Shown here: one piece after another, positions 1 through 64,000 of the stretch
How the letters are laid out: every line of letters begins with the position of its first letter
Numbering within the stretch: position 1 is the stretch's first letter
Source: Marinobacterium profundum
GTDB lineage: Bacteria > Pseudomonadota > Gammaproteobacteria > Pseudomonadales > Balneatricaceae
Length of the DNA stretch: 64,000 bases
Assembly: GCF_001528745.1 (NCBI RefSeq)
Contig: NZ_BCNS01000002.1
Coordinates: forward strand, 1-64,000
Reading direction: 5' to 3'
Program-made: the position numbers and the translations under genes
The notes under the pieces: generated by a model
What the model was told of the DNA's origin: nothing
Databases searched by the model: none
What the model saw: the letters and a program-made list of their open reading frames with translations, nothing else

Positions 1-75
1 TTTTTTTTTCAACCAGAAGACGGAAGACGAGGTGCTCAGGAGTCTCGTGGGCTCGGAGAGGTGTATAAGAGACAG
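1..75. other. Illumina Nextera/P7 adapter left on the contig end
   Basis: Bases 42-75 match the 34-nt Nextera read-2 transposase adapter, ending GTGTATAAGAGACAG, with one mismatch at base 60. Bases 10-32 resemble the P7 flow-cell oligo with errors, and the roughly 9 bases between them would be the index. A T run fills bases 1-9. The sequence is therefore synthetic, and genomic DNA begins at base 76. Read on the minus strand it adds a false tail, CLLYTSPSPRDS, to the phage tail protein next to it. Confidence 0.97.
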
Positions 76-3000
76 CCACTGAGCGTTGTCCTGGCGATCC
101 AGATGGGCGCGTGGGCCGCATCGGTGTTGAACCGCAGCACGTTGTTACTGGCCCAGCCTGAGCCCCAGCCGGCGGCATACAGGGTGAAGTAAGGCTCCCC
201 TGTCACCGGATTGATGGGAGCCAGATCAGAGCCTGTGCTGCCTGTCGCTATCTGCCCCACTACTTCGCCCACAACGTTAAACGACGATGAGCTGGTGAAT
301 ATCAGCGCCCAGCGCTCACGGATGGCGTTATTGTTGTCGGTCTGCGGCGGGTACAAAACGTCGTTGTACTGCGCGGTGGTGTTGCTGCCGATGCGGGCAT
401 CGGCCCAGACGCTGGTCCAGGTGGTCTGGCTGAACAGGTGGTGCACGCGGGCGCCGATATCGCCGAAGATCAGCGCGCTGGAAACGTAGGTATCGGCCGG
501 GTCGTAGGTGCGCGGGATGGCACCCACCAGGCGCAGGGTGCCGTTGATCTCGGCCTCGTTCACCAGCGCCATATCTTCAATGCGGTGGGTCGCGATGAGC
601 GGCTCGGTGTAGGCGCTCAGGTCCAGCGGCGTGGCCATGGTGATGACGCCGGTTTCGCGGTTGACCGTATACAGGCCCGGGTCCACCAGGGTGCCGACCT
701 GGTCCTTGAGGGTGGCGCTGGCCAGTTCGTTACGGCTGAGCGCGGCGGTTTCGCCGGCGGACAGCGGGCTGCTGAGGGTCTGCGACTGGGTGCTGTGCAC
801 CACAACCACGTCGCCGTTGCGGATGATGGGCACGCGGCCATCGATCGGCAGGCGTACCGGGTCCAGCCCCAGCACGGCCTCGTCTAGCGGCATCATGCTG
901 TACACCACGGCGTTGAACTTGGCGGTAAAGGGCAGGATCTCGCTGGCGAAAGTCACATCGGCCACGCCGGTCTGGTAGCTGATGGTGCCAGTGATGCCGT
1001 CCTGGTTCAGCTCGCCATTCAGTGATCCGGTGGCGCTCACCACGGTGCCATCGGGCTGGGTGGCACGCAGGTAGAAGGATGCCGGGCGCAGCGGCGCGCC
1101 TGGGGTGCGGAAGAACATTCTGTCTGCCGTCCAGGCGCCCCGGGTGACCAGCAGGCTTTTCATGGCGACGGTATTGGCACCGCCGTTGTATTCATCCAGC
1201 GATACCTGGCCGGTTTCGTAGTCGATCAGGCCAACTGCGGTGGCGGCGCCGCTGGCGCGGTTAAGGTCCGTATAAATCGTACCTTCGCGGTCGATGTAGG
1301 TTTTGCCATTCCACAAAAATTCGACGCTGCCAGGCATGATGTTACGGGTGGTGAGCGGGGTCAGATCGAAGGTGATCGACGGCAAGGCGGCGGTTTCGGA
1401 CTGGGCGATCGGCGCCACGCTGTCCTGGTTGTATTTAACCTCCACCGAGCCACCGTAAATGCTGGTTTGGGTGAGGTTGCCCCAGCTGCCGTCGCTACCG
1501 GTACCGCTGCTGACAATGTAGGTATCGAGGTCGTAAGCCGCCCGTACCGGCATGACCACAGCGCCGGTAGCATAGTTGATGGTGCCGCCGTTGCTGAGGT
1601 TGCCGGCGCCATCGTCGGTGACGCGCACCGTGGTGGTCTGCTCCTTGGTGCCGCGGTAATAGCGCACGGTACGGGTGCTGTCGTAGCTGGCGACAAAGGT
1701 TTTCGGCTCCACCGGGGCGTTGGCCAGGGTGAAGGTGGCGTCATTGCCGGTCAGGCCCGGGGTCAGCAACGCAGTAGTCTGGGTACCCTTGTCGTAATCG
1801 ATCTGCAGCAGGCTGCCGCTGTCGGGCAGCAGGGTCGGCTTGATGCCGATCTGGCCAAGGCCATAAATCACGCGACCGGTACCGTCGCCGGTGATATTGC
1901 CGTTGCCGTCATCGGTTGCAGTTTTGGTGACGGCGCCGGACTCCCAGCTGATCACCAGGCTGCCCGGCAGGATATCGCCTGCCGACACTGTGGCGGTGAT
2001 GGTGGGCAGCTCGATCTCGGTGTCGGTATCGCGGATCTCGTAATGGGCCTTGGTCGCCCAGGTGTAGATCACAGTGCTGCCGGTGTCTGGCAGCGCACCC
2101 AAGGTCGCTACCACTGAGCCGGTAACGTAATCGATCGTTCCGGTTCCACCGCTGTCGTCTTCCAGCACGCCATCGCCACGATCGCGCATCCGGTACCACT
2201 TGCCCAGCACCATATAGTCAACGGTCAGGGTGCCCGGGTGCGGGATCGGCCGCAGGGTTTTGACGTAGTTATAGCCCCGGTTCGACAACTCGATAGCTTC
2301 GGCGGCAGTGTGGGCGACATCGTAAATGGCAACACCTGGGATGGCGGTTATTTGCAGTGTTTCACCCAGCGCCTTAACGCCGGTCAGAGTGCCGGTGGCA
2401 TAATCGATCGAGGCCACCACCTCACCCATCGCTGCGCCGCCTTGGGGGTGTACCGTGGTTACAACCAGGTTACCTACTCCGTCATCGGTCGCGGTGACGT
2501 AATACAATGTGGCGGTGAAGGGCTTTGCATACCAGGTCGCGGTCATAGTGCCGGGCGTTACCGCACGACCAAAGCCCATTGTGGTGGCGCGGGCCAAGGT
2601 GATGCTATAGCTGCTGGCACTGGCCGCTTGCACGTTGAGCCGATCGGCGCCGGCCTGGATATCCACCACCGGACTCTCGACCGTAGCAGCAGGTACCAGC
2701 TGACCATAGATACTCTCGGCCTTGATGCTCAGATCCCCCGGCGCGATGGCGTCTGCCAAAGGTACAACCCCAAAATATTTTGACGCATCGGCCACCAGGG
2801 TGGTGCGCAGCAATGTGGGGCTACCGTGCTTGCTGATGCGCAGAGCAGTATCGGGGCCATCAAATGTGCGGCGTAGCGCGCTGCCGATCTCGATCGTGAA
2901 CACTTGGCGACTGTATACGCCATTTGAATCTTCAAACTCGCGGATCTCGCCGCTCACGTCGTTAACACGCACATACTGCTGTTCGCCGATGATGGTGCCG

Positions 3001-3470
3001 GTGCTGCTCTCGTTGCTGAGCAGGTAAACGGTGCCCACCTCCGGGCTCTCGGCATCCAGGCGGGCATAGACGGTGATCAGGCGCTGGCCGATGAGCTGGT
3101 CACCCAGCAGCACATAGCGCGACTCGGGCCCTTGCACCACATAGCTTTCGATCCGGTCCTGCGCCTGGGCGCGCTCGTCGGTATAGCTGCCGGTGGTGAA
3201 CATGACCACCGAGACTTTGCCGTCGTCCGGGGCATCGGTGATGATGGCGTGGCTGCCGTAATACATATCCTTGTTAGCCGTGCGCACCGCCGCATAGGCC
3301 TTGCGCAGGTTAACGCGGCCATAGGTGCGATCCAGGCGGCTGATATCCGGGAACAGGTTGTTCACCACGCCATCCACCACTTCCACGGCGCTCATCAGAC
3401 CGCCGCCATCGTCTACGTCCAGCAGCCGCTCGGAGGCCATGAGTTTGATATCGGATTCTAAAATGGTCAT
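76..3470 (-). CDS. Large phage tail/host-contact protein, 3' end cut by contig end
   Basis: At least 1,130 residues are present. The true C-terminus is lost at the adapter junction, and the last 12 translated residues are adapter. The N-terminal part (about residues 1-200) is a mixed domain that I do not recognise. The rest is built of repeated beta-type modules of about 80-110 residues, each holding a signature like TDDGxGNL followed by GTIDYxTGxV. At least six copies can be seen, at roughly 2480, 2170, 1910, 1600, 1230 and 1020 on the map. It is the last gene seen in the tail operon, starting 12 bp after the small membrane-anchored protein upstream. Position and size suggest a central tail-tip or fibre-like protein, but no catalytic motif is visible. 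The function is inferred from context. Confidence 0.75.
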
Positions 3471-3482
3471 TTACTGCTTACC

Positions 3483-3830
3483 TCAGCTAGTGCCTGTTTT
3501 GTGCGACAGTGCGCGCCAGAGAAACCACACCAGCGCTGCGGCAGCGGACCAGGCACCGCCAGTGGCGAGCTTGTGTATTACGGCGTCGCGAAGTTCTTGG
3601 CGGCGGTGACGTTCGGCCACCAGCACTTTAATAAAATCGTGATGATCGGCGTGCTCAACATCCGGCATGGCGTCCAGACGAACTTCAAGGGCGCGCAAAC
3701 AGCGCAGCGTTTGCTGCTGTACTTGCTGCGCCTCAAGCCGATCGGCTTCACTACGATCAATGGTGGCGCGCAGGGCGCCCACCTGGCCCGTCAAGGCGAC
3801 TATATGATCCATCGGTGTTTGCTCGGTCAC
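3483..3830 (-). CDS. Small phage protein with coiled coil and C-terminal membrane helix
   Basis: 115 residues. Residues 15-65 are charged and heptad-like, rich in Arg, Glu and Gln. Residues 92-107 (GGAWSAAAALVWFLWRAL) form one hydrophobic helix close to the C-terminus, followed by a short basic tail. It overlaps the preceding tail gene by 4 bp, so it is translated as part of the tail operon. I do not recognise a family. The layout, a coiled coil with a tail anchor, recalls small holin-like or XhlA-like proteins that many tail modules carry, but this is only a resemblance. A role in lysis is possible and unproven, since a better holin candidate lies at 21491. Confidence 0.6.
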   Translation of the reverse strand: MTEQTPMDHIVALTGQVGALRATIDRSEADRLEAQQVQQQTLRCLRALEVRLDAMPDVEHADHHDFIKVLVAERHRRQELRDAVIHKLATGGAWSAAAALVWFLWRALSHKTGTS

Positions 3831-4210
3831 GCTACCTCCATCAGCCGCAGGCTCAGGGTGTATTTGTTGGTGGCGCCTGGGTTGCGCTGGCGACTCACTT
3901 CGGCGGCAGAAATCGCCTTTTCGCGGTGACGAAACAGCACGGTGAAAGTCCGCGAATGGAACACCAGGGTGCGGGGCGTGGCTGGGGTTTGCGCCAGCGC
4001 ATACAGAGCTTCAACCGTCGCCCGGGTGACCCAGGCGGCGTTCTGCCCGCCCTCAAGAGTGATGCGGCGGCCTTTGGTCTGGGCAGCCTCTTCAACCACC
4101 AGCGCACCGGTCAGTGATACCTCTTCTTGCTGGCGCACCGGGGTCCACTCGAATTCGTCGGTCCATTGCATATCAAGCGGCAACTCAATGCCGGCGAGGG
4201 AAACGGTCAT
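3827..4210 (-). CDS. Phage tail protein following the tape measure
   Basis: 127 residues, with no signal peptide or membrane segment. It begins MTVSLAGIELPLDMQWTDEF and is predicted mostly beta. It overlaps the tape-measure stop codon by 4 bp. Genes in this position in lambda-like and HK97-like phages encode minor tail or distal-tail proteins (gpM-like) that join the tube to the tip complex. The early Leu-Asp-x-x-Trp pattern and the run of beta-strands agree with that, but the sequence alone does not prove the family. It is the link between the tape measure and the large repeat-bearing tail protein. Confidence 0.6.
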   Translation of the reverse strand: MTVSLAGIELPLDMQWTDEFEWTPVRQQEEVSLTGALVVEEAAQTKGRRITLEGGQNAAWVTRATVEALYALAQTPATPRTLVFHSRTFTVLFRHREKAISAAEVSRQRNPGATNKYTLSLRLMEVA

Positions 4211-7200
4211 CGCGTGATGGCTCCTACTTCGGCCAGAGTATCGAGAAAGGCTATGGTGGTTTCATTGTCGGTATCGAAGCCGTAGGTACGGCCACCACGG
4301 ACGAACTCCATCCGCACCACCTGAGATACAGATTGCTGGGCGGGCGAGGTAGTCTGGCGGCCAAAACCACTGGGTGGGGCTTTGCTGGCCGCCGCCTGCT
4401 TTCTGGCCAGCTCTGCCAGGCGCTTGGGCTCAGAGACAACGGTATCGTCATACGGGCTCAGCACCTTGCCTTCCAGTTTTTGCGCCAGCCCAGCTATGAG
4501 CTCGTCGTAGATTTCCACCGCCAGACGATCGCCGGTTTCCAGCAGTTCCTGGCGCTGGGCAGCACCGAGCTTGCCGCGTTTGATAGTGGATCTGCCGGAT
4601 CCGCCGGAATCACTGCGGCCGCCACCACCACCGTCACCATTGGCGGCGTCGGTCATTTTCTGGGCGGACTCAGCGGCTTTTTCGTAGCCCTGCTGCAGCT
4701 TCTGCACTTCTTCGATCAGCGACCTTATCGCCGTGGTCAGCTCGCCAATGGCGCCCTTGCCGACTTTGCCGGTTTCTTTCAGGGTGTCGTTGAAGTCGTC
4801 CACTTCATCGGTGGCGTCTTTGGTGTCGCGCTTAACGCCCTTGATCTTGTCACTGGCCGCATCGAAGGCGACCTTGAAGCTATCGCCGGTCAGCACGCCC
4901 TGCTTGCGCGCCTTTTCCAGGGCCACGATCAGCGCCTCTATATCGGCTTTGGTGCGGGTTTTAGATAACGCAGAGTCAAACGCCTGGCTGATCTGCTTGG
5001 CACTGTATTCACCCTCAGACGCCAGCAACAGGAAGGCATCGGCGGCTTCGCGGCCCTGATCAGTAATGCCATCAGTGACCTCGTTGATATCTAGCCCCAG
5101 GGCTTTCCAGGCTTTCGACTGGGCCTGAACGACGTTATTGACGGTATCGGTGGTTGCAGCGCCCACGCGCTCCAGCGCCTTCTGCAGTTCTTCAGCCGAC
5201 GCTACGCCAGCCAACCCTGCCTTGTTCAGCGTTTCGATGAGCAACTCAACGTCAGCCGCCGTCTTGGCATTATCCAGAGCGGCGCCGAAAGCCGCCTTGA
5301 TGGTTTCGGCGCTGTATTTGCCGGACTCAGCAATCTTCTGGAAGGCCTCGGCAGACTTGCCGCCCTGCTCTGTGACGGAGTTGGTGACCTCAGCCACATC
5401 GAGCTTGAGGATCTTCCAAGCGTCCGCCTGGGCATTAATGGCCTGAGTGCCCGCTTCCGTGGCGACCTTCTGTTTTTGCTGACCTTCCTCGGTCGCTGCC
5501 GCTTCTTCGCGCTTAGCAGCGATCTTTTCCTTGGCGCGGCGGATCGCCTCCTCTTCCTCGATGCCTTGGGCCTTCATGAGCGCGACGGAGCTCTTTATCT
5601 CCTCGTTTTCGTCGGTGGTGTATTCCGTATAGATCTGCTTTTCACGGGCTGCGCGCTGAATTGCGCGGGTCAGCTGCCGGTAAACCTTGTCGTTGCCCTC
5701 GAGATACCCGGTGCTTTTGAGAATCGTTTCTGCCGCCTGGCGCTGCTCTTCGTCCAGATCATCGAGCGCCTCGCGGTTCTCGTTGTAGGTGTCACGCAGG
5801 TCCTGGTAGGCGCGAGAGGCATCACCGGACAGGCGCTCAATCGAGTCCCGCTGCCGTTTTACGGATTTCTCCACACTGTCGCTGGCATCGTTCCAGACCT
5901 TTTTCCACCGCTCCATATCCTCTGTGTCGCCGGTGAACTTGTTCCAGACATACCCGAGCTCAGCAATAGCCTTCGTGACTGTGTTGATCACAACCGAAAT
6001 GCCATCAAACGCCAGCGACACGGCTGCCAGGGCGACGTCAAGCAGGCCTACGTCACCGGTCAGGGCTCCGAATATGGACAACACATTGTCGAGTGTGCCA
6101 ACAAAGTCCACCACCAGTTCTGCCACATCGGCCAGCCCTTCACCCAGTTCGGCAAAGGCTTCGTCAAGGTCTTCGCTATCCTCAAGCGTGGAATTCATGG
6201 CACGGGATAGATCGTCGGAGAAGGCTTCGCCGATCTTCTCCTGCAGAGCCTTGGCGCGGTTCTGCAGGCGATCAAAGCCAGACTCCAGCGAGGCGGCCTT
6301 CTTCGCCATTTCCGCGAAATGCGCCGTGCCTTTCTCAAAGGCGGTATTGGCCAGATCCACGTTGGTGGTTACGCCTTCATAACGCTGCGACAGCAGGCCG
6401 AGAATACGGGCGTTTTCGTCGGACTTGATGCCCAGCTGATCCAGTATGCTGTTCAGCGTCTGGCCACCGTCCTGCAAGCTATTCAGGCCTTCGAGGAAGT
6501 CACCGAACAACGCTACCTTGTCTTCACCGAAGGCCTTCTGCAGCTCTTCGTGGGTCTTGCCCGTGAGGCGTATCAGGTCCTCCAGTGGCTTGCCGCCACC
6601 CTTCACCGCATCCTCGATGTAGCGGAAGGTTCTGCCAACGACCGTACTCGTACCTTCGGCCTGCTGCCCCATCTCCGCGAACGCGCCAGACAGGCCCAGC
6701 ACTTCGGCGGAGGTCAACTTGACGGTGGCGGTATCAGACGCCAGCCGCTTAGCGAAGTGAATGATCTGTTCTTCAGTGGTGGCAGTGTTGTTGCCAAGCT
6801 CCGCAATGGCGGCGGACACGCCCACCACGTTTTTCTGCGCTTCGCCGGTGACATTGAGGATCTGCGCAATACTCTGGGCGGCATCATCGCCGGCAATGCC
6901 GGTCGCGGAACTCAGTGCGTCGATCGACTTGGTGAAGGCGCGAATATTATCCGCCCCCTGCACCCCCATGCGGCCGGCAGCCTCCGCAACTTTCAGCAGT
7001 TCTTCCTTGGTGGTCGGCGTCACATTGGACGACAGATGCTCCATTGTGTCGGCCAGACCCTGCAGCTCGGACGCTGTCAGGTTGGTGGTCTTGCCCAGGC
7101 CGAGCATGGCATTCTCGGTGGTGGCATAGGCCTTGCCCGATTCCACAACCTGCCGCGCCGAGGCCTGAGCGGCCTGCAGGGCGCCATAGGCCACCGCCAG

Positions 7201-8322
7201 CTGCTTGGCGGCCTTGACCAATCGGCCGGTTGACGCTGTCGCCTTGTCCTGCACGGGCGCCAGTACCATCACGCCCTCTGTGTAGGCGTTCAATTCGCGA
7301 CGCGTGGCTTTTACCTGCGCCTCGCTGAGCTTCAGCCGGTTGCGCAGTTTCTGCTCACCAACCTCAAACGCCTCGGCCGATACCTTGCCCTGACGGTAGC
7401 TATTGGCGAGCTTTTCAAGCTCCTGGCGGTATTCGCGCGTAGCGCGCTCAACGCGACGCTCTTCCTCGGCCTGCCGGGCGCTGGCTTCTGCCGCCTTGCG
7501 GGCGGCAACCGCCCGATCGTCCAGCGCCTGGTTGATCTTCGCCACCTGCGTGCGGCTGAGCTCGGTAGCGCGGCCCGCCTCGGTGACACGGCGCTTGTAA
7601 TCCTCCCAACTGATATTGCCGCTACGGAGCTCTTCGGTCAGCGCGTGGAGCGTGCGCGAATACTGCAGCGACTGCTCGGCGGTGCGGCGCTGCTGCTCTT
7701 CGAGCGCCTGGTCGGCGACAAGCTGTGCCTTCTTCTGCCCGATCAGCCGCTGCTCTTCCTCGGCCTGCTTCGCCTTGGCTACCGTAGACTCCCGCACCGC
7801 GTCAGCCTCTGCCTGGGCGGACTGCACAAGCCGGGTTTGCACCACGCTCAGATCGGTGAGCTCGACAGCGAGGCGTTCGGCGGTCTGACGGTAGCTGTCC
7901 TGATTGGCTTCAACGGTTTTAAGATCAACGCCATAGCGGCGCATGGAATCCTTGGTGCCGTCGAAAGCCTTTTGTACCTTGTTTGTGGCAGTGCGCAAGG
8001 ATCCGAACTCGGCCTTGGCTTTGGCAAGCTGGGCCACCAGATCGACATTGGCGCCGCGGGCTTCCTTGTTGGCTTTGGTAAGGCGGTCAACCTCCAGCTT
8101 GGCTTCGGCCTGGGCCTGGGCCAGGCGGCTGACTTCCTGTTCCTGGGCGCGGTAGGTGTCGGCTAGATCAAGGGATTGCTCTAACTTATCGAACTCAGAT
8201 CGCGTGGCTTTGGTTTTCTCGGCCAGGGCCGACATTTCAGCGCGCACGGCCTCAGAGACATCGGAGTATTCATCCGTGCCTTCAATGACGAGCTCGATAA
8301 TGTCCTTGTTCTTTTCAGCCAT
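4207..8322 (-). CDS. Tail tape measure protein (TP901-like core)
   Basis: 1,371 residues, the longest gene of the prophage. The first 330 residues are almost wholly coiled coil. A TP901-type core follows (about residues 380-660), with a run of short amphipathic helices that includes TLDxL-like and GLSGAFAEMGQQAEG segments. Hydrophobic stretches around residues 720-770 match the membrane-interacting part typical of tape measures. Residues about 955-1190 hold two related blocks of about 90 residues, beginning AWKILKLDVAEVTNSVTEQG and AWKALGLDINEVTDGITDQG, so the gene has grown by internal duplication. At about 1.5 angstrom per residue the tail would be near 200 nm long. That length is an inference from the known rule. 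No frameshifted chaperone gene precedes it. Confidence 0.92.
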   Translation of the reverse strand: MAEKNKDIIELVIEGTDEYSDVSEAVRAEMSALAEKTKATRSEFDKLEQSLDLADTYRAQEQEVSRLAQAQAEAKLEVDRLTKANKEARGANVDLVAQLAKAKAEFGSLRTATNKVQKAFDGTKDSMRRYGVDLKTVEANQDSYRQTAERLAVELTDLSVVQTRLVQSAQAEADAVRESTVAKAKQAEEEQRLIGQKKAQLVADQALEEQQRRTAEQSLQYSRTLHALTEELRSGNISWEDYKRRVTEAGRATELSRTQVAKINQALDDRAVAARKAAEASARQAEEERRVERATREYRQELEKLANSYRQGKVSAEAFEVGEQKLRNRLKLSEAQVKATRRELNAYTEGVMVLAPVQDKATASTGRLVKAAKQLAVAYGALQAAQASARQVVESGKAYATTENAMLGLGKTTNLTASELQGLADTMEHLSSNVTPTTKEELLKVAEAAGRMGVQGADNIRAFTKSIDALSSATGIAGDDAAQSIAQILNVTGEAQKNVVGVSAAIAELGNNTATTEEQIIHFAKRLASDTATVKLTSAEVLGLSGAFAEMGQQAEGTSTVVGRTFRYIEDAVKGGGKPLEDLIRLTGKTHEELQKAFGEDKVALFGDFLEGLNSLQDGGQTLNSILDQLGIKSDENARILGLLSQRYEGVTTNVDLANTAFEKGTAHFAEMAKKAASLESGFDRLQNRAKALQEKIGEAFSDDLSRAMNSTLEDSEDLDEAFAELGEGLADVAELVVDFVGTLDNVLSIFGALTGDVGLLDVALAAVSLAFDGISVVINTVTKAIAELGYVWNKFTGDTEDMERWKKVWNDASDSVEKSVKRQRDSIERLSGDASRAYQDLRDTYNENREALDDLDEEQRQAAETILKSTGYLEGNDKVYRQLTRAIQRAAREKQIYTEYTTDENEEIKSSVALMKAQGIEEEEAIRRAKEKIAAKREEAAATEEGQQKQKVATEAGTQAINAQADAWKILKLDVAEVTNSVTEQGGKSAEAFQKIAESGKYSAETIKAAFGAALDNAKTAADVELLIETLNKAGLAGVASAEELQKALERVGAATTDTVNNVVQAQSKAWKALGLDINEVTDGITDQGREAADAFLLLASEGEYSAKQISQAFDSALSKTRTKADIEALIVALEKARKQGVLTGDSFKVAFDAASDKIKGVKRDTKDATDEVDDFNDTLKETGKVGKGAIGELTTAIRSLIEEVQKLQQGYEKAAESAQKMTDAANGDGGGGGRSDSGGSGRSTIKRGKLGAAQRQELLETGDRLAVEIYDELIAGLAQKLEGKVLSPYDDTVVSEPKRLAELARKQAAASKAPPSGFGRQTTSPAQQSVSQVVRMEFVRGGRTYGFDTDNETTIAFLDTLAEVGAITR

Positions 8323-8343
8323 TGACCACTGCCTTCAGGTTAC

Positions 8344-8366
8344 AAAAAAGGCCGCACGCGGCGGCC
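8344..8366 (-). terminator. Rho-independent terminator between tail tube and tape measure genes
   Basis: On the minus strand a perfect 6-bp stem GGCCGC/GCGGCC with a 5-nt loop is followed directly by TTTTTT. It sits in the 77-bp gap between the tail tube stop (8400) and the tape-measure start (8322). It would reduce tape-measure expression relative to the tail tube unless late transcription is antiterminated, which the Q-like protein at 22049 may provide. Confidence 0.85.
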
Positions 8367-8399
8367 CTTATCCTCATGATTACCGAGGGACGGGTGGGC

Positions 8400-9149
8400 T
8401 TAGCCCGCCATTTCGATTTTCACGTACTTCGATTTTTCCGAGCCGGTGATGGTGTTGTCACGCAGCAGGTCGATCGTGAAGGGCGCATCGGCGAAGTCAT
8501 CCGAAATCATCTTCAGCGCTGTGGTTGGGTTGATCTTCACGCGGTGGGCGGTCAACAACACCGGCTTACCGGAGCGAGCTTCGTTCAAACCATCGAAGTA
8601 AAACTCGTACTCGCCGCCCACTTCAGTGAGCATTTCAACGGTACGGGATGCCAGCGCGGTATAGGTGATTTCAAGGCCTGCGGCGGCGGCAATATCACCT
8701 TCAAGAATCAGGATACCGCCGTTGCGGATCTCGTAATCGGTGCCTTCCACATAGGACGGTGTAGCGCTTGGGCCGGTGACGGTGATGGTCGCGTCCGTAT
8801 CCGGCACCTGCAGAAACTTCACGAACGAGCCCTGAGACGCCACGGTATGAACCTCAGCCGAGACAGCGCCACCCGCCACCGCGACAGAAGCGCCAGCGGT
8901 TACGCGGGCGATGTTTTCCGGGTTCAGGTTGAGCAGTGTGATAGACGCAGACACAGATTCGATGGAGCTAATGGAGTCAGCGGTACCGCCACCCTGGTTT
9001 TCGTAATCCTGCATTTCCTGTTTCGCCAAGGCGAACGCCAGGTCAATGGCGGAGGCGTTGCCGATCGGCAGGAAGCCCAGCGAGCCCGCTTTGTTGCGCA
9101 GGTATCCGGTACCCTTGCCCTTGTAAAACTCATTTTGAATAACGGCCAT
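8400..9149 (-). CDS. Major tail tube protein
   Basis: 249 residues, soluble and beta-rich, beginning MAVIQNEFYKGKGTGYL. The N-terminal half (about residues 1-100) and the middle stretch with IRNGGILILEGD (about residues 140-160) are typical of phage tail tube proteins of the lambda gpV / phiJL001 type. It precedes the tape measure and follows the head-tail completion genes, the expected place for the tube subunit. Strong expression is likely because a terminator sits directly behind the gene. Family assignment rests on context plus general character. Confidence 0.75.
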   Translation of the reverse strand: MAVIQNEFYKGKGTGYLRNKAGSLGFLPIGNASAIDLAFALAKQEMQDYENQGGGTADSISSIESVSASITLLNLNPENIARVTAGASVAVAGGAVSAEVHTVASQGSFVKFLQVPDTDATITVTGPSATPSYVEGTDYEIRNGGILILEGDIAAAAGLEITYTALASRTVEMLTEVGGEYEFYFDGLNEARSGKPVLLTAHRVKINPTTALKMISDDFADAPFTIDLLRDNTITGSEKSKYVKIEMAG

Positions 9150-9165
9150 CAGTGCACCTCAGCGG

Positions 9166-9327
9166 TTAGATGACACCGTGCTTTTTCAGGATGACTTCCT
9201 GAGCAGCGGTGCAGTTGATTGTTTTACCCTTGGGCACATGCTTACCCTGATGGGTAACGCCGCCCTCGATGATGACGGTTACCGATTTAGTCTTGCTGTC
9301 CGGGGCTTTCGGGGTTGCTTCGCTCAT
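9166..9327 (-). CDS. Small phage structural-module protein
   Basis: 53 residues starting MSEATPKAPDSKTKSVTVII and ending KKHGVI, charged and soluble. The start ATG shares one base with the TGA stop of the GroES-like gene, so it is translationally coupled. Small proteins with a TVIIEGGVTHQGKHVPKG-like core occur next to tail tube genes in many Pseudomonas-type siphophages, but I know of no assigned function. It is too short to stand out by length alone. The coupling and in-frame length support it as a gene. Confidence 0.7.
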   Translation of the reverse strand: MSEATPKAPDSKTKSVTVIIEGGVTHQGKHVPKGKTINCTAAQEVILKKHGVI

Positions 9328-9614
9328 CAGATGGGCTCCTTGCACAGGATGAATTCTTCACTGATCACCAGGTACGGCTTGCCTTCAAACTTGACCTCGG
9401 TGCCGTGCGTCTTGCCGAACAGCACCACATCACCAGGTGCTATCTCACTGGTGCGAAAGGCGCCGGTGGGTGTGTAATAGCTTGGGTTGGCGGCCAGTAC
9501 GCGACCACGGTGGGGCTTTTCAACCGCAGTGCCGGGCAGAACAATGCCGCCAGCACTCACCGCTTCCTGCTCGATGACTTCAAGAATGATGTTATCGCCG
9601 ACGGGTTTAAGCAT
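9327..9614 (-). CDS. Phage GroES-like co-chaperonin (Cpn10)
   Basis: 95 residues, almost the length of bacterial GroES (97). It starts MLKPVGDNIILEVIEQEAVS. The mobile-loop motif SAGGIVLPGTA, whose hydrophobic IVL contacts GroEL, is intact. The core IAPGDVVLFGK and the C-terminal strand KPYLVISEEFILC follow in the usual order. Longer upstream start codons in the same frame lie inside the tail gene before it, so the ATG at 9614 is preferred and gives an 8-bp overlap. By homology it would cap the host GroEL and help fold capsid or tail proteins, as T4 gp31 does. It lies inside the head-tail module and should be expressed late, with its likely clients. Confidence 0.88.
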   Translation of the reverse strand: MLKPVGDNIILEVIEQEAVSAGGIVLPGTAVEKPHRGRVLAANPSYYTPTGAFRTSEIAPGDVVLFGKTHGTEVKFEGKPYLVISEEFILCKEPI

Positions 9615-10074
9615 ATTGTTCTGTAACCTCGAAACTGATCTTCTGCGAAAAGAATGCGTATTCATCACCCGCTTCCGGCACGTCAAATGGGCATTCCAGA
9701 AAAGTGATCTTCTTGATACCCATTCTGTTTTTATGCGGGTCGAAAACAAGTGCGCGCCGCACGTCTTTCAACAAGTTGAACAGGTCTTCCACCGGGGTAT
9801 CGGTGTCTTTCACCGCGATGGCGCAGTCCAGCACCAGAGTGATGCGATCGGTCACGACTGCGTTGCCGGTACGCTCGCCATCGGGGGCGCTCAATTCAGG
9901 CCGATAAGCCACCACCGGAAAGCTGAATGGGATACGGGCTCGCGCCTGGAACAGGTGCTGCAGCCAGCCCTGCTTGATAGTGGGGTCGAAGTTATAGCCA
10001 TTGGCGACACTGATGGTCGCCAGCATGGCTTTCACGGCGTTCAGCGCCACCAGCGCATCGGCTTGAGTATTCAT
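9607..10074 (-). CDS. Tail terminator/completion-like protein
   Basis: 155 residues, beginning MNTQADALVALNAVKAMLAT. An N-terminal helix is followed by alternating strands, the general pattern of lambda gpU-like tail terminators, which cap the tail tube before head joining. It is placed correctly, between the gpZ-like gene (4-bp overlap upstream) and the tube operon. No diagnostic motif is visible, so the call leans on gene order. Confidence 0.6.
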   Translation of the reverse strand: MNTQADALVALNAVKAMLATISVANGYNFDPTIKQGWLQHLFQARARIPFSFPVVAYRPELSAPDGERTGNAVVTDRITLVLDCAIAVKDTDTPVEDLFNLLKDVRRALVFDPHKNRMGIKKITFLECPFDVPEAGDEYAFFSQKISFEVTEQYA

Positions 10075-10655
10075 TGGCGCATCGCCTGCAGGAATTGCTG
10101 TTTGGCCGCGCTCAGCGCCTGGGGCGCTACGCGGTAGCGGGAATCATGGAAATGCTGGTTAACTGAGGGGCCGTACAGCGCCTTGAAGCGCAGCCCGTTT
10201 TTGCTGGCGCGACTAAAGCCTCGGCTTTCGCCTTTCTGATATTTCTGCAGGCGCTCAACGATCAGCGGCTTGCCGTCTGATTTCACCCGTGGAATGACAA
10301 AGGCGTTTTTGATCACGCCACCACCCCTGCCCTTCACGACATTGAGCATCACGCCCTTGCGGCCTGACTGCGCGGCATAGCGAAAGTTATTGGCGCGGGT
10401 GCCTCGGTTGCGGGCCCAGACCTTGGCCTGCATGCGGCCTGGGGTCGAACCCGAGACGATTTTTACCTTACCGTCGATATAACCGCGGGGCAGCTGAAAG
10501 TAGGAATTCCACTCATCGGTGGTGAGATTGATGGTTTCGCGGGCTGCCTTGTTGATCGCCTTCGACAATTCCGCCTTCGCCTGGAGCTCGCGGCGGCGAA
10601 ACTTGCCGATAAGCGGATCCAGATCGCGCGGGACCAAAACATGGAAGACAGCCAT
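10071..10655 (-). CDS. Minor tail protein Z-like / neck protein
   Basis: 194 residues, strongly basic, with many Arg and Lys residues. An N-terminal helix (RRRELQAKAELSKAINKAAR) is followed by TTDEWNSYFQLPRGYI. That layout, a helical start on a basic protein of about 190 residues between the head-completion and tail-terminator genes, is that of gpZ-family minor tail proteins, which act at the head-tail junction. It overlaps both neighbours by 1-4 bp, as in one transcript. Confidence 0.65.
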   Translation of the reverse strand: MAVFHVLVPRDLDPLIGKFRRRELQAKAELSKAINKAARETINLTTDEWNSYFQLPRGYIDGKVKIVSGSTPGRMQAKVWARNRGTRANNFRYAAQSGRKGVMLNVVKGRGGGVIKNAFVIPRVKSDGKPLIVERLQKYQKGESRGFSRASKNGLRFKALYGPSVNQHFHDSRYRVAPQALSAAKQQFLQAMRQ

Positions 10656-10966
10656 TAATCAGCACTCAGAATGAATTCTGTCTTAGATGCCGTCTCTTCC
10701 TTGATGCCCACCAGCGTGTAACTGAGGCTGGTTTCGGTATCCAGCAGGGTGTCGGACAGCATCGGGCTGGCGTCGGCCTTGTTGATCACAGCGGTGGTGG
10801 CGATGCCTGCAAAGACGTGATTTTCGTACACTTCCACACCGATCTGGACGATCGCGTTCAGCGTGATGGTTTCCAGGGTGAGGGTGTTGGTCAACACACA
10901 GGGGGAGCCCAGAACGTCGGTAACGACGCCCATGGCCTCCCCCATGATTTCCCGTAGCAGGGACAT
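10655..10966 (-). CDS. Head-tail joining/completion protein
   Basis: 103 residues, mostly beta, beginning MSLLREIMGEAMGVVTDVLG. A short N-terminal helix is followed by strands, comparable in size and place to lambda gpFII-like head-tail connectors. Its start and stop each share one base with the neighbouring genes (10966 and 10655). The assignment is by position; no conserved residue set can be named from sequence alone. Confidence 0.55.
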   Translation of the reverse strand: MSLLREIMGEAMGVVTDVLGSPCVLTNTLTLETITLNAIVQIGVEVYENHVFAGIATTAVINKADASPMLSDTLLDTETSLSYTLVGIKEETASKTEFILSAD

Positions 10967-11301
10967 TAGATGCCGACACCGTTCAGTCGCACTTCCGCCA
11001 CCGTGGTACCGGTGAGCAGGGTATCCATGAACACACCGATCAGGGTGTTATCAGTAGCCGTGGTGGTCACTTCACCGTTGGTTTCATCCCAGTACGCCTT
11101 GGCAAACTGGGCAGGGGTGTCGGTGGACTTCTTCGGCAACTCATAAACGCCGCAGGTATTGCCTTCACACTCGTAGGTGGCGGCGGCGGAAAATGCCGGA
11201 ATCACCACCAGCGAACCCACCACCAGCGGGGTGCCAGAGACAGCGCCGCCGGCAGGTGCGGTAAAGGTGACGATCTCGCCATTGGATGTCCAATTTTTCA
11301 T
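10966..11301 (-). CDS. Capsid decoration-like protein (DUF2190 type)
   Basis: 111 residues, small and beta-rich. It starts MKNWTSNGEIVTFTAPAGGA and contains VSGTPLVVGSLVVIPAF near residue 30, the pattern of DUF2190 capsid cement proteins. These sit directly downstream of the major capsid gene and bind the capsid surface. The same place is filled here, 38 bp after the capsid gene. A hairpin in that gap could adjust expression. Confidence is good for the family and lower for the precise role. Confidence 0.78.
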   Translation of the reverse strand: MKNWTSNGEIVTFTAPAGGAVSGTPLVVGSLVVIPAFSAAATYECEGNTCGVYELPKKSTDTPAQFAKAYWDETNGEVTTTATDNTLIGVFMDTLLTGTTVAEVRLNGVGI

Positions 11302-11330
11302 GCTGTGCTACTCCGAAAAGAAGAGGGGTT

Positions 11331-11347
11331 AACGCCGCGTTATGCGG
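11331..11347 (-). terminator. Hairpin after the capsid gene, possible attenuator
   Basis: Minus strand CGCCGC-ATAAC-GCGGCG overlaps the stop codon of the capsid gene and is followed by TTAACCCCTCTTCTTTT, which is pyrimidine-rich but not a clean T run. It could act as a leaky terminator or protect the 3' end of the capsid mRNA. Confidence 0.4.
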
Positions 11348-13325
11348 CGCCCGTCGCTTTAGCCATGCCGCGGTAATCCACCAGGCCTGCGCCGAAGTCT
11401 TTGCGTACTTTGACTTCCAGCCCGTCCACGTCGGTGTTGGTGTTCACCTCGGTGTACATTTCCTCTTCACCCGCCAGGTGGGCGTACTCGAAGGTGTCCA
11501 TCATGGCGCTAAAGGCGTACCAGGCGGCGGTATCGACCACGGCCAGGCGCGGCTCAACGATGATGTCCATTTTCTGGCGCGGCGCCTGATCTTCGATTTT
11601 GGCGGCCACGATGCGCGGCAACAGCAGATCTTCCGCCGTGGTTTCCAGATCCTCCGGTATCGCAATGGCGTTGTACTCGACGTTCATAAACTGGCCGTCC
11701 AGCGTCTTCATCTTGCGGCCCAGTTTGCGCAGCGCAGTAAGAGACGCCTTGCTCAGGGCGGATCCGGTGGTCAGCAGGTTGGCATGGTCGGCGTGGAACA
11801 GCGCCTTGCCGTCTTCCATTAGTACGCTGCCGGCTTTGTTGTTGATAAAGTCGTAGTTCAGCAACAGGCCCCAAACGATATCGTTTTCCAACCGGGCGCC
11901 AGCCGGACCGAACATGCGCGGCATGCGATCCAGCGCGCCCATATCGTCGTTGATCAGCATCTTGCGGGTGAAAGCGATTTTGCGCGCGAAGGTATCGATG
12001 GCGTAACGCTCTTTCGCCTCACTGAAGGTGCCGGCCTGGTATTCGCCGTTTTCATTCAGTGGTTTCAGGCTGGGCGCGTCACCCAGGCGATACAGGTGCT
12101 TCTCGCGGAAATCGTTCGCGGTGCTCGCCTGGCCCAGACCCATGAAGGTACGCGGTGTTTCGCGATACGCATCCAGCAGGTTTTTGTTCATTACGTTTTC
12201 AAGGATCAGCGGAAAATCGCTGGTCGAGTGCATCGCACGGGTGGCGATTTTCTGCGGCGACAGGCCGCGCACATTCACGCCCTGGGCTACCAGCAGCGTG
12301 CGCGCCACCTCCATCATGGAGCGGCCGGAAAACTCGCGGGCGCCTTCGGTCAGCGTGGCGCCTTTCACCCGGGCGCGCACCATGATTGCTTCTTCAGCCG
12401 AACGAATCAGGGATTCACCCTCATCGCGGCGGCCGTCGCTTTTCAGGTAAGGATCTACTGCGAAGGATTTCACACCACCGGCTTTGCGGGTTTCGGCCAT
12501 CTTATCGAGCACCAGGGCGCGGAAGGCATCAATACCAGTGCCATCAGCGAAGGCATCAGTAGCGAAAGCATCGTCCAGGCCTGCGGCGCGAGCAGCTTCA
12601 AGCATCGGCTTCAGCTGCGCGCGGGTTTCGCCCCGCACTTCGTCCGCATTCACAGTGGGTGCGGCTGGAGCGGCAGGTGCGGCGGGCTGGGTACGGTTGG
12701 CCTCTTCCTGCTGCGCCTTCAGGGCAGCAGCGGCAGCGCGTTCTTCTTCGGTCATCGGTGTTTCCTCTTGCGTTAATGTGACATCGTAGGTTTCTGCGCC
12801 TGCGCGCTCTGCGTCGCGGGTACCGTTGGTGGTTTCAAAACTGACCGGCACGATCGAGAGCTCCAGCGGCTCCCAGTCGATCGCTTCGCGCTGCTCAATG
12901 GCAGTGTCTTTGCCAGGCTTGGTGACCTTGTATTCGTGGATGCGGTACCCCAGGGATACGTGGCGCAGAATCCCATCCGCTACGTCATCAAATACCGCTT
13001 GCTGGTTCTTCGAGAACCGACAGGTGCCCGCCAGCTGGCCTTTCTCGATGCGGTAATCTTCGGTGACGCCCAGAACGGCGCCAATACCGGCATAGCGGTT
13101 ATGGCTGTCCAGAATGCTGAGGCCCTTTTTCAGGCGTTCCTGGCGGATCGATTTATCATCAACGCGCAGGCTCTCTTCGTAAGGGTCAGACCACCAGGAT
13201 TGACGCAGGCCGGCCTCCCCCGTGGTGAATACGATCTCGACCGTCATATTCTCGCGGTCGACCGTTTCTGGCCGGAAGAACGCGGCGCCTTTCAGGCTCG
13301 GCATCTTTTCTTTTCTGGTCGCCAT
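11340..13325 (-). CDS. Prohead protease-major capsid protein fusion
   Basis: 661 residues combining two genes that are often separate. Residues 1 to about 190 form a prohead protease of the S78 type, with the catalytic His in LDSHNR and the Ser in RHVSLGYRI. An Ala/Pro/Gln-rich linker (about residues 195-240) leads to a scaffold-like helical region and then an HK97-fold capsid domain (about residues 350-661). The protease would cut itself and the scaffold away during prohead maturation. The start at 13325 (ATG GCG ACC) is chosen because GGGGA lies 5 nt before it; a TTG further upstream lacks a ribosome site. Similar fusions are known in other siphophages. The gene follows the portal after 75 bp of non-coding sequence. 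Confidence 0.88.
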   Translation of the reverse strand: MATRKEKMPSLKGAAFFRPETVDRENMTVEIVFTTGEAGLRQSWWSDPYEESLRVDDKSIRQERLKKGLSILDSHNRYAGIGAVLGVTEDYRIEKGQLAGTCRFSKNQQAVFDDVADGILRHVSLGYRIHEYKVTKPGKDTAIEQREAIDWEPLELSIVPVSFETTNGTRDAERAGAETYDVTLTQEETPMTEEERAAAAALKAQQEEANRTQPAAPAAPAAPTVNADEVRGETRAQLKPMLEAARAAGLDDAFATDAFADGTGIDAFRALVLDKMAETRKAGGVKSFAVDPYLKSDGRRDEGESLIRSAEEAIMVRARVKGATLTEGAREFSGRSMMEVARTLLVAQGVNVRGLSPQKIATRAMHSTSDFPLILENVMNKNLLDAYRETPRTFMGLGQASTANDFREKHLYRLGDAPSLKPLNENGEYQAGTFSEAKERYAIDTFARKIAFTRKMLINDDMGALDRMPRMFGPAGARLENDIVWGLLLNYDFINNKAGSVLMEDGKALFHADHANLLTTGSALSKASLTALRKLGRKMKTLDGQFMNVEYNAIAIPEDLETTAEDLLLPRIVAAKIEDQAPRQKMDIIVEPRLAVVDTAAWYAFSAMMDTFEYAHLAGEEEMYTEVNTNTDVDGLEVKVRKDFGAGLVDYRGMAKATGAA

Positions 13326-13362
13326 AATGTCCCCGTCTTGTTGCCTCAATTCTCGCTGTGGG

Positions 13363-13399
13363 GCGGTCGAAAACAAGTGGACTGTATATTTGTACAGTC
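13363..13399 (-). promoter_or_regulatory. Palindrome plus 16-bp repeat upstream of capsid gene
   Basis: The 75-bp gap between portal and protease-capsid holds a perfect inverted repeat GACTGTA-TATTTG-TACAGTC (13380-13399). Directly beside it is GCGGTCGAAAACAAGT (13363-13378), which recurs exactly at 15773-15788. It may be a regulatory or RNA-processing site ahead of the capsid gene. No promoter hexamers are obvious. Confidence 0.4.
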
Positions 13400-13400
13400 T

Positions 13401-14912
13401 CTATTCGTTCGCGCCCTTGTCGTCTGCCTTGGCTTTCTTTTTGATGCGGGCATTGCCATTTGAATTGGCGCTGGCGGCATCGTTATCGTCCAGCTGATTG
13501 CCAGCGCTGCTGAACTGGCTTGGGTCGTGATCGAATGGCATTTCTCCAAACAGCGCTTTGGCTTCCAGCCAGCCCGTCAGGATGTCTTCAAACTTGCCGC
13601 CGTGTTTGGCCGAGAACTGCTGGGGCGTCATGGCGCAGGTGCGCACCTTGGCGATATCCACATCCAGCTCTTCCTTGGGATTGACCGCCGAACGGTGTGG
13701 CAGTATCCAGCTGCGAGTAACGCCGACTTTGCCGACTTTCACGGCGTATATGCCATCAAACCAATCGTGAACCTTGTTAAGACCAGGCAGCATCATGAAC
13801 AGCTGCCAGCGATCAAGATTCGCGTAAAATTCACCGCGGGCCAGGCGGCCACTGGCCCAGGTCACCTGGCTGAAATCGCCGGTAATCTGCTCGCGCGTCA
13901 CGCCTACACCGACGGCAATGTCCTGCAGCACTTCAGAGTTAAACTCGGTGCCGCTAGAAACATTGGGCGGTGTGACGGTGGTGATATCGGTGTTTGAACT
14001 GGCATAGGCGATCATGCCGGCCTCTAGCTCGGTGTACGGCAATCCAGCTTCATCACGCAGCGGGGTGCCGGCCGTTTTCAGGCCCATATCGCCGGGGGCT
14101 TCCTTGATGATAATGCCCATGCAAGCGGCCATGCGCTGCAGTGTCAGGGAGGCGTCGCGCCATTCCTGGCGGTCATGTATCAGATCGGCGACCGGATGCA
14201 GCCAGGACACGCCCAAATGCTGCCCGGCGCGATCCTTGCGGTAGATGTGCACCACATCATCGGCGCTGTAGAACTGGCTTTCTTCGCGGGTTAATTGGCT
14301 CACCAACTTGGTTTTCAGGTAGTAGCCCAGCAGCTCGCCTTCGCTGGAATATTTGATGCCGCTGATGATTTCGCCGCCATCAACCTGGCCGGAGCGGGAT
14401 TCATCCAGAAACTGCTGTTCCAGCGTCTGCAGTACCAATGGGAACGCCAAGGCATTGTTTATGATCTGTCGCACAAAGACGCCGCCCGACTCTACGACGG
14501 TGGCAGCCCACAGCCACTGCAGACCCCACAGGTTGTTGTGACCCTCGTAGTCACAGGCAGTGGAGTTCGCCCAGGCATCGAACGTCTCTTTGTAGCGCTG
14601 GGTCGGGCGCTTGGCGCCGCCCACATAATCGGGTTTGATGCCGGTGCCGATCATATTGGTGGCGATCACGGCTTTAATGCGGTTACCGATGGCAGTGTTG
14701 CGCACCAGTTCCTGGGCGCCGCCCGCAAGCGGGGTGTGGCCGCGGGCCACTTCGTCCGAGCCGCGGGTTTTACGGCGACTGTAGCTGCCGTTCAATCGAT
14801 CCGGATTCGCTGCCGTGTAGGCGCGCAGCATATCCAGCTGCACGCGATCGCGCTGCCGGGACAGGGCTTTTTTCGGGTCGGTTATTTCATACCAGCGGTC
14901 TATTAAATTCAT
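13401..14912 (-). CDS. Portal protein, lambda family
   Basis: 503 residues, beginning MNLIDRWYEITDPKKALSRQ. The N-terminal segment around residues 70-110 (RNTAIGNRIKAVIATNMIGT) and the central helix-rich region match the lambda gpB portal family, the twelve-subunit ring through which DNA enters and leaves the head. The C-terminus is rich in Lys, Asp and Asn, as is usual. It overlaps the gpW-like gene by 4 bp and follows terL after the connector genes, in the expected order. Confidence 0.9.
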   Translation of the reverse strand: MNLIDRWYEITDPKKALSRQRDRVQLDMLRAYTAANPDRLNGSYSRRKTRGSDEVARGHTPLAGGAQELVRNTAIGNRIKAVIATNMIGTGIKPDYVGGAKRPTQRYKETFDAWANSTACDYEGHNNLWGLQWLWAATVVESGGVFVRQIINNALAFPLVLQTLEQQFLDESRSGQVDGGEIISGIKYSSEGELLGYYLKTKLVSQLTREESQFYSADDVVHIYRKDRAGQHLGVSWLHPVADLIHDRQEWRDASLTLQRMAACMGIIIKEAPGDMGLKTAGTPLRDEAGLPYTELEAGMIAYASSNTDITTVTPPNVSSGTEFNSEVLQDIAVGVGVTREQITGDFSQVTWASGRLARGEFYANLDRWQLFMMLPGLNKVHDWFDGIYAVKVGKVGVTRSWILPHRSAVNPKEELDVDIAKVRTCAMTPQQFSAKHGGKFEDILTGWLEAKALFGEMPFDHDPSQFSSAGNQLDDNDAASANSNGNARIKKKAKADDKGANE

Positions 14913-15118
14913 CGTGGTTGGCTAAACCTTACTCGGCGCGAGCCGCGCGGTTTATGGGGGCTCTCGATCTGCAACTCGGCTTCCATGTCGGCGATGGCAC
15001 GGCGCATCTGCACCATGGACTGGTATTCCACCCAGGTGTCGCCTTCACGCACCCGCAGCACGCCGCGGGCATAGGCTTTTTTCAGGCTGGCGAGTTGATC
15101 AAGTGTGAATGTGCTCAT
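14909..15118 (-). CDS. gpW-like head-tail connector
   Basis: 69 residues. The sequence MSTFTLDQLASLKKAYARGV followed by TWVEYQSMVQMRRAIADMEA is the compact helix-strand-strand-helix arrangement of lambda gpW, with the usual Leu-x-x-Leu-x-x-Ala-Tyr-Ala start and a basic C-terminal tail (SRRVRFSQPR). gpW binds the portal after packaging and prepares it for the tail. As in lambda, the gene lies between terL and the portal gene. Confidence 0.88.
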   Translation of the reverse strand: MSTFTLDQLASLKKAYARGVLRVREGDTWVEYQSMVQMRRAIADMEAELQIESPHKPRGSRRVRFSQPR

Positions 15119-15146
15119 GGGCTATTTAGGTCCGGTATTCGACAAT

Positions 15147-15545
15147 TTACCTGGGCGGCCCCATGGGCCCCAGCGGCTTGGGCGGTGGCGGTGCGAGCAA
15201 TTTCTCAATGCGTTCCAGTGCATCCGCCATGCGGGTTAAATCCTTAAGCAGCGCCAGCGGCACGATCACCAGGGAATCATCAGCAATGTCGGGTATCACG
15301 TTGGGCGGCAGGCCGCGCTCTTCCCTGGACTTGCGCGGGGGCATTAGCGAGGGCTGTTCGGCGCGCTGTCGGCGCGCAGCGCAGATCCGGTAGCCCGGGA
15401 ATGCTTCTGTCAAATGCTGGCAGCCAGGCGTGCCGCAGGCGCCTACAGTCGAACTGGCTTCATCACCCGGACGCACAGAAAGCAGGGAGTCGCCATCAGG
15501 ACTATCCGCCTTCGGCGGGCTGATGAACCACTTTAAGAAACTCAT
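15147..15545 (-). CDS. Phage protein of unknown function, Pro-rich tail
   Basis: 132 residues. The ATG at 15545 gives a 4-bp ATGA overlap with the upstream stop. The N-terminus is MSFLKWFISPPKADSP. Two or three Cys residues occur in GACGTPGCQH and RICAARR. A helix (VIVPLALLKDLTRMADALER) precedes a C-terminal run of prolines (LLAPPPPKPLGPMGPP). The C-terminal part could be a peptide that binds the terminase or portal, but no family is recognised. It is encoded between terL and gpW. Confidence 0.6.
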   Translation of the reverse strand: MSFLKWFISPPKADSPDGDSLLSVRPGDEASSTVGACGTPGCQHLTEAFPGYRICAARRQRAEQPSLMPPRKSREERGLPPNVIPDIADDSLVIVPLALLKDLTRMADALERIEKLLAPPPPKPLGPMGPPR

Positions 15546-15760
15546 ACGCCAAAGAGCTCGCAAGCCAGCTGGTTGAAATAGGCCGCACAGCGGTCGCCGT
15601 AGTCTTCAACAGGGATGCCGTCCTCATCCAGAATGTCATCAAATGCTGCCGGATCATCGGCGAAACGCTCTGCCCAGGCATTGAAAACGGCAGCCATCTG
15701 TTCTGGGGTTAGCTCCATAGTGCAATGCTCCGGGTTATGGCGGTGGTAATAGCGACTCAT
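15542..15760 (-). CDS. Small acidic phage protein
   Basis: 72 residues, acidic. After MSRYYHRHNPEHC it reads as alpha-helical, with MAAVFNAWAERFADDPAAFD. It begins 27 bp after the terL stop, close to the 16-bp repeat at 15773-15788. Small acidic proteins often follow terL in such phages. I do not recognise it. Confidence 0.55.
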   Translation of the reverse strand: MSRYYHRHNPEHCTMELTPEQMAAVFNAWAERFADDPAAFDDILDEDGIPVEDYGDRCAAYFNQLACELFGV

Positions 15761-15772
15761 GCTCCGGTTAAC

Positions 15773-15788
15773 GCGGTCGAAAACAAGT
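15773..15788 (-). repeat. Second copy of 16-bp repeat, at the terL stop
   Basis: GCGGTCGAAAACAAGT is identical to 13363-13378. A 15-bp core variant also occurs at 9738-9752 inside a coding region. This copy lies where terL ends and the next gene starts. Confidence 0.5.
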
Positions 15789-18700
15789 TAGCGGCCCTTC
15801 TTGAAGAACCTGGCGGGGCGTTTCTTGCGCGGGCGTTCGGCTTCTGGAGCGGGCTCTGGCTCTGCGGGCAAGTCGGGCGACAGCGCATCAGGCGGGCGGC
15901 TGCTGGTAGCGCCGTAGTGTTTCTCGCGCTCTTTGAAGTCTTCATCCGCCATGCGGTCAAGGCCCAGCATCGAAGCGGCAGCACGGGCATAGCCGCGGCA
16001 GTCAAGATAATGGTTGTGGTCGCGGATGGTTTCCCAGCTGCGCACCAGAAACCCTTTTGAATCCGAGCGCTCGATGAGTATTTCGGCGGTAAGCTGCTTG
16101 AAGTAGTCATCACCCCACTCAGGGAAATGACAGTACCCGGTGGGCCATTCACCACCGGCGGCCAGGTGCTCATCTGTGGGGCGCGGCAGCAGCAGCCACT
16201 TGTACAGCTGCTCTTTCAGCACGTTCACGCCCAGTGGCCACATCTTGATGCCACCATCGCGGCGAATGCCGTTAATATCGATCTGCACCGGCTTGGGGGT
16301 GCCGACAATGGTGGTCAGGTTGCCCTGGCCCTTGATGGCCCGCAGGCGCGGCGTGCCGATCTGCGCCACGGCGCTGTACACCTCGCTGGTATCGTTGGAT
16401 GAGTCAATCAGGGCCAGTTCAATCGCCATCGGGATACCGGCGGCATTGGTATAGCGGGTTTCCATAAACTTGCTAAGGTTCTCGCGCGTGGCATCTTCGG
16501 AGATATGGCCGTCAATAACGCCGATATCGATAGACCAGCTGACCTTTTTCCGCCCCCAGGCCACGGCTTCGTAAATCAAATAATCTTTCTGCACGTCGAT
16601 GCCTACCGTCACCATCAGGCCGCCGTTCGGTACCGTGCAGGGGGCATAGCTTTCGCGGCGTTCATACAGGCGCTGCCAATCGGGCGCCTCGCCGATCTCG
16701 CGGTACACCTGCGCCATGCGGGTGTTGATAAACGCCTTCATGGCCTGGGGGTTATCCAGCGCATCCACGTATTCACGCGCCAGTGTCGTGATGGGCGTAA
16801 AGGGGCTGGCAAAGGCACTGGCCCAGTAGCCGCGGTGGTGCTTTATTTCCGGGCGCTTAGGGATCCAGCAACCCTCGGCGATCGAGCGGAAGCGGTCGCT
16901 TTCGGTCCATTCACTGCCGCACTCATGGCAGATAATAACGGCGCCGTCGGGCAGCTTGGTGCCTTTGTCGTCTTCGGGAATATGGACGTGCTTTTCCCAG
17001 TTCAGCACCTCGCTGTGGCCGCAGTGTGAACAGGGCTGGTGATATTCGCGCTGGTCCGATTTCAGGTATTCCTGATGGATACGCGAGCGGCCTTCCACCG
17101 TGGGCGAACAGGCGGTGATCTTCTTGGCACGTTTGCCGTAGGTGGTCGAGCGGCCCCAGGCCACCTGGATTGGGTCACCCTCACCGCCCGAACCGCCCTC
17201 GCCTGCACCCACGTTGAGCGGGTACTTGTCGCACTCGTCAAACAGCATGATGCGGCAGGCGCGCATCGCCAGATCCGTCGGGTTGCGGGCTGAAACGATC
17301 GATATCTGCCCGCCTGGGAACTGCTTCTGCAGTATGGTGTTGCCTTCACCGCGCCTGTTGCTGCTGAAAACATCACGGGTGACCGGCGTGGCCATCGCCG
17401 ACTTCATAAAGCGCTCTTTCGACCAGGCCTCCGCGGTTTCCTTCTTCGGCGCCACATACATGATGGGCGAAGGCTCCTGATGGATGAAATACAGCGCCGC
17501 GTTGATCATCAACTCTGTGTTGTGAGTCGGGATCATTCCTTCGCCGCACAGGTACAGGTGATCGGGCGAGTCCACTGCAATGCACTGCACCGGTACCGGC
17601 GACACCTCAACCACATCAACGATCCGCCGGCGCTTCGTCTCACCCACCCGCGTCTTCGCTGATATCGGTTTCTGCCGGGCTCGCTTGCGGTGCAGCTTGA
17701 ATATCGGGGTGTCGGCGTAGGCGACAAAATTGACGTGATAAGCAACCCGGGTTCGATGCACGCCGGGCTTAAAACCGAGGCTGCGCAGCAACTCCACAAC
17801 TTGCAGGGCAAGGCGCTCATCCTTCGAGCAGAAGCTGGCATTCCCCTGCTTCGAAATGGTGCCATCGGTATCCATTAGCCCCTGCAGCAGTTCGAGCCTC
17901 TGCCGGTGGCTGGCGCGCATGTAAAGGGCGGGAATGTGCTTGTTCTGCAGCACGTTCAGCTCAACCAGCAGCTGGTGCATCCGCTTGTTTTTGCGATCCG
18001 AATACTGCGGATTCTGCCGTCTTGGGTTCGAGCGCAGGCTCGCGCAGGTACGGCAGCGGCGGCCCGGTTCCAGTGGGTGACCATAGGGACATTCGTCAGT
18101 CGGGCGGACTGTGCTAATCAACCATTCCCGGGTACCAGTCGCCGTTTCTGATTTCAGCTCGGCCGCATAACCATCAGCCATGAGCTCGTCAATGATCTGA
18201 TGATCCTTGGCGTGATTGGTGAAGCGCGACGAATAGCTGTGACCATCACCCAGCCAGGCGCCAAAGGTGTATGGCGCGATTAGAAGATCCGCTTCCGGCA
18301 GTTCGAGCGGATCGGCAACGGGAATGGCGTATCGGTTTGCCAGGCGCCCGTCACTGAGTACCGACTTGAAGGTCTGGCTGATCTCCAGCGTGTTGGTGAC
18401 ACGCGTGCACTGGGTAGATGTGCGGTTGCGGCTATCATCCACCAGCCATTTGTGACCGGCATCCGCTATAACCTCGGCGCCATCGGAGAACACAACCCGG
18501 AAGCAGCGGTTTGCCGTCTTGATGTCGGACTTTGCCAACACCCGGCAAGGCTTGCCGTCACGACCGAAAACCCGATCACCGACATGGAGCGAGCCCATGG
18601 TCGTCCAACCTGCAGGCGTCGGAATTGGCGTATCGATCGCCAACGCCTTCATCAGCTGGATGCAGCACATTACCGTCACTTCCTGCACTTCGGGCAGGGT

Positions 18701-18925
18701 GATGGACTCCATCGGTTCGCGGGCAACCTGCACGCGCGAGGTACGCCACCGGCCTGCTTCGGCCGAGTTATCGGGCAGGTGGCGATAGGTATCCGCCCAC
18801 TCAGGCATATCCAGCTTGGGTGGCGGTTTAAGACTGCTCTTTACGACATCTTCAAGGCGGCGGCGAAGATTCCGCAGCGCACGGAAATGCAGCGGCTCAG
18901 TGGGATTCGCTGTCGTCGTCATCAT
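15788..18925 (-). CDS. terL: Terminase large subunit (GpA family) interrupted by an intein
   Basis: The precursor has 1,045 residues, and removing the 376-residue intein leaves 669, the normal GpA length. The ATPase half has its Walker A loop split by the intein: the flanks CCIQLMK and TELMINA join to a GKT-like loop. Walker B is MLFDECDKYP. A C-terminal nuclease domain follows (VGIDVQKDYLIYEAVAWG, later LIDSSNDTSE and LDCRGYARAAASM), and the protein ends in a basic tail. It cuts concatemers at cos and pumps DNA into the prohead, with the small subunit and portal. The start at 18925 (MMTTTANPTEPLHF) is preferred over one further upstream because it shortens the overlap with terS to 29 bp. Packaging needs protein splicing first, since the P-loop is broken in the precursor. 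Confidence 0.95.
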   Translation of the reverse strand: MMTTTANPTEPLHFRALRNLRRRLEDVVKSSLKPPPKLDMPEWADTYRHLPDNSAEAGRWRTSRVQVAREPMESITLPEVQEVTVMCCIQLMKALAIDTPIPTPAGWTTMGSLHVGDRVFGRDGKPCRVLAKSDIKTANRCFRVVFSDGAEVIADAGHKWLVDDSRNRTSTQCTRVTNTLEISQTFKSVLSDGRLANRYAIPVADPLELPEADLLIAPYTFGAWLGDGHSYSSRFTNHAKDHQIIDELMADGYAAELKSETATGTREWLISTVRPTDECPYGHPLEPGRRCRTCASLRSNPRRQNPQYSDRKNKRMHQLLVELNVLQNKHIPALYMRASHRQRLELLQGLMDTDGTISKQGNASFCSKDERLALQVVELLRSLGFKPGVHRTRVAYHVNFVAYADTPIFKLHRKRARQKPISAKTRVGETKRRRIVDVVEVSPVPVQCIAVDSPDHLYLCGEGMIPTHNTELMINAALYFIHQEPSPIMYVAPKKETAEAWSKERFMKSAMATPVTRDVFSSNRRGEGNTILQKQFPGGQISIVSARNPTDLAMRACRIMLFDECDKYPLNVGAGEGGSGGEGDPIQVAWGRSTTYGKRAKKITACSPTVEGRSRIHQEYLKSDQREYHQPCSHCGHSEVLNWEKHVHIPEDDKGTKLPDGAVIICHECGSEWTESDRFRSIAEGCWIPKRPEIKHHRGYWASAFASPFTPITTLAREYVDALDNPQAMKAFINTRMAQVYREIGEAPDWQRLYERRESYAPCTVPNGGLMVTVGIDVQKDYLIYEAVAWGRKKVSWSIDIGVIDGHISEDATRENLSKFMETRYTNAAGIPMAIELALIDSSNDTSEVYSAVAQIGTPRLRAIKGQGNLTTIVGTPKPVQIDINGIRRDGGIKMWPLGVNVLKEQLYKWLLLPRPTDEHLAAGGEWPTGYCHFPEWGDDYFKQLTAEILIERSDSKGFLVRSWETIRDHNHYLDCRGYARAAASMLGLDRMADEDFKEREKHYGATSSRPPDALSPDLPAEPEPAPEAERPRKKRPARFFKKGR
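17519..18646 (-). other. Class 3 intein with LAGLIDADG homing endonuclease in TerL
   Basis: 376 residues, from Ala1 (ALAIDTPIPTPAGW) to the C-terminal IPTHN, followed by Thr as the first extein residue. It begins with Ala instead of Cys or Ser, so normal class 1 splicing is impossible. The three class 3 marks are all visible: Trp two residues after the block B His (ADAGHKWLV, Trp at 18446-18448), Cys at block F position 4 (VQCIAV, at 17582-17584) and Thr just before the final His-Asn (at 17525-17527). The endonuclease part carries two dodecapeptides, FGAWLGDGH and LQGLMDTDG. Between them is a putative zinc site, CPYGH with a later CRTC. Both splicing and homing therefore look intact. Confidence 0.93.
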
Positions 18926-19439
18926 CAACAGTAAAGTCGGCGAGCTCTTCGAGCATGCGGTACACCTCTTCTTCGAGGCGTTTTTCAATCGTCAGCGCGT
19001 CCTGGTGCTCCAGCTGTGCGGCGTACTTTGGCAGGGCCATCAGATGGGCGCGGATGGTGGCCAGCGCTTCGCCGAGCTCGTCCATAATGGCTTCGATATC
19101 GCCATAGCGTTCTTCCACCACAGCCAGGCCGATTTCTTCTTTCTTCATCAGCGCCAACTCTTTGCGCCGGCGAATTTCATCAATATTCAGTTCGTCGGTG
19201 TTGTTGCCGGTGGATTTCTGCACCTCCATGTCCCGCAGCCAGCGGATGCACATCGCCGAGTCGTAGCGCGGGGCGTCACGCGGGCCGCCGTTGTCGTAGA
19301 TCGGCATGCCCCGCTTTACGTACCCCGTCACACTGTGGCGACTAACACCCAGCATTCGCGCCAGGGCCTGACCATTGGTGATCGTCCCTACCCCGCCGGC
19401 CGACTGGCCACCCTTATGATTCTTGCTCGCGTTCGCCAT
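18897..19439 (-). CDS. Terminase small subunit, Nu1-like
   Basis: 180 residues. An N-terminal winged-helix part (TNGQALARMLGVSRHSVTGY, then VKRGMPIYD) resembles the DNA-binding domain of lambda gpNu1. Helices in the middle (residues about 85-160) would form the assembly domain, and the acidic C-terminus DDDDDSESH would meet the large subunit. The ATG at 19439 with GAGG just ahead is favoured over a TTG six codons upstream. It overlaps terL by 29 bp. It should recognise the cos region, which is expected directly upstream (19440-20120). Confidence 0.85.
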   Translation of the reverse strand: MANASKNHKGGQSAGGVGTITNGQALARMLGVSRHSVTGYVKRGMPIYDNGGPRDAPRYDSAMCIRWLRDMEVQKSTGNNTDELNIDEIRRRKELALMKKEEIGLAVVEERYGDIEAIMDELGEALATIRAHLMALPKYAAQLEHQDALTIEKRLEEEVYRMLEELADFTVDDDDDSESH

Positions 19440-19457
19440 GCCCTCACCACCCAACAA

Positions 19458-19741
19458 TCCAATGCTGCCATGCTAACCGGGGCCTGCCGTGTCGTCTGTT
19501 GAGCCCGGATCCGGGGGCTCGATCGGGGTCGGCAGAAGCCTGCAAGGCCAGGGAGGCAGCCTGGGCGGGCCCTGGTGCGCCTTGGATCTATCAACTCTCC
19601 AAAATCCGCTGAGTTTATAAACCCCGGGGGTCTACGCCCTCGCGCCATAGGGGGGGTGGCTGGAAGAACCTAGTAGGGGGTGGGTGGCTGGTGTGGGCTG
19701 GTGCTGGTGCCTGCAGGTGCTCAGCCGCCTGGTGCTGAGCT
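19458..19741. other. Non-coding gap upstream of terS
   Basis: About 280 bp without a credible gene. It contains two palindromic stretches, near 19501-19520 and 19621-19631, the latter preceded by AT-rich TTTATAAA. The segment may hold the cohesive-end cutting site. Open frames here are made of low-complexity sequence and lack ribosome sites. Confidence 0.5.
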
Positions 19742-20118
19742 CGAGCGGATCCGCTGGTCCGGTAGTGTCTGATAGTGGTGCTACTGGCGGTGGCTTCAGG
19801 CGCGCGAGCAGATCCGGTTCGACTGGTACTGCTGCTGGTGCTGCTGGCATTGGTGCTAGTGCTGGTACTGGTGCTGCTGGTGGTACTGCTGCCTGGGCTG
19901 AGGTGCGGCGCTCGAACGGATCTGCTGGCACTAGTGCCTAGTGCCTGGTGCTGCTGGTGGTACTGCTGTTGGCTTGTTGCTGCTGGTCTCAAGCGGATCC
20001 GCAGGGCGCAGGGTTGCTAGCGCTAGTGCTGGTGTCGATGGCCTACTGCTGCTGGCCTGGTGCCTGCTGGTGGTACTGGTACTGGCGCTTCTGCAGGTCT
20101 GCGATCGGTTCCGCTCGG
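19742..20118. repeat. Repeat array upstream of terS, candidate cos/terminase-binding region
   Basis: Five copies of a 16-bp motif close to CGAGCGGATCYGCTGG start near 19742, 19803, 19913, 19990 and 20102. They are separated by low-complexity CTG/GGT-type sequence that is largely free of a single open frame. Read as protein, the copies give ADPLE-like words in different frames, so the conservation is at DNA level. The place, between lysis genes and terS, is where cos lies in lambda-like phages. Two further palindromic spots lie nearer terS: GAGCCCGGATCCGGGGGCTC (19501-19520) and ACCCCGGGGGT (19621-19631). Which base is cut cannot be told from sequence. Confidence 0.6.
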
Positions 20119-20457
20119 CCTGCAGGCCTGCGGGGCTCTCACCCCAAACAGCGCCATGCGATACAGATCCATCGCGCTTGAGCCTTGCTTTGCATCCTGA
20201 GTGCGGCAGCGGTCACTGCACAGGCCGTCGTCATCCATGGCGGCCATCTGATAGTCGCGTTTGCAATACGAACAGGCGGCATAGGTTACATGGCGGGGGC
20301 CGCCCCGGGCGAGCATAGCGACACTGCGCTTATGGGCAGCAGACTTACCCTGGCACTTACGACAAACACGCTGCAGGCCCTTCGCCAGCTTATCCGGGCT
20401 CACCTGGCGGACGGCTCCACACATCTCGCAGCTATGATTGATCACTGTCCGTGCCAT
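20023..20457 (-). CDS. Zinc-finger phage protein between spanin and packaging genes
   Basis: 144 residues with four Cys pairs: CEMC, CRKC, CSYC and CSDRC, plus several His. It probably forms two zinc-binding knuckles. The last 45 residues run into the repeat array, are Pro/Ala/Arg-rich and could be chance coding. The Cys pattern does not match HNH endonucleases, which often sit in this place. DNA binding near cos is possible but inferred. Start ATG 20457 has GGAGG eight nucleotides before it. Confidence 0.65.
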   Translation of the reverse strand: MARTVINHSCEMCGAVRQVSPDKLAKGLQRVCRKCQGKSAAHKRSVAMLARGGPRHVTYAACSYCKRDYQMAAMDDDGLCSDRCRTQDAKQGSSAMDLYRMALFGVRAPQACRPSGTDRRPAEAPVPVPPAGTRPAAVGHRHQH

Positions 20458-20496
20458 TTTTTGTCCTCCATTCCGGACCAGATGCCTGGGGGGGTA

Positions 20497-20757
20497 TTAC
20501 TGCTCAGCTGAGCGAGCGCTCCAATCGCGAATCTGTTCTTTATCGACGTTGCACTGGTGTAACGCGCTGCGCATGGATGCCGCATACAGCGCCACATCGC
20601 GCCAACTCGGATCAGTGCCGAGCTCAGGGGCTTGGACTGGATTCAGCAGCACGGCCGGCACCGCTGGGCACAGAGGCGCCACCGGCAATGCCGTTGCGCA
20701 GGATGTCAGCAATAGCAGCAGGCACACGGCGATCAGTGCATTCATCAGCCGGCGCAT
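20497..20757 (-). CDS. Rz1-like outer-membrane spanin lipoprotein
   Basis: 86 residues, with start MRRLMNALIAV. A strongly hydrophobic signal is followed by the lipobox LLTSCA, so Cys is lipidated and the protein anchored in the outer membrane. A Pro-rich segment (PVAPLCPAVPAVLLNPVQAP) follows, as in Rz1. The gene starts inside the upstream i-spanin gene in another frame, the classical overlapped Rz/Rz1 layout. With the inner-membrane partner it would bridge the periplasm and fuse membranes in the last step of lysis. Confidence 0.85.
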   Translation of the reverse strand: MRRLMNALIAVCLLLLLTSCATALPVAPLCPAVPAVLLNPVQAPELGTDPSWRDVALYAASMRSALHQCNVDKEQIRDWSARSAEQ

Positions 20758-20998
20758 TGCGCAGGGCCGCAAGTTGGCGTTGTAGGCGGTTGCGTTCATG
20801 GGCCTGGGCCTCCTGTCGTTCTGCGGTTAATGCGTCCAGCTGGTCGTAACGCTCCCGAGCCTGGCCGTACTGTGTCGCAACGGTGCTCAGTGCCGCTTCC
20901 AGCTTCCCAATTTGCTGGTTAGCCCTCACTGCCTGGTATCCCGATGTCGCGGCGATGCCGAACAGAACGACAATCACGACCAACAAAGCGCGGATCAC
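20624..20998 (-). CDS. Rz-like inner-membrane spanin
   Basis: 124 residues. An N-terminal signal anchor (IRALLVVIVVLFGIAATSGY) is followed by a long periplasmic coiled coil (about residues 30-85) full of Gln, Arg and Glu. The C-terminal part overlaps the Rz1-like gene in another frame. This is the usual i-spanin. It overlaps the transglycosylase stop by 4 bp, so lysis genes are in one cassette: small hydrophobic protein, holin, transglycosylase, spanins. Confidence 0.85.
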   Translation of the reverse strand: MIRALLVVIVVLFGIAATSGYQAVRANQQIGKLEAALSTVATQYGQARERYDQLDALTAERQEAQAHERNRLQRQLAALRNAPADECTDRRVPAAIADILRNGIAGGASVPSGAGRAAESSPSP

Positions 20999-21570
20999 TG
21001 CGGGCCCCGGCTGAGCATCATCTGTGACCAGTAGCGCCAGATGCGCTGCACATAGGTGGTGGTTTCAGTGGCGTGCTTACCGGTGACCTGGGGCAGGCAG
21101 CGGATGATATCGGCGTAGCCATTAGCGCCAGCGCACATCCGTTGCGATTTAATGATGTTGCCGGCGCCGGCGTTGTAACTGGCCGCCCCCAGGCTGTACC
21201 TGTCTTCAGCTGATCGCGGGGCTTTCCAGATCCTGATCTGCTTGCCCTGGTAATAGGCACCAGCAATGATGGATTGCTTCGCCAGGTGCGGGCTGATCTG
21301 CCCCATGCCTAACTGCCGGGTGGTTTCCGCCCAGGTCGCAGGCATGAACTGCGCCAGGCCTGCAGCGCCCACCGGTGATACGGCAGCAGGATCTAGGCGG
21401 CTTTCCTGGAACAGCTGCGCTTTCCACAGCTGCCAGTCATAACTCGGCAGGTATCGCTTACCGGCCTGCTGTATATCCGCGTCGTACTTGTCAGGAAACG
21501 ACCTGGCCAATGAGCAGGCAGACACCGATAAAGCGAGCACCAAAATAAATAGCTGCAGATAACGGTTCAC
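20995..21570 (-). CDS. Lytic transglycosylase (SLT family) lipoprotein, endolysin candidate
   Basis: 191 residues. The GTG start at 21570 has GGAGG eight bases before it. The signal ends with LSVSACS, a lipobox, so the enzyme should be a membrane lipoprotein. The SLT domain shows the catalytic Glu in FQESRLDP, then GAAGLAQFMPATW and LGAASYNAGAG, both standard motifs. It cleaves the glycan strands of peptidoglycan. Its location between holin and spanin genes makes it the endolysin of this phage. A lipid anchor on an endolysin is unusual. It could instead serve during DNA entry. Confidence 0.88.
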   Translation of the reverse strand: MNRYLQLFILVLALSVSACSLARSFPDKYDADIQQAGKRYLPSYDWQLWKAQLFQESRLDPAAVSPVGAAGLAQFMPATWAETTRQLGMGQISPHLAKQSIIAGAYYQGKQIRIWKAPRSAEDRYSLGAASYNAGAGNIIKSQRMCAGANGYADIIRCLPQVTGKHATETTTYVQRIWRYWSQMMLSRGPQ

Positions 21571-21709
21571 TGGATATCCTCCAGGCAGTTGTTTTAAAGT
21601 CCACACCACCCAGAACATCAAGCGCACGAAGCGCTAGCCAGCCGGCGAATAATGCAAACAGCGCATACATCAATGTAATTACCGCATTAGCGGTCAGTAC
21701 TTCAGCCAC
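21491..21709 (-). CDS. Holin-like small membrane protein
   Basis: 72 residues with two hydrophobic helices (ITLMYALFALFAGWLALRAL and AAIYFGARFIGVCLLIGQVV) joined by a polar loop, and no signal peptide cleavage site. Start GTG 21709 has AGGAG seven bases before. Size, topology and position ahead of the transglycosylase fit a holin, which would open the inner membrane on time. No family is recognised, so the call rests on topology and neighbours. Confidence 0.7.
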   Translation of the reverse strand: MAEVLTANAVITLMYALFALFAGWLALRALDVLGGVDFKTTAWRISSEPLSAAIYFGARFIGVCLLIGQVVS

Positions 21710-21923
21710 GTTTAGTCTCCTGCTTCAAAAGGAATGCGAGCCAAGGTGCTGCGAATGCTATTTGCATTTGCAGGCATAGGTTGATCAACGGTAATGCGGG
21801 CTTTATATAATCAGAGGGTTTTGCTTTCGGCAAAAAAGAAGGGCCGGAAAAACCAGCTGAAACCGGGGGTTTATTCCCGACTAACGCCAACTGAGTTTTA
21901 CGGCCCGAAGGTGCGGATCTCAT
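21702..21923 (-). CDS. Small protein at the head of the lysis cassette
   Basis: 73 residues, basic N-terminal half (MRSAPSGRKTQLALVGNKPP), hydrophobic C-terminal helix (INLCLQMQIAFAAPWLAFLL) ending in KQETKRG. Start 21923 has GGAG eight bases before, and the stop overlaps the holin start by 8 bp. It may be an antiholin or pinholin, or a chance frame in the leader of the late transcript. Confidence 0.45.
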   Translation of the reverse strand: MRSAPSGRKTQLALVGNKPPVSAGFSGPSFLPKAKPSDYIKPALPLINLCLQMQIAFAAPWLAFLLKQETKRG

Positions 21924-21992
21924 CTGCATTACTCCATAAAGGAACCTGTCGCCTCACGGCGAGAAACACAACATGCCCTACACAAAACCGAG

Positions 21993-22019
21993 TCTATAGC
22001 GACGACAATTAACCGTCAA
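21993..22019 (-). promoter_or_regulatory. Candidate late promoter after the Q-like gene
   Basis: Minus strand TTGACG (22014-22019) and TATAGA (21993-21998) are separated by 15 bp, 2 bp short of the best spacing. It lies in the 119-bp AT-rich gap directly after the Q-like gene and ahead of the lysis genes, where lambda keeps its late promoter. Confidence 0.5.
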
Positions 22020-22048
22020 ACCATCTGACACGATAATCAAAATATAAT

Positions 22049-22357
22049 CTAGTCGCCGCGCCAGGCGCCATTACCACGCCTTTTAAGCGGACCATAAATG
22101 GGGCACTCATCCGGATCCTTGCGCTTTAAATCGGCGATAACGCCCTGCAGCCTGGATATCTCCTTACGCATGGCCACCAGCATAATATCATCGGGTACCC
22201 TTTCGCCTGTCGCCTTATTCACGCGGCCGGATCCGCCGCAGTCATCGCACACCATTTCGTATAGGAACGGTTTTTCTACCCCAGTCTGGCGGCAGCGACC
22301 ACAACCGGCCAATTCTGGAACTGTGATCTGTAGTGGTGGGCCACTATTTTTTTGCAT
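22049..22357 (-). CDS. Q-like antitermination protein with zinc-finger motif
   Basis: 102 residues. It carries a DnaJ-type zinc site, CGRCRQTG and CDDCGGSGRV. The C-terminal half is helical, with MLVAMRKEISRLQGVIADLK. Phage Q-type antiterminators of the lambdoid 82/21 group contain similar CxxCxGxG pairs, and this gene lies exactly where Q lies: after the nin-type recombination genes and before the late promoter and lysis genes. The start at 22357 is chosen for its GGAGG eight bases before. A more general zinc-finger role cannot be excluded. Confidence 0.65.
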   Translation of the reverse strand: MQKNSGPPLQITVPELAGCGRCRQTGVEKPFLYEMVCDDCGGSGRVNKATGERVPDDIMLVAMRKEISRLQGVIADLKRKDPDECPIYGPLKRRGNGAWRGD

Positions 22358-22829
22358 AAACCCCTCCGGCCACTCCATATAGTGCCAGCATGGCAGCGTC
22401 CCTGGTGTCTTCATTACTGCGGCCCTGCCAGCCCGTGATTCTTTTAAACATCACCGCATCTTTTTTAACCACTTTCGCGGTACCGGTCATCGGCTTAACC
22501 AGCGTACAAGTGGCGCCGATACGGATCATGTAATGATGCAACAGGCGCGCGATGGCCTTAACCTGACCCACATTTTGGGCGATTTTCTCCCGCTGACGGC
22601 GCTTGGACTCAGGACTGCCACCCGCAACCGCCTTGACGAATATCGGTTTGTTGATTTCCACGTTTTCCAGCACAAACGCAGATCCGGCGGCGTGCTCAGC
22701 CTGGATAAATTCAATCAAGTCAAAGAATGGCAGGCTCTTTAGGTCCACCAGCCGGGCGTTTTCGGTGATACCGACGCCTGACTTGTCCAGGTCGGGGTCA
22801 ATGCCGATTACTCTGGGGGTGTTTTTCAT
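22344..22829 (-). CDS. RuvC-like Holliday junction resolvase
   Basis: 161 residues with an RNase H-like fold. Acidic residues occur in IGIDPDLDKSGVGI, in FVLENVEIN and in NEDTRDAAMLALYG, the four-acid layout of RuvC. It would resolve branched replication or recombination intermediates so that terminase receives linear concatemers, the role RusA or Rap plays in other lambdoid phages. It overlaps the Q-like gene by 14 bp and the upstream gene by 4 bp. Confidence 0.82.
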   Translation of the reverse strand: MKNTPRVIGIDPDLDKSGVGITENARLVDLKSLPFFDLIEFIQAEHAAGSAFVLENVEINKPIFVKAVAGGSPESKRRQREKIAQNVGQVKAIARLLHHYMIRIGATCTLVKPMTGTAKVVKKDAVMFKRITGWQGRSNEDTRDAAMLALYGVAGGVYAKK

Positions 22830-23098
22830 GGGCGCTCCATCAGCGATTCGTCCCAGCTAGCGAATGGCATGCCTTTGGCGATGCGACAGCAGGACCATGG
22901 CTTATCCCATCCCCACGGGGGAAGGAGTTTAGGGGCAACGTGATAGCCCCACCACTCACCCGATGAATCCGCAGCAACAAAACGCCATCGGTGGCTATCC
23001 CATGGCGGAGGATTAAGCGCTGCGCGCACGGATCGACTCATGCCGAGCTTTCGTTCTCCAATCTCATGGCGCGCTTTATTCGCCGTTACTCGGTCCAT
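22826..23098 (-). CDS. Phage protein of unknown function, Trp-rich
   Basis: 90 residues beginning MDRVTANKARHEIGERKLGM. It is unusually rich in tryptophan and proline after residue 30 (PPPWDSHRWRF, PPWGWDKPWSCCR). ATGA overlap with the resolvase gene. No family recognised. Confidence 0.6.
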   Translation of the reverse strand: MDRVTANKARHEIGERKLGMSRSVRAALNPPPWDSHRWRFVAADSSGEWWGYHVAPKLLPPWGWDKPWSCCRIAKGMPFASWDESLMERP

Positions 23099-23117
23099 GG
23101 CTATCCCCTACTCCTAT

Positions 23118-23240
23118 TCACGCCGCCCACGACAAATGTGAAAAAAACCACAAGGCCAGCTCAACAACACCCCACCCAACAAGGGCGCAGAATATCGCCA
23201 GGCAGGCCCACATGGTTCGCAGATCCGGTAATTGACCCAT
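23118..23240 (-). CDS. 40-residue single-pass membrane protein
   Basis: MGQLPDLRTMWACLAIFCAL continues with GWGVVELALWFFSHLSW, so most of the protein is one or two hydrophobic helices. Start 23240 has GGGAG about eight bases before. It fills the gap between the neighbouring nin-region genes. No function known. Confidence 0.6.
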   Translation of the reverse strand: MGQLPDLRTMWACLAIFCALVGWGVVELALWFFSHLSWAA

Positions 23241-23270
23241 TACTTCACTCCCTTCGCTTTGATTAATCGC

Positions 23271-23453
23271 TTAGCTTCCACCAGCGCAGGCAGTCACTAA
23301 ATACATCAGCCAGACCACCAGCGCCCCAAACAGCGCCACACCAACCCGCAGGCCCAGGTCCACCAGCGGCAATACTGCGTTCCTGTTATAGGCCCGCACC
23401 CAGAGCGCAAGGGCGATCGTTAACGCCGATGGAAATAAAATCGTCAGACTCAT
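23271..23453 (-). CDS. Small two-helix membrane protein
   Basis: 60 residues with two hydrophobic helices (LTILFPSALTIALALWV and GVALFGALVVWLMYLVTAC). It overlaps the Ref-like gene by 4 bp. Nothing more can be said. Confidence 0.6.
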   Translation of the reverse strand: MSLTILFPSALTIALALWVRAYNRNAVLPLVDLGLRVGVALFGALVVWLMYLVTACAGGS

Positions 23454-23785
23454 GCCGCCTCCATTTTGCGCTCAACGAACGCTTGCGCCTGGATCAGCTG
23501 CGCCTGCAACTCACCCGCAAATTGCGGTATCGTCATCTGCAGCGTCCACAGCAGCCACTCAGGCTGCTGCTGCTGCATATCGACATCACGGTGTACTTCG
23601 CTGTGGTGGCCGCGGCACATCGGCATGGCGAACGAATCCGGGGCTGTCATGCCCATGCCCGACAGACCCCAAGGCAGGCCTATAACGTGGTGCGGATCGC
23701 CGCCAGAACCATTGCAGCAGATGCAGCGCATTGCCTTCAGGTGTTTGATGTAGGCCGTGCTGCGGTAGGCTTTTGGTTTGATCAC
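23450..23785 (-). CDS. Ref/DUF968-type RecA-dependent nuclease
   Basis: 111 residues with the family motif CICCNGSGGDPHHVIG, SGMGMTAPDSFAMPMCRGHH and SEVHRD, giving the Cys and His residues of a zinc-bearing HNH-like centre. The P1 Ref protein with this fold cuts DNA held in RecA D-loops. In lambdoid phages the DUF968 genes lie in the nin region, as here, between NinB and the resolvase, so a role in late recombination is likely. Confidence 0.8.
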   Translation of the reverse strand: MIKPKAYRSTAYIKHLKAMRCICCNGSGGDPHHVIGLPWGLSGMGMTAPDSFAMPMCRGHHSEVHRDVDMQQQQPEWLLWTLQMTIPQFAGELQAQLIQAQAFVERKMEAA

Positions 23786-24216
23786 GCCGCCGCCTCCTTG
23801 TACTGCTCATAAACCGCCAATGACGGATCGCTCCACTTCACACCCTGGTGAGCCCCGAACGCATAGATCAGCCGGATAAGATCGGCGAAGGGCGCCGGCT
23901 CCATACCGCTGGTGGAATTACTCAAGGCCACCAGCCCGCCGTCTATGCCAGGCACAACGCGCTGATTCATCTGGCGGGCAGCAAACAGATCTTTCCAGTC
24001 CGCCTCGGGCATGGACACGCCATGCCACTCAAGCTGCTGGCTGATGTCCTGCAGTAGCGGCCAGAGTTTGCGGTTCATGCTCGCAGGCCGCTTATCCCGC
24101 CCCAGCGTGATCACCACCGGGCCCGCCGTCAGGCCCTGGGCTACCAGCCCCCAGATAGCGTTCAGCTTCGCCCTCAAGTCATCGAGCCCTTCGATCCGGA
24201 TTTGCTTATCAGCCAT
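23782..24216 (-). CDS. ninB: NinB-family recombination protein
   Basis: 144 residues. Sequence features of NinB (lambda Orf) are clear: TLGRDKRPASMNRKLWPLLQ, then GVSMPEADWKDLFAA and FADLIRLIYAFGAHQGVKW. Orf binds SSB and DNA and can replace host RecFOR to load RecA, which fits the phage's own SSB at 36148. The start overlaps the 60-residue gene by 8 bp. Confidence 0.9.
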   Translation of the reverse strand: MADKQIRIEGLDDLRAKLNAIWGLVAQGLTAGPVVITLGRDKRPASMNRKLWPLLQDISQQLEWHGVSMPEADWKDLFAARQMNQRVVPGIDGGLVALSNSTSGMEPAPFADLIRLIYAFGAHQGVKWSDPSLAVYEQYKEAAA

Positions 24217-24391
24217 GATTTAATTCCCCTACCTTGCGAAGGTGCGTTTCGAGCAGGATCAGGGCGTCTGCCCGCAAGCCCTTGCGCAGCAATTCAGCCA
24301 GTTTTTTGTCCAGCGCCCGTTCTTTGCGCAACGCCATCGCCAGGCGTTTATTTTCCGTAATCAGGCAGGGCAGTCGTTTGGCGTCGTTCAT
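24209..24391 (-). CDS. Small helical protein after replication gene
   Basis: 60 residues, MNDAKRLPCLITENKRLAMA and then a basic Leu-rich helix, likely a coiled coil. It begins 4 bp after the initiator stop. No family recognised. Confidence 0.6.
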   Translation of the reverse strand: MNDAKRLPCLITENKRLAMALRKERALDKKLAELLRKGLRADALILLETHLRKVGELNHG

Positions 24392-24395
24392 GCGG

Positions 24396-25436
24396 TCACC
24401 AGTCCGTATCGCGGATATCCATCACCGAAGCCGTTACGACCTGGCGACGACTCTGCGGGGTTGTTAGCGAAACCGGGGGCGCAGTCTGAGGTCTGACGGG
24501 TACGATCATGCGCAAGCGAGTCGCAAGCTTGTGCTCCCAGGCACCCTGCGAATTTTCTGCGGGGCGATCCACCCAGTACGACCGAAACTCGCCCAGGATC
24601 TCATCCGCCTGGCCAGTCGGAATCTTGCCCAGCGCCACACCCACCTGCTGGCAGCGGGCAGCGAACTGCGGGCCCGGCTGCCATTCCCAGTGCATCGCAA
24701 AACGACGTTGATCAGTTCGTGGGGTTGTATCGAACAGTCGATCGAAGTCTACCGCTGGGGGGGTGTCGGTTTGCTCTGGGTGGGCAGCAGCCAGGGGCAT
24801 GCCCGGCGCGGCGCTGTCGGTAAGTATTCTCTGCTGTACTCTCTGTTCTTTTAGATTGCAGGATCCTGCAATCAAGTTTGCAGAATCCTGCAGTGCTGTT
24901 TGCTCGATCTCGCAATCTTGATTGCCGGTTTCTGCAATCAAGTTTGCAGGATCCTGCAAACTGTTGATTTCATTGGATTTAAAAACACTCTCTGCGGGGG
25001 CGATCGGAACATCCAACTCTTTGTTTTTGCTGCTATTGCAGGTTTCAGCATTCTTGATTGCGGGATCCTGCAAACTGATGTTTTCATTAGGGTTTTCTTT
25101 TGAGGCAACATCACCGATTAAAGCAAACAGCTGATCGCGATTTAAACGAAACCACATCCGCGCTGGGTTGCCGCGGCGCGCTTCCTTCAGCAGGCCCAAC
25201 TGCTTCATCACCTTGCGGGCACGGTCCTGCTCAGATCGAGACAGACCTGTTTCCAGCTCCCATTCCTGCTGCGTCTTGTGGAACCACCCATCACGCCCTT
25301 CGCCGATGCGGCCGTCCGTCCAGTAATACATCTGGCTCAGCATCACAGCCGCCACAGTCGATCCTGTGACCTGGCGAAAGATCGGGTGGTAGGCGATCGG
25401 ACGGCGCAGCAGCGCTGCCACTGTTTGTTGATTCAT
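24396..25436 (-). CDS. Replication initiator with winged helix and DnaT-like C-terminus (lambda O analogue)
   Basis: 346 residues from MNQQTVAALLRRPIAYHPIF. Residues about 1-110 form the winged-helix domain of phage replication protein O, with MYYWTDGRIG and GLSRSEQDRARKVMKQLGLL. A Gln/Asn/Ala-rich linker (about 125-215) is encoded by the iteron array. The C-terminal domain (WEWQPGPQFAARCQQVG, ILGEFRSYWVDR, QGAWEHKLATRL) matches the DnaT/PriC-type DNA-binding domain, which helps load DnaB helicase. No separate P-type loader gene follows, so this one protein may do both origin binding and loader recruitment. An upstream alternative start has no ribosome site. Confidence 0.88.
   Translation of the reverse strand: MNQQTVAALLRRPIAYHPIFRQVTGSTVAAVMLSQMYYWTDGRIGEGRDGWFHKTQQEWELETGLSRSEQDRARKVMKQLGLLKEARRGNPARMWFRLNRDQLFALIGDVASKENPNENISLQDPAIKNAETCNSSKNKELDVPIAPAESVFKSNEINSLQDPANLIAETGNQDCEIEQTALQDSANLIAGSCNLKEQRVQQRILTDSAAPGMPLAAAHPEQTDTPPAVDFDRLFDTTPRTDQRRFAMHWEWQPGPQFAARCQQVGVALGKIPTGQADEILGEFRSYWVDRPAENSQGAWEHKLATRLRMIVPVRPQTAPPVSLTTPQSRRQVVTASVMDIRDTDW
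24855..25074. other. Phage replication origin: 18-bp palindromic iterons at 22-bp period
   Basis: Seven related 18-bp units start at 24855, 24877, 24899, 24921, 24943, 25035 and 25057. The best, ATTGCAGGATCCTGCAAT at 24855 and TTTGCAGGATCCTGCAAA at 24943, are perfect palindromes. Within each block the starts are exactly 22 bp apart, and most 4-nt spacers read CAAG or CTTG, complements of each other. As in lambda, the array lies inside the initiator gene. The 22-bp period is not a multiple of three, so the reading frame is not what keeps it. An AT-rich stretch (24961-24990 and 25080-25100) is next to it for unwinding. Confidence 0.88.
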
Positions 25437-25704
25437 ATAATGCCCACTCGCTGATACCTCTGATAAATCCTGTTGAACTGATCTGCAAAGCGGAACGGCG
25501 CGGATGACGAGTAGAAACCTCAAGGGATGCCAGCCATCCTTAGCCAGCTGATCTTCCCTGCTCCAGGGTGCCTGTGTGTCGCTGTGCGTCCTTTGTCCCT
25601 TACCTGCAGATCACCACTTACGGCGGTTAGTCGTGCTGTGGTGGCCGGGGCTCACTCCGGCGTTAGGCAGTTGGGATGACCCTAAAGATCATCGGTTGGC
25701 ACAA
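25437..25704. other. Non-coding stretch between initiator and RNA candidate
   Basis: About 270 bp without a gene. One small hairpin, GCCGG-GGCTCACT-CCGGC, lies at 25653-25670. No promoter is evident. Confidence 0.4.
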
Positions 25705-25876
25705 CTGCCGCCCAAGGCTTAGCATTCACCACAACCGCAGAGTGATTTGGCGGACGATGTACAGTGGGCCCCGTCAGTCGACCGGGGCGCCAGCACGCGC
25801 CCCGGTGTCCTATTTAGCTTCCAGTGCCGTGAAAGCACGCGCCAAATCACTCTCGGTTGTGCACTGCTTGCGGCAG
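25705..25876. ncRNA. Structured RNA candidate with long closing stem
   Basis: The ends of this 172-nt stretch pair: CTGCCGC (25705-25711) with GCGGCAG (25870-25876), CACAACCG (25730-25737) with CGGTTGTG (25854-25861), and AGAGTGATTTGGCG (25739-25752) with CGCCAAATCACTCT (25840-25853), a 22-bp stem with one bulge. Inside are a perfect 10-bp hairpin, ACCGGGGCGC-CAGCAC-GCGCCCCGGT (25781-25806), and CGTG-AAAG-CACG (25828-25839). The shape is a multi-arm junction on a long stem. It lies between the CII-region genes and the initiator, where lambda makes OOP RNA. The strand is not settled. It does not match an RNA family I know. A minus-strand frame (WRVLSRHWKLN) could also code a short peptide. Confidence 0.6.
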
Positions 25877-25892
25877 TGACTCGTAAAGCCTT

Positions 25893-26132
25893 CTAAGTCG
25901 CCCCTTGGGCGAGCTTCAGTCGGGCAGCCTCTTTCCATCCTCTATCTTGCGAACGTAGTGACGCTGGCGGCTGATAGCCCTGAATGATCGCGGCGGCCCA
26001 TACGGTTGCTTCCGCCCGTGTAGCAGGGCGATATTTCTCTTCCAGCGCCCCGTCTACGAATCGGCTGAAATTCACCCGACCATCGGGCATGAAGTCCATT
26101 ACCCATCTTTCAGTGCCTTCCTGGTTATCCAT
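25893..26132 (-). CDS. Small phage protein of unknown function
   Basis: 79 residues, MDNQEGTERWVMDFMPDGRV then FSRFVDGALEEKYRPATRAE. The start at 26132 has CGAGG five bases before. A much longer frame upstream lacks a ribosome site. It lies between the CII region and the structured RNA. No family recognised. Confidence 0.55.
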   Translation of the reverse strand: MDNQEGTERWVMDFMPDGRVNFSRFVDGALEEKYRPATRAEATVWAAAIIQGYQPPASLRSQDRGWKEAARLKLAQGAT

Positions 26133-26176
26133 AAAAACCTCGGTTGTATGTGGCTGCTGTACCCTGGTACCCAGAA

Positions 26177-26194
26177 AGCCCCAGTGAAGGGGCT
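26177..26194 (-). terminator. Weak hairpin upstream of the 79-residue gene
   Basis: AGCCCC-TTCACT-GGGGCT on the minus strand, followed by TTTCTGGG. It lies in the 235-bp gap between two small genes; the rest of the gap shows nothing. It may be a leaky terminator. Confidence 0.4.
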
Positions 26195-26367
26195 GCGGCG
26201 CATTTGTTACCGGGCCTGCGCCTCTCGGCAGTGGCCCTGGAGTCAGCCGTACTCTGTTTGGTGGATCAGGGCGGGCAGTTCGTCGGGCTCTGCTGCAGCG
26301 CTGCCCGCAGGGGCGCCACACAGGTTCTCTGCCGAGATTAGGATCAGTTGCAACAGGAACAGCAGCA

Positions 26368-26622
26368 TCAGTTCGCCTGGGCGTAATCGCAGGAATCATC
26401 AATACCCATCTGCCGCCGGCGGCGGGCGGCGGCCAGGCAGTCGCCTGTTTCGTTGCGGGGGCGGTACTTGCTGCTATGCCCCCAGAACGCACGCCGTGGC
26501 TTGCTCTTGCGCCGAGTTCGGGCGCCGTACTTCAAAGGCTCCAGATGGACTTCAAAAGCGGGCGCGGCATTGCTCATGACGCCAGCAATGGCCAGGATCT
26601 GCGCGCTAGACAAACGGCTCAT
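26368..26622 (-). CDS. Small basic phage protein
   Basis: 84 residues, with a short helix (SSAQILAIAGVMSNAA) and then a strongly basic Arg/Lys-rich stretch (ARTRRKSKPRRAFWG). ATGA overlap with the CII-like gene. Nucleic-acid binding is likely from charge. No family recognised. Confidence 0.6.
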   Translation of the reverse strand: MSRLSSAQILAIAGVMSNAAPAFEVHLEPLKYGARTRRKSKPRRAFWGHSSKYRPRNETGDCLAAARRRRQMGIDDSCDYAQAN

Positions 26623-27203
26623 GATGCGTGACCCATCTTCTGATCTTTTTCCCGCGGCGCAATTTTAAGCGCTGCAGGCTCGGCGCCATCAGGCTCAACC
26701 AGGCCGGGGCCATACACACACCCGGGCGCCTGGGTCTGGCGCAGTGCTTCACTCTGTGCGCGGGATTTCTTCTGCTCCAGCACAACGGCGCGGCTCAGCG
26801 CCAGCAGTGCCTGCACCGCTTCATCAATTTCCTTGCAGCACTGCGCGCTTTCGCGGGCCGTCAGGTGGTTATCAGCCATCGCGTCATCAATCGTGCGCAT
26901 CACATCGCCGTGCTGGTGGGCCGCACTCAAAACCGCTTTCATCAGGCCACCACACTCGGATTCGTCATCTACCGGCTGGGACTGGACGCCCAGTTCAACC
27001 CCCATGGCGGCGTGAATGCGCGTGGTGCCGGTGGCTATCTGGATAGCCAGCGACTCACGCAGGGTCAGCTTATGCGTTTCGTTCTGGGCATTGGCTTTGT
27101 TCAGCAACACCTGGTGTGACATACCCACGCGCGAGGCAATTTCCTTCGCAGGAATGGATGAGTCGTGAACGGTGGCATAGATGGCGGTATCGATGTGGTC
27201 CAT
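26619..27203 (-). CDS. CII-like phage regulatory protein
   Basis: 194 residues from MDHIDTAIYATVHDSSIPAK. The helix-turn-helix part (EIASRVGMSHQVLLNKANAQ, LTLRESLAIQIATGTTRI) is that of the phage CII/CP76 regulatory family. The C-terminal half is helical (DEAVQALLALSRAVVLEQKK) and would carry multimer contacts. Directly after the Cro-like gene, it takes the place of lambda cII and could activate repressor or integrase transcription when lysogeny is chosen. Start 27203 has AAAGGA nine bases before. Confidence 0.82.
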   Translation of the reverse strand: MDHIDTAIYATVHDSSIPAKEIASRVGMSHQVLLNKANAQNETHKLTLRESLAIQIATGTTRIHAAMGVELGVQSQPVDDESECGGLMKAVLSAAHQHGDVMRTIDDAMADNHLTARESAQCCKEIDEAVQALLALSRAVVLEQKKSRAQSEALRQTQAPGCVYGPGLVEPDGAEPAALKIAPREKDQKMGHAS

Positions 27204-27249
27204 GTTTGAAAGTCCTTTTGATAAACGTGTTTTGATGGCGCCGGCCAAC

Positions 27250-27471
27250 TTATGCTTTGGGTATGGGAGTGCCGAAGACGATTTGATGGGCGGTCACCTT
27301 GCCATCAGTTGCCACTTCGATTTTCACCGCCCGGGCAGCCGGGCACTTACGGCGGCCGATGGCATAGTGTTTGATGCACGACTCGGTGACCCCAGCGGCT
27401 TTTGCCAGCTTCTGGCGTACAGAGACGCGCTCTTCAACAGGGAATGAATCTATGTATTCTTTAAGCGACAC
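27250..27471 (-). CDS. Cro-like/YdaS-family repressor
   Basis: 73 residues, GTG start with GAGG eight bases before. MSLKEYIDSFPVEERVSVRQ, KLAKAAGVTESCIKHYAIGR form the helix-turn-helix of the YdaS/Cro type, in which the next residues RKCPAARAVKIEVATDGK are also typical. It is divergent from the CI-like gene across the operators and heads the left operon, so it should repress the lysogenic promoter during lytic growth. Confidence 0.85.
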   Translation of the reverse strand: MSLKEYIDSFPVEERVSVRQKLAKAAGVTESCIKHYAIGRRKCPAARAVKIEVATDGKVTAHQIVFGTPIPKA

Positions 27472-27502
27472 AGGGATAGCCTCAGCGAAACTTCATATGC
27501 AA

Positions 27503-27531
27503 AGAATACAAAACGTATCCTTTTCGCGCAA
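27503..27531 (-). promoter_or_regulatory. Promoter of the Cro-like gene with operator
   Basis: Minus strand TTGCGC (27526-27531), 17-bp spacer, TATTCT (27503-27508), about 30 bp before the start codon. The operator ATAC-AAAAC-GTAT (27506-27518) covers the -10 region, so repressor binding would block it. Confidence 0.65.
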
Positions 27532-27538
27532 GCGATGC

Positions 27539-27580
27539 GATACAAAATGTGGCATTGATCAGAACGGTACAAGTTGTACC
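27539..27580 (+). promoter_or_regulatory. Operators and possible promoter of the repressor gene
   Basis: GATACAAAATGT (27539-27550) is a partial operator, and GGTACAA-G-TTGTACC (27566-27580) a perfect 15-bp inverted repeat. TTGATC (27555-27560) and TACCAT (27577-27582) at 16 bp would give a transcript that starts at or very near the repressor ATG (27590), which has no ribosome site. This suggests leaderless translation, as for lambda cI from its maintenance promoter, and autoregulation. Confidence 0.55.
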
Positions 27581-27589
27581 ATTCTCGGT

Positions 27590-28327
27590 ATGACTACATG
27601 GCAAGCACGGGCTAAGGCCCGAATGAAGCACCTGGACCTGACACAGGAAGACCTCACCACCCCGCTGGGCGTTAAAACGCGCGGTGCAGTAGGGCATTAC
27701 TTCTCAGGAAGGCGGCAGATCAATATCGACCAGGCAACCGCACTGTGTACGGCCCTACAGATGTCTTATGAAGAGCTTTTTGGTGCCGAAGAATCGCGGG
27801 CGGCCGAAGGCGCCGCTTCATACGCATCCCCGCCGGAAAAAAAAGCAGCTGAACCTACCTACAGCCTGGGCGCGGTGGCTCCCTGGGATAGCAGCACGCC
27901 GCTGGGTGCTGATGAATTGGAGTTGCCTTTGTTCAGGGAAGTTGAACTCGCGGGTGGGCATGGCCGCACCCAGGTACAGGAAAACCATGGCGCCAAACTG
28001 CGATTTGCGCGCTCCACACTGGCGCGCAAGGGCATAGACCCATCTGTGGCGGCCTGCTGCTTTGTCAGTGGCGACAGCATGGCCAGAGTGCTGCCCAACG
28101 GCTCTACCGTGGCAGTAGACACCAGCGCCACGCACATTGAAGACGGTCAGATGTACGCCATCGATCACGGCGGGCTGCTGCGGGTAAAATACCTGCACCG
28201 CCTACCCGGTGGGCGCGTTAAGGTCAGCTCCGAAAACAAGGAATATCCAGACGAAGTACTGGAGCCTGAAAGCCTGGATGAATTCCGCGTCGTAGGCCGG
28301 GTGTTCTGGTATGCCGTCTTGTTGTAA
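27590..28327 (+). CDS. CI-like prophage repressor, LexA-type self-cleaving
   Basis: 245 residues from MTTWQARAKARMKHLDLTQE. The N-terminal helix-turn-helix (LTTPLGVKTRGAVGHYFSGR) is followed by a linker and an S24 peptidase-like domain with the catalytic Ser in FVSGDSMARV and Lys in LLRVKYLHR. RecA-stimulated self-cleavage would therefore induce the prophage. Cleavage is expected between Ala-Gly or similar near residue 115 (ELAGGHG fits). It binds the operators on both sides. The upstream in-frame extension to 27371 overlaps the operators and the Cro-like gene and is rejected. Confidence 0.93.
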   Translation: MTTWQARAKARMKHLDLTQEDLTTPLGVKTRGAVGHYFSGRRQINIDQATALCTALQMSYEELFGAEESRAAEGAASYASPPEKKAAEPTYSLGAVAPWDSSTPLGADELELPLFREVELAGGHGRTQVQENHGAKLRFARSTLARKGIDPSVAACCFVSGDSMARVLPNGSTVAVDTSATHIEDGQMYAIDHGGLLRVKYLHRLPGGRVKVSSENKEYPDEVLEPESLDEFRVVGRVFWYAVLL

Positions 28328-28353
28328 CCAAAAATGGACTTCATAGGTGGGGT

Positions 28354-29103
28354 ATGAACGAAGGAAAGCAATGCCTGAAATGCGGGTACTCACGCGCTGA
28401 AGATGATCCGCCCCCCTCCTCCCAGTGCCCAAAATGCGGGGCTATCTACGCCAAGGTCGAAGCCCACCAAGCCCACCAAGCCCAGGCTGCGGATGAACGA
28501 CCAGCCAGACCAAAGCCTGAACCCACCAATAAGCCCTCCAAACTGAAGCGTGCTGGCATATATGGGGGAGCGATTATAGCCCTCGCGGTCGTTACGGAGT
28601 TGCTGCCCGATCGCCGACAAGTGGCGACCGAAAGTCAATCGGCGGCGGCCTCGACCACAACGACGGAAGAACCACTCGACACAGAAGAAGCGCTTCGAAA
28701 CATCGAATACATTGTCACCCACGCCACAATCCATGCGAAGCAAATTTGCACGGATGACTGGACCAAGAGAGGGGTGCTGGACACCCGCATGTACAACCAC
28801 TGTCTGGAGCAACAGATAGAGGCCATGCGGGACCTTGAGTACCTAATTGCCGAGAACAACACATCCCGCTACTACACACTCTCGCTATTCCACTGCAGGC
28901 GCGAGTGGACGGATCACGGCATAGTAAACCCGCGCATGGTGAGACACTGTCTTGAGCAAGAGGTAGAGGCGTGGAAGGACATTGATTATTACAAAACTAT
29001 CTACGATCGCGAGCTGATAGAAGAACTGGCGCATCAAGGGATGATGCGGTATCGAAGCTGGCGAATGGCAGCCTATCACATGAAGGCGGCGCTTGACCGA
29101 TGA
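28354..29103 (+). CDS. Zinc-ribbon membrane protein in the lysogenic operon
   Basis: 249 residues. The N-terminus holds a zinc ribbon (CLKCGYSR and CPKCGAIY). A low-complexity linker leads to one membrane helix (residues about 68-84, GIYGGAIIALAVVTELL). The outer part contains two copies of a 34-residue motif, ICTDDWTKRGVLDTRMYNHC and HCRREWTDHGIVNPRMVRHC, each ending in LEQ-x-x-EA and an Asp-aromatic pair. Each copy has a pair of Cys that could form disulfides outside the membrane. Expressed with the repressor, it should be made in the lysogen. Superinfection exclusion or another conversion trait is a reasonable guess; no family is recognised. Confidence 0.75.
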   Translation: MNEGKQCLKCGYSRAEDDPPPSSQCPKCGAIYAKVEAHQAHQAQAADERPARPKPEPTNKPSKLKRAGIYGGAIIALAVVTELLPDRRQVATESQSAAASTTTTEEPLDTEEALRNIEYIVTHATIHAKQICTDDWTKRGVLDTRMYNHCLEQQIEAMRDLEYLIAENNTSRYYTLSLFHCRREWTDHGIVNPRMVRHCLEQEVEAWKDIDYYKTIYDRELIEELAHQGMMRYRSWRMAAYHMKAALDR

Positions 29104-29113
29104 CTGAGGCATC

Positions 29114-29182
29114 ATGCGGCGGCGTTCACTATTGGCGCTGCTGGTGCCTATTTACATGGTGATTGTGAAACCCAAGGGGTGA
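29114..29182 (+). CDS. 22-residue hydrophobic peptide, toxin-like
   Basis: MRRRSLLALLVPIYMVIVKP ends KG. Three Arg precede one hydrophobic helix, the layout of type I toxins and small phage membrane peptides. A GAGG site lies five bases before. It lies just after the zinc-ribbon gene in the lysogenic operon, on the same strand. It could be a real peptide or a chance frame. Confidence 0.4.
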   Translation: MRRRSLLALLVPIYMVIVKPKG

Positions 29183-29254
29183 ACTCACTATCACCTATAA
29201 ACGCAATATCAGTGAGCAAAAGTAAGCTGCGACAACGGCCAAGGAGGCAAAAGG

Positions 29255-29959
29255 ATGTCGACAGATAGCAAGGCATGGAACGGTGGCGTGCATGACGCGC
29301 ACGGCCAGCCAATCCAGCAACGACTCCGCAAAACTGCACTGCAACAGCGTAATGTCGATGAGCTTATCGGGATCTGTCGTGGTATCTCGATTGACGGCAT
29401 GGTAAGCCAAGCCGAACTTGAACCTTTCTACATCTGGCTGCATAGCCGGCCAACATTGATCGATGTATGGCCTGGAAATGTGCTGTATGCACGACTCAAG
29501 GATGCCTTTGAAGACGACTTCATTGACAAGCATGAGGCGCAAGATATTCTCGACCTGCTTCTGAGTGTAGTGGGAGGCGAACCAGATATACAGACCAGCA
29601 CCGATACGAGCACCGGCGAAATAGTTGCGGTGCATAAATCGGCGTCATTGCCGATTACCGAACCGGAAAATATTCAAACAGAAGGGTGCTACTTTGTCCT
29701 AACTGGTAGATTTGCGGCTGGACCCCGCAAAGAATGGGAAAAGTTGATTATCGAAGGCGGTGGGATATGCCAAAAATCCCCGACGACACGAACTGACTAC
29801 GTGGTGATTGGTACGGTTGGGAGTCGTGACTGGGCGCATTCAACCTGGGGCCGCAAAATAGAGGCGGCCGTCGAACTCCAGAAAGGCGGGCATAAGGTCG
29901 AAATCATATCTGAAGAATACTGGATATCACGCATAGGCTTGAAAGACGCTAACGCCTAG
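29255..29959 (+). CDS. BRCT-domain protein, prophage cargo
   Basis: 234 residues with an AAGGAGG site eight bases before the ATG. Residues 1-125 are helical and unassigned. The C-terminal 90 residues form a BRCT domain of the DNA ligase/RFC type: YFVLTGRFAAGPRKEWEKLI, IEGGGICQKSPTTRTDYVVI, WGRKIEAAVELQKGGHKVEI. BRCT domains bind 5'-phosphorylated DNA ends or phosphopeptides. Such stand-alone proteins occur in prophages and islands, with unknown role. The gene is the last of the repressor operon, before the terminator at 29997. Confidence 0.85.
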   Translation: MSTDSKAWNGGVHDAHGQPIQQRLRKTALQQRNVDELIGICRGISIDGMVSQAELEPFYIWLHSRPTLIDVWPGNVLYARLKDAFEDDFIDKHEAQDILDLLLSVVGGEPDIQTSTDTSTGEIVAVHKSASLPITEPENIQTEGCYFVLTGRFAAGPRKEWEKLIIEGGGICQKSPTTRTDYVVIGTVGSRDWAHSTWGRKIEAAVELQKGGHKVEIISEEYWISRIGLKDANA

Positions 29960-29996
29960 CGGCCATATTTACGGCGAGAGCCGAAGCATCCTCCCA

Positions 29997-30020
29997 AGCC
30001 CGCCCTGAGCGGGCTTTTTT
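29997..30020 (+). terminator. Strong terminator of the lysogenic operon
   Basis: AGCCCGC-CCTGA-GCGGGCT followed by TTTTT. It isolates the repressor operon from the early promoter at 30083. Confidence 0.92.
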
Positions 30021-30070
30021 GTATCCATTTTCCGGCATAACGCATCTTTTCGTATCCTTATAAAATAAAG

Positions 30071-30111
30071 ATACAAAATGTATTGACCTAAATAGATCTG
30101 TTTTGTATCTT
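30071..30111 (+). promoter_or_regulatory. Early rightward promoter with two operators
   Basis: TTGACC (30083-30088), 17-bp spacer, TATCTT (30106-30111). The operator ATAC-AAAAT-GTAT (30071-30083) touches the -35 box, and an inverted half-site GTTTTGTATCT (30100-30110) covers the -10 box. Further half-sites lie at 30015-30026 and 30050-30057. This is the counterpart of lambda pL/OL on the far side of the repressor operon. Confidence 0.8.
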
Positions 30112-30150
30112 TTACTCCATCAGACACACATTACAGCGATGGAGCACGTC

Positions 30151-30318
30151 ATGGACGACCACACAGTACAAACCTTCATCTTCCTGGGCTGGATGATTGG
30201 CTCTGCTTTCGGGCTGGTGTTCATAGCCACATTGCTGGGCGCTGGGGATGTGATTCGCGCATGGCATTGCGGCGAAGACTGGCGGGGAACGCTCGCCAAA
30301 CACCTCAAAGAGTTCTGA
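30151..30318 (+). CDS. Small membrane protein, first gene of early operon
   Basis: 55 residues with one hydrophobic helix (TFIFLGWMIGSAFGLVFIAT). GGAG lies six bases before the ATG at 30151; starts at 30139 or 30103 are possible. No family recognised. Early membrane proteins of this kind can affect host metabolism or superinfection. Confidence 0.65.
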   Translation: MDDHTVQTFIFLGWMIGSAFGLVFIATLLGAGDVIRAWHCGEDWRGTLAKHLKEF

Positions 30319-30322
30319 GCAA

Positions 30323-30463
30323 ATGAGGGCCCTACTCGCGTTCATGATCTTTGTGGCTGTTGTTGCCTACGGCTCCACAGAGATAGCCAAGCAGTTCGAT
30401 ACCAGCGACATAGCCTCTGCCCGCCGAGCCCGGGAACACTTGATTGATCACGCCGGCGAATAG
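30323..30463 (+). CDS. 46-residue protein with N-terminal membrane helix
   Basis: MRALLAFMIFVAVVAYGSTE then a charged C-terminus ending EHLIDHAGE. It starts 4 bp after the previous stop. No recognised family. Confidence 0.6.
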   Translation: MRALLAFMIFVAVVAYGSTEIAKQFDTSDIASARRAREHLIDHAGE

Positions 30464-30502
30464 CCTGCTCACCCTAACCCACAACCGCGCCAGGGAAGAC
30501 CG

Positions 30503-30757
30503 ATGCCCAAACAAACCCACACCTTCAAGCTTGCCGAGAAAGCCCTGAACGCCGCCCTCAAGTGGGCCGATCCAGAATTCGACAGTGTAGCCGCCTGCGA
30601 TATCGAAATTGCGCTGCTGCAGCTGCACATCAACAACGGCATGGAAGCAGAAGATCGCGAGCGGGCAGAACAGACCATCAACCATCTGCGCCTGCACGGC
30701 CGGCGCTATAACCAGCACCGCGACTACGGCGAGTCCAAGGCCCGCAAAGCCGCCTGA
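30503..30757 (+). CDS. Small soluble phage protein
   Basis: 84 residues, helical and charged (MPKQTHTFKLAEKALNAALK, then IEIALLQLHINNGMEAEDRE). It lies ahead of rdgC. No family recognised. Confidence 0.65.
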   Translation: MPKQTHTFKLAEKALNAALKWADPEFDSVAACDIEIALLQLHINNGMEAEDRERAEQTINHLRLHGRRYNQHRDYGESKARKAA

Positions 30758-30789
30758 TACCCACAACCCACCAGCAGACAGGAATCACC

Positions 30790-31731
30790 ATGAACTTCTT
30801 CAAGAACGCGATCTTCTATTGCCTCAAAGACTGCCCCGTGCAGGAAGCCCTCGAAGCGGCCCTGGCCGAAGGTGCCTTTGTACCACCCGGCACTCAGGAA
30901 ATGACACGCAGCGGCTGGGTGGCGCCAGCTGAAGGCCTGGACGAAAGCCTGGTACTGGCATCGGAAACCCAGGAAGGCGGCCATGCAATGACTATCACCC
31001 TGCGCACCGATACAAAAATCATCCCTGCGGCAACCCTGCGCGATCACGTAGAAGCCCAGGTAAAGGCCATCGAAGAGCAGCAGGGCCGCAAAGTCTTCAG
31101 GCGTGAACGCACCCAGCTGAAGGATGAAGCCATCCTGGATCTGCTGCCGCGTGCCTTCACCCGCCGGCAGCACACCCGCGCGCTGCTCATCCCTGCCGCC
31201 GGCCTGCTGGTGGTCGAGGCCACAAGCTACCGTATCGCCGAAGACCTGCTGAGCGCGCTACGAGGCGCCCTGGGATCGCTGCGCGTCACCCTGCCGGACG
31301 TTAAGCAGTCACCGGGCGCCATCATGAGCCAGTGGATTGAAGGCGCAGCCACGCAAATCGGCCGATTCACCGTACTTGATGAGTGCAACCTGCGCAGCAC
31401 GCTGGTGGAAGGCGCCGACATCAAGCTCCGCGGACAGGATCTGGCCAACCCCGATATCGTGGCGCATATCGGCAACGGCAACCTAGTCACCCGCCTGGCG
31501 CTGGAATGGAACGACTACCTGGTGCTGCGGCTCTGTGAAGATCTGCGAGTGCTGCGCATCTGCACCACCGACACCTTCAATGAGCAGCGCGCCGATGAAG
31601 CCGACGACCTGATTAAGTGCCAGGCCGATCTGCTGCTGATGGCTGCCTGTCTGCGGCAGCTTTTCAAAGACATCACCGGCGCCTTTGGCGGCCTGGTCGA
31701 AACCCCTGTCGCCGATAAAACCGCAGCCTGA
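30790..31731 (+). CDS. rdgC: RdgC recombination-associated protein
   Basis: 313 residues, the usual RdgC length. Family blocks are clear: [12 protein letters not shown] at the start, SGWVAPAEG near residue 42, [39 protein letters not shown], and [21 protein letters not shown]. RdgC forms a ring dimer on double-stranded DNA and limits RecA loading and strand exchange. A phage copy in the early operon may protect replicating phage DNA from host recombination or keep RecA from cleaving the repressor. A clear ribosome site is present (CAGGAATCACC). Confidence 0.95.
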
Positions 31732-31757
31732 GCCTAAAACCCAAGGAGGGAAACATC

Positions 31758-32303
31758 ATGTTAATACTGACCCGTCGTGTGGGCGAAACCCTGATGATCG
31801 GCGATGACGTTACCGTCACCGTGCTGAGTATGAAGGGGAACCAGATCCGCCTCGGCGTTAACGCGCCAAAGGAAACCACCGTCCATCGCGAGGAAATCCA
31901 CCAGCGCATCAAGGAAGAAAAGGCGGTTAAGGAGGCCAAGGAAGCAGAGCTGATAAAGGGGCTGTACCTGTTCGCCTTTCGCGAAATAGACACGCAAAAG
32001 CCGCTGCTCTGGATCGCCACTGAACGCTCCAATCTAAGTGGCGTAGAGGCAGACGCCGCCATACTCGCGCTATTTCACAGTGAGTGCCACGGCTACCCCC
32101 TGGATGAGTTCTACATAGAGCTGATCTGGACGCCCGATATGGTCTTTTATCACGACACCGATCTTGCCTGCGAGGCTGAGAATTCCATCTACGCTGCGCT
32201 GGTGGCCGAGTGTCGCATCACTCACCAGGCAACACCCTTTGTTGTGCCCATGCCCACCAGCACGCAGGAAACACTGGCCGTCGAACTGGAAGGTGCAGCA
32301 TGA
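31758..32303 (+). CDS. CsrA/RsmA regulator fused to an unknown C-terminal domain
   Basis: 181 residues, three times the length of a CsrA. Residues 1-55 are a nearly complete Csr[41 protein letters not shown], with the RNA-binding Leu4, Arg6 and Arg44 in place. Residues 56-70 are a charged helix, and about 110 further residues ([48 protein letters not shown]) form a domain I do not recognise. CsrA binds GGA motifs at ribosome sites and controls host carbon flow, motility and biofilm. A phage version could reprogramme host mRNAs. The AAGGAGGG site eight bases before the ATG is very strong. Confidence 0.92.
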
Positions 32304-32536
32304 AAGCCGATATCGACTACGAAATTTCCATCGACCGTGCGTCCAGTCAGTACGCGATTTTCAAAGGGTTCGAAATCGTGTTCGGCTTTACGCCCTACAC
32401 AACCGAGGCTGATGCGGAATACGCAGCGCGCGCCTGGGTATCTGAGCGAACCGATAAGGAACCCACCTTCATATATCCGCGGATTACCAGCATGAAGATG
32501 ACGCGCTGCCGCTCTACAAAGAGGGCCGCGTCATGA
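32300..32536 (+). CDS. Small phage protein of unknown function
   Basis: 78 residues, [20 protein letters not shown] then [10 protein letters not shown]. The start overlaps the CsrA-fusion stop by 4 bp, so it is coupled to it. Mixed alpha/beta, with basic C-terminus. No family recognised. Confidence 0.65.
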
Positions 32537-32820
32537 ATTGCGAATGTAAGACGGAATTTGAAGCCAAGCTCGCCGAGCGTATGAAAGCGGACCTCCCTGA
32601 AGGTCATGCCGACTACAAAGCCGAACTGGACAACTACACCCTCGGTATTTCAGATGCTGGCTTGCGCTTGGAAATGATCATCCCCTACAAGGGGCGCGTT
32701 CAGGTTCCGAAGAAAGCCGGCGGCCTGAAAACCCAAAAGATTGATACTTGGATTAAGGCGGCATTCTGCCCGTTCTGCGGCGTCGCGACAGCGCCGGTGG
32801 CGAAGGAAGGTGCCATATGA
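32533..32820 (+). CDS. Phage protein with Cys pairs
   Basis: 95 residues. CEC near the start and CPFC near the end (FCPFCGVATAP) suggest a zinc site. Overlaps both neighbours by 4 bp. No family recognised. Confidence 0.65.
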   Translation: MNCECKTEFEAKLAERMKADLPEGHADYKAELDNYTLGISDAGLRLEMIIPYKGRVQVPKKAGGLKTQKIDTWIKAAFCPFCGVATAPVAKEGAI

Positions 32821-33110
32821 ACACCGGACAGCAGGCGGTCGAGATAAGCGCCAAGCTATACCAGTGCCGGGATCAGCAAATATTCCTGGGCGGGGCAGAC
32901 AAATTCAAAGCAACAGTTCAGAAGTGGCGTCCACTGTTCGACAGCGCCATGAAGGAACACAACTGCGGACCGATAAAAGCGCTCACCGTGCTACTGGATC
33001 GGCTGGAAAAGAGCGCGCATAACGACGGCATGGCGATGCACTTGCTGTGCGCTGTGGCCTGCGAACTGGCAGAGCCTGGCGTCACGGTCGGGAAGGAAGG
33101 TGCGGCATGA
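32817..33110 (+). CDS. Small helical phage protein
   Basis: 97 residues, mostly helical (KALTVLLDRLEKSAHNDGMA, MHLLCAVACELAEPGVTVG). Coupled to both neighbours by ATGA overlaps. No family recognised. Confidence 0.65.
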   Translation: MNTGQQAVEISAKLYQCRDQQIFLGGADKFKATVQKWRPLFDSAMKEHNCGPIKALTVLLDRLEKSAHNDGMAMHLLCAVACELAEPGVTVGKEGAA

Positions 33111-34813
33111 CTTCGCGGATGAAACTAAACCCGCTCGATTTCAATACCCAGTACGGCCTGGCGCTTGACGAAATCGACCACGAAATAAATGTTGATCTCT
33201 TCGCAGGCGGTGGTGGGGCTAGCACCGGGATCGAAATGGGCCTTGGCCGCCCTGTTCATATTGCAATCAACCACAACCCGGCGGCGATCAGCATGCATCA
33301 GGCCAACCACCCCGGCTGCCTGCACCTGCAAACCGATGTCTGGACTGTCGATCCCGTGGCCGTGCTCGCAGGGCGTCGGGTTGGGTGGTTCCACGCATCC
33401 CCGGATTGCACCCACCACAGCCAGGCCGCAGGCGGGCAACCGCGCAAGAAAGAGATCCGGGATTTATCGTGGGTCGTGATCAAGTGGGCCGGCATCGGCA
33501 AGCCCCGCATCATCAGCCTGGAGAACGTGAAGCAGATCCGCCAGTGGGGCCCGCTCGTCGCCAAGCGCTGCAAGACCACCGGGCGCGTTATGCGACTGGA
33601 TGGAACCGTTGCCAATCCCGGCGAGCGTGTACCGCGCCATGAGCAGTACCTGGTGCCGAACAAGAAGCGCAAAGGGCAAACGTGGCAAAAGTTCCGCGCC
33701 TGTCTAGAGGCGCTGGGGTACCACGTCGATCACCGCATTCTGAAGGCCTGTGACTTCGGCGCCCCAACGAGCCGCGAGCGTCTATTCATGGTTGCCCGTC
33801 GAGATGGCGAGCCGATCATATGGCCTGAACCCAGTCACGCAGCGCAGCCGGCCAAGGGCCAGAAGCCCTACCGCACGGCCGCTGAATGCATCGACTGGGC
33901 TGTGCCAGGCAAAAGCATCTTCGGCCGCAAGAAGCCGCTGGCAGAGGCCACCATGCGACGGATCGCCAAGGGCATCAAGCGCGAGGTGTTAGATAGAGCC
34001 CAGCCCTTCATCGTGCCGATAGCAAACTGGAGCCAGGAGACGGTACACCCAGCAGACCAGCCGCTGAACACCATTACGGCATGGCCCCGTGGCGGATCAT
34101 TCGCGCTCGCAACAGCATTCCTGGCGCAAGCGAACGGCGGGTTCAACACCACGCACTCCAAGCCGCTCAGCGACCCGATGACCACGGTGACAAACACCGG
34201 CAGCCAGCAGCAGCTGGTAACGGCCAACCTGGTGCACCTGCGCGGCAACTGTGACGCGCGGGCGGTGGATGACCCACTGCACACCATCAGCGCCGGCGGG
34301 CAGCACCATGCACCGGCAACCGCCTTCCTGTCCCGTCAGTTCGGTGGCAGCGTTGGCCAAGGCATTGATGAGCCAGCCCCGACGATCACCGCAGGAGGTG
34401 GCGGAAAGTCCGCTCTGGTTGAGATCAAGCTGGCAGCAGATGCCGAGGCCGGCGCCCTGTGCTGTGCCGCCTTCCTGATGCGCTACTACGGCGAAGGCGG
34501 ACAGTGGGGCGATCTGCGCGAGCCAATGCACACGCTAACCACCAAGGCCCGCTTGGCTCTGGTCACCGTTTGGATAGGCGGCGACCCATACGTGATTGTT
34601 GATATCCATCTGCGCATGCTCCAGCCCCATGAGCTGTACATGGCGCAGGGCTTCCCGCCGAGCTACATCATCGACCGGGGGCACGACGGGCGCAGGCTCA
34701 CGAAATCCGAGCAGGTGCATATGTGCGGCAACTCAGTGAGCCCACCGCCGATGGCCGCCATCGCCCGAGCAAACAACCCATGGCAAAGAAATAGTCAATT
34801 TCTCGCAGCATAA
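33107..34813 (+). CDS. C5-cytosine DNA methyltransferase
   Basis: 568 residues. Motif I is DLFAGGGGASTGIEMG and motif VI is ISLENVKQIRQWG. The motif VIII region is GAPTSRERLFMVARR and the last motif is QGFPPSYI with GNSVSPPPMAA. The catalytic Cys loop reads HASPDCTHHSQA, a variant of the usual GFPCQ. The target-recognition region (about 34040-34600) is made of five imperfect repeats like PLHTISAGGQHHAPATAFL. No restriction enzyme gene adjoins it, so it probably modifies phage DNA to escape host restriction. The ATGA overlap at 33107 sets the start. Confidence 0.93.
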   Translation: MTSRMKLNPLDFNTQYGLALDEIDHEINVDLFAGGGGASTGIEMGLGRPVHIAINHNPAAISMHQANHPGCLHLQTDVWTVDPVAVLAGRRVGWFHASPDCTHHSQAAGGQPRKKEIRDLSWVVIKWAGIGKPRIISLENVKQIRQWGPLVAKRCKTTGRVMRLDGTVANPGERVPRHEQYLVPNKKRKGQTWQKFRACLEALGYHVDHRILKACDFGAPTSRERLFMVARRDGEPIIWPEPSHAAQPAKGQKPYRTAAECIDWAVPGKSIFGRKKPLAEATMRRIAKGIKREVLDRAQPFIVPIANWSQETVHPADQPLNTITAWPRGGSFALATAFLAQANGGFNTTHSKPLSDPMTTVTNTGSQQQLVTANLVHLRGNCDARAVDDPLHTISAGGQHHAPATAFLSRQFGGSVGQGIDEPAPTITAGGGGKSALVEIKLAADAEAGALCCAAFLMRYYGEGGQWGDLREPMHTLTTKARLALVTVWIGGDPYVIVDIHLRMLQPHELYMAQGFPPSYIIDRGHDGRRLTKSEQVHMCGNSVSPPPMAAIARANNPWQRNSQFLAA

Positions 34814-34824
34814 GGATCGAAAGC

Positions 34825-35403
34825 ATGACCATCACCAACATCGATCTGCCAGCCAAGCTGCTGCGTGCGGCCCAGGAATATCAGGCCGTGAATGATGTCC
34901 GCTATTACCTGAATGGCATTGTGATAAATACGGCAGGGTATATCGGATCCACCAATGGTCATTGCGCATTTTGGGCGCAGTGCGCCGAGGCCAAACAGCT
35001 CAAAAACACCATCATTATGAATATCGGTGGCGCTATTCCAGCCAAAGCCGAGACGGCGCATATCTCACTGCATGAGAACGGAAATGCGGGCTATATGTGG
35101 TTCTCCTGCGAGCTCGGGCGGCACGTCCTCAAAAAAGGATCAAAAGTGTACCTTGGCCTGAATCTGGTAGATGGCACGTTTCCGGATCTGGAGCGAGTGA
35201 TGCCAAAGGGCGAACTGGTGGCGACACCCGCAATCGGCCTTAACCCAAACTACATCGCCAAAGCGGGAAAAGCGGGGCGGGCCCTGGGCTCAAAGAGCCC
35301 CACGGTCGAACTGAGGTTTCGCGGGGCTGATAGTTGCATAGAAATGCTGCTCAAGCATGCGGACTACAACGCCAAAGTCATTGTGATGCCGTGCGAGATA
35401 TAA
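34825..35403 (+). CDS. Short DNA polymerase III beta-clamp homologue
   Basis: 192 residues, about half the length of bacterial DnaN (366). Residues 20-35 (VNDVRYYLNGIVINTA) match DnaN domain 2 (DVRYYLNGM), TNGHCAF matches the ATDGHRLA strand, LVDGTFPDLERVMPKG matches VDGRFPDYRRVLPKN, and the end (IGLNPNYIAKAG, VIVMPCEI) matches domain 3 (IGFNVSYV, YVVMPMRL). Domain 1 and the first half of domain 3 are absent. It may form its own ring of more than two subunits, or a partial clamp that binds host polymerase or clamp loader. The gene follows the methyltransferase in the early operon. Confidence 0.82.
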   Translation: MTITNIDLPAKLLRAAQEYQAVNDVRYYLNGIVINTAGYIGSTNGHCAFWAQCAEAKQLKNTIIMNIGGAIPAKAETAHISLHENGNAGYMWFSCELGRHVLKKGSKVYLGLNLVDGTFPDLERVMPKGELVATPAIGLNPNYIAKAGKAGRALGSKSPTVELRFRGADSCIEMLLKHADYNAKVIVMPCEI

Positions 35404-35414
35404 GGAGCAAACCA

Positions 35415-35816
35415 ATGATCATCACCACCTATGAAGCCTGGTGTGACGCTCAGCGCGCTCTGGCGACAGACACTGCCTGCGATGAATGCGAAAGCAGCGG
35501 CTGGATTGAATGTGACCTGGGGCATGAGCATAAGTGCGACACCTGCGAGAGCAAAGGGCATTACCTTTCGCTGGACGGTGAAACAAAACTCAACCTCAGC
35601 CACGGGCTGTACTTCCACGCAGCCATCGCCGACATCAAGGCGATGTGCCTGTGGACCAGGCGGGATTTTCTGGCAGAAGTCGGGCCCTTTGTGCGAAGCG
35701 CGCGGGGTTACGACAAGCCGACAGATCGGAGCAATGCAGATGATTACTTGGCTGGTTTACCGCAATCGCCGTCTGGTCATACAGATATTCACCCACTGCA
35801 GGCCTGCCTGGCGTAA
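35415..35816 (+). CDS. Zinc-finger protein, DnaJ-like Cys motif
   Basis: 133 residues. CDECESSGWIECD followed by CDTCESKGH is a CxxCxxxG pair as in DnaJ zinc domains, so it likely binds one zinc ion and possibly nucleic acid. AAGGAG nine bases before the ATG at 35415 sets the start. The last 25 residues overlap the next frame and may be an extension. No family recognised. Confidence 0.7.
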   Translation: MIITTYEAWCDAQRALATDTACDECESSGWIECDLGHEHKCDTCESKGHYLSLDGETKLNLSHGLYFHAAIADIKAMCLWTRRDFLAEVGPFVRSARGYDKPTDRSNADDYLAGLPQSPSGHTDIHPLQACLA

Positions 35817-35898
35817 TAGCGAGGCGGCGAAGCGGGCGGCAGAGCTCTATCGTCTCGATCCGGCAGACCACATCAGCGTCCAGAGAGTCGGACGCTAA
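35740..35898 (+). CDS. Possible 52-residue protein
   Basis: MITWLVYRNRRLVIQIFTHC then basic residues and YRLDPADHISVQRVGR. GGAG lies eight bases before the start, but the frame overlaps the upstream gene by 77 bp. Either one may be the real coding sequence here. Confidence 0.35.
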   Translation: MITWLVYRNRRLVIQIFTHCRPAWRNSEAAKRAAELYRLDPADHISVQRVGR

Positions 35899-35953
35899 CC
35901 CACCGTTCCAGTGTGCAGTCGGAACCCACGGCCAGCAGGGCGAGGTAATCGAT

Positions 35954-36133
35954 ATGAAAGGCAAGCAACGGAATGACGGCAAGCCCCGCGGCATGACGGT
36001 CGCGCAGATCAGAGCCAAAGAGGATGTGGCGCGCGGCGCAAAACTATGGGAATGCCCCTATAAGTCTCAGGCCTGGAAGTCCGTCTGGCTACGGGCCTAT
36101 GCAGCGGCCCAGCAACAACAACTGCTCAATTAA
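35954..36133 (+). CDS. Rmf/CrpP-like small protein
   Basis: 59 residues. The central [20 protein letters not shown] matches the family core, CPY with a later aromatic-Leu-x-x-aromatic and Ala. In E. coli the ribosome modulation factor (55 residues) dimerises 70S ribosomes in stationary phase, and CrpP relatives occur on plasmids and phages. The first 25 residues are basic and extended. Whether this one acts on ribosomes is inferred. It lies between a zinc-finger gene and ssb in the early operon. Confidence 0.6.
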
Positions 36134-36147
36134 TCAAGGAAATAACC

Positions 36148-36723
36148 ATGGCGCGCGGCGTAAATAAAGTAATTCTGGTGGGCAACCTCGGCGGAGATCC
36201 GGAAGTGCGTTACATGCCCTCCGGTAATGCGGTGACTAACGTAACTCTGGCCACCAGCGACAGCTGGAAAGACAAGAACACTGGCCAGATGCAGGAACGC
36301 ACCGAATGGCACCGAGTCGTGTTCTTCAACAAGCTGGCCGAGATCGCCGGCGAGTACCTGCGTAAGGGCTCACAGGTCTACGTCGAAGGCGCACTGCGCA
36401 CCCGCAAGTGGCAGGACCAGAGCGGCCAGGACAAATACACCACTGAAATCGTCGCCAGCGAAATGCAGATGATCGGCAGTCGCCCGGCGGGCCAGCAGGA
36501 CGGCCAGAACTCGCGCCCACCTGGCCAAAGCAACAGCCAGGGGTATGCCGGCAACGGGCAGCAATACGGACAGCAGCCTGCAGCGCAGCAGAACAGCCGC
36601 CCGCAGCCGCAAAATCAGCCAGGCCAGCAGGTTGCCGGCGCTGGGTACGGCCCAGACCCAGGCGTGCCTGAGTTTGACGACGATATCCCCTTCGAGGTCT
36701 ACCACAAACACCTGCACAGCTAG
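36148..36723 (+). CDS. ssb: Single-stranded DNA-binding protein
   Basis: 191 residues. The OB domain (residues 1-110) has [20 protein letters not shown] and the usual aromatic strands. A Gln/Pro/Asn-rich linker leads to FDDDIPF. In normal SSB that acidic tip is the last residue group, but here nine more residues (EVYHKHLHS) follow, which may change binding to host partners such as RecO or PriA. NinB at 23782 is a likely phage partner. Confidence 0.96.
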
Positions 36724-36735
36724 GAGTACCGCGCG

Positions 36736-37023
36736 ATGAGCAATCCACACCAGCGCCTGGTCAAGCTGGGCGACATGATGGGCGACGGGCTGCATCTTGA
36801 GCCGGATGGGAAATGGATCGCCCGGGAATACAAAGCCACGCTGCGCGAGCTGGGTATTGCCATCCCGCGGAAAAACAACACTCCGCAGATCAATGAACGT
36901 ATGACGGTCCGCGTGAAGCAAGTCGTGTGCACCCAGTGTGGCGGCGCGCTGGTACAAACCCGGTCAGGATCCAAGCGCGCCCGGTGCGCATCATGCCCGG
37001 CAAAATTCAAACTACTGAAGTGA
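36736..37023 (+). CDS. Zinc-ribbon phage protein
   Basis: 95 residues. CTQCGGALV and CASCPAKFK form a C-terminal zinc ribbon. It starts 13 bp after ssb. The N-terminal 60 residues are mixed and unassigned. Confidence 0.7.
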   Translation: MSNPHQRLVKLGDMMGDGLHLEPDGKWIAREYKATLRELGIAIPRKNNTPQINERMTVRVKQVVCTQCGGALVQTRSGSKRARCASCPAKFKLLK

Positions 37024-37033
37024 GAAAGGCAGC

Positions 37034-38452
37034 ATGAGCAACACATACAAAACGGGTGACCGAGTACCCACCAGCACCCTGGCTGATCGCCTGGATGAGC
37101 TTTCAGAGGCCGTAACCAAGGGCGATACCAGCCCATTTGTCATGCGTATACCGGCCGAACTGGATCACTGCCCTGATCTGGTGATGAGTCAATCCGCAGT
37201 CAGAATGCGGGAGCTTGATGATCGGCTGAATACAGTCGAGATCGTATCCAATATATACCGGGCGCAGTTCGAGAAAGCTGAGCGCGGGCTGAACCTGCGG
37301 GCGCAGGACTTTCGCTTTATGTGCGAATCGGCGCAGCAGGTTGAAGCGCTGCTGGGCATAAAGAGCAATGGCGGGACAGGAATGGAGCCCATCATGGAAG
37401 AGGTTGAACAACTGAAGGCTGAGCGTGATCGGCTGCTGGACGGCTACCCCGAAGGCATGACGCCCACCGATGTGCGCAAGCTGAAGGAGTACAACGCCGA
37501 GCTCGCACAGGAAAACGGCGAACTGAAAGTAGCCTGCGGCGGCCTTATGACCCAGCGGGATGTGGCAAGAACCCAGCTGAGTCTTATTGAAAACACAAAG
37601 ACAATGGCTAAACCGGCACTCGCGGAAAGCTATGAAGACCTGCGGCGACAGTTTAGTAATTTATGGACAGCCTACACCGCGCTAGCGAAGACCGTTAAGT
37701 TTTACCAAGATAGAGACTATGAGGTGAAGTGGGCTGAAATTGCAGTCTCTGCTGGTGAGGTTGATGGCCTTCGCGCTGCCAATCAAACCCTTACCGAGCA
37801 GCTTTTGGCTGCTGAGGCGGGCGCTGGATTCAAAGCGCAACTTGATGCTCTGCAGAGAAAGTCTGAACACCTGCAAAGCGAAGCCCAATGCCAGGCGAAG
37901 ATGGCCAACACACTGCGCGCCACCGTATTTGAAATCTATAAAGCGGCTGGTGTGCAAAAAGGCGACTGGAACGGCGGGCGGCCAATCATTGAAAAGCTGG
38001 CGTATCTGAATGCGAAGCTTATGGCTGAAAAGGACAAGCGAATCACTGCTGATTATGAGAACAAGACACGCGAGAAAACTATTCGATCGCTGATTTCGCG
38101 TAATGTGCAGATGCGGCGGGATCTAAGAGCGCACGCGGAACAGCCTGAGCCTTGTAAGGCAGTCAAATCAGAGGTGATTTCGGGCGTTCGCATGGATGAA
38201 CTGGACGCCTCCCTAGAAGTGGAAGCCTGGTTTGCGGATGTTATAGAGCGGCGTAACTATCGAGCTGAGTCCAGCTCATGTATGCGGCACCACGGGTTTG
38301 AGGCGGGCTGCGGGAAGGTGGCGGTCCTATGGGTTAATAACCGCCCCGTCGCCACTGCCGTATTGCTGCGCGACGAATTCAACTACACCACTTTCTTTGG
38401 ATCAGAGCTTGACTGGCCAGCGGTGTCTGCCACCACGGAGCAGCAGCCATGA
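37034..38452 (+). CDS. Long coiled-coil phage protein
   Basis: 472 residues, mostly alpha-helical. Heptad segments fill residues about 50-130 and 140-330 (EEVEQLKAERDRLL, LAQENGELKVACGG, LDALQRKSEHLQSEAQC). A compact C-terminal domain with several Cys (about residues 375-472) follows, ending SATTEQQP. Proteins like this occur in the early regions of Pseudomonas phages without known function; a structural or scaffolding role is possible. No enzymatic motif is visible. Confidence 0.75.
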   Translation: MSNTYKTGDRVPTSTLADRLDELSEAVTKGDTSPFVMRIPAELDHCPDLVMSQSAVRMRELDDRLNTVEIVSNIYRAQFEKAERGLNLRAQDFRFMCESAQQVEALLGIKSNGGTGMEPIMEEVEQLKAERDRLLDGYPEGMTPTDVRKLKEYNAELAQENGELKVACGGLMTQRDVARTQLSLIENTKTMAKPALAESYEDLRRQFSNLWTAYTALAKTVKFYQDRDYEVKWAEIAVSAGEVDGLRAANQTLTEQLLAAEAGAGFKAQLDALQRKSEHLQSEAQCQAKMANTLRATVFEIYKAAGVQKGDWNGGRPIIEKLAYLNAKLMAEKDKRITADYENKTREKTIRSLISRNVQMRRDLRAHAEQPEPCKAVKSEVISGVRMDELDASLEVEAWFADVIERRNYRAESSSCMRHHGFEAGCGKVAVLWVNNRPVATAVLLRDEFNYTTFFGSELDWPAVSATTEQQP

Positions 38453-38646
38453 AAGCCCGCGGCGCTGAATCATTAAAGGCCATGGCCGAAAAGCGGCAAC
38501 AGATATGCCGCAACGTACCCCCATGCCCCGAGTGCGCAACCAGGCAGGTACAGCTGGTAAACGTAAGCGATGACTTCCCGCTCTGGAAATGCAGGCACTG
38601 CGGGAACAAGTGGAATGGCAAGACAGCACAGGAGAGCAACCAATGA
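38449..38646 (+). CDS. Zinc-ribbon protein
   Basis: 65 residues with CPECATRQ and CRHCGNKW, a typical zinc ribbon with the final Trp of such folds. ATGA overlap with both neighbours. Confidence 0.75.
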   Translation: MKARGAESLKAMAEKRQQICRNVPPCPECATRQVQLVNVSDDFPLWKCRHCGNKWNGKTAQESNQ

Positions 38647-38876
38647 CAATGCTTAACGCTCAAGGTCTGCTCGGCGAGCGCAAACTGTCACCCAAGGAAG
38701 TGGCCGAAATTCTGGACTCCACGGTGGCGACGCTGGCGGTGTGGCGCAGCACCGGCCGACACAAAGAGAAACTGCCCTTTCTCAAGATCGGCGCAAAAGT
38801 GCGCTACCTGGAGCGGGATGTGGAAGCCTTCCTTGAAGGCTGCAGGCGCACCGAAACCGATACTAAAGCCAAATAG
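38643..38876 (+). CDS. Excisionase-like helix-turn-helix protein
   Basis: 77 residues. LSPKEVAEILDSTVATLAVW, then STGRHKEKLPFLKIGAKVRY and LERDVEAFLEGC, is the MerR/AlpA-like HTH_17 fold used by excisionases. The place just before the integrase, convergent to it, supports a role in directing excision. It is in the early operon, so it should be made on induction. Confidence 0.82.
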   Translation: MTMLNAQGLLGERKLSPKEVAEILDSTVATLAVWRSTGRHKEKLPFLKIGAKVRYLERDVEAFLEGCRRTETDTKAK

Positions 38877-38884
38877 GATCTGCC

Positions 38885-39241
38885 GTGGCCAGTGTAAAGG
38901 AAAAAGTTATTAATCAGGCGCTGGCGCGCATCGAGCGCCGCCTGACTTCCATTCGTGGCGTCCTTGATGCTAATCCGCTGTCTGATCTGTGCGAGGTCAG
39001 GGAAAAGGCAGCGGCGTTGCACGACGCCTGTTTTGCGGGCGACAAGCGCGATCATGACGGATTCATAAAGGGCCTGGATCCGCTGGTGAAAGAAGAAGCG
39101 CGGCTGCTGCGGCTGGCAAAGCGGCAGCTGCGCGACTCGATGAAATTGATAGATAAGCAGGTAGAGCTTGAGTTTGAACGGGGTGAACTCATCCGCGAGC
39201 TATCGATGATCGATTTCAGGAATAGCCTTCGCGGCAGTTAG
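38885..39241 (+). CDS. Helical phage protein at the end of early operon
   Basis: 118 residues, GTG start with GGATCTGCC before it (weak site). Mostly coiled coil (VKEKVINQALARIERRLTSI, VKEEARLLRLAKRQLRDSMK). The stop overlaps the integrase stop by 4 bp in convergent fashion, so transcription of either gene runs into the other. No family recognised. Confidence 0.6.
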   Translation: MASVKEKVINQALARIERRLTSIRGVLDANPLSDLCEVREKAAALHDACFAGDKRDHDGFIKGLDPLVKEEARLLRLAKRQLRDSMKLIDKQVELEFERGELIRELSMIDFRNSLRGS

Positions 39242-40512
39242 CCCTTACCCGCCAGCCGCTCCAGCAGTTCCGCTTTTTCCGCCTCGCTCAGCCCATCCAT
39301 AATAGCCCCCAGCTTATCCGTCTGCGACTCGCGCCCACTGGCGCGGGTGATGGCGGATACCGCCGTCTGAATCCCTACCCGTGTACTCTCTGCATCCAAG
39401 TGCGCATAGGTGCTGGCCGTGATGTTAATGTTCTTGTGCCCCAACACCTTGGCGATCTGCTGCAACCCCACCCCTTCGATCGCCTGCCAGCTGCCCAGGG
39501 TGCGGCGCAGGTCATGGATGGTCAGCCGTGCTTCAAGATCTGCAGGACGCAAGCCAGCGCGATGCGCGATGCGATTCCAGTAACGCTCGGTCTTAACCGG
39601 TATATGCGGCGAGCGCATGCCCGGGAATACATACCCAGTCTTGGCCTCAGCCTTGCGGCGGCGCAGGATCAGCACCGCATCTTCGATCAGCGGCACGCTA
39701 TGGGCCCGCCGGCCCTTCATCTTGCGCCCCGGAATCGTCCAGGTGTTGCGCTCCAGGTCTACTTCGCTCCACTCCATTGTGTGCACCACCGCTTTACGCT
39801 GGGCAGTAAACAGCAGGATGAGCACCACATCCTGGTACAACTGATCTTCCTGCGCGATTGAGTCAAACAGCGGCGCCACCTCATCCGGGCGCAGGTAGCG
39901 TTCGCGCTTGGGTTGCTCGCGCCGATGCACGCTGGTAACGGGCGGCGCAACATCGATGCCGAGCTCGTCACTCGCATAGCGGTAAACACCCCTTAATACC
40001 GCGATCCAGTGGTTGTGCAGGCTCTGGTTGTATTGTTCGGTGCGCATATGATCACGCACTGCATCGGCGCTAATGTCCACCAGCTTGCGGCGGCCAAACA
40101 CCGGCCGAATATGCAGCCGGTAATTGCGCTCATAGCTCACCCAGGTAAGGTGTCGCAGCTCTCCAGTGCTGACCTTATGTTTCAGATCAAACAGCCACTG
40201 CACCGCTACATGATCGAGCGTTGAGCTCTGCTGCGCCGTTCTGGCCGCGGCTTCATCCGGATCGATACCGGCGTTAAATGACGCCGCATATTCAGCGGCT
40301 TTGCGCCGGGCCTGGTCCACCGTCCACTGCCCGAAACGGCCGATACTGCGCTCGACCACGCCGCGCTCTTTATGCCGGGCCCGATAGTAAAACGTCTTGC
40401 CACCGGTGGGGGTCACTCGCAGGGTCAGCGACGGCAAAACCTCGTCGGCATACCGAGTGCGCTTCTCGACCACCAGCTTCTCAGCCCAGCTTTTGGTGAA
40501 CTTAATTCTCAT
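39238..40512 (-). CDS. int: Tyrosine integrase, P4-type
   Basis: 424 residues from MRIKFTKSWAEKLVVEKRTR. The N-terminal arm-binding domain (SLTLRVTPTGGKTFYYRAR, RSIGRFGQWTVDQARRKAAE) and core-binding helix are as in P4-like integrases. The catalytic part shows Arg in FTAQRKAVVHTMEW, His-x-x-Arg in IHDLRRTLGSW, and LGHKNINITASTYAHL with the nucleophile Tyr. The gene faces away from dgt, so its start is 120 bp from that gene's 3' end, where attachment is expected. A longer start at 40542 is possible. Confidence 0.95.
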   Translation of the reverse strand: MRIKFTKSWAEKLVVEKRTRYADEVLPSLTLRVTPTGGKTFYYRARHKERGVVERSIGRFGQWTVDQARRKAAEYAASFNAGIDPDEAAARTAQQSSTLDHVAVQWLFDLKHKVSTGELRHLTWVSYERNYRLHIRPVFGRRKLVDISADAVRDHMRTEQYNQSLHNHWIAVLRGVYRYASDELGIDVAPPVTSVHRREQPKRERYLRPDEVAPLFDSIAQEDQLYQDVVLILLFTAQRKAVVHTMEWSEVDLERNTWTIPGRKMKGRRAHSVPLIEDAVLILRRRKAEAKTGYVFPGMRSPHIPVKTERYWNRIAHRAGLRPADLEARLTIHDLRRTLGSWQAIEGVGLQQIAKVLGHKNINITASTYAHLDAESTRVGIQTAVSAITRASGRESQTDKLGAIMDGLSEAEKAELLERLAGKG

Positions 40513-40660
40513 ATTGAGCCCTGGCCCACACCGGGCCCACATTTCATATCAATTTTCATTGTATTCGTCGCATTGCCATTAAACATCAACTTCCGCATAT
40601 TTCGTAACAATATCAACTATATAGCATCTTTATTAAGCTGAATATATCTTCCTAGATAAG
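40513..40660. other. Probable prophage-host attachment site
   Basis: This AT-rich stretch lies between the integrase and the last codons of dgt. The other copy would be off the left end of the contig, so no direct repeat can be confirmed. The dgt reading frame stays open to a stop (40633), which suggests the phage carries a copy of the gene end that keeps the gene whole. Confidence 0.45.
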
Positions 40661-41949
40661 TGCGTTGCGTAATTGTCCGTCATACCGCCGATGAAATCGA
40701 GCGCGCGGCGGTAGGCATCATAGAGCGGCAGCTGCGGCGAGGGCGCATGAATCCCCATCAGGCTGATAATCTTCTCGCTGCGATAGCCCAGCCCGCTGGC
40801 GCCCTTGAGGTGCTGATCATGCACCGCCCGGCAGAAGGCTTCGAGCAGCACACCCAGGCTGCCATAGGCACCCACCTCAAGCTCCGTCTTGCGGGTATCG
40901 GGGAAGACCCGGGTTTTCGCCAGCTGCTTGGCCCGCAACAGTCCCTCCCGTACGCCGGTATCACCATCAGCCAGCAACTCGCCACCGTAGTTTCCGGCCA
41001 TAATGGCGGCATAATTGCGGCTATAGGCACTCAGCGCCGAATCGATCATGTTTTCCATCGCCGTACCGCGCAGCGCTGAAATCTTGCGCCGCGCCGACGC
41101 CTGGGTCGCAAACAGGGTATCGTCGTATTCCAGATCCCCGCACAGCTGCAGCAGGATCGGCTTGACCTCGTCGAAGCTAAGAATGTTCAGCTCTATGGCA
41201 TCCTCCAGGTCGAGAATGGCGTAGCAGATATCATCCGCCGCCTCCATCAGCCAGGTCAGCGGATGGCGACTCCACCAGTGCTCACCCAGGGGTATCAGTC
41301 CCAGCGACTGCCCCAGCTTATCGAGGATCACCCGCTCGCTCTGAAAGCTGCTGAACTTGCCCTTGGCCGTGGCACGCTCCACCGTCCAGGGGTATTTCAG
41401 CAGGGTTCCAAGGGTCGGGTAGGTCAGACGCAGGCCGCCATCCAGCAGGTGATTTTCTATCCGCGTGACCACCCGAAAGCCCTGGGCATTACCCTCAAAG
41501 GTTTCCAGATCGGCACGTTCCGCCGGCGCCAGGGACTGCGTCAGCTCACGGCTGGCCGGGCTGCGAAACCAGTCCCTAATGGCATATTCGCCAGCGTGGC
41601 CAAAGGGGGGATTGCCAATATCGTGGGCCAGGCAGGCCGATTGCACTATAGTGCCCAAGTCATGGGGGCTGATCCAGACAGGCAGTTGATCCGCAATCAG
41701 CTCGCCAACACGAATTCCCAGGGTGCGCCCCACGCTGCCGACTTCAATGGAGTGCGTCAGGCGGGTATGAATATGATCATTCAGCGCCAGCGGATGTACC
41801 TGTGTCTTGCGGCCCAGGCGACGAAAGGCACTGCAAAAAACAATGCGGTCATTATCCTTGTGAAAGTGACTGCGCCCGATCTCCTGCGGGCTGACCTGCT
41901 CATGGCCATAACGCTGCGCGGTCAAGAGCCTGTCCCATTGCATTGTCAT
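40633..41949 (-). CDS. dgt: dNTP triphosphohydrolase, Dgt family
   Basis: 438 residues. HD-domain metal ligands lie in TRLTHSIEVGSVGR and ACLAHDIGNPPFGHAGEYA, and further His/Asp in WLMEAADDICYAILDLED. It removes triphosphate from dNTPs (dGTP in E. coli) and helps control pool size and phage growth. The start at 41949 has GGAG nine bases before; a longer frame lacks one. The last residues (LSRKIYSA) come from the junction with the prophage and may differ from the original C-terminus. Confidence 0.92.
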   Translation of the reverse strand: MTMQWDRLLTAQRYGHEQVSPQEIGRSHFHKDNDRIVFCSAFRRLGRKTQVHPLALNDHIHTRLTHSIEVGSVGRTLGIRVGELIADQLPVWISPHDLGTIVQSACLAHDIGNPPFGHAGEYAIRDWFRSPASRELTQSLAPAERADLETFEGNAQGFRVVTRIENHLLDGGLRLTYPTLGTLLKYPWTVERATAKGKFSSFQSERVILDKLGQSLGLIPLGEHWWSRHPLTWLMEAADDICYAILDLEDAIELNILSFDEVKPILLQLCGDLEYDDTLFATQASARRKISALRGTAMENMIDSALSAYSRNYAAIMAGNYGGELLADGDTGVREGLLRAKQLAKTRVFPDTRKTELEVGAYGSLGVLLEAFCRAVHDQHLKGASGLGYRSEKIISLMGIHAPSPQLPLYDAYRRALDFIGGMTDNYATHLSRKIYSA

Positions 41950-42324
41950 TACGCACGACTCCAAAGATTGCATGATTCGCTGCCCCTGCGCCCTGCTCTT
42001 TTTCCCAATAGAGCCGCGGCCACGGGCAGGTGCGGCCTTTGGCCGCAAATATCGAGTATACCCCGACACCCTGGCCTGCGCGTCCCGCGTGACCGACGGA
42101 CCTATTCAAGACCTTGCACGGAACTAAATTCAAACAACAGTTTCAAAGAGCTGAACCTGAGATAAATCAGATGATCGCCAGACCCAACATCCATAACGCC
42201 GATACCAGCACGGGTCTGCGAGGGCGCGGCTCAGGTTCAACATTCGAATGCCGCGCGGTAAAGAACTAAACACAAACCGCTATTTTCCCAAGGACGGGCA
42301 CCACAGCGCAGGGACAACAGCATT
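41950..42324. other. Divergent promoter region of dgt and the DUF692 gene
   Basis: A 375-bp region without a sure gene. It contains the 32-residue frame listed separately at 42171. No strong promoter hexamers were found. It may hold control sites for the two divergent genes. Confidence 0.4.
42171..42269 (+). CDS. Doubtful 32-residue frame upstream of DUF692 gene
   Basis: MIARPNIHNADTSTGLRGRG then SGSTFECRAVKN. It lies 55 bp before the DUF692 gene, where a peptide substrate would be expected, but it has one Cys and no ribosome site better than GAGA. Precursors in this family usually have several Cys. It could equally be leader sequence. Confidence 0.22.
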   Translation: MIARPNIHNADTSTGLRGRGSGSTFECRAVKN

Positions 42325-43173
42325 ATGCGTGAGACGATCCACTGGAGTCTTGCTGGCACGGGAGTCGGCCTGAAAAGCTGCCATCTTGATGACATCATCA
42401 ACGCAGGCGAGGATATTCGCTGGCTTGAAATCCTGCTGGATCAGCATTTGGTCAAGGGTGGCGCTGCACTGCACAGCCTTGAGCGGCTGCGCTGCAACTA
42501 CCCACTCACCCTGCACGGTGCCGGTCTGGCTCTGGGATCCAGTGCCCCGCTGGACATGCACTACCTCGCCCGCATCAAGCACATGGCCAATCATCTGGAT
42601 GCCAGCTGGATATCCGATCATGTCTCCTTCGGCACTCTGGGAAACTGCTTCAGCCATGAGCTTCTGCCCCTGCCCTACACCGAGGAAGCGCTGGATCACA
42701 TCTGCGCGCGCATCCAGCAGGTGCAGGAATACCTCGGCCGGCGCATCCTGCTGGAAAATCCCGCCTGCTACCTGGGCTATAATCACTCCACCATCTGCGA
42801 AGGCGAGTTTCTGGCCGAAATGGCGCAACGAGCGGATTGCTATCTGCTGCTGGATCTTAACAATTGCTATGTAACCCAGTACAACCTGGGAGTTGATGCC
42901 GAGCAAACCCTGGCGCGGCTGCCAGCCAGCCGGGTACGTGAAATTCACCTGGCGGGCTTCGATGACCAAGACACCTATCTGCTGGATGGCCACAACTGCG
43001 CGGTACATGAGCCGGTCTGGGCACTCTATGAACAGGCCCAGCAGCGGTTCACCGCCACCCCGACACTAATTGAATGGGAGCACGATACCCCGCCGCTACC
43101 CGTCATTCTGAATGAGGTCAGCCGTGCCCGGCAGATCATGCAGCAACATATAGATGCCCGAAGGCGGTACTGA
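42325..43173 (+). CDS. DUF692 multinuclear iron oxidase (BufB/MbnB-like)
   Basis: 282 residues, TIM-barrel fold. Conserved ligands are in LTLHGAGLALGS, WISDHVSFG, RILLENPACY, LLDLNNCYVTQYN, REIHLAGFDDQ and IEWEHDTPPL. Members of this family modify Cys residues of ribosomally made peptides (methanobactin, bufferins, TglHI products). The next gene, with 1-bp overlap, is its usual DUF2063 partner. No clear peptide gene with Cys repeats is seen here, so the substrate may lie elsewhere. A stress response role fits the nearby ECF11 cluster but is inferred. Confidence 0.9.
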   Translation: MRETIHWSLAGTGVGLKSCHLDDIINAGEDIRWLEILLDQHLVKGGAALHSLERLRCNYPLTLHGAGLALGSSAPLDMHYLARIKHMANHLDASWISDHVSFGTLGNCFSHELLPLPYTEEALDHICARIQQVQEYLGRRILLENPACYLGYNHSTICEGEFLAEMAQRADCYLLLDLNNCYVTQYNLGVDAEQTLARLPASRVREIHLAGFDDQDTYLLDGHNCAVHEPVWALYEQAQQRFTATPTLIEWEHDTPPLPVILNEVSRARQIMQQHIDARRRY

Positions 43174-43964
43174 TGCGGCTCGCCGATTTGCAGGCGGCGC
43201 TGCAGGCCGAAATGGAAGGCGAACCCAGTACCGAATTGCGTCAGCTCGTTACCAGCTCAAGCCTGGCACCCGAACAGTGCCTGCAGCTCTATCGGGATCT
43301 GCAGGCCCGGGCGCAAACCCAGGCGCTGCAGCAACTATACCCGGTCACCGCCCGACTGCTGGGGCCACAACTGTTTGCGGCCCTGAGTCAGCAGTACAGT
43401 CAGTCTTTGACCCGCCCTGATAATAACGGGGTGTACGGTGACGGCTTTGCGGAGCTGCTTGAACAGTGTACTGAACGACACGACAGCCTGCGACATCTGC
43501 AATTTCTGCCAGAGCTGGCCACACTGGAATGGACCCTGCACCTTGCCTGGTGCGCCGGTGATGATCCGCCGTTGAGTTTTGACTCCCTGATATACATCCC
43601 TGAGTCCGAGCAGTATCGCCTGCGTCTGGTACCCAGCCAGGCGCTGCAGCTATTGCACTGCAGCTGGCCGGTGCTGGAAATCTGGCACAGCCATCAGCAC
43701 GACAACAGCACTGAGCTGCATCTGAGTTATCGTCCACAATGGCTGTGCGTGTATAGACAGCTCGACAGCCCCCAGGTCGAATCCCTCACTGAGGTACAGG
43801 CATCCTTACTGAACGGCATACTGCGCGGTGACACCCTGTATCAACTAGGGCGCGCCGTACCGGACATCAATCAACACCTGAGCATGCTAATCTCTCGCCG
43901 CTGGATCACCCACTTCAAGCTGCCGCCCGATGTAACTGCTGCTGATAATTCGCGCAAGGGCTGA
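43173..43964 (+). CDS. DUF2063 partner protein (BufC-like)
   Basis: 263 residues. The N-terminal DUF2063 domain (RLADLQAALQAEMEG, YPVTARLLGPQLFAALSQQY) is followed by a C-terminal winged-helix part (LLNGILRGDTLYQLGRAVPD). These proteins bind the precursor leader and the DUF692 oxidase. It overlaps the oxidase gene by 1 bp, so both are made together. It converges on phrB with a 28-bp gap. Confidence 0.87.
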   Translation: MRLADLQAALQAEMEGEPSTELRQLVTSSSLAPEQCLQLYRDLQARAQTQALQQLYPVTARLLGPQLFAALSQQYSQSLTRPDNNGVYGDGFAELLEQCTERHDSLRHLQFLPELATLEWTLHLAWCAGDDPPLSFDSLIYIPESEQYRLRLVPSQALQLLHCSWPVLEIWHSHQHDNSTELHLSYRPQWLCVYRQLDSPQVESLTEVQASLLNGILRGDTLYQLGRAVPDINQHLSMLISRRWITHFKLPPDVTAADNSRKG

Positions 43965-43992
43965 TATACAGCCGCCAGCTCTGCCCGTTACA

Positions 43993-45369
43993 TCAGCCGG
44001 ACGCCTTGTAGCTGGCAAGCGCCGCTGCACGAGCATCCGGATAGACGATAATCGGCTCTATCCCCCGCACAGCGCTGCTAGCCACCGGATCCTGGCGCTG
44101 ACGCGCCGGCAGCTGTGAAAGCTCCGGCAGCCAGTGACACACGAACTCATCCCGTGAGTCGAAACGCTGTGCCTGGCGCAACGGACTGAAAATACGAAAA
44201 TAGGGCGCAGCATCCGCCCCCACAGACGCACTCCACTGCCAGCCCCCAAGATTGGAGGCAAAATCACCGTCAATCAGCTGCTGCATAAAAAACGCAGCCC
44301 CCAGGCGCCAGTCCACGCCCAGCAGTTTGGTAAGAAAGGAGGCTGTCACCATGCGCAGGCGGTTATGCATCCAGCCGGTGGCGAGCAATTGGCGCATGGC
44401 GGCATCAACAATGGGAAAGCCGGTCTCGCCGCGACACCAGGCAGCAAAAAGTTCGGGCCTTTGCTGCCACTGAATACGTGCCTCGACCTCAGGCCGAAAA
44501 GGCGCCAATCGGTTCAGGTCGGTGAAGGCCACCAGCAGATGGCGATAAAATTCGCGCCAGATAAGTTCAGTCACCCACTGACTCTCGAGCCAGCTCTCGC
44601 CAAGTCGCTGCTGCGCTACATTCAGACACTGACGCACCGACAGCTGTCCGGTATTCAGATAGGCCGACAGTGACGAAGTCGCCGCCAGCGCCGGAAAATC
44701 CCGCTGCTCGCCGTAGGCGCCCAGATCGACCTCGGCGAACCGGTACAGGCGGGCCGCTGCCTGCTCCTCACCTGGGGGCCAGAGCTGGCGATCGTAGGCT
44801 TCGCCCAACGGCGGAATCGGATCACTCACTATCGCCTGCGGCGGCTGGCGCAAGGGCGCCGGCAGGCACGCCAGGTCACGCCGCAGCATTTCCCTGCGCC
44901 AGACACGGCTAAAGGGCGTAAACACCTTGAAAGGCTCGTCCTTGGCACTCTGCACCGAGCCAGGCTCAAGCACCAGATCACCATGGCTGCCTTCGCAGCG
45001 CAGCCCCGCGCCGCGTAGTACACGTTTGACCTCGCGATCACGGCGGCGCTCATTGAGTGGATACTCGTAGTTAAAATAGAGCCCCTGTGCCTGCACCTCG
45101 TGACACAGTTTGAGCAAAGCCTCAGCGCAGTCGGCGTAGTCATCGACCTGCAGTATCCGCAGCGCAATATTACGTGACGCCAGATCATCGGCCAGGCATT
45201 GCAGCGAATCCCGCCAGAAGGCGAGTTTTCGCGGCGCATCACCGTGTTGTCGCCATTGCTCCGGAGTCAGTACCACCACCGCCAGCAGGGGCTGGCCCAG
45301 AGCTGCGGCGCCATGCAGTGCCGGATTGTCCGTCAGGCGCAGATCGTTGCGAAACCAGACCAGATTCAT
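43993..45369 (-). CDS. phrB: Deoxyribodipyrimidine photolyase
   Basis: 458 residues from MNLVWFRNDLRLTDNPALHG, with 4-bp overlap to the upstream gene. The antenna domain is followed by the FAD domain: TGFPIVDAAMRQLLATGWMH, LGGWQWSASVGADAAPYFRI, the usual class I CPD photolyase motifs. It repairs pyrimidine dimers with blue light. In ECF11/ChrR bacteria, photolyase is a core member of the singlet-oxygen regulon, and here it is the last gene of the rpoE operon. Confidence 0.95.
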   Translation of the reverse strand: MNLVWFRNDLRLTDNPALHGAAALGQPLLAVVVLTPEQWRQHGDAPRKLAFWRDSLQCLADDLASRNIALRILQVDDYADCAEALLKLCHEVQAQGLYFNYEYPLNERRRDREVKRVLRGAGLRCEGSHGDLVLEPGSVQSAKDEPFKVFTPFSRVWRREMLRRDLACLPAPLRQPPQAIVSDPIPPLGEAYDRQLWPPGEEQAAARLYRFAEVDLGAYGEQRDFPALAATSSLSAYLNTGQLSVRQCLNVAQQRLGESWLESQWVTELIWREFYRHLLVAFTDLNRLAPFRPEVEARIQWQQRPELFAAWCRGETGFPIVDAAMRQLLATGWMHNRLRMVTASFLTKLLGVDWRLGAAFFMQQLIDGDFASNLGGWQWSASVGADAAPYFRIFSPLRQAQRFDSRDEFVCHWLPELSQLPARQRQDPVASSAVRGIEPIIVYPDARAAALASYKASG

Positions 45370-46340
45370 ATGTAGTTGCGCAGCCCCAGCTTGTAGGGAT
45401 GTGGATCCAGGTAGGATTGCTGTTTGATGTAATCCGAGCCGTGGCGCTTGAGATAGTGGCGCAGCAGTGTGAGCGGCACGACCAGATGAACCTCGCCGCG
45501 GTGATACTCGGCCACGCTGTCGAGAATCTCCTGCTTGCACTCACTGTCGATGGCCTTTTTCAGATAGCCAAACACATGCATCAGCACATTGACGTGGCTG
45601 TTACGGGTGGCACAGTGGCTCATGTGCTCCATAAAGCCGCTGATATAGGTCTGCATGGCGACCTCGATGGGCTCGCTATGGGCTTGCGCCAGATAACGCC
45701 CCAGGATGCGGTAACCTTCATAGCTATGGGCCATAAGCAGATACTTGCTCTGGCTGTGGAATTGCAGCAGTTCATGATAGCTGGGCTGCGCTTCCACCTT
45801 CTGTTTCCAGCGGTGCAACGCAAACACCCTGGCAATGAAGTTCTCCCGCAGCACCGGGTCATTCAGTCGCCCCTCCTCCTCAACCGGCAGCAAAGGGTTG
45901 GCCCGCATCAGCGCTTCAATAAAAATACCGCGCCCGGCCCCGTTGGGCATGCCGTTGGGGTGATACACCTTGACCCTTTCCATGCCACAGCTGGGTGAGC
46001 CCTTGATGACGATATAGCCACAGATGTCCGGCAGTGCTGCTGCGACCGCCCGCCCCTGCTCGGCCAGCGCTTGTGTTACATCCAGCGACGGATCCTTTGT
46101 ACCCAGAGCTCTAGGGCTGGCAGCATCGCCTACCAGTCGAATGGGTTCCCTCGGAACACCCAAACCGACGGCAAGCTCGGGGCAGAACGGCTTGAAGTTG
46201 AAGCAGTCGGACAGCACATCCAGACAATATAGCGAGCGCTTGTGCCCACCGTTATAGCGCACCTTTTCACCCATAAGGCAGGCACTGATACCAATAGAAA
46301 TGCGCTCTGCCTGCGTACTATCTGCCGTTATATCGTTCAT
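45366..46340 (-). CDS. DUF523/DUF1722 protein (YbgA-like)
   Basis: 324 residues. The N-terminal DUF523 part has GISACLMGEKVRYNGGHKRS, and IKGSPSCGMERVKVYH. The C-terminal DUF1722 part has FHSQSKYLLMAHSYEGYRIL. In E. coli ybgA lies beside phrB, as here, and the fused protein is also common with photolyases. Its Cys residues may bind iron-sulfur or thiols; the biochemical role is unknown. Confidence 0.9.
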   Translation of the reverse strand: MNDITADSTQAERISIGISACLMGEKVRYNGGHKRSLYCLDVLSDCFNFKPFCPELAVGLGVPREPIRLVGDAASPRALGTKDPSLDVTQALAEQGRAVAAALPDICGYIVIKGSPSCGMERVKVYHPNGMPNGAGRGIFIEALMRANPLLPVEEEGRLNDPVLRENFIARVFALHRWKQKVEAQPSYHELLQFHSQSKYLLMAHSYEGYRILGRYLAQAHSEPIEVAMQTYISGFMEHMSHCATRNSHVNVLMHVFGYLKKAIDSECKQEILDSVAEYHRGEVHLVVPLTLLRHYLKRHGSDYIKQQSYLDPHPYKLGLRNYI

Positions 46341-46352
46341 GCTTAGTCCCTT

Positions 46353-47009
46353 TTAAAGCCCAATAAACGGCTGTACCAGCCGGACCATCAAGCCACTGAA
46401 ACGCAAAGGCGCATCCGTGGCGATCAGGCAGATACAATCCTCGCCGCTGTCGCTGATCGGCTGATGGGAGATCTGTTCATCCAGATCGGCCACATCACCA
46501 GCCTGAAAACGCCCTAGCTCGTCACTGTAGGAGCCGCGTAGTATCAATGTTAGTTCATTGCCGCGGTGACTATGGTGTGGCACCGACAAGCCTGGCGCTA
46601 TTCTCAGCAGTCGCGTGGCTCCGGGGCCACCCAGGCGCAGATCCAGTTGGCGCACACCCGGCACCAGAGTACGCCAATCCAGTTCATCAAGCGGCTTGTT
46701 CAGATACTGCGCCAGCGGCATCGGAATGTCTGCGTCCTGCGAGCGAACTCGCACTGGTGTCTGCATTTCTGGCGAACCGGCATTGGTTTCCAGCAATGCC
46801 AGCACCTGATCCAGCGCGTCCGGCGCCAGTGCAACCGGTGCAAGTTCCTCTAGCAAGGCCCCGCCAACAGCTTCCGCCTGGCGCATCCGTTGCTGACAAT
46901 GAGCACAGCGATCTATATGACTGGCAACCAGCAGCGACATGCCTTCAGACAGCGAACCCGCCGCGTAAACCATCAGGGTCGCATCATCGAGATGGTGACG
47001 AATATTCAT
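46353..47009 (-). CDS. chrR: ChrR-type anti-sigma factor
   Basis: 218 residues. The zinc anti-sigma part has HLDDATLMVYAAG and HIDRCAHCQQR, giving His-x3-Cys-x2-Cys. The C-terminal cupin (SVPHHSHRGNELTLILRGSY, DVADLDEQISHQP) supplies a second metal site needed to sense singlet oxygen and organic peroxides. Release of the sigma factor then follows. The start is set by the 4-bp overlap with rpoE. Confidence 0.93.
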   Translation of the reverse strand: MNIRHHLDDATLMVYAAGSLSEGMSLLVASHIDRCAHCQQRMRQAEAVGGALLEELAPVALAPDALDQVLALLETNAGSPEMQTPVRVRSQDADIPMPLAQYLNKPLDELDWRTLVPGVRQLDLRLGGPGATRLLRIAPGLSVPHHSHRGNELTLILRGSYSDELGRFQAGDVADLDEQISHQPISDSGEDCICLIATDAPLRFSGLMVRLVQPFIGL

Positions 47010-47578
47010 GATGACTCCCCCCACACCTGTTTAAGTTTCTCGAATCCGAGGCGCAGCCGGCTCTTGACGCTACCCAAGGGTATCCCAATGGCCTGGGCAA
47101 TTTCGGAATGGCTGCGCCCCTCGTAGTAAGACAAATACAGTACTTGGGCCTGAGCTTCCGGCAGGGTGCGAATGGACTCCGCCATGCGCGTTGCCAGCAC
47201 GGCATGCTCTCCGGCATGATGATCATCCGGATCGGGCTCCTCTGCCTCCAGCTCATAGAACTGGATTTTTTCGCGACGCAGGCGGTCGATACACAGATTG
47301 CGTGCAAGACGGAAAATCCAGGTACTGGCATTTGCCTTGGCCGGATCAAACATGTGGGCCTTGCGCCACACCGACAGCAGCGCTTCCTGCGCCAGTTCCT
47401 CGGCGTTGGCAGGCGTCATGCCCATACGGATGATGTACGCTTTGACTCGCGGAGCAAAGTGCTGGAACAGCCGACCATACTCGGACTTGTCCCGCGACTG
47501 GCCAAGTCCCGCCAGGCAGGCGCTCCATTCCTCTTTCACAGGGGGAGCCTGTTTGAATAAAGAGATGACTGCAGCCAC
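47006..47578 (-). CDS. rpoE: ECF11 RNA polymerase sigma factor
   Basis: 190 residues. Region 2 includes AYIIRMGMTPANAEELAQEA and FDPAKANASTWIFRLARNLC, with the DxRxDK-like ECF pattern. Region 4 is PEAQAQVLYLSYYEGRSHSE, IAQAIGIPLGSVKSRLRLGF. Paired with chrR in the classical order. In Rhodobacter, this sigma factor responds to singlet oxygen. It drives its own operon through the promoter at 47616-47643. Confidence 0.93.
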   Translation of the reverse strand: MAAVISLFKQAPPVKEEWSACLAGLGQSRDKSEYGRLFQHFAPRVKAYIIRMGMTPANAEELAQEALLSVWRKAHMFDPAKANASTWIFRLARNLCIDRLRREKIQFYELEAEEPDPDDHHAGEHAVLATRMAESIRTLPEAQAQVLYLSYYEGRSHSEIAQAIGIPLGSVKSRLRLGFEKLKQVWGESS

Positions 47579-47615
47579 ATCGCCTCCGGACGTTTTTGTT
47601 TGTTCATTGTCCTGC

Positions 47616-47643
47616 TATACGTAAGTGCGGTATGGATGGATCA
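47616..47643 (-). promoter_or_regulatory. ECF11-type promoter of rpoE operon
   Basis: Minus strand TGATC (47639-47643), 17-bp spacer, CGTATA (47616-47621), placed 38 bp upstream of the ATG. TGATC is the known -35 element of the RpoE/ChrR group. Confidence 0.7.
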
Positions 47644-47677
47644 GTACGACAAAAGGACATTTAAAACACACAGCCGC

Positions 47678-47706
47678 TGATCTGAATGTATGGCCATCTT
47701 CGTACA
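47678..47706 (+). promoter_or_regulatory. ECF11-type promoter of flavin oxidoreductase operon
   Basis: TGATC (47678-47682), 18-bp spacer, CGTACA (47701-47706), 30 bp before the ATG. It is nearly identical in layout to the rpoE promoter. Confidence 0.65.
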
Positions 47707-47735
47707 GGGAGCTCAAAGATGCAAAGGAACAGGCC

Positions 47736-49091
47736 ATGAACATCCAGGCGATACGTCCACTCAAAATCGCGGTCATTGGCTCGGGCATTTCAGGACTCTC
47801 CAGCGCCTGGCTGCTTAGCCAGCAACACCAGGTCACGCTGTTCGAAAAAGACGACCGCCTGGGCGGGCACTCCAATACGGTCGATGTGACCCACGGCACC
47901 AGCAGTGTTGCCGTGGATACCGGCTTTATCGTTTATAACCCAGTTAACTACCCCAACCTGGTGCGCTTTTTCGAGACGCTGGGTGTTCAAAGCCGCGAAA
48001 CCGAAATGTCATTCGGGGTCTCGCTGGATGAAGGCCGACTCGAATACAGCGGTACCGGCCTGCCTGGCCTGCTGGCACAAAAGCGCAATATGCTGCGCCC
48101 GCGCTTCTGGTCCATGTTGCTGGATCTGTCACGTTTTTACCGCGAAGCGCCCCACTACTGCGAAGACCCTGACACCGCCAGCCTGACCCTGGGTGAACTG
48201 CTGCAGCGCGAACACTATGGAACTGCCTTTATTCAGGATCACTTGCTGCCCATGGGCGCCGCCATCTGGTCGACGCCAGTGGACCTGATGCTGCAATACC
48301 CGGCGCTGGCCTTCCTGCGTTTTTGCCAGAACCATGGTCTGGTTCAGCTCAAAGACCGCCCACAGTGGCGCACCGTCAAAGGCGGCAGCCGCAGCTATGT
48401 GAACAAGATAGAGGCCGGCCTGCGCCGACGCGGTGAGGTGCGCCTCAACAGCCATATCCGCCGTATTGTGCGCAGTGAAGGTAAAATCGTGCTGGAATTC
48501 CTGCACGGTGAACGGGAAACCTTCGACCATGTCGTTCTGGCCTGCCATGCCAATCAGGCGCTGCAGCTGCTACACACGCCCAGCACATTGGAGCAGCAAT
48601 TGCTGGGGGCATTCAGCTATCAGCGCAACCGCGCCGTGCTGCATTCAGACTCCAGCCTGATGCCCCGCAGCAAGTCTGCCTGGGCCAGCTGGAATTACCT
48701 GGCGGCACAGCAACACAGTGGTCAACGGGAAGTCTCCGTAAGCTACTGGATGAACCGCCTGCAGCACCTGCCCGATGCATTGCCGCTGTACGTGACGCTG
48801 AATCCGCTACGCGAACCCGAGTCCGGCACCGTGCACCGCAGCTTCCTGTATGATCATCCAACCTTTTCGCTGGCCGCCCTGGATGCACAAAAGCAGCTGT
48901 GGGACCTGCAAGGCCAGCAAAACACCTGGTTTTGCGGCGCCTACTTTGGCTACGGTTTTCATGAAGACGGCCTGCAGGCAGGCCTTGCCGTGGCGGAAGA
49001 GCTGGGCGGACGTCCGCGCCCCTGGACACTGGATACGCCCAATCACCGTATCCACGTGAACCTAAAAGCTCGCCTGGTCGTGCCTGCATGA
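47736..49091 (+). CDS. FAD/NAD(P)-binding oxidoreductase of ECF11 regulon
   Basis: 451 residues from MNIQAIRPLKIAVIGSGISG. The dinucleotide motif GSGISGLSSAWLL and the acidic strand end (VTLFEKDDRLGGHSNTV) mark an amine-oxidase-like flavoprotein. This family always accompanies DUF1365 and cfa in ECF11 regulons and is thought to act in making or changing fatty acids (furan fatty acids) under oxidative stress. The start ATG 47736 has AAGGAACAG before it. Confidence 0.9.
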   Translation: MNIQAIRPLKIAVIGSGISGLSSAWLLSQQHQVTLFEKDDRLGGHSNTVDVTHGTSSVAVDTGFIVYNPVNYPNLVRFFETLGVQSRETEMSFGVSLDEGRLEYSGTGLPGLLAQKRNMLRPRFWSMLLDLSRFYREAPHYCEDPDTASLTLGELLQREHYGTAFIQDHLLPMGAAIWSTPVDLMLQYPALAFLRFCQNHGLVQLKDRPQWRTVKGGSRSYVNKIEAGLRRRGEVRLNSHIRRIVRSEGKIVLEFLHGERETFDHVVLACHANQALQLLHTPSTLEQQLLGAFSYQRNRAVLHSDSSLMPRSKSAWASWNYLAAQQHSGQREVSVSYWMNRLQHLPDALPLYVTLNPLREPESGTVHRSFLYDHPTFSLAALDAQKQLWDLQGQQNTWFCGAYFGYGFHEDGLQAGLAVAEELGGRPRPWTLDTPNHRIHVNLKARLVVPA

Positions 49092-49930
49092 GCCTGTCGG
49101 CACTCTATTTCGGCCATGTTTTGCATCACCGCCTGCTGCCGCGCGTGCACCGGTTTCGCTATGGCGTGATGGCACTGCTGCTGGATCTGGACCAGGTTGA
49201 CGCACTACACCGTCACCTGCGCCTGTTCGCCCACAACCGCTTTAACCTCTACGCCTTTTACGACCGCGATCACGGCAATGGCACCAACACGGACCTGAAA
49301 ACGCAGATACAGCAGCAGCTCGCACACCAGGGCATCCATCTGGACAACGGCAAAATTATACTGCTGTGCTATCCACGCATTCTGGGCTTCGTATTCAACC
49401 CGCTCAGTGTCTATTACTGCTACGACGCCAAGGCCAGCCTCAGGGCCATTCTGTACGAGGTCAGCAATACCTTTGGCGAACGCCACAGCTATCTGCTGCC
49501 CGTCAGCAACAGCGCCCAGGTTATGCACGAAGTCGACAAGTGCTTCTATGTGTCACCGTTCATGCCGCTGGACTGTCGTTACCGTTTCAGAATGCAAGCG
49601 CCCGACAATCGCATCGGTGTGCATATCGAACAACATCATGCCGATTCACTGATGTTTCGCGCCAGCTTCAGCGGCGTACGCCGCCCCCTGAATGACCGCA
49701 GCCTGCTGCAGGCGTGCTTTCGCTATCCGCTAATGACCCTGAAAGTCGTCGCCGGCATCCACTGGGAGGCCCTGCGCCTGTGGTGCAAGGGCCTGCGCAT
49801 TCAGCCCAAACCTGCGCCACCTTCCCACAGCCTTACGCTGGCGTGCGTGCCGAACAGTACCGCCACGCACACCACAGCCACTGGCACAAAAAAGCGTAAT
49901 GATGGAGAAAATGCCCATGAAACCCACTGA
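49088..49930 (+). CDS. DUF1365 protein
   Basis: 280 residues. Family motifs include VHRFRYGVMALLLDLD, LLCYPRILGFVFNPLSVYYC and ALRAILYEVSNTFGERH. ATGA overlap with the oxidoreductase. It is an obligate companion of the flavoprotein and cyclopropane synthase-like gene, so it takes part in the same lipid pathway. Reaction unknown. Confidence 0.9.
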   Translation: MSLSALYFGHVLHHRLLPRVHRFRYGVMALLLDLDQVDALHRHLRLFAHNRFNLYAFYDRDHGNGTNTDLKTQIQQQLAHQGIHLDNGKIILLCYPRILGFVFNPLSVYYCYDAKASLRAILYEVSNTFGERHSYLLPVSNSAQVMHEVDKCFYVSPFMPLDCRYRFRMQAPDNRIGVHIEQHHADSLMFRASFSGVRRPLNDRSLLQACFRYPLMTLKVVAGIHWEALRLWCKGLRIQPKPAPPSHSLTLACVPNSTATHTTATGTKKRNDGENAHETH

Positions 49931-51173
49931 ATTCCGCCTGGCGACTGAACTGCCCCACCTGGCCGACTCCGTCAAGACGGGCTGGTTCAATCGGCTGTGC
50001 GTGCGCATTCTGGCACGCTGGCTGGCACGCATGGAGTTTGGCCATCTTGATCTGGTGCTACCCGACGGTCAGTGGATTCGCGTTGGCAACCAGGACAACC
50101 CTCAGGTGCGGGCCGAGGTTCGCCTGCACAGCCTGCGCCCCTTGCGCCGACTGCTGCGCGGCGGCCAGCTCGGCTGGGCCCAGGGCTACATGGCAGGCGA
50201 GTGGGACAGCCCGGATATCAGTGCCCTGATACTCTGGGCACTGGGCAACGAAGCCAATTTTGGCCGACTTGACCAGGGTTTCGCCCTGAGCGCCGGGCTG
50301 CACCGCCTGTCTCACCTGGCAAGGCGTAACAGCCGTCGTGGCAGCCGACGCAACATCGCCTATCACTACGACCTGGGCAATGATTTCTATCGGCTCTGGC
50401 TCGACCCCGGCATGACCTACTCTTCGGCCCTGTTTGCCGACCCGCAGCAGAGCCTGGAACAGGCTCAGCAAAACAAGTACCGCCGTATCTGTGACCTGCT
50501 CCAGCTTGAGCCCGGCCAGGAAGTACTGGAAATCGGCTGTGGCTGGGGCGGCTTTGCCGAAACCGCAGCTAAGGACTATGGCAGCCAGGTCAGTGGAATT
50601 ACCCTGTCCCGGGAGCAACTGGCCTGGTCGCGGGAGCGCATCGCCAAACAAGGACTGGAGTCACAGTGCAGTTTCTCGCTTACCGATTATCGCGACCTCG
50701 ATACCCAGGCTGACCGTATCGCGTCCATAGAAATGTTCGAGGCCGTGGGCGAGGAAAACTGGCCCGAGTATTTCGCCCAGATAAAACGTTGCCTCAAACC
50801 GGGCGGCCTGGCGCTGCTGCAGATCATCAGCATCGAGGATGATCGCTTTGATGAGTACAGGCGCAGCGCCGACTTTATCCAGCGTTACATATTCCCCGGC
50901 GGCCTGCTGCCAAGCCGCGCTCGGCTACAACAGGAGATCAGCCACGCCGGGCTCGAACTGATCCAGCAGGAGCAGTTCGGCAAGGACTACGCCCTGACGC
51001 TGACGCTCTGGCGCGACGCTTTTTTGCAGCAGTGGCCGCAGATTGAAACCCAGGGGTTCGATGAGCGCTTCAAACGCATGTGGCTCTATTATCTGGGCTA
51101 CTGCGAAGGTGGCTTTCGCCATGGCGCTGTTGATGTCGGCCTTTACCTGATTCGAGCAGAACAGGACGCATGA
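49917..51173 (+). CDS. cfa: Cyclopropane-fatty-acyl-phospholipid synthase-like methyltransferase
   Basis: 418 residues. The SAM-binding loop is EVLEIGCGWGGFAETAA; also VSGITLSREQLAWSRERI, DYRDLDTQADRIASIEMFEA and YIFPGGLLPS. It methylates unsaturated lipid acyl chains; in ECF11 regulons the enzyme gives membrane fatty acids that quench oxidants. The start with GGAG nine bases before (49917) overlaps DUF1365 by 14 bp; 49899 is a longer option. Confidence 0.92.
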   Translation: MKPTEFRLATELPHLADSVKTGWFNRLCVRILARWLARMEFGHLDLVLPDGQWIRVGNQDNPQVRAEVRLHSLRPLRRLLRGGQLGWAQGYMAGEWDSPDISALILWALGNEANFGRLDQGFALSAGLHRLSHLARRNSRRGSRRNIAYHYDLGNDFYRLWLDPGMTYSSALFADPQQSLEQAQQNKYRRICDLLQLEPGQEVLEIGCGWGGFAETAAKDYGSQVSGITLSREQLAWSRERIAKQGLESQCSFSLTDYRDLDTQADRIASIEMFEAVGEENWPEYFAQIKRCLKPGGLALLQIISIEDDRFDEYRRSADFIQRYIFPGGLLPSRARLQQEISHAGLELIQQEQFGKDYALTLTLWRDAFLQQWPQIETQGFDERFKRMWLYYLGYCEGGFRHGAVDVGLYLIRAEQDA

Positions 51174-51223
51174 GCGCCCGCCACAGACACTGGCGCCACC
51201 CTGGTTCTACCGACAGTCGCAGT

Positions 51224-51655
51224 CTAGCGGCCACTGGCTGAGATGCGCTTTTTAATCAGCCGTAACAGGCCCCCAAGCAATGGCAAGCGCTCATACAGGG
51301 CGCCTGCATCCCAGTAATCGATATGGCTGGCAATACGGCCATCCGTATCGAACACCAGGCGTGAAACCCCTTCCACCTGCCAGGGGCCCAGGCCCGCCAG
51401 GCCAGCGCTGAAGGTCCAGAGGATATAACCGCACCGCTCATCCACCGACCAGTGTTGCACGCTAAAGCGCGGTTCGCTGGCGCGCCTGAACATGTCTTCA
51501 AGCACCTGCTTTACTCCAGCCACTCCACACACGTCATTAAAGGGATCCTGAAAGCGCACCGATTCGCTGAGCAGGGGCTCCAGCTGGGCGATGGTATCAG
51601 GACTCAGGTGTTCGAACAGTGCCACATAACGGGCACAGGTCTGAGCAGGTGTCAT
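51224..51655 (-). CDS. SnoaL-like NTF2-fold protein
   Basis: 143 residues from MTPAQTCARYVALFEHLSPD, with FQDPFNDVCGVAGVKQVLED and SHIDYWDAGALYERLPLLGG. Members sit in ECF11 regulons beside SDR and DUF3108 genes. It overlaps the SDR stop by 4 bp. Substrate unknown. Confidence 0.85.
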   Translation of the reverse strand: MTPAQTCARYVALFEHLSPDTIAQLEPLLSESVRFQDPFNDVCGVAGVKQVLEDMFRRASEPRFSVQHWSVDERCGYILWTFSAGLAGLGPWQVEGVSRLVFDTDGRIASHIDYWDAGALYERLPLLGGLLRLIKKRISASGR

Positions 51656-52419
51656 GGGCGCGTAATCCATCTGACAAGTGGAAAGTAAACAGAGTATGGC
51701 AACAGGCGCAGCAGCTTGAGGCCGAACACAAAGCGCCAGGGGAAAGCGATCTCAAAACGCCGTTTCTCGAGACCCTGGATAATGCGTCTGGCGGCATCAT
51801 CCGCCTCAAGCAGAAACGGCATCTTAAACGTGTTTTGATCAGTCAAAGGGGTGCGTACAAAGCCCGGGTTTATCATGCTCAGCGCTATGCCTGTGCCCTT
51901 GAGGTCCAGTTGCAGCGCCTCGGCGAAATTAATCAGCGCCGCCTTGCTGGCTCCATAGGCACTGGCTGTCGGCAGGCCCCGATAGCCCGCCACCGAGGCG
52001 GTAATCGCCAACTGACCCGATCTGCGCCTGCGCATGCGCTCAAGCAGGGGTACGACGACATTCACCACACCCATGTAATTCAGCCGCACAAGGGAATCAA
52101 ACGCCGACACCTCGAATTCCTCCAGCCCCAGGGCTTTGTGACTGCCGGCATTCAGCACAGCCAAGCTGACAGCGCCGCGTTCGGCTTCAATCTGCACCAG
52201 AGTTGCTACACAGGCAGCGGAATCGGTGACATCCAGCGGATAGGACCAGATCTCGCCGCCAAGCCCCTTAGCCTGATGCACCAGTTCCTCCAGCGCTGCA
52301 GCACCGCGGGCGCTTATGGCAACGGTGCAGCCTCTGCGAGCCAATTCCAACGCCAACGCAGCGCCTATACCGGTGGAAGCGCCTGTTATCCAGACAACGG
52401 GCCAGTCAGTTTTTGACAT
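51652..52419 (-). CDS. Short-chain dehydrogenase/reductase
   Basis: 255 residues. The NAD(P) motif is WITGASTGIGAALALELARR, and the catalytic set is TASVAGYRGLPTASAYGASK, with Tyr-x3-Lys. The C-terminal 40 residues, with SVYFPLVRWITR, may touch the membrane. Coupled to SnoaL and overlapped by DUF3108, so one operon. Substrate unknown. Confidence 0.9.
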   Translation of the reverse strand: MSKTDWPVVWITGASTGIGAALALELARRGCTVAISARGAAALEELVHQAKGLGGEIWSYPLDVTDSAACVATLVQIEAERGAVSLAVLNAGSHKALGLEEFEVSAFDSLVRLNYMGVVNVVVPLLERMRRRRSGQLAITASVAGYRGLPTASAYGASKAALINFAEALQLDLKGTGIALSMINPGFVRTPLTDQNTFKMPFLLEADDAARRIIQGLEKRRFEIAFPWRFVFGLKLLRLLPYSVYFPLVRWITRP

Positions 52420-53150
52420 ACGGCATTCCTGCTCCAAAGAGGTTCGGCGATAGCGGCTAGCGCTGCCGCAGGATCACGGGGATACAAGCGCACAACAGAA
52501 CCATCGCGCGCCGAAAACTCCAGCCCACGCCAGAGGCCCTCGGCGTCATACCAGACCCTGGTGTCGGCCAGATCACCGCCCAGCAGGTAGCGATCAGCCT
52601 CAACCTCGCCGCCTGCCAGCGGGATTCTGTCACGACCCTCAAGGGTCACATCCAGCCTACTGGTGCCACCGGTAAGAGTATTCAGCAGCTGTGATTCATC
52701 TAGCACCGCTGCATTCCAGTGATTGCTCGGCAGCAGGTTGCGGGTCAGGCGCAGCAACCCCTGGGGACCATCGATTTCAAGCCGACCGTCCCTTGTATCA
52801 CCATCAATGCGTAACTGATCGGTGCCATCCTCAATCTGCACCCGCAGCCCATCGAGCCTGCCGGCCTGCCACCATTCGGTGGCACTGTAGCTATAGCGGT
52901 AGTCAAACCAGAACGCGATGGGCACCTGCAAATCCATCATTATATCCACTCGCAGGCGCTCCGAATCCCGGGAAAAGACCACACAGTGCGTACCGATGGC
53001 AACATTATTGCGCTTTACTTCAAAGGCCAGCGACGCTGGCACCCCCGCTGCCTGGGTAGTTCTCGCCTGCGCCTGGGCCGCTACGCCCAGCAGCAATGTT
53101 GCCAGTAACCAGCCCGCTTTGTTCAACCACTGTACTGCACGCCCATTCAT
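52386..53150 (-). CDS. DUF3108 exported protein
   Basis: 254 residues. The signal peptide WLLATLLLGVAAQAQA precedes SLAFEVKRNNVAIGTHCVVF, the DUF3108 beta-rich fold. Members of the family are periplasmic and can bind lipid. The first gene of the minus-strand operon; a promoter like that of rpoE precedes it. Start 53150 is chosen for an AGG six bases before. Confidence 0.82.
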   Translation of the reverse strand: MNGRAVQWLNKAGWLLATLLLGVAAQAQARTTQAAGVPASLAFEVKRNNVAIGTHCVVFSRDSERLRVDIMMDLQVPIAFWFDYRYSYSATEWWQAGRLDGLRVQIEDGTDQLRIDGDTRDGRLEIDGPQGLLRLTRNLLPSNHWNAAVLDESQLLNTLTGGTSRLDVTLEGRDRIPLAGGEVEADRYLLGGDLADTRVWYDAEGLWRGLEFSARDGSVVRLYPRDPAAALAAIAEPLWSRNAVCQKLTGPLSG

Positions 53151-53179
53151 AACCTGTTCCATCTGTAAGTCAGATTGAA

Positions 53180-53207
53180 CATACGCAAAACAGGCACTAT
53201 CAGATTC
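53180..53207 (-). promoter_or_regulatory. Possible ECF11-type promoter of the DUF3108 operon
   Basis: Minus strand GAATC (53203-53207) with 17-bp spacer and CGTATG (53180-53185). The -10 element and spacing agree with the other two sites, but the -35 box differs at two bases. Confidence 0.4.
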
Positions 53208-53378
53208 ATGCTTTGAATTTTGCTTCGGGACTCAAAAATAAGGCACCCTTGACGTTGCACTGCAGCACAGGCTTCAATACGGTTGCTTAAACAGCGGCGT
53301 GACACAAGCACCGCCCCCATAGACACACCGGTACCGCAGCCCCGCCGTTGCCGTCCCGGCAACGGAAATATAGCCACC

Positions 53379-53996
53379 ATGAAACAGTTCTTGCGTAATA
53401 CAGCATTGTGCTGCGGCCTGATCGCCGGCCTTAGTGTTCTGCCCGTACAGGCAGGTACCCTGGTCCAGATGCAAACCAGTGCCGGTAACTTGGAAATCGA
53501 ACTCTTTGACGACCAGGCCCCCAAAACCGTGGCCAACTTTCTGCAATACGTCAATGAGGGCTTTTACAACGGTTCCATCTTTCACCGCGTGATTCCAGGT
53601 TTCATGATTCAGGGTGGCGGCTTTACCCAGGACATGCAGAAAAAGCAGACACATGCCCCCGTCGAAAATGAGTCTAATAACGGCCTCAGTAATCTTGCCG
53701 GTACCCTCGCCATGGCCCGCACCAATGACCCACACAGCGCCACCGCGCAGTTTTTCATTAACAGCGTCGACAACCCAAGGCTTGATGCACGGGGCAGCCA
53801 GCACGGCTATACGGTCTTTGCCCGGATCGTCAAGGGAATGGACGTGGTGAGCGATATCAGCGACACCCCTACCACAGTGCGTGCGCCGCACCGCGATGTG
53901 CCTACAACCCCCATCATTATCCTGGACATAAAGCCTCTTCCCGTAAAAAAAGAAGCAGAAACAGAAAGGCCCCGACAACAGGATGCCGGGGCCTAA
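53379..53996 (+). CDS. ppiA: Periplasmic peptidyl-prolyl isomerase (cyclophilin)
   Basis: 205 residues. The signal peptide ALCCGLIAGLSVLPVQA is followed by the cyclophilin fold: FYNGSIFHRVIPGFMIQGGG, GTLAMARTNDPHSATAQFFI. It speeds proline turns in exported proteins. Start 53379 is chosen because the signal begins there. The C-terminal tail is charged and contains the terminator of copA on the other strand. Confidence 0.93.
   Translation: MKQFLRNTALCCGLIAGLSVLPVQAGTLVQMQTSAGNLEIELFDDQAPKTVANFLQYVNEGFYNGSIFHRVIPGFMIQGGGFTQDMQKKQTHAPVENESNNGLSNLAGTLAMARTNDPHSATAQFFINSVDNPRLDARGSQHGYTVFARIVKGMDVVSDISDTPTTVRAPHRDVPTTPIIILDIKPLPVKKEAETERPRQQDAGA
53967..53994 (-). terminator. Terminator of the copper operon
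   Basis: AGGCCCCG/CGGGGCCT stem with a 12-nt loop, inside the end of ppiA. On the minus strand it is followed by TTTCTGTTTC, so it would end copA transcription. Confidence 0.5.
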
Positions 53997-54031
53997 TAGG
54001 CAGAGCTTGAAGAAACGGCTCGGTGAGGCCG

Positions 54032-56272
54032 TTAGTACAGCTTGATCCAGCGCAGCCGGTTGGCGTTGCTGACCACGGTCACCGATGACAGCGCCATGGC
54101 GGCACCGGCGATCGCTGGGTTGAGCAGCATTCCAGTAAAAGGGAACAGCAGCCCGGCGGCCACCGGAATGGCGACGCTGTTGTAAACAAAGGCGCCAAAC
54201 AGGTTCTGCTTGATGTTACGCACGGTGGCACGGGACACCGCTATGGCTTCCACCACCCCGGACAGCGCCCCGCTCATGAGTGTGACATCCGCGGTGTCGA
54301 TCGCAATGTCGGTACCCGTCCCTATGGCATAACCGATATCGGCCTGTGCCAGCGCCGGCGCATCATTGATACCGTCACCCACCATGGCGACGATCTCGCC
54401 GGCCGCCTGCAATTCGCTGATCTTGGCCTGCTTTTGCTCCGGCCTGACACCTGCGAAGACCTCATCAATCCCCACCTCTAGCCCCACGGCCTCGGCACTG
54501 CGCTGGTTGTCTCCCGACAGCATTACGACCCGCAGCCCCATGGCGCGCAGCTGGGCAATGGCCTCTGCCGACCCCGCCTTGACAGGATCAGCCACCGCAA
54601 ACAGCGCCTGCGCCTGCCCATCCACCGCCATGAACACCAAAGAGCGGGCCTGGGCACTCCAGTACTCTGCTTTTTCTTCCAGCGCACTGTAATCAATACC
54701 CAGCTCTGCCAGCCAGGCGGCATTGCCCAGAAGTATGTCATGTCCGTCAAAGCGGGCCTGCACGCCTGCGCCTGAGATGGCTTCAAACGCATCAAGCTCC
54801 ATCCCCTGCACCGCGCTACCGGCCTGCTCATGGGTATATCGAGCCATGGCCTGTGCCAGCGGGTGCTCGGAGCGCCGCTCGATCACATGGGCCCAGCGCA
54901 GCAGTTCATCTCGGCGCGACTCATCCAGCAGCTGTACATCTGTCACCGCCGGGTGGCCTTCGGTAATGGTACCAGTCTTGTCCAGCACCAGAGTGGTGAT
55001 ATCCTGGGCCCGCTGCAAGGCTTCACCGTTGCGGATCAGGATGCCTCGCCCGGCAGCACGACCGACGCCGACCATCACCGACATGGGCGTTGCCAGACCC
55101 AGGGCACAGGGACAGGCGACGATCAGCACGGTCATCATGGTTACCAGGGCGTAGGTGTAGCGTGGTTCGGGTCCGAACCACCACCATACCAACCCGGTCA
55201 CCAGCGCTAGCACAATCACCACCGGCACGAAGATGCCGGCGATGCGATCCGCCAGCCGACCGAGTGCAGGCTTGCTGTTCTGCGCCTGGCGCACGGTATC
55301 GACAATCTGTGCCAGCACCGTCTGACGGCCGACATGGGTGACTTCCATCAGCAAGCTGCCATTGCCGTTGAGGGTGCTGCCCACCACCGTATCACCGGCG
55401 GCCTTGCTCACCGGTATCGGCTCGCCGGTCAGCATGGATTCGTCTATCCGGCTACTGCCATCGACGACCTTGCCATCCACCGGAATGCGCTCGCCAGGGT
55501 AAATCCGTACCTGATCACCCGGCACCAGCAGCGCCACGGGCACCTCGGCTTCCTCGCCATCCCGCACACGCCGTGCGGTGCGGGGCTGCAAATCCAGCAG
55601 CTTGCGAATGGCATCCGAGGTTTGCCCCCGGGCACGGGATTCCAGCGCCTGCCCCAGCAGGATAAAGCCGAGAATCATCACCGCGGCCTCGTAATACAGA
55701 TGCCGTGCCTCCGCCACCAGCAGCTCGGGCGCAACGACCGCCACCACCAGCAGGACGCTGGAGTAAAGCCAGGCAGCTCCGGTACCCAGGGCAATCAGCG
55801 TATCCATATTGAGATTGCGCTGTACGATGGAACGCCAGCCGCCACGATAAATATTGCCGGCGCAGAACACCATCACGGCCAGCGTCAGCAGCCCCATAAG
55901 AAGGGCTTCAATACGCCCGGCAGAAGTAGCGATATCCGGCATCCAGCCCAGCAGGCCCGCCACCATCATGGCGCTGCCCAGCGCCAGCGCGATCAGGCTG
56001 CGGCGCAACACCTTGCGATAATGTTGCTGCTCGGCCTGGCGCACCTGCTCCTGGTCGTTTTCGTCCTCGACCAGCATGGCGTCATAGCCAGCCGCACGTA
56101 TTGAATCAATAATGCGGCCAGGCTCTATTTCAGCCTGAACCGTGGCGCTGCGATCGGCAAAATTGATAGCGAAGGCCTGAATTCCCTCTTCAGACTGCAG
56201 CGCCTTGTCGATGGTGCGCACACAGGCCGCGCAGGATACGCCCTGCAATGCGAACTGGTGAATGTTGCTCAT
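54032..56272 (-). CDS. copA: Copper-exporting P1B-type ATPase
   Basis: 746 residues. One HMA domain ([15 protein letters not shown]), then eight helices with the CPC motif [13 protein letters not shown]. The phosphorylation site is [21 protein letters not shown] binds nucleotide, and [17 protein letters not shown] is the hinge. [14 protein letters not shown] near the end is the MxxSS copper motif. It pumps Cu(I) to the periplasm. Most relatives have two HMA domains; here only one is present. CopZ is coded just upstream. Confidence 0.95.
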
Positions 56273-56277
56273 GATTG

Positions 56278-56487
56278 CTATTCCTCCAGCGTGGCGTTGT
56301 AGCCCGCATCCTGAATCAGATCGATAATCACATCACTGCTGGCCGCTGTGCGCACGATAACGGTTTTGCTCGGCAGATCAAACTCAGCCGAGGCGACCTC
56401 ACCGGAGGCGGCAAAACGGGTTTCAATGGTTCTTACGCAACCGCCACAGGAAACGCCCACCAGATTAAATTGATATTCGTGTGTCAT
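56278..56487 (-). CDS. copZ: Copper chaperone, HMA domain
   Basis: 69 residues. [20 protein letters not shown] is the metal site, with two Cys. It would hand Cu(I) to the ATPase, whose start lies 5 bp on. It is not preceded by a visible CueR or CopY box. Confidence 0.88.
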
Positions 56488-56489
56488 GG

Positions 56490-57447
56490 GAACCTCGCGT
56501 TATTAACAGTATGGATGACCTTCGACGACATCATAAACCCTAAACCCAACTACAGAGTCAAGACTCAAGACACACTTTTTTAATAACCACAGTCCAGCGG
56601 AAGAACACCGCGTCCGCGCCGGGGGTGCGTCATCACAATGATGAACAGCAAGACAGGCAAACATGCTCGCTCGGCGCGGAGCGAATGGCAGGAAAACCAG
56701 CAAAAAAGACTAAAAGCAGGAATATATCGACAGGATTGCCGATTTACACAGCGATAGCTGCCCACCGGGCAAGCTACAGGGATGTAGCTTGTGCATAGTG
56801 ACTTACTGGTGTGCGTATAACGACCAATGAGACATGGCGGCGAACCGCCGCACGGTGTAATTGGCAGGCTCATTGACACCCTACACAGCCAGCCCCCGAT
56901 GGGATATCAAACCATCAGACGTAAATTACGACCACCAAGACATCAGAACGGCTTACATTCCCCCTTATGAAGCCCGCGAGCACTGAGGTCATGCGGCGAA
57001 TTGGCCCGAAGGGGCGCAACAGGGACTGATGCGCCTGCGATGAGGTACATGGATGTACCCGCAGGGGCTCAGAGCGCAGCGTAAAGGCTTCATTGGGGCG
57101 TATTCTTCAAGGTAAAAAGTCTTGCATACTTTCCTTGTCGCGTAACAAGGAAAGTAGGTCGCCGACAGGCGAAATACAGACTCGAAAAAATCAGCGGAGC
57201 TTCCGCCGACAAGCGCGATCCAGGAGACACAGGATTCCAGCTTTATTCACTTCTGCCATCCGGCATGGCGGCATAGCGCCTTATGACGGAACGCCGCCCG
57301 GAACAATTCGCTTGGGTAAACGGTGCGATTCGCTTCGCTCATCAGCACCCTTCAAAAGCACGTGCCCCGCTACCCCAGTAGTGCGGATTCCGCCCCCTCC
57401 TGTTCGATGACCAAAATCAGGTAGGTTAAATATTGTCCGACAACCTC
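56490..57447. other. 958-bp region without genes
   Basis: I find no credible coding sequence. The strongest feature is the hairpin ACTTTCCTTGT-CGCGTA-ACAAGGAAAGT (57128-57155), with perfect 11-bp arms. A smaller palindrome, TACATGGATGTA, lies at 57047-57058. Sequence of this kind looks like a decayed or repeated intergenic element of unknown type; it may exist elsewhere in the genome. Confidence 0.5.
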
Positions 57448-57903
57448 CTAACGCAGCAACGCCACGTAGGCGCCGGTCATGCGCATGGCCACACGCTCAC
57501 CCTGACAGATCTCAATCGTCAGATCCAGCCGCGCCCGGCGCCGTGCTTTGAGTTTGTCGAGAAAGGCACCAATGCCGGGTGAATCCGGCAATTGGGTGCG
57601 GGCAACAAAGTCCGCATCCACCGGTGACAGGTACTTCAGCTGACTGTCCGCGATCACCAGATCGCAGTCCAGCCCCTGCTCACTCAGCAGCAGCGTAACG
57701 AGTGACCAGCCACAGATGGTTGCCAGCGTCGCCTGGGAACCGCCAAAACCGGTGCCCTTGTCGTTGACATTGGGCCCCAGTGCCGCCGGAATCGAGAGCC
57801 GCTGACCATCATAATCGAACGACCCCAGCCCCATGTGATTGAGCAGCGGTATCTGGCCCAGCAGCCAGTGCTGAAAATCAGCAATGTCTACCGGACCCTT
57901 CAT
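57448..57903 (-). CDS. YiiD-type thioesterase domain protein
   Basis: 151 residues from MKGPVDIADFQHWLLGQIPL. Hotdog fold: AALGPNVNDKGTGFGGSQAT, LATICGWSLVTLLLSEQG. This is the PF09500 thioesterase domain of YiiD without its acetyltransferase half. It probably cleaves acyl-thioesters. The start follows the nitroreductase stop; 57915 is an alternative. Confidence 0.85.
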   Translation of the reverse strand: MKGPVDIADFQHWLLGQIPLLNHMGLGSFDYDGQRLSIPAALGPNVNDKGTGFGGSQATLATICGWSLVTLLLSEQGLDCDLVIADSQLKYLSPVDADFVARTQLPDSPGIGAFLDKLKARRRARLDLTIEICQGERVAMRMTGAYVALLR

Positions 57904-57904
57904 C

Positions 57905-58465
57905 TCAGGCACCATCCCAGCGACGGACAAAGTCGGCGGGGTCCAGTGCCTGGGTGGTGCGCTGACGGCTCGGTGTACCCAGGTAGACATAGCCGACCAG
58001 GGATTCGTGTTCGGCCAGCCCCAAACCCTGCAAGACCAGTGGATCATAGGCGGGGCTCCCGGTGCGCCACATGGCACCGACGCCCAGGGCATGGGCGGCC
58101 GTGACAATATTGTTGGCGGCACAGCCGGCGGATATCAGCTGTTCGATCTGCGGCACTTTGGGATGCTCACGCATGGCAGCAATAACCACCACCACCATGG
58201 GCGCGCGGCTCGGCGCCTTGAACAGTTTGTCGCCCCGCTCCGGTGCCAGCTGCGGATCTTTCGCCCGGGCACCCGCCAGAAACAGCTCACCCAGACGATC
58301 CAGACCCTCGCCTTCGATCACCAGGAAGCGCCAGGGCTGGATACCGCCGTGATCAGGCGCTCGCAGCGCGGCGCGAAACATCTGCTCCAGCTGCTCGGCA
58401 GTAGGGCCCGGCGCCTCAAGCAGCGGAATTGATACGCGGTTGATCAATGCATCCAGTGCATCCAT
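57905..58465 (-). CDS. Nitroreductase family protein (YdjA-like)
   Basis: 186 residues. FMN-binding pattern: RAALRAPDHGGIQPWRFLVI, AAMREHPKVPQIEQLISAGC, GVGAMWRTGSPAYDP. Short YdjA-type enzymes reduce quinones, flavins or nitro compounds with NAD(P)H. It forms an operon with the thioesterase. Confidence 0.92.
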   Translation of the reverse strand: MDALDALINRVSIPLLEAPGPTAEQLEQMFRAALRAPDHGGIQPWRFLVIEGEGLDRLGELFLAGARAKDPQLAPERGDKLFKAPSRAPMVVVVIAAMREHPKVPQIEQLISAGCAANNIVTAAHALGVGAMWRTGSPAYDPLVLQGLGLAEHESLVGYVYLGTPSRQRTTQALDPADFVRRWDGA

Positions 58466-58498
58466 GGAATAAGTTCTCCTAATAGGGGCGCGAGGGGG

Positions 58499-59326
58499 TT
58501 ACTGCCGGTCCAGCCTCAAATTGGGGGCTTCGCCTGGCTGGCTGCTGCGATAGGGGTTGATATCCAGACCGCCGCGGCGCACATAGCGGGCGTAGACGCT
58601 GAGCGACTCGGGGCGACACTGTTGCCAGATATCCATAAAGATATTCTCGACGCACTGCTCGTGAAAATCACCGTGCTCACGGTACGACACCAGATAGCGC
58701 AACAGGCCTTCGCGATCAATCTGCGGGCCTGTGTAGCTCACCTGGATGCTGGCCCAGTCCGGCTGGCCCGTGACCGGGCAGTTGGACTTGAGCAAATGAC
58801 TGTAGAGGCTCTCGGTGACGACATTTTCGCCGGCACCGAGCAGCTCGGGAGCCGGCTGATAATGCTCAATTTCAACGTCCAGCTCATCAAGACAACTGCC
58901 TTCAAAGCTGCCTATGGGCGCACTGGCGTCGGGCGCAATGAGCCGAACCTGCACCTCGCCTCCAGCCACGGCGGACAGATCCTGCGTCATCAGCGCGCTA
59001 ACCACAGCCTCGCTGTCAAAGCGACTCAGGTTGAAGGAGTTGAGATAGAGCTTGAACGACTTGGATTCAATGATATGGCTGGAGCTGGCAGGAATGCGAA
59101 ACTCCGCCAGCCGTACCACCGGCTTGCCGCGGCCATTAAGCCAGGACACCTCGTAGGCATTCCAGATATCCTCACCGGCAAACGGCAGGCTGGCCTGGTC
59201 GATGCCCCGCTTTTGCCAGTTAAGATTGCGCGCGATCGGGTAGAGCTGACCGGCGTCGTAAGTATTCACATAGGCGGTGTCCTGTCCCAGCGGGGACTGG
59301 TGCAAAACCTGATCTTCATGACTCAA
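58499..59326 (-). CDS. queF: 7-cyano-7-deazaguanine reductase
   Basis: 275 residues, the two-module E. coli-type QueF. Catalytic Cys in LLKSNCPVTGQPDWAS, with Asp after; the ESKSFKLYLNSFNLSRFDS motif is diagnostic. It reduces preQ0 to preQ1 on the way to queuosine in tRNA. The start overlaps the ABC permease stop by 4 bp, so the three genes are likely one operon. Confidence 0.96.
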   Translation of the reverse strand: MSHEDQVLHQSPLGQDTAYVNTYDAGQLYPIARNLNWQKRGIDQASLPFAGEDIWNAYEVSWLNGRGKPVVRLAEFRIPASSSHIIESKSFKLYLNSFNLSRFDSEAVVSALMTQDLSAVAGGEVQVRLIAPDASAPIGSFEGSCLDELDVEIEHYQPAPELLGAGENVVTESLYSHLLKSNCPVTGQPDWASIQVSYTGPQIDREGLLRYLVSYREHGDFHEQCVENIFMDIWQQCRPESLSVYARYVRRGGLDINPYRSSQPGEAPNLRLDRQ

Positions 59327-60096
59327 GAGCGGATCCCCTTGCCTTTTTGCAACAGGTACAAAGAATAGCTGAACAGCACTGCGATGACGGCCAGCAGCAT
59401 GCTGAAGGCGAAGACGATATTAATGTCACTGACCCCCAGAATGCCGTAGCGGAAGGTATTCACCATATAGAGGATGGGGTTCAGCATAGACACACCCTGC
59501 CAGAATTCCGGCAGCAGCTGAATCGAATAGAAGACGCCACCCAGGTAGGTCAGGGGTGTCAGTATAAAAGTTGGCACTATGGAAATATCATCGAAGGAAT
59601 TGGCGTAGATTGCATTGATAAAGCCACCCAGTGAAAACAGAACCGCAGTCATCAGCACAATACTGATGGTCACAAAGAGGTGATGTACCTGCAGGTCAGT
59701 AAAGAATAGCGACAGCAGGGTCACAATCAGGCCCACGCCGACTCCACGCGCAACGCCACCCACCACATAGCCACAGAGAATAATCCAGTTGGGAATGGGT
59801 GATACCAGCAATTCCTCGACATTGCGCTGGAACTTGGTGCCGTAAAAGGACGACACTACATTGCCATAGGAGTTCGTGATCACGGACATCATGATCAGGC
59901 CTGGCACTATGTATTCCATGTAATCGAAGCCGCCCATCTCACCAATGCGACTGCCTATCAGGTTGCCGAATATAATGAAATAGAGCGTCATGGTGATGGC
60001 TGGCGGCAACAGTGTCTGCGGCCAGATACGCATGAATCGGCGTATTTCCTTGACGACTATCGTCCAGAAAGCAATTAATAGCTCCCGCGGTTTCAT
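59323..60096 (-). CDS. ABC-2 type permease (YadH-like)
   Basis: 257 residues, about six membrane helices, with GNLIGSRIGEMGGFDYMEYI and GNVVSSFYGTKFQRNVEELL, both typical of YadH. It forms the channel of the exporter with the ATPase upstream. Substrate unknown. Confidence 0.92.
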   Translation of the reverse strand: MKPRELLIAFWTIVVKEIRRFMRIWPQTLLPPAITMTLYFIIFGNLIGSRIGEMGGFDYMEYIVPGLIMMSVITNSYGNVVSSFYGTKFQRNVEELLVSPIPNWIILCGYVVGGVARGVGVGLIVTLLSLFFTDLQVHHLFVTISIVLMTAVLFSLGGFINAIYANSFDDISIVPTFILTPLTYLGGVFYSIQLLPEFWQGVSMLNPILYMVNTFRYGILGVSDINIVFAFSMLLAVIAVLFSYSLYLLQKGKGIRS

Positions 60097-60174
60097 GCAG
60101 TCTCCTGGTTAAACGTGAATCGATTAGGTTACTAACAGCGCCCCAAGCCTTATGCGGCGGCGCTTCAAAAGAGC

Positions 60175-61110
60175 TCAGGCGCTTTTCTCGTCCTTGAGAT
60201 TTTTATCCACCAGGCTGACGAACAGCTCTTCCAACCGGTTGGCCTTGTTGCGCATGCTTTGCACTTCAATGCGCTGTTGCGACAGCTCGGCAAAGAGCCC
60301 GCTCAAACCCTGATTTTTTTCCACATCCACCACCAGCGTATGATCGTCTTCGAGGCGCGCCTGGTAGCCGTTCAGTGCCGGCAAGGTACCCTGGGGCGGG
60401 TCTATGTCCAGAATGATCGTCTCGGTATTGAGCTGCTGCAACAGCGCCTTGATACTGGTGTTCTTGACGATGCGGCCATGGTCGATAATCGCAATATTGC
60501 GACACAGACTCTCGGCCTCTTCCAGGTAATGGGTAGTCAGAATAATGGTGGTGCCGGCACGGTTAATGTCCTGCAGGAAGGCCCACATGGAACGTCGCAG
60601 TTCGATATCCACACCTGCCGTAGGTTCGTCCAGAATCAGCACCCGGGGCTCATGCACCAGCGCCCTGGCAATCATCAGGCGTCGCTTCATGCCACCGGAG
60701 AGCATGCGCGATACCTGGTTGCGCTTGTCCCAGAGACCCAGCTTTTTCAGATAGAACTCTGCCCGCTCCCGCGCGAGCCGCGGCCCTATGCCGTAATAAC
60801 CCGCCTGGGTAGTGACTATATCCATCACCTTTTCAAACTGATTAAAATTGAATTCCTGCGGCACGACGCCAAGACACATCTTGGCCTGGGCGTGGGCCTT
60901 GTCCAGACTGTGGCCAAAGACCTCCACATCGCCGGAACTCTTGTTGACCAGTGAGGAGACGATCCCCAGGGTGGTGGACTTGCCGGCACCATTGGGGCCC
61001 AGCAGCGCAAAAAAATCGCCCTGCTGCACTTCCAGCGAGATGCCTTTTAGCGCCTCAAAGCCGTTGCCGTAAGTTTTACAAAGATTGCGTATCGATAGCG
61101 CAGCGGTCAT
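60175..61110 (-). CDS. ABC transporter ATPase (YadG-like)
   Basis: 311 residues. Walker A GPNGAGKSTTLGI, signature LSGGMKRRLMIARAL, Walker B RVLILDEPTAGVD, His switch TTHYLEEAE. The C-terminal 80 residues are a regulatory extension. It pairs with the permease 78 bp downstream. Confidence 0.95.
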   Translation of the reverse strand: MTAALSIRNLCKTYGNGFEALKGISLEVQQGDFFALLGPNGAGKSTTLGIVSSLVNKSSGDVEVFGHSLDKAHAQAKMCLGVVPQEFNFNQFEKVMDIVTTQAGYYGIGPRLARERAEFYLKKLGLWDKRNQVSRMLSGGMKRRLMIARALVHEPRVLILDEPTAGVDIELRRSMWAFLQDINRAGTTIILTTHYLEEAESLCRNIAIIDHGRIVKNTSIKALLQQLNTETIILDIDPPQGTLPALNGYQARLEDDHTLVVDVEKNQGLSGLFAELSQQRIEVQSMRNKANRLEELFVSLVDKNLKDEKSA

Positions 61111-61370
61111 GTATTCATCCTGTCTGTTCGGCCCGCGGGAGCCGCTGAATGGGTGTCGACAGGCCCGTAGGGCCCGGATGCGCCTTGCAGCTGCAGGGGC
61201 GACGGCTTCAGAGGCTCTCTATATGCGGTCGCAGGGGGGCAATTTCAACCTCGAACGACCCCGCAGAGGTAGCCGCATCAAGCCCACGCCGCACAATTGG
61301 CGCTGAACAATGCTCGACCCGGCCCCATCCTTTGCTAAAATAGCGCCCCTTCAACCGAGGGTAGCCACCG

Positions 61371-61769
61371 ATGATTGCCGATTATTACCAGTTCCAGATC
61401 AATCTGCTTAAAGTTGCCAGTAACAATCTGCTGCGCCAGGCACCATTCAACCTGGAGGAGCTGGGTGAAAACGAGATCGAGTTTCAGCAGCAACTGATCG
61501 CCCTGGTGGAAGATCTTGAACATCAGCGCGGGGATTATATCGAATCCGGCCAGCAAATTCTGTCCCGTCTGGTACGTCATTACCCGGATTTGGTGCCGTT
61601 GGTGCCCCGGGACCTGTTCTGGCTATTTGGTGGTGAGCTGCTGCATTTCATGCCGGACGATGAAATTGAGATTTTCCAGCAGCTCGACGAGCAACGCTAC
61701 GAAGCAGAGACCGCGGGCAAAGCCTTCAATTACGAAGAATCCCGTGCACGCCTGCTGGGCCTGAATTAA
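61371..61769 (+). CDS. PA2817-family protein
   Basis: 132 residues, MIADYYQFQINLLKVASNNL. Helical and acidic, with LVPRDLFWLFGGELLHFMPD in the middle. Conserved in Pseudomonas and Marinobacter relatives, function unknown. A -10 like box (GCTAAAATAGC) lies 35 bp before. Confidence 0.82.
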   Translation: MIADYYQFQINLLKVASNNLLRQAPFNLEELGENEIEFQQQLIALVEDLEHQRGDYIESGQQILSRLVRHYPDLVPLVPRDLFWLFGGELLHFMPDDEIEIFQQLDEQRYEAETAGKAFNYEESRARLLGLN

Positions 61770-61835
61770 CCAGGCGGCACCCGCGGGAAGAGCCGGACTC
61801 TGGAACCAGGGTGAATGCTGAAGCCGGATAGTTTT

Positions 61836-62042
61836 TCAGCGGCAGTCCGCTGGCGCACTCTCATCGCACTTTTTGCACCTCAGTTCAGAGCCCAGTTTTG
61901 ACGCCCGCCCCTGTTCGGTAATCACCCAGGGGCGATTTACCCAGGGCGGATTATGGCGCACATGCTGAAAATGCCCGCAGGCCAGTTGTGCCACCCAGTC
62001 ACCGGCCTCATCCAGGTGATAGCCCGTAATAGGTTGCTTCAT
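61836..62042 (-). CDS. DUF3565 zinc-binding protein
   Basis: 68 residues. CGHFQHVRHNPPWVNRPWVI and CKKCDESAPADC are the family's Cys and His residues, a likely zinc site. Function unknown. Confidence 0.88.
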   Translation of the reverse strand: MKQPITGYHLDEAGDWVAQLACGHFQHVRHNPPWVNRPWVITEQGRASKLGSELRCKKCDESAPADCR

Positions 62043-62052
62043 GCCAAGCGCT

Positions 62053-63951
62053 TCATGCAGGCTCAGTCGCTGGATTCAGCGGCAGCTCAAAGCTAAAGCA
62101 GGCGCCTTCCCCCGGTGTACTGTTGCAATTCAGGGTGCCACCATGCTTTTCCACGATCTCCTTTGTGATCGCAAGCCCAAGTCCGGTGCCGCCTTTTTCC
62201 CGCGTATCAGAGGAGTCCTCCTGGGAAAACTTCTCAAAGATGCGTTTCTGAAACTCCAGCGCGATTCCGGGGCCCTTGTCGGTCACACTGACCCGCACCC
62301 GTTCACCCAGCACACGGCTTTCAATCAACACCTCCCCTGCGCCCGGAGAGTACTTGATGGCATTGGACAGCAGGTTCGACATCACCTGCATCAGCCTGCC
62401 CTCGACCCCGAGCACAGGAGTATTGGCACCCTCAGCAGGCTGCCAGACGATCTGCACGCCGTATTTGTCCGCATAGCCCTGCATTGAGGCCACGGCACTG
62501 TCGATCAGAGTTTCGATTGATATCGGATGTAACTGAAAGCTGTTATCGGTGAGTTGAATCTTGTTGATGTCCAGCAAGTCATTGATCAGCTGCTCCAGCC
62601 GGTGGCTGTTGTCATAGGCAATCTTGAGCATATGCTGCGCCGGCGCCGGCACCTCACCCAGTTTGTTGCCGACAATCAGGCCAAGGGCGCCCTTGATCGA
62701 TGTCAGCGGGGTACGCAGTTCATGACTGACCGTAGAGATAAATTCATCCTTCATGCGCTCGATTTTTTTGCGCTCACTGACATCATTGAAAACCACCACA
62801 GTACCCACCACAAGGCCGTCCTTTTTCAGCGGTGTGCGAGTGTACTCCACCGGATAACTAGTACCGTCCCGATAGCTGAACTCTTGATCTGTCACCCGAA
62901 GAACCTCGTCCAGCCCTTCCGCCCCCGAGCCTTTAGATGCCATATCCTGCACGCCTGGCTGAATCAGCGCCCCCATATGAGCCCCCAGCAGCTCGTCGGC
63001 GCGGTAGCCGAGCAACTGACAGGCCGCCGGGTTCGAGAAGGTCACACGGCCATCCAGGTCCAGGCCATAAATACCTTCACCTACAGCATCCAGCAGCAGT
63101 CGGTTGTGCCGCTCGGATTCCTGCAGCGCCTTGGTGGACTCACTGATGCGCCAGGCCAGCAACATCACCAGCACCAGCAGCATGATCGAGGTAACAGATG
63201 ATATGAGTGCCGCCGCATAGGCCCTGGGCAACCAGCCGGCCGAAATCGCGTAGACAGCCCCACCCACCAGCATAAAAGGCAACAGCAAAGCCCACGGAAT
63301 GGCCCTGCGGACGATTACGCTACCAATCCCCTGCCCAATCAGCAGGGAAAAGAAACCCGAATCCGTGCGTCTGATGATCACCAGTGTCCCAAGCAACACA
63401 AAGCAGACCAGGGTTTGCAGCGAGGTCACGGTAAAAGATGACTGGCTAAACAGTTGCGACGCCTTAAAGCTGTAGCCGGCAATAATGATCAGTATCATGG
63501 CGCCCATGGCAATACTCAGGCTATCGGCCAGCCGATTGCGCCATTTGCCCCGCAGGCTGGACTCGGCAACGAAAGCCAGCCCGATGACCAGGAACAGCAG
63601 CGCCGTTTGCAGAGACATGCGCCCCGGCAAGTCGGCCGCAGTATCTTCAGCCAACAGCGTATCGAGCCAGAATGCCCGCCCGCTGAGGTGACCCAGCAAG
63701 GCGGTACCGGACAGCAGCAGTACCAAAAGCGCACACAGGCAGGCCGCACCGCGTCGCACGCCATGGCGTCGGGGCTCACAAAACTGGTAATTCCCCAGAC
63801 ACAGCAGAAAGGCCAGCGCCGTGTTGGCCTTCATCAGGAACCAGTCTCCAGGCAGCAGTGCACCCACCGACGGCAGCAGCCAGCCCAGCAGTACTGGCGT
63901 TGCTATCATCAGCATCAAAACAACACAGGCCGTCCTGACACCCTTTAGCAC
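62053..63951 (-). CDS. PAS-domain membrane sensor histidine kinase
   Basis: 632 residues. About eight membrane helices fill residues 1-270. A PAS domain follows (VGEGIYGLDLDGRVTFSNPA), then HisKA with FISTVSHELRTPLTSIKGAL and the HATPase domain with MSNLLSNAIKYSPGAGEV, DKGPGIALEF and GTGLGLAITKE. No response regulator gene lies within the window. GTG start at 63951; an earlier start would run off the window. Confidence 0.92.
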   Translation of the reverse strand: MLKGVRTACVVLMLMIATPVLLGWLLPSVGALLPGDWFLMKANTALAFLLCLGNYQFCEPRRHGVRRGAACLCALLVLLLSGTALLGHLSGRAFWLDTLLAEDTAADLPGRMSLQTALLFLVIGLAFVAESSLRGKWRNRLADSLSIAMGAMILIIIAGYSFKASQLFSQSSFTVTSLQTLVCFVLLGTLVIIRRTDSGFFSLLIGQGIGSVIVRRAIPWALLLPFMLVGGAVYAISAGWLPRAYAAALISSVTSIMLLVLVMLLAWRISESTKALQESERHNRLLLDAVGEGIYGLDLDGRVTFSNPAACQLLGYRADELLGAHMGALIQPGVQDMASKGSGAEGLDEVLRVTDQEFSYRDGTSYPVEYTRTPLKKDGLVVGTVVVFNDVSERKKIERMKDEFISTVSHELRTPLTSIKGALGLIVGNKLGEVPAPAQHMLKIAYDNSHRLEQLINDLLDINKIQLTDNSFQLHPISIETLIDSAVASMQGYADKYGVQIVWQPAEGANTPVLGVEGRLMQVMSNLLSNAIKYSPGAGEVLIESRVLGERVRVSVTDKGPGIALEFQKRIFEKFSQEDSSDTREKGGTGLGLAITKEIVEKHGGTLNCNSTPGEGACFSFELPLNPATEPA

Positions 63952-64000
63952 GCCGTACTTTTTAACTTCAGACCGGGCCGAAGGCTGCGTGGAAGAATCT

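Follow-up and report, generated by a model that had tools for sequence, protein, structure and literature searches.

A predicted class 3 intein splits the ATP-binding loop of a GpA-type terminase large subunit from a Marinobacterium prophage

How can a phage terminase work when its ATP-binding loop is split by 376 additional residues? The locus that raises this question lies in a window of 64,000 nucleotides, positions 1 to 64,000 of contig NZ_BCNS01000002.1 of Marinobacterium profundum. We propose that the insert is a full-length class 3 intein, consisting of a splicing domain and a LAGLIDADG endonuclease, in the P-loop of the GpA-type terminase large subunit (TerL) of a temperate prophage, a reading to which we give a probability of roughly 93%. 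The features on which it rests are collected in Table 1.

Table 1. Coordinates of the TerL gene, its intein and neighboring prophage genes in the window
Feature	Position	Strand	Basis or remark
TerL precursor, 1,045 aa	15788-18925	-	ATG start; Pfam PF05876 and PF20454
N-extein, 93 aa, ending ...CCIQLMK	18647-18925	-	Relatives' empty sites
Class 3 intein (predicted), 376 aa, Ala1 to Asn376	17519-18646	-	PDB matches, empty sites, model
C-extein, 576 aa, starting TELM (+1 Thr)	15791-17518	-	Rest of GpA ATPase and nuclease domain
Ala1, codon GCG	18644-18646	-	Coordinate check
Cys48, counterpart of M. smegmatis DnaBi1 Cys48	18503-18505	-	Coordinates by arithmetic from residue 1
His65 (B10)	18452-18454	-	80/80 distinct full-length rows among the matches listed
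Trp67 (B12, W of WCT), TGG	18446-18448	-	80/80 rows among the matches listed
LAGLIDADG motif 1 (TFGAWLGDG), Asp134	18242-18268	-	Alignment
CPYGHPLEPGRRCRTC, zinc-finger-like motif	18044-18091	-	Between both LAGLIDADG motifs
LAGLIDADG motif 2 (LLQGLMDTDG), Asp261	17861-17890	-	PF14528, alignment
Cys355 (F4), TGC, presumed splicing nucleophile	17582-17584	-	80/80 rows among the matches listed
Thr374-His375-Asn376 (G5-G7); single codons Thr374 17525-17527 (ACT), His375 17522-17524, Asn376 17519-17521 (AAC)	17519-17527	-	79, 78 and 80 of 80 rows among the matches listed
Terminase small subunit	18897-19457	-	phrog_57, E 7e-25
Small gene between TerL and portal	15542-15760	-	Weak PHROG match, family of unknown function
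Portal protein	13401-14912	-	phrog_21
Major head and protease protein	11340-13376	-	phrog_4523
Integrase (temperate prophage)	39238-40542	-	phrog_1

The host protein belongs to the GpA type, with matches to the PF05876 ATPase (E 1.2e-56) and the PF20454 nuclease (E 1.3e-72). Its open frame runs upstream to a TTG at 18988. Pfam matches the ATPase domain in two pieces with the insert between them and, when the C-extein plus one intein residue is scanned alone, PF05876 picks up again at the Thr, which corresponds to profile position 41. A coordinate check divides the precursor into 93 residues of N-extein, 376 of insert and 576 of C-extein, which places the insert between Lys93 and Thr470 of the precursor. 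The calculated masses are 117.7 kDa for the precursor, 42.1 kDa for the intein and 75.6 kDa for spliced TerL. In 13 intein-free relatives the site reads Q(L/A)(M/L)K↓TEL without interruption (the arrow marks the insertion point), and none of the 13 departs from K↓T. Four cultured phages have such an empty site, with QLMK or QLLK running into TEL: Pseudoalteromonas phage B8b, Vibrio phage 1.050, Shewanella phage 1/44 and Bordetella phage PBb001, whose TerLs are 39.3-58.8% identical to the one here over BLAST-joined pieces. Viral contigs scanned with the C-extein yielded ten loci, the prophage here and nine others; all nine are empty at the same bond and share ...VQEVTVMCCIQ(L/A)MK↓TELM. Because the intein-free relatives pass straight through K↓T, both ends of the insert are fixed. 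An earlier reading of the sequence alone had given the insert as 376 residues at 17519-18646, with Ala first and THN last before Thr, and had set it between the Lys and Thr of Walker A. The former was exact to the base, and the latter is borne out by the 13 relatives together with PF05876 resuming at position 41. The Walker A motif itself is degenerate, C-I-Q-L-M-K↓T, with Met at -2 (Leu in PBb001) where other GpA TerLs have Gly. A sequence search of the PDB for a solved GpA TerL, made with the B8b protein, gave two chance matches only.

Class 3 inteins are defined by Trp at B12, Cys at F4 and Thr at G5, by a residue 1 that is not a nucleophile and by Ser or Thr at +1, with one known exception that has Cys at this last position (PMC5222942, PMC3196547). 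The insert has the complete Trp-Cys-Thr (WCT) set, Ala1 and Thr at +1. The codons that the sequence-only reading had assigned to Trp, Cys and Thr agree with the coordinate check, and its class assignment stands on the triplet, Ala1, the +1 Thr and similarity to studied class 3 inteins. To see how far the signature is kept, relatives of the intein were retrieved by six short patterns, TPAGWTTM included, with the genome rows being the best 80 of 92 loci. Eleven loci were left out: three as duplicates (L001, L008, L026), four as incomplete or broken (L031, L036, L071, L082) and four because their start was too divergent for setting residue 1 (L027, L028, L032, L037). The last four show H-x-W, Cys and THN by eye. 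From the remaining 114 rows, 33 not longer than 290 aa were dropped; the resulting alignment has 81 full-length rows including the one here, 80 of them distinct. Retrieval by short patterns biases this set toward query-like inteins. Among the matches listed, residue 1 is Ala in 67 of the 80 rows, Gly in six and Cys in one, from Acidovorax phage ACF1; in six rows whose match starts at residue 2 it is P (three rows), M, L or E.

A direct comparison with known class 3 inteins, which had been suggested as a check and was run as phmmer against the PDB, put the class 3 DnaB inteins 6rix, 6riy and 6bs8 on top at E 9.9e-32 to 7.1e-31. These matches span both splicing halves of the insert: 6rix and 6bs8 align from residue 1 through the terminal PTHN, and 6riy, a variant, up to PTH. 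Chains of gp41-1, class 1 by origin, are far behind in the same search at E 0.0066 and 0.13, the former being 6riz, a variant into which W and C have been engineered. The AlphaFold model was made from 27 aligned inteins, includes ten extein residues on either side and reaches a mean pLDDT of 86.3. Its best Foldseek matches are to PI-SceI, an intein with a LAGLIDADG endonuclease; chains of 6bs8 align with the splicing domain (target TM-scores 0.60 to 0.84), the alignments being gapped and their rmsd large. Against predicted viral proteins, the model matches a terminase large subunit (ctEpl1) best, then a DnaB and the terminase of LittleE. In a tree made up of the retrieved relatives only, the insert and the intein of Marinobacterium lutimaris TerL are joined at 100/100 and fall outside the actinobacterial DnaB-like clade. 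The pair lies near phage inteins with ...(D/W)YK↓-like flanks at a node of moderate support (93/93), drawn open; one neighbor, L145, sits in a PD-(D/E)XK nuclease gene.

Inteins also occur in other GpA-type TerLs. In another GpA branch the site reads FMKGAQVGG↓TE or FMKAAQLGA↓TE. Here the Lys is at -7 and -1 is Gly or Ala, an arrangement that the lambda gpA motif shares. In this branch three inteins (L006, L009, L034) begin with Pro, in the form ...G(A/G)-PLAL...THN↓TE, and PF05876 likewise picks up at position 41 where their C-exteins begin. ACF1 reads ...RTGK↓C...THN↓T, again with its C-extein from PF05876 position 41. Residues 85-435 of the ACF1 TerL (L044, MZ547449) are an unannotated intein with Cys1, Trp B12, Cys F4 and Thr G5, by sequence a mixed class 1/class 3 signature. 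Tori and Perler are said to have described mixed Cys1/WCT inteins in 2011. A Rhodobacteraceae MAG (L071), GpA type as judged by eye, reads SSQVGK↓ALALDT before its frame breaks off inside the intein. GpA-type TerLs of several lineages bear inteins at one alignment column. Because this column is invaded where -1 is Gly or Ala, a Lys at -1 is dispensable. What the invaded proteins share is the +1 Thr, which would supply the hydroxyl of the P-loop and also act as acceptor in splicing. Two further observations concern plasmids. The 39.5 kb plasmid CP092490.1 of Endozoicomonas sp. Mp262 (L158) is of phage-genome size and holds an unannotated intein in a GpA TerL-like frame; it has Pro as residue 1 and flanks as in L006, L009 and L034, was assigned to the GpA type by look rather than by Pfam, and its TerL frame stops 18 codons past the intein. 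Five plasmid records (H115-H119), four of them from Enterobacteriaceae, match across the full intein at 31%; in one record the match is annotated as traD.

The ACF1 intein bears on the possibility that the WCT set of the insert is incidental and that another residue initiates splicing, by a class 2-like or class 1-like route. Class 2 inteins likewise have no nucleophile at residue 1, so that Ala1 would suit them and Thr+1 could attack directly; and since ACF1 combines Cys1 with W, C and T, class signatures can mix. Against this stands the direct similarity of the insert to class 3 inteins, whose relatives include some that are proven to depend on Cys F4 (PMC5222942). We give these routes next to no credence. 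A close homolog with Cys or Ser in block A, which would have counted against the earlier class 3 assignment, was sought; the sole intein-bearing one found, that of M. lutimaris, has Ala1.

The triad and the splicing steps of class 3 inteins are described in PMC7664689 and PMC5222942, and on the model of the inteins studied there we propose the following order of events. Cys355, which would form a triad with His65 and Thr374 and have Trp67 in the core, would attack the bond between Lys(-1) and Ala1, and the N-extein would become bound to it in a thioester. The N-extein chain would then move to TerL Thr(+1), and cyclization of Asn376 would release the intein. An O-to-N shift would restore the peptide bond in ...QLMK-TELM..., the native P-loop. 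Unspliced TerL should be unable to bind ATP and packaging should depend on splicing, as had been argued earlier; both are sound inferences from the sequence. Because the insert sits in the ATP-binding loop, the packaging motor should run only after self-excision.

The distribution of the intein can be read from the close relatives found: one species, M. lutimaris, carries it, and 13 sites lack it. DNA at the insertion site is nearly identical in the empty relatives. The scan of viral contigs ran on short patterns; its nine empty loci include near-duplicates, and it did not return the M. lutimaris contig (L002), though this is present in the collection, so nine of nine empty is no occupancy rate. 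In a search of 115 genomes around the source genome, 12 had a TerL match and two an intein, namely the source's own and one of its family, which we infer from matching coordinates to be the M. lutimaris locus. Such scattered occupancy is the pattern of a mobile intein, and the insert is probably self-spreading. Within the 226 contigs of the source genome, a search for a second intein gave one more match, at E 0.1 among transporter-like minus-strand frames, which we regard as chance.

The M. lutimaris intein (L045, the same as L002) has the same site, length and zinc-finger-like motif, and near-identical flanks. It is 73.9% identical to the insert, and the exteins are 75.2% identical. Its C-extein is 78.7-83.9% identical to six empty ones of its own clade and 75.8% to the C-extein here. 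Six of seven viral-contig C-exteins compared are 74-77% identical to the one here. The TerL tree neither joins the two occupied TerLs nor rejects joining them (p-AU 0.1). It was built on 13 rows, long rows included, and repeated on 11 without B8b and PBb001; near-duplicates L150 and L157 (of L149 and L151) were left out of both. Because the intein is no more alike than the exteins, recent transfer to or from M. lutimaris is not visible, and direct transfer between the two is not supported. Old presence with losses and separate gains from related donors both fit.

Could the insert be a dead or barely splicing relic in a decaying prophage with an inactive TerL? Class 3 pseudogenes exist, such as the Arthrobacter Arth_1007 intein (PMC3196547), and two related copies are broken as read, those of the Endozoicomonas plasmid and the Rhodobacteraceae MAG. 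In the insert, by contrast, every catalytic residue is intact. Relative to M. lutimaris, pN/pS is 0.21 for the intein, 0.26 for the exteins and 0.22 for the endonuclease part, rough values because synonymous sites are near or at saturation; they indicate that intein and exteins are still under constraint. The surrounding prophage also argues against decay, since it has genes for head, tail and lysis as well as for repressor, replication and integrase. PHROG scans covered 20 chosen ORFs; up to position 48 kb, 44 ORFs of 180 aa or more were listed. Matches for structure, lysis and packaging comprise portal, head-protease, tail completion, major tail, tape measure, endolysin and small terminase; the others comprise a replication initiator, CII-like and CI-like regulators, a recombination exonuclease, a RusA-like resolvase, a methyltransferase and an integrase. 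Three of the 20 ORFs had no PHROG match, and those at 36-3470, 15542-15760 and 29255-29959 match only families of unknown function. The second of these is by position probably a head-tail connector; a 71-aa gene is at the equivalent place in B8b, Vibrio phage 1.050 and Shewanella phage 1/44. Judged from these matches, the main temperate-phage modules are all present. We consider a relic very unlikely, and favor an intein that still splices.

Two other features of the prophage were noted. Upstream of the small terminase gene, the stretches 19829-19972 and 20039-20070 hold short, degenerate repeats in which CTG and GGT are frequent. A stretched PHROG match had raised the suspicion of an insert in the DNA methyltransferase at 33047-34813; this was ruled out, as H127, H129 and H132 cover the gene in one piece at 55-61% identity and Pfam finds a methylase only.

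The region between the splicing halves is by sequence a homing endonuclease of the LAGLIDADG type, both acidic residues included. PF14528 matches above its cut-off, D134 and D261 are in place, and PI-SceI is the best fold match; each acid is kept in 68 of 80 rows among the matches listed. The enzyme would cut intein-free terL at the insertion site, in co-infecting or resident relatives, whereupon the intein would be copied. The endonuclease part also contains a zinc-finger-like motif at which model confidence is low (block means 49 to 66). The pattern Cys-x2-(Cys or Gly-His)...Cys-x2-Cys is found there in 26 of the 80 rows listed, where shuffled segments would give 0.35; actinobacterial genomes account for 23 of the 26 (L046-L055, for example, are among the 26), so they are not independent. 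A recent capture of this part from HNH endonucleases by the insert alone was considered and rejected, as the motif occupies the same place in all 26 rows. Searching the 53-residue stretch against 50,697 phage records gave 27 records, none below E 3; two are HNH genes, at E 9 and 3. The motif may stem from an older capture, and it may bind metal.

A further cysteine raises the question of control. In M. smegmatis DnaBi1, H2O2 induces a disulfide between Cys48 and the catalytic Cys that inhibits splicing (PMC6195587). The authors term Cys48 non-conserved and report that every Cys48 mutant tried lost splicing (PMC6195587). The insert has the counterpart, as do 74 of 80 full-length rows among the matches listed: 28 of 34 viral or phage rows and 46 of 46 genome rows, of which about 40 have DnaB-like flanks. 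All 33 shorter rows among the matches listed are consistent with a looser Cys48 pattern. By eye, the divergent rows L027, L028, L031, L032 and L037 have no Cys48, which makes 74 of 85 listed, a count that excludes L036, L071 and L082. As an addition to the class 3 reading, an oxidized Cys48-Cys355 pair could keep TerL unspliced, so that packaging would await a reducing cytosol. The same pair forms the inhibitory disulfide in DnaBi1 and Cys48 is widely kept, but it is absent from 11 of the 85 rows listed. Moreover, because all DnaBi1 Cys48 mutations tried abolish splicing, its conservation may serve splicing alone. We regard such a switch as rather unlikely. By analogy, a toggle between Cys48 and Cys F4 might be near-general in class 3 and gate assembly of the GpA P-loop, a tolerable or useful gate that could have led to repeated invasion; this broader idea is more doubtful still. 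With Cys48 so widely kept, redox control can be tested directly, both for phage packaging and for class 3 inteins at large.

The insert is of a known type, and comparison with known systems indicates that what may be new is the GpA-type host family for class 3 inteins. In nr, 1,701 class 3 inteins have been counted, 82.5% with LAGLIDADG motifs (PMC7891396). Our literature searches returned no report of an intein in a GpA-type TerL. The hosts of mycobacteriophage inteins are terminase_1, terminase_6 and the terminase-like protein Pham3880 (PMC5050341), and the Azotobacter paper, as far as its available text goes, describes inteins in ribonucleotide reductase genes and does not mention terminase. 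GpA TerL intein genes have already been deposited without an intein label, as the ACF1 record, annotated only as terminase large subunit, demonstrates. Within the scope of these searches, class 3 inteins are extended to GpA (lambda-like) terminases, with empty alleles at hand as candidate homing targets.

The closest studied inteins, M. smegmatis DnaBi1 (6bs8) and M. chimaera DnaB1 (6rix), have Ala1, Cys48, His65, Trp67, Cys F4 and a THN end like the insert. They similarly follow the Lys of a GK↓S P-loop, with flanks FGVGK and STLGL in M. smegmatis (PMC5222942). However, they are mini-inteins in a host helicase with Ser+1, whereas here the endonuclease is kept, the host is a phage terminase and +1 is Thr. 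Mycobacteriophage TerL inteins cluster in the ATPase domain, and TerL1-a lies between the P-loop Lys and Thr (PMC5050341). The site of the insert is thus of the same kind; because TerL1-a inteins have a terminase_1 host and the host here is of GpA type, we consider the two to be different alleles. The class 3 inteins TerL1-c and TerL1-e are also in phage terminase large subunits, but sit elsewhere in the ATPase domain, in a poorly conserved helix and at Walker B, and in another terminase family (PMC5050341). The intein of ACF1 shares the host family, the PF05876 column and W, C and T with the insert, and differs from it in Cys1, a distant sequence and a long branch.
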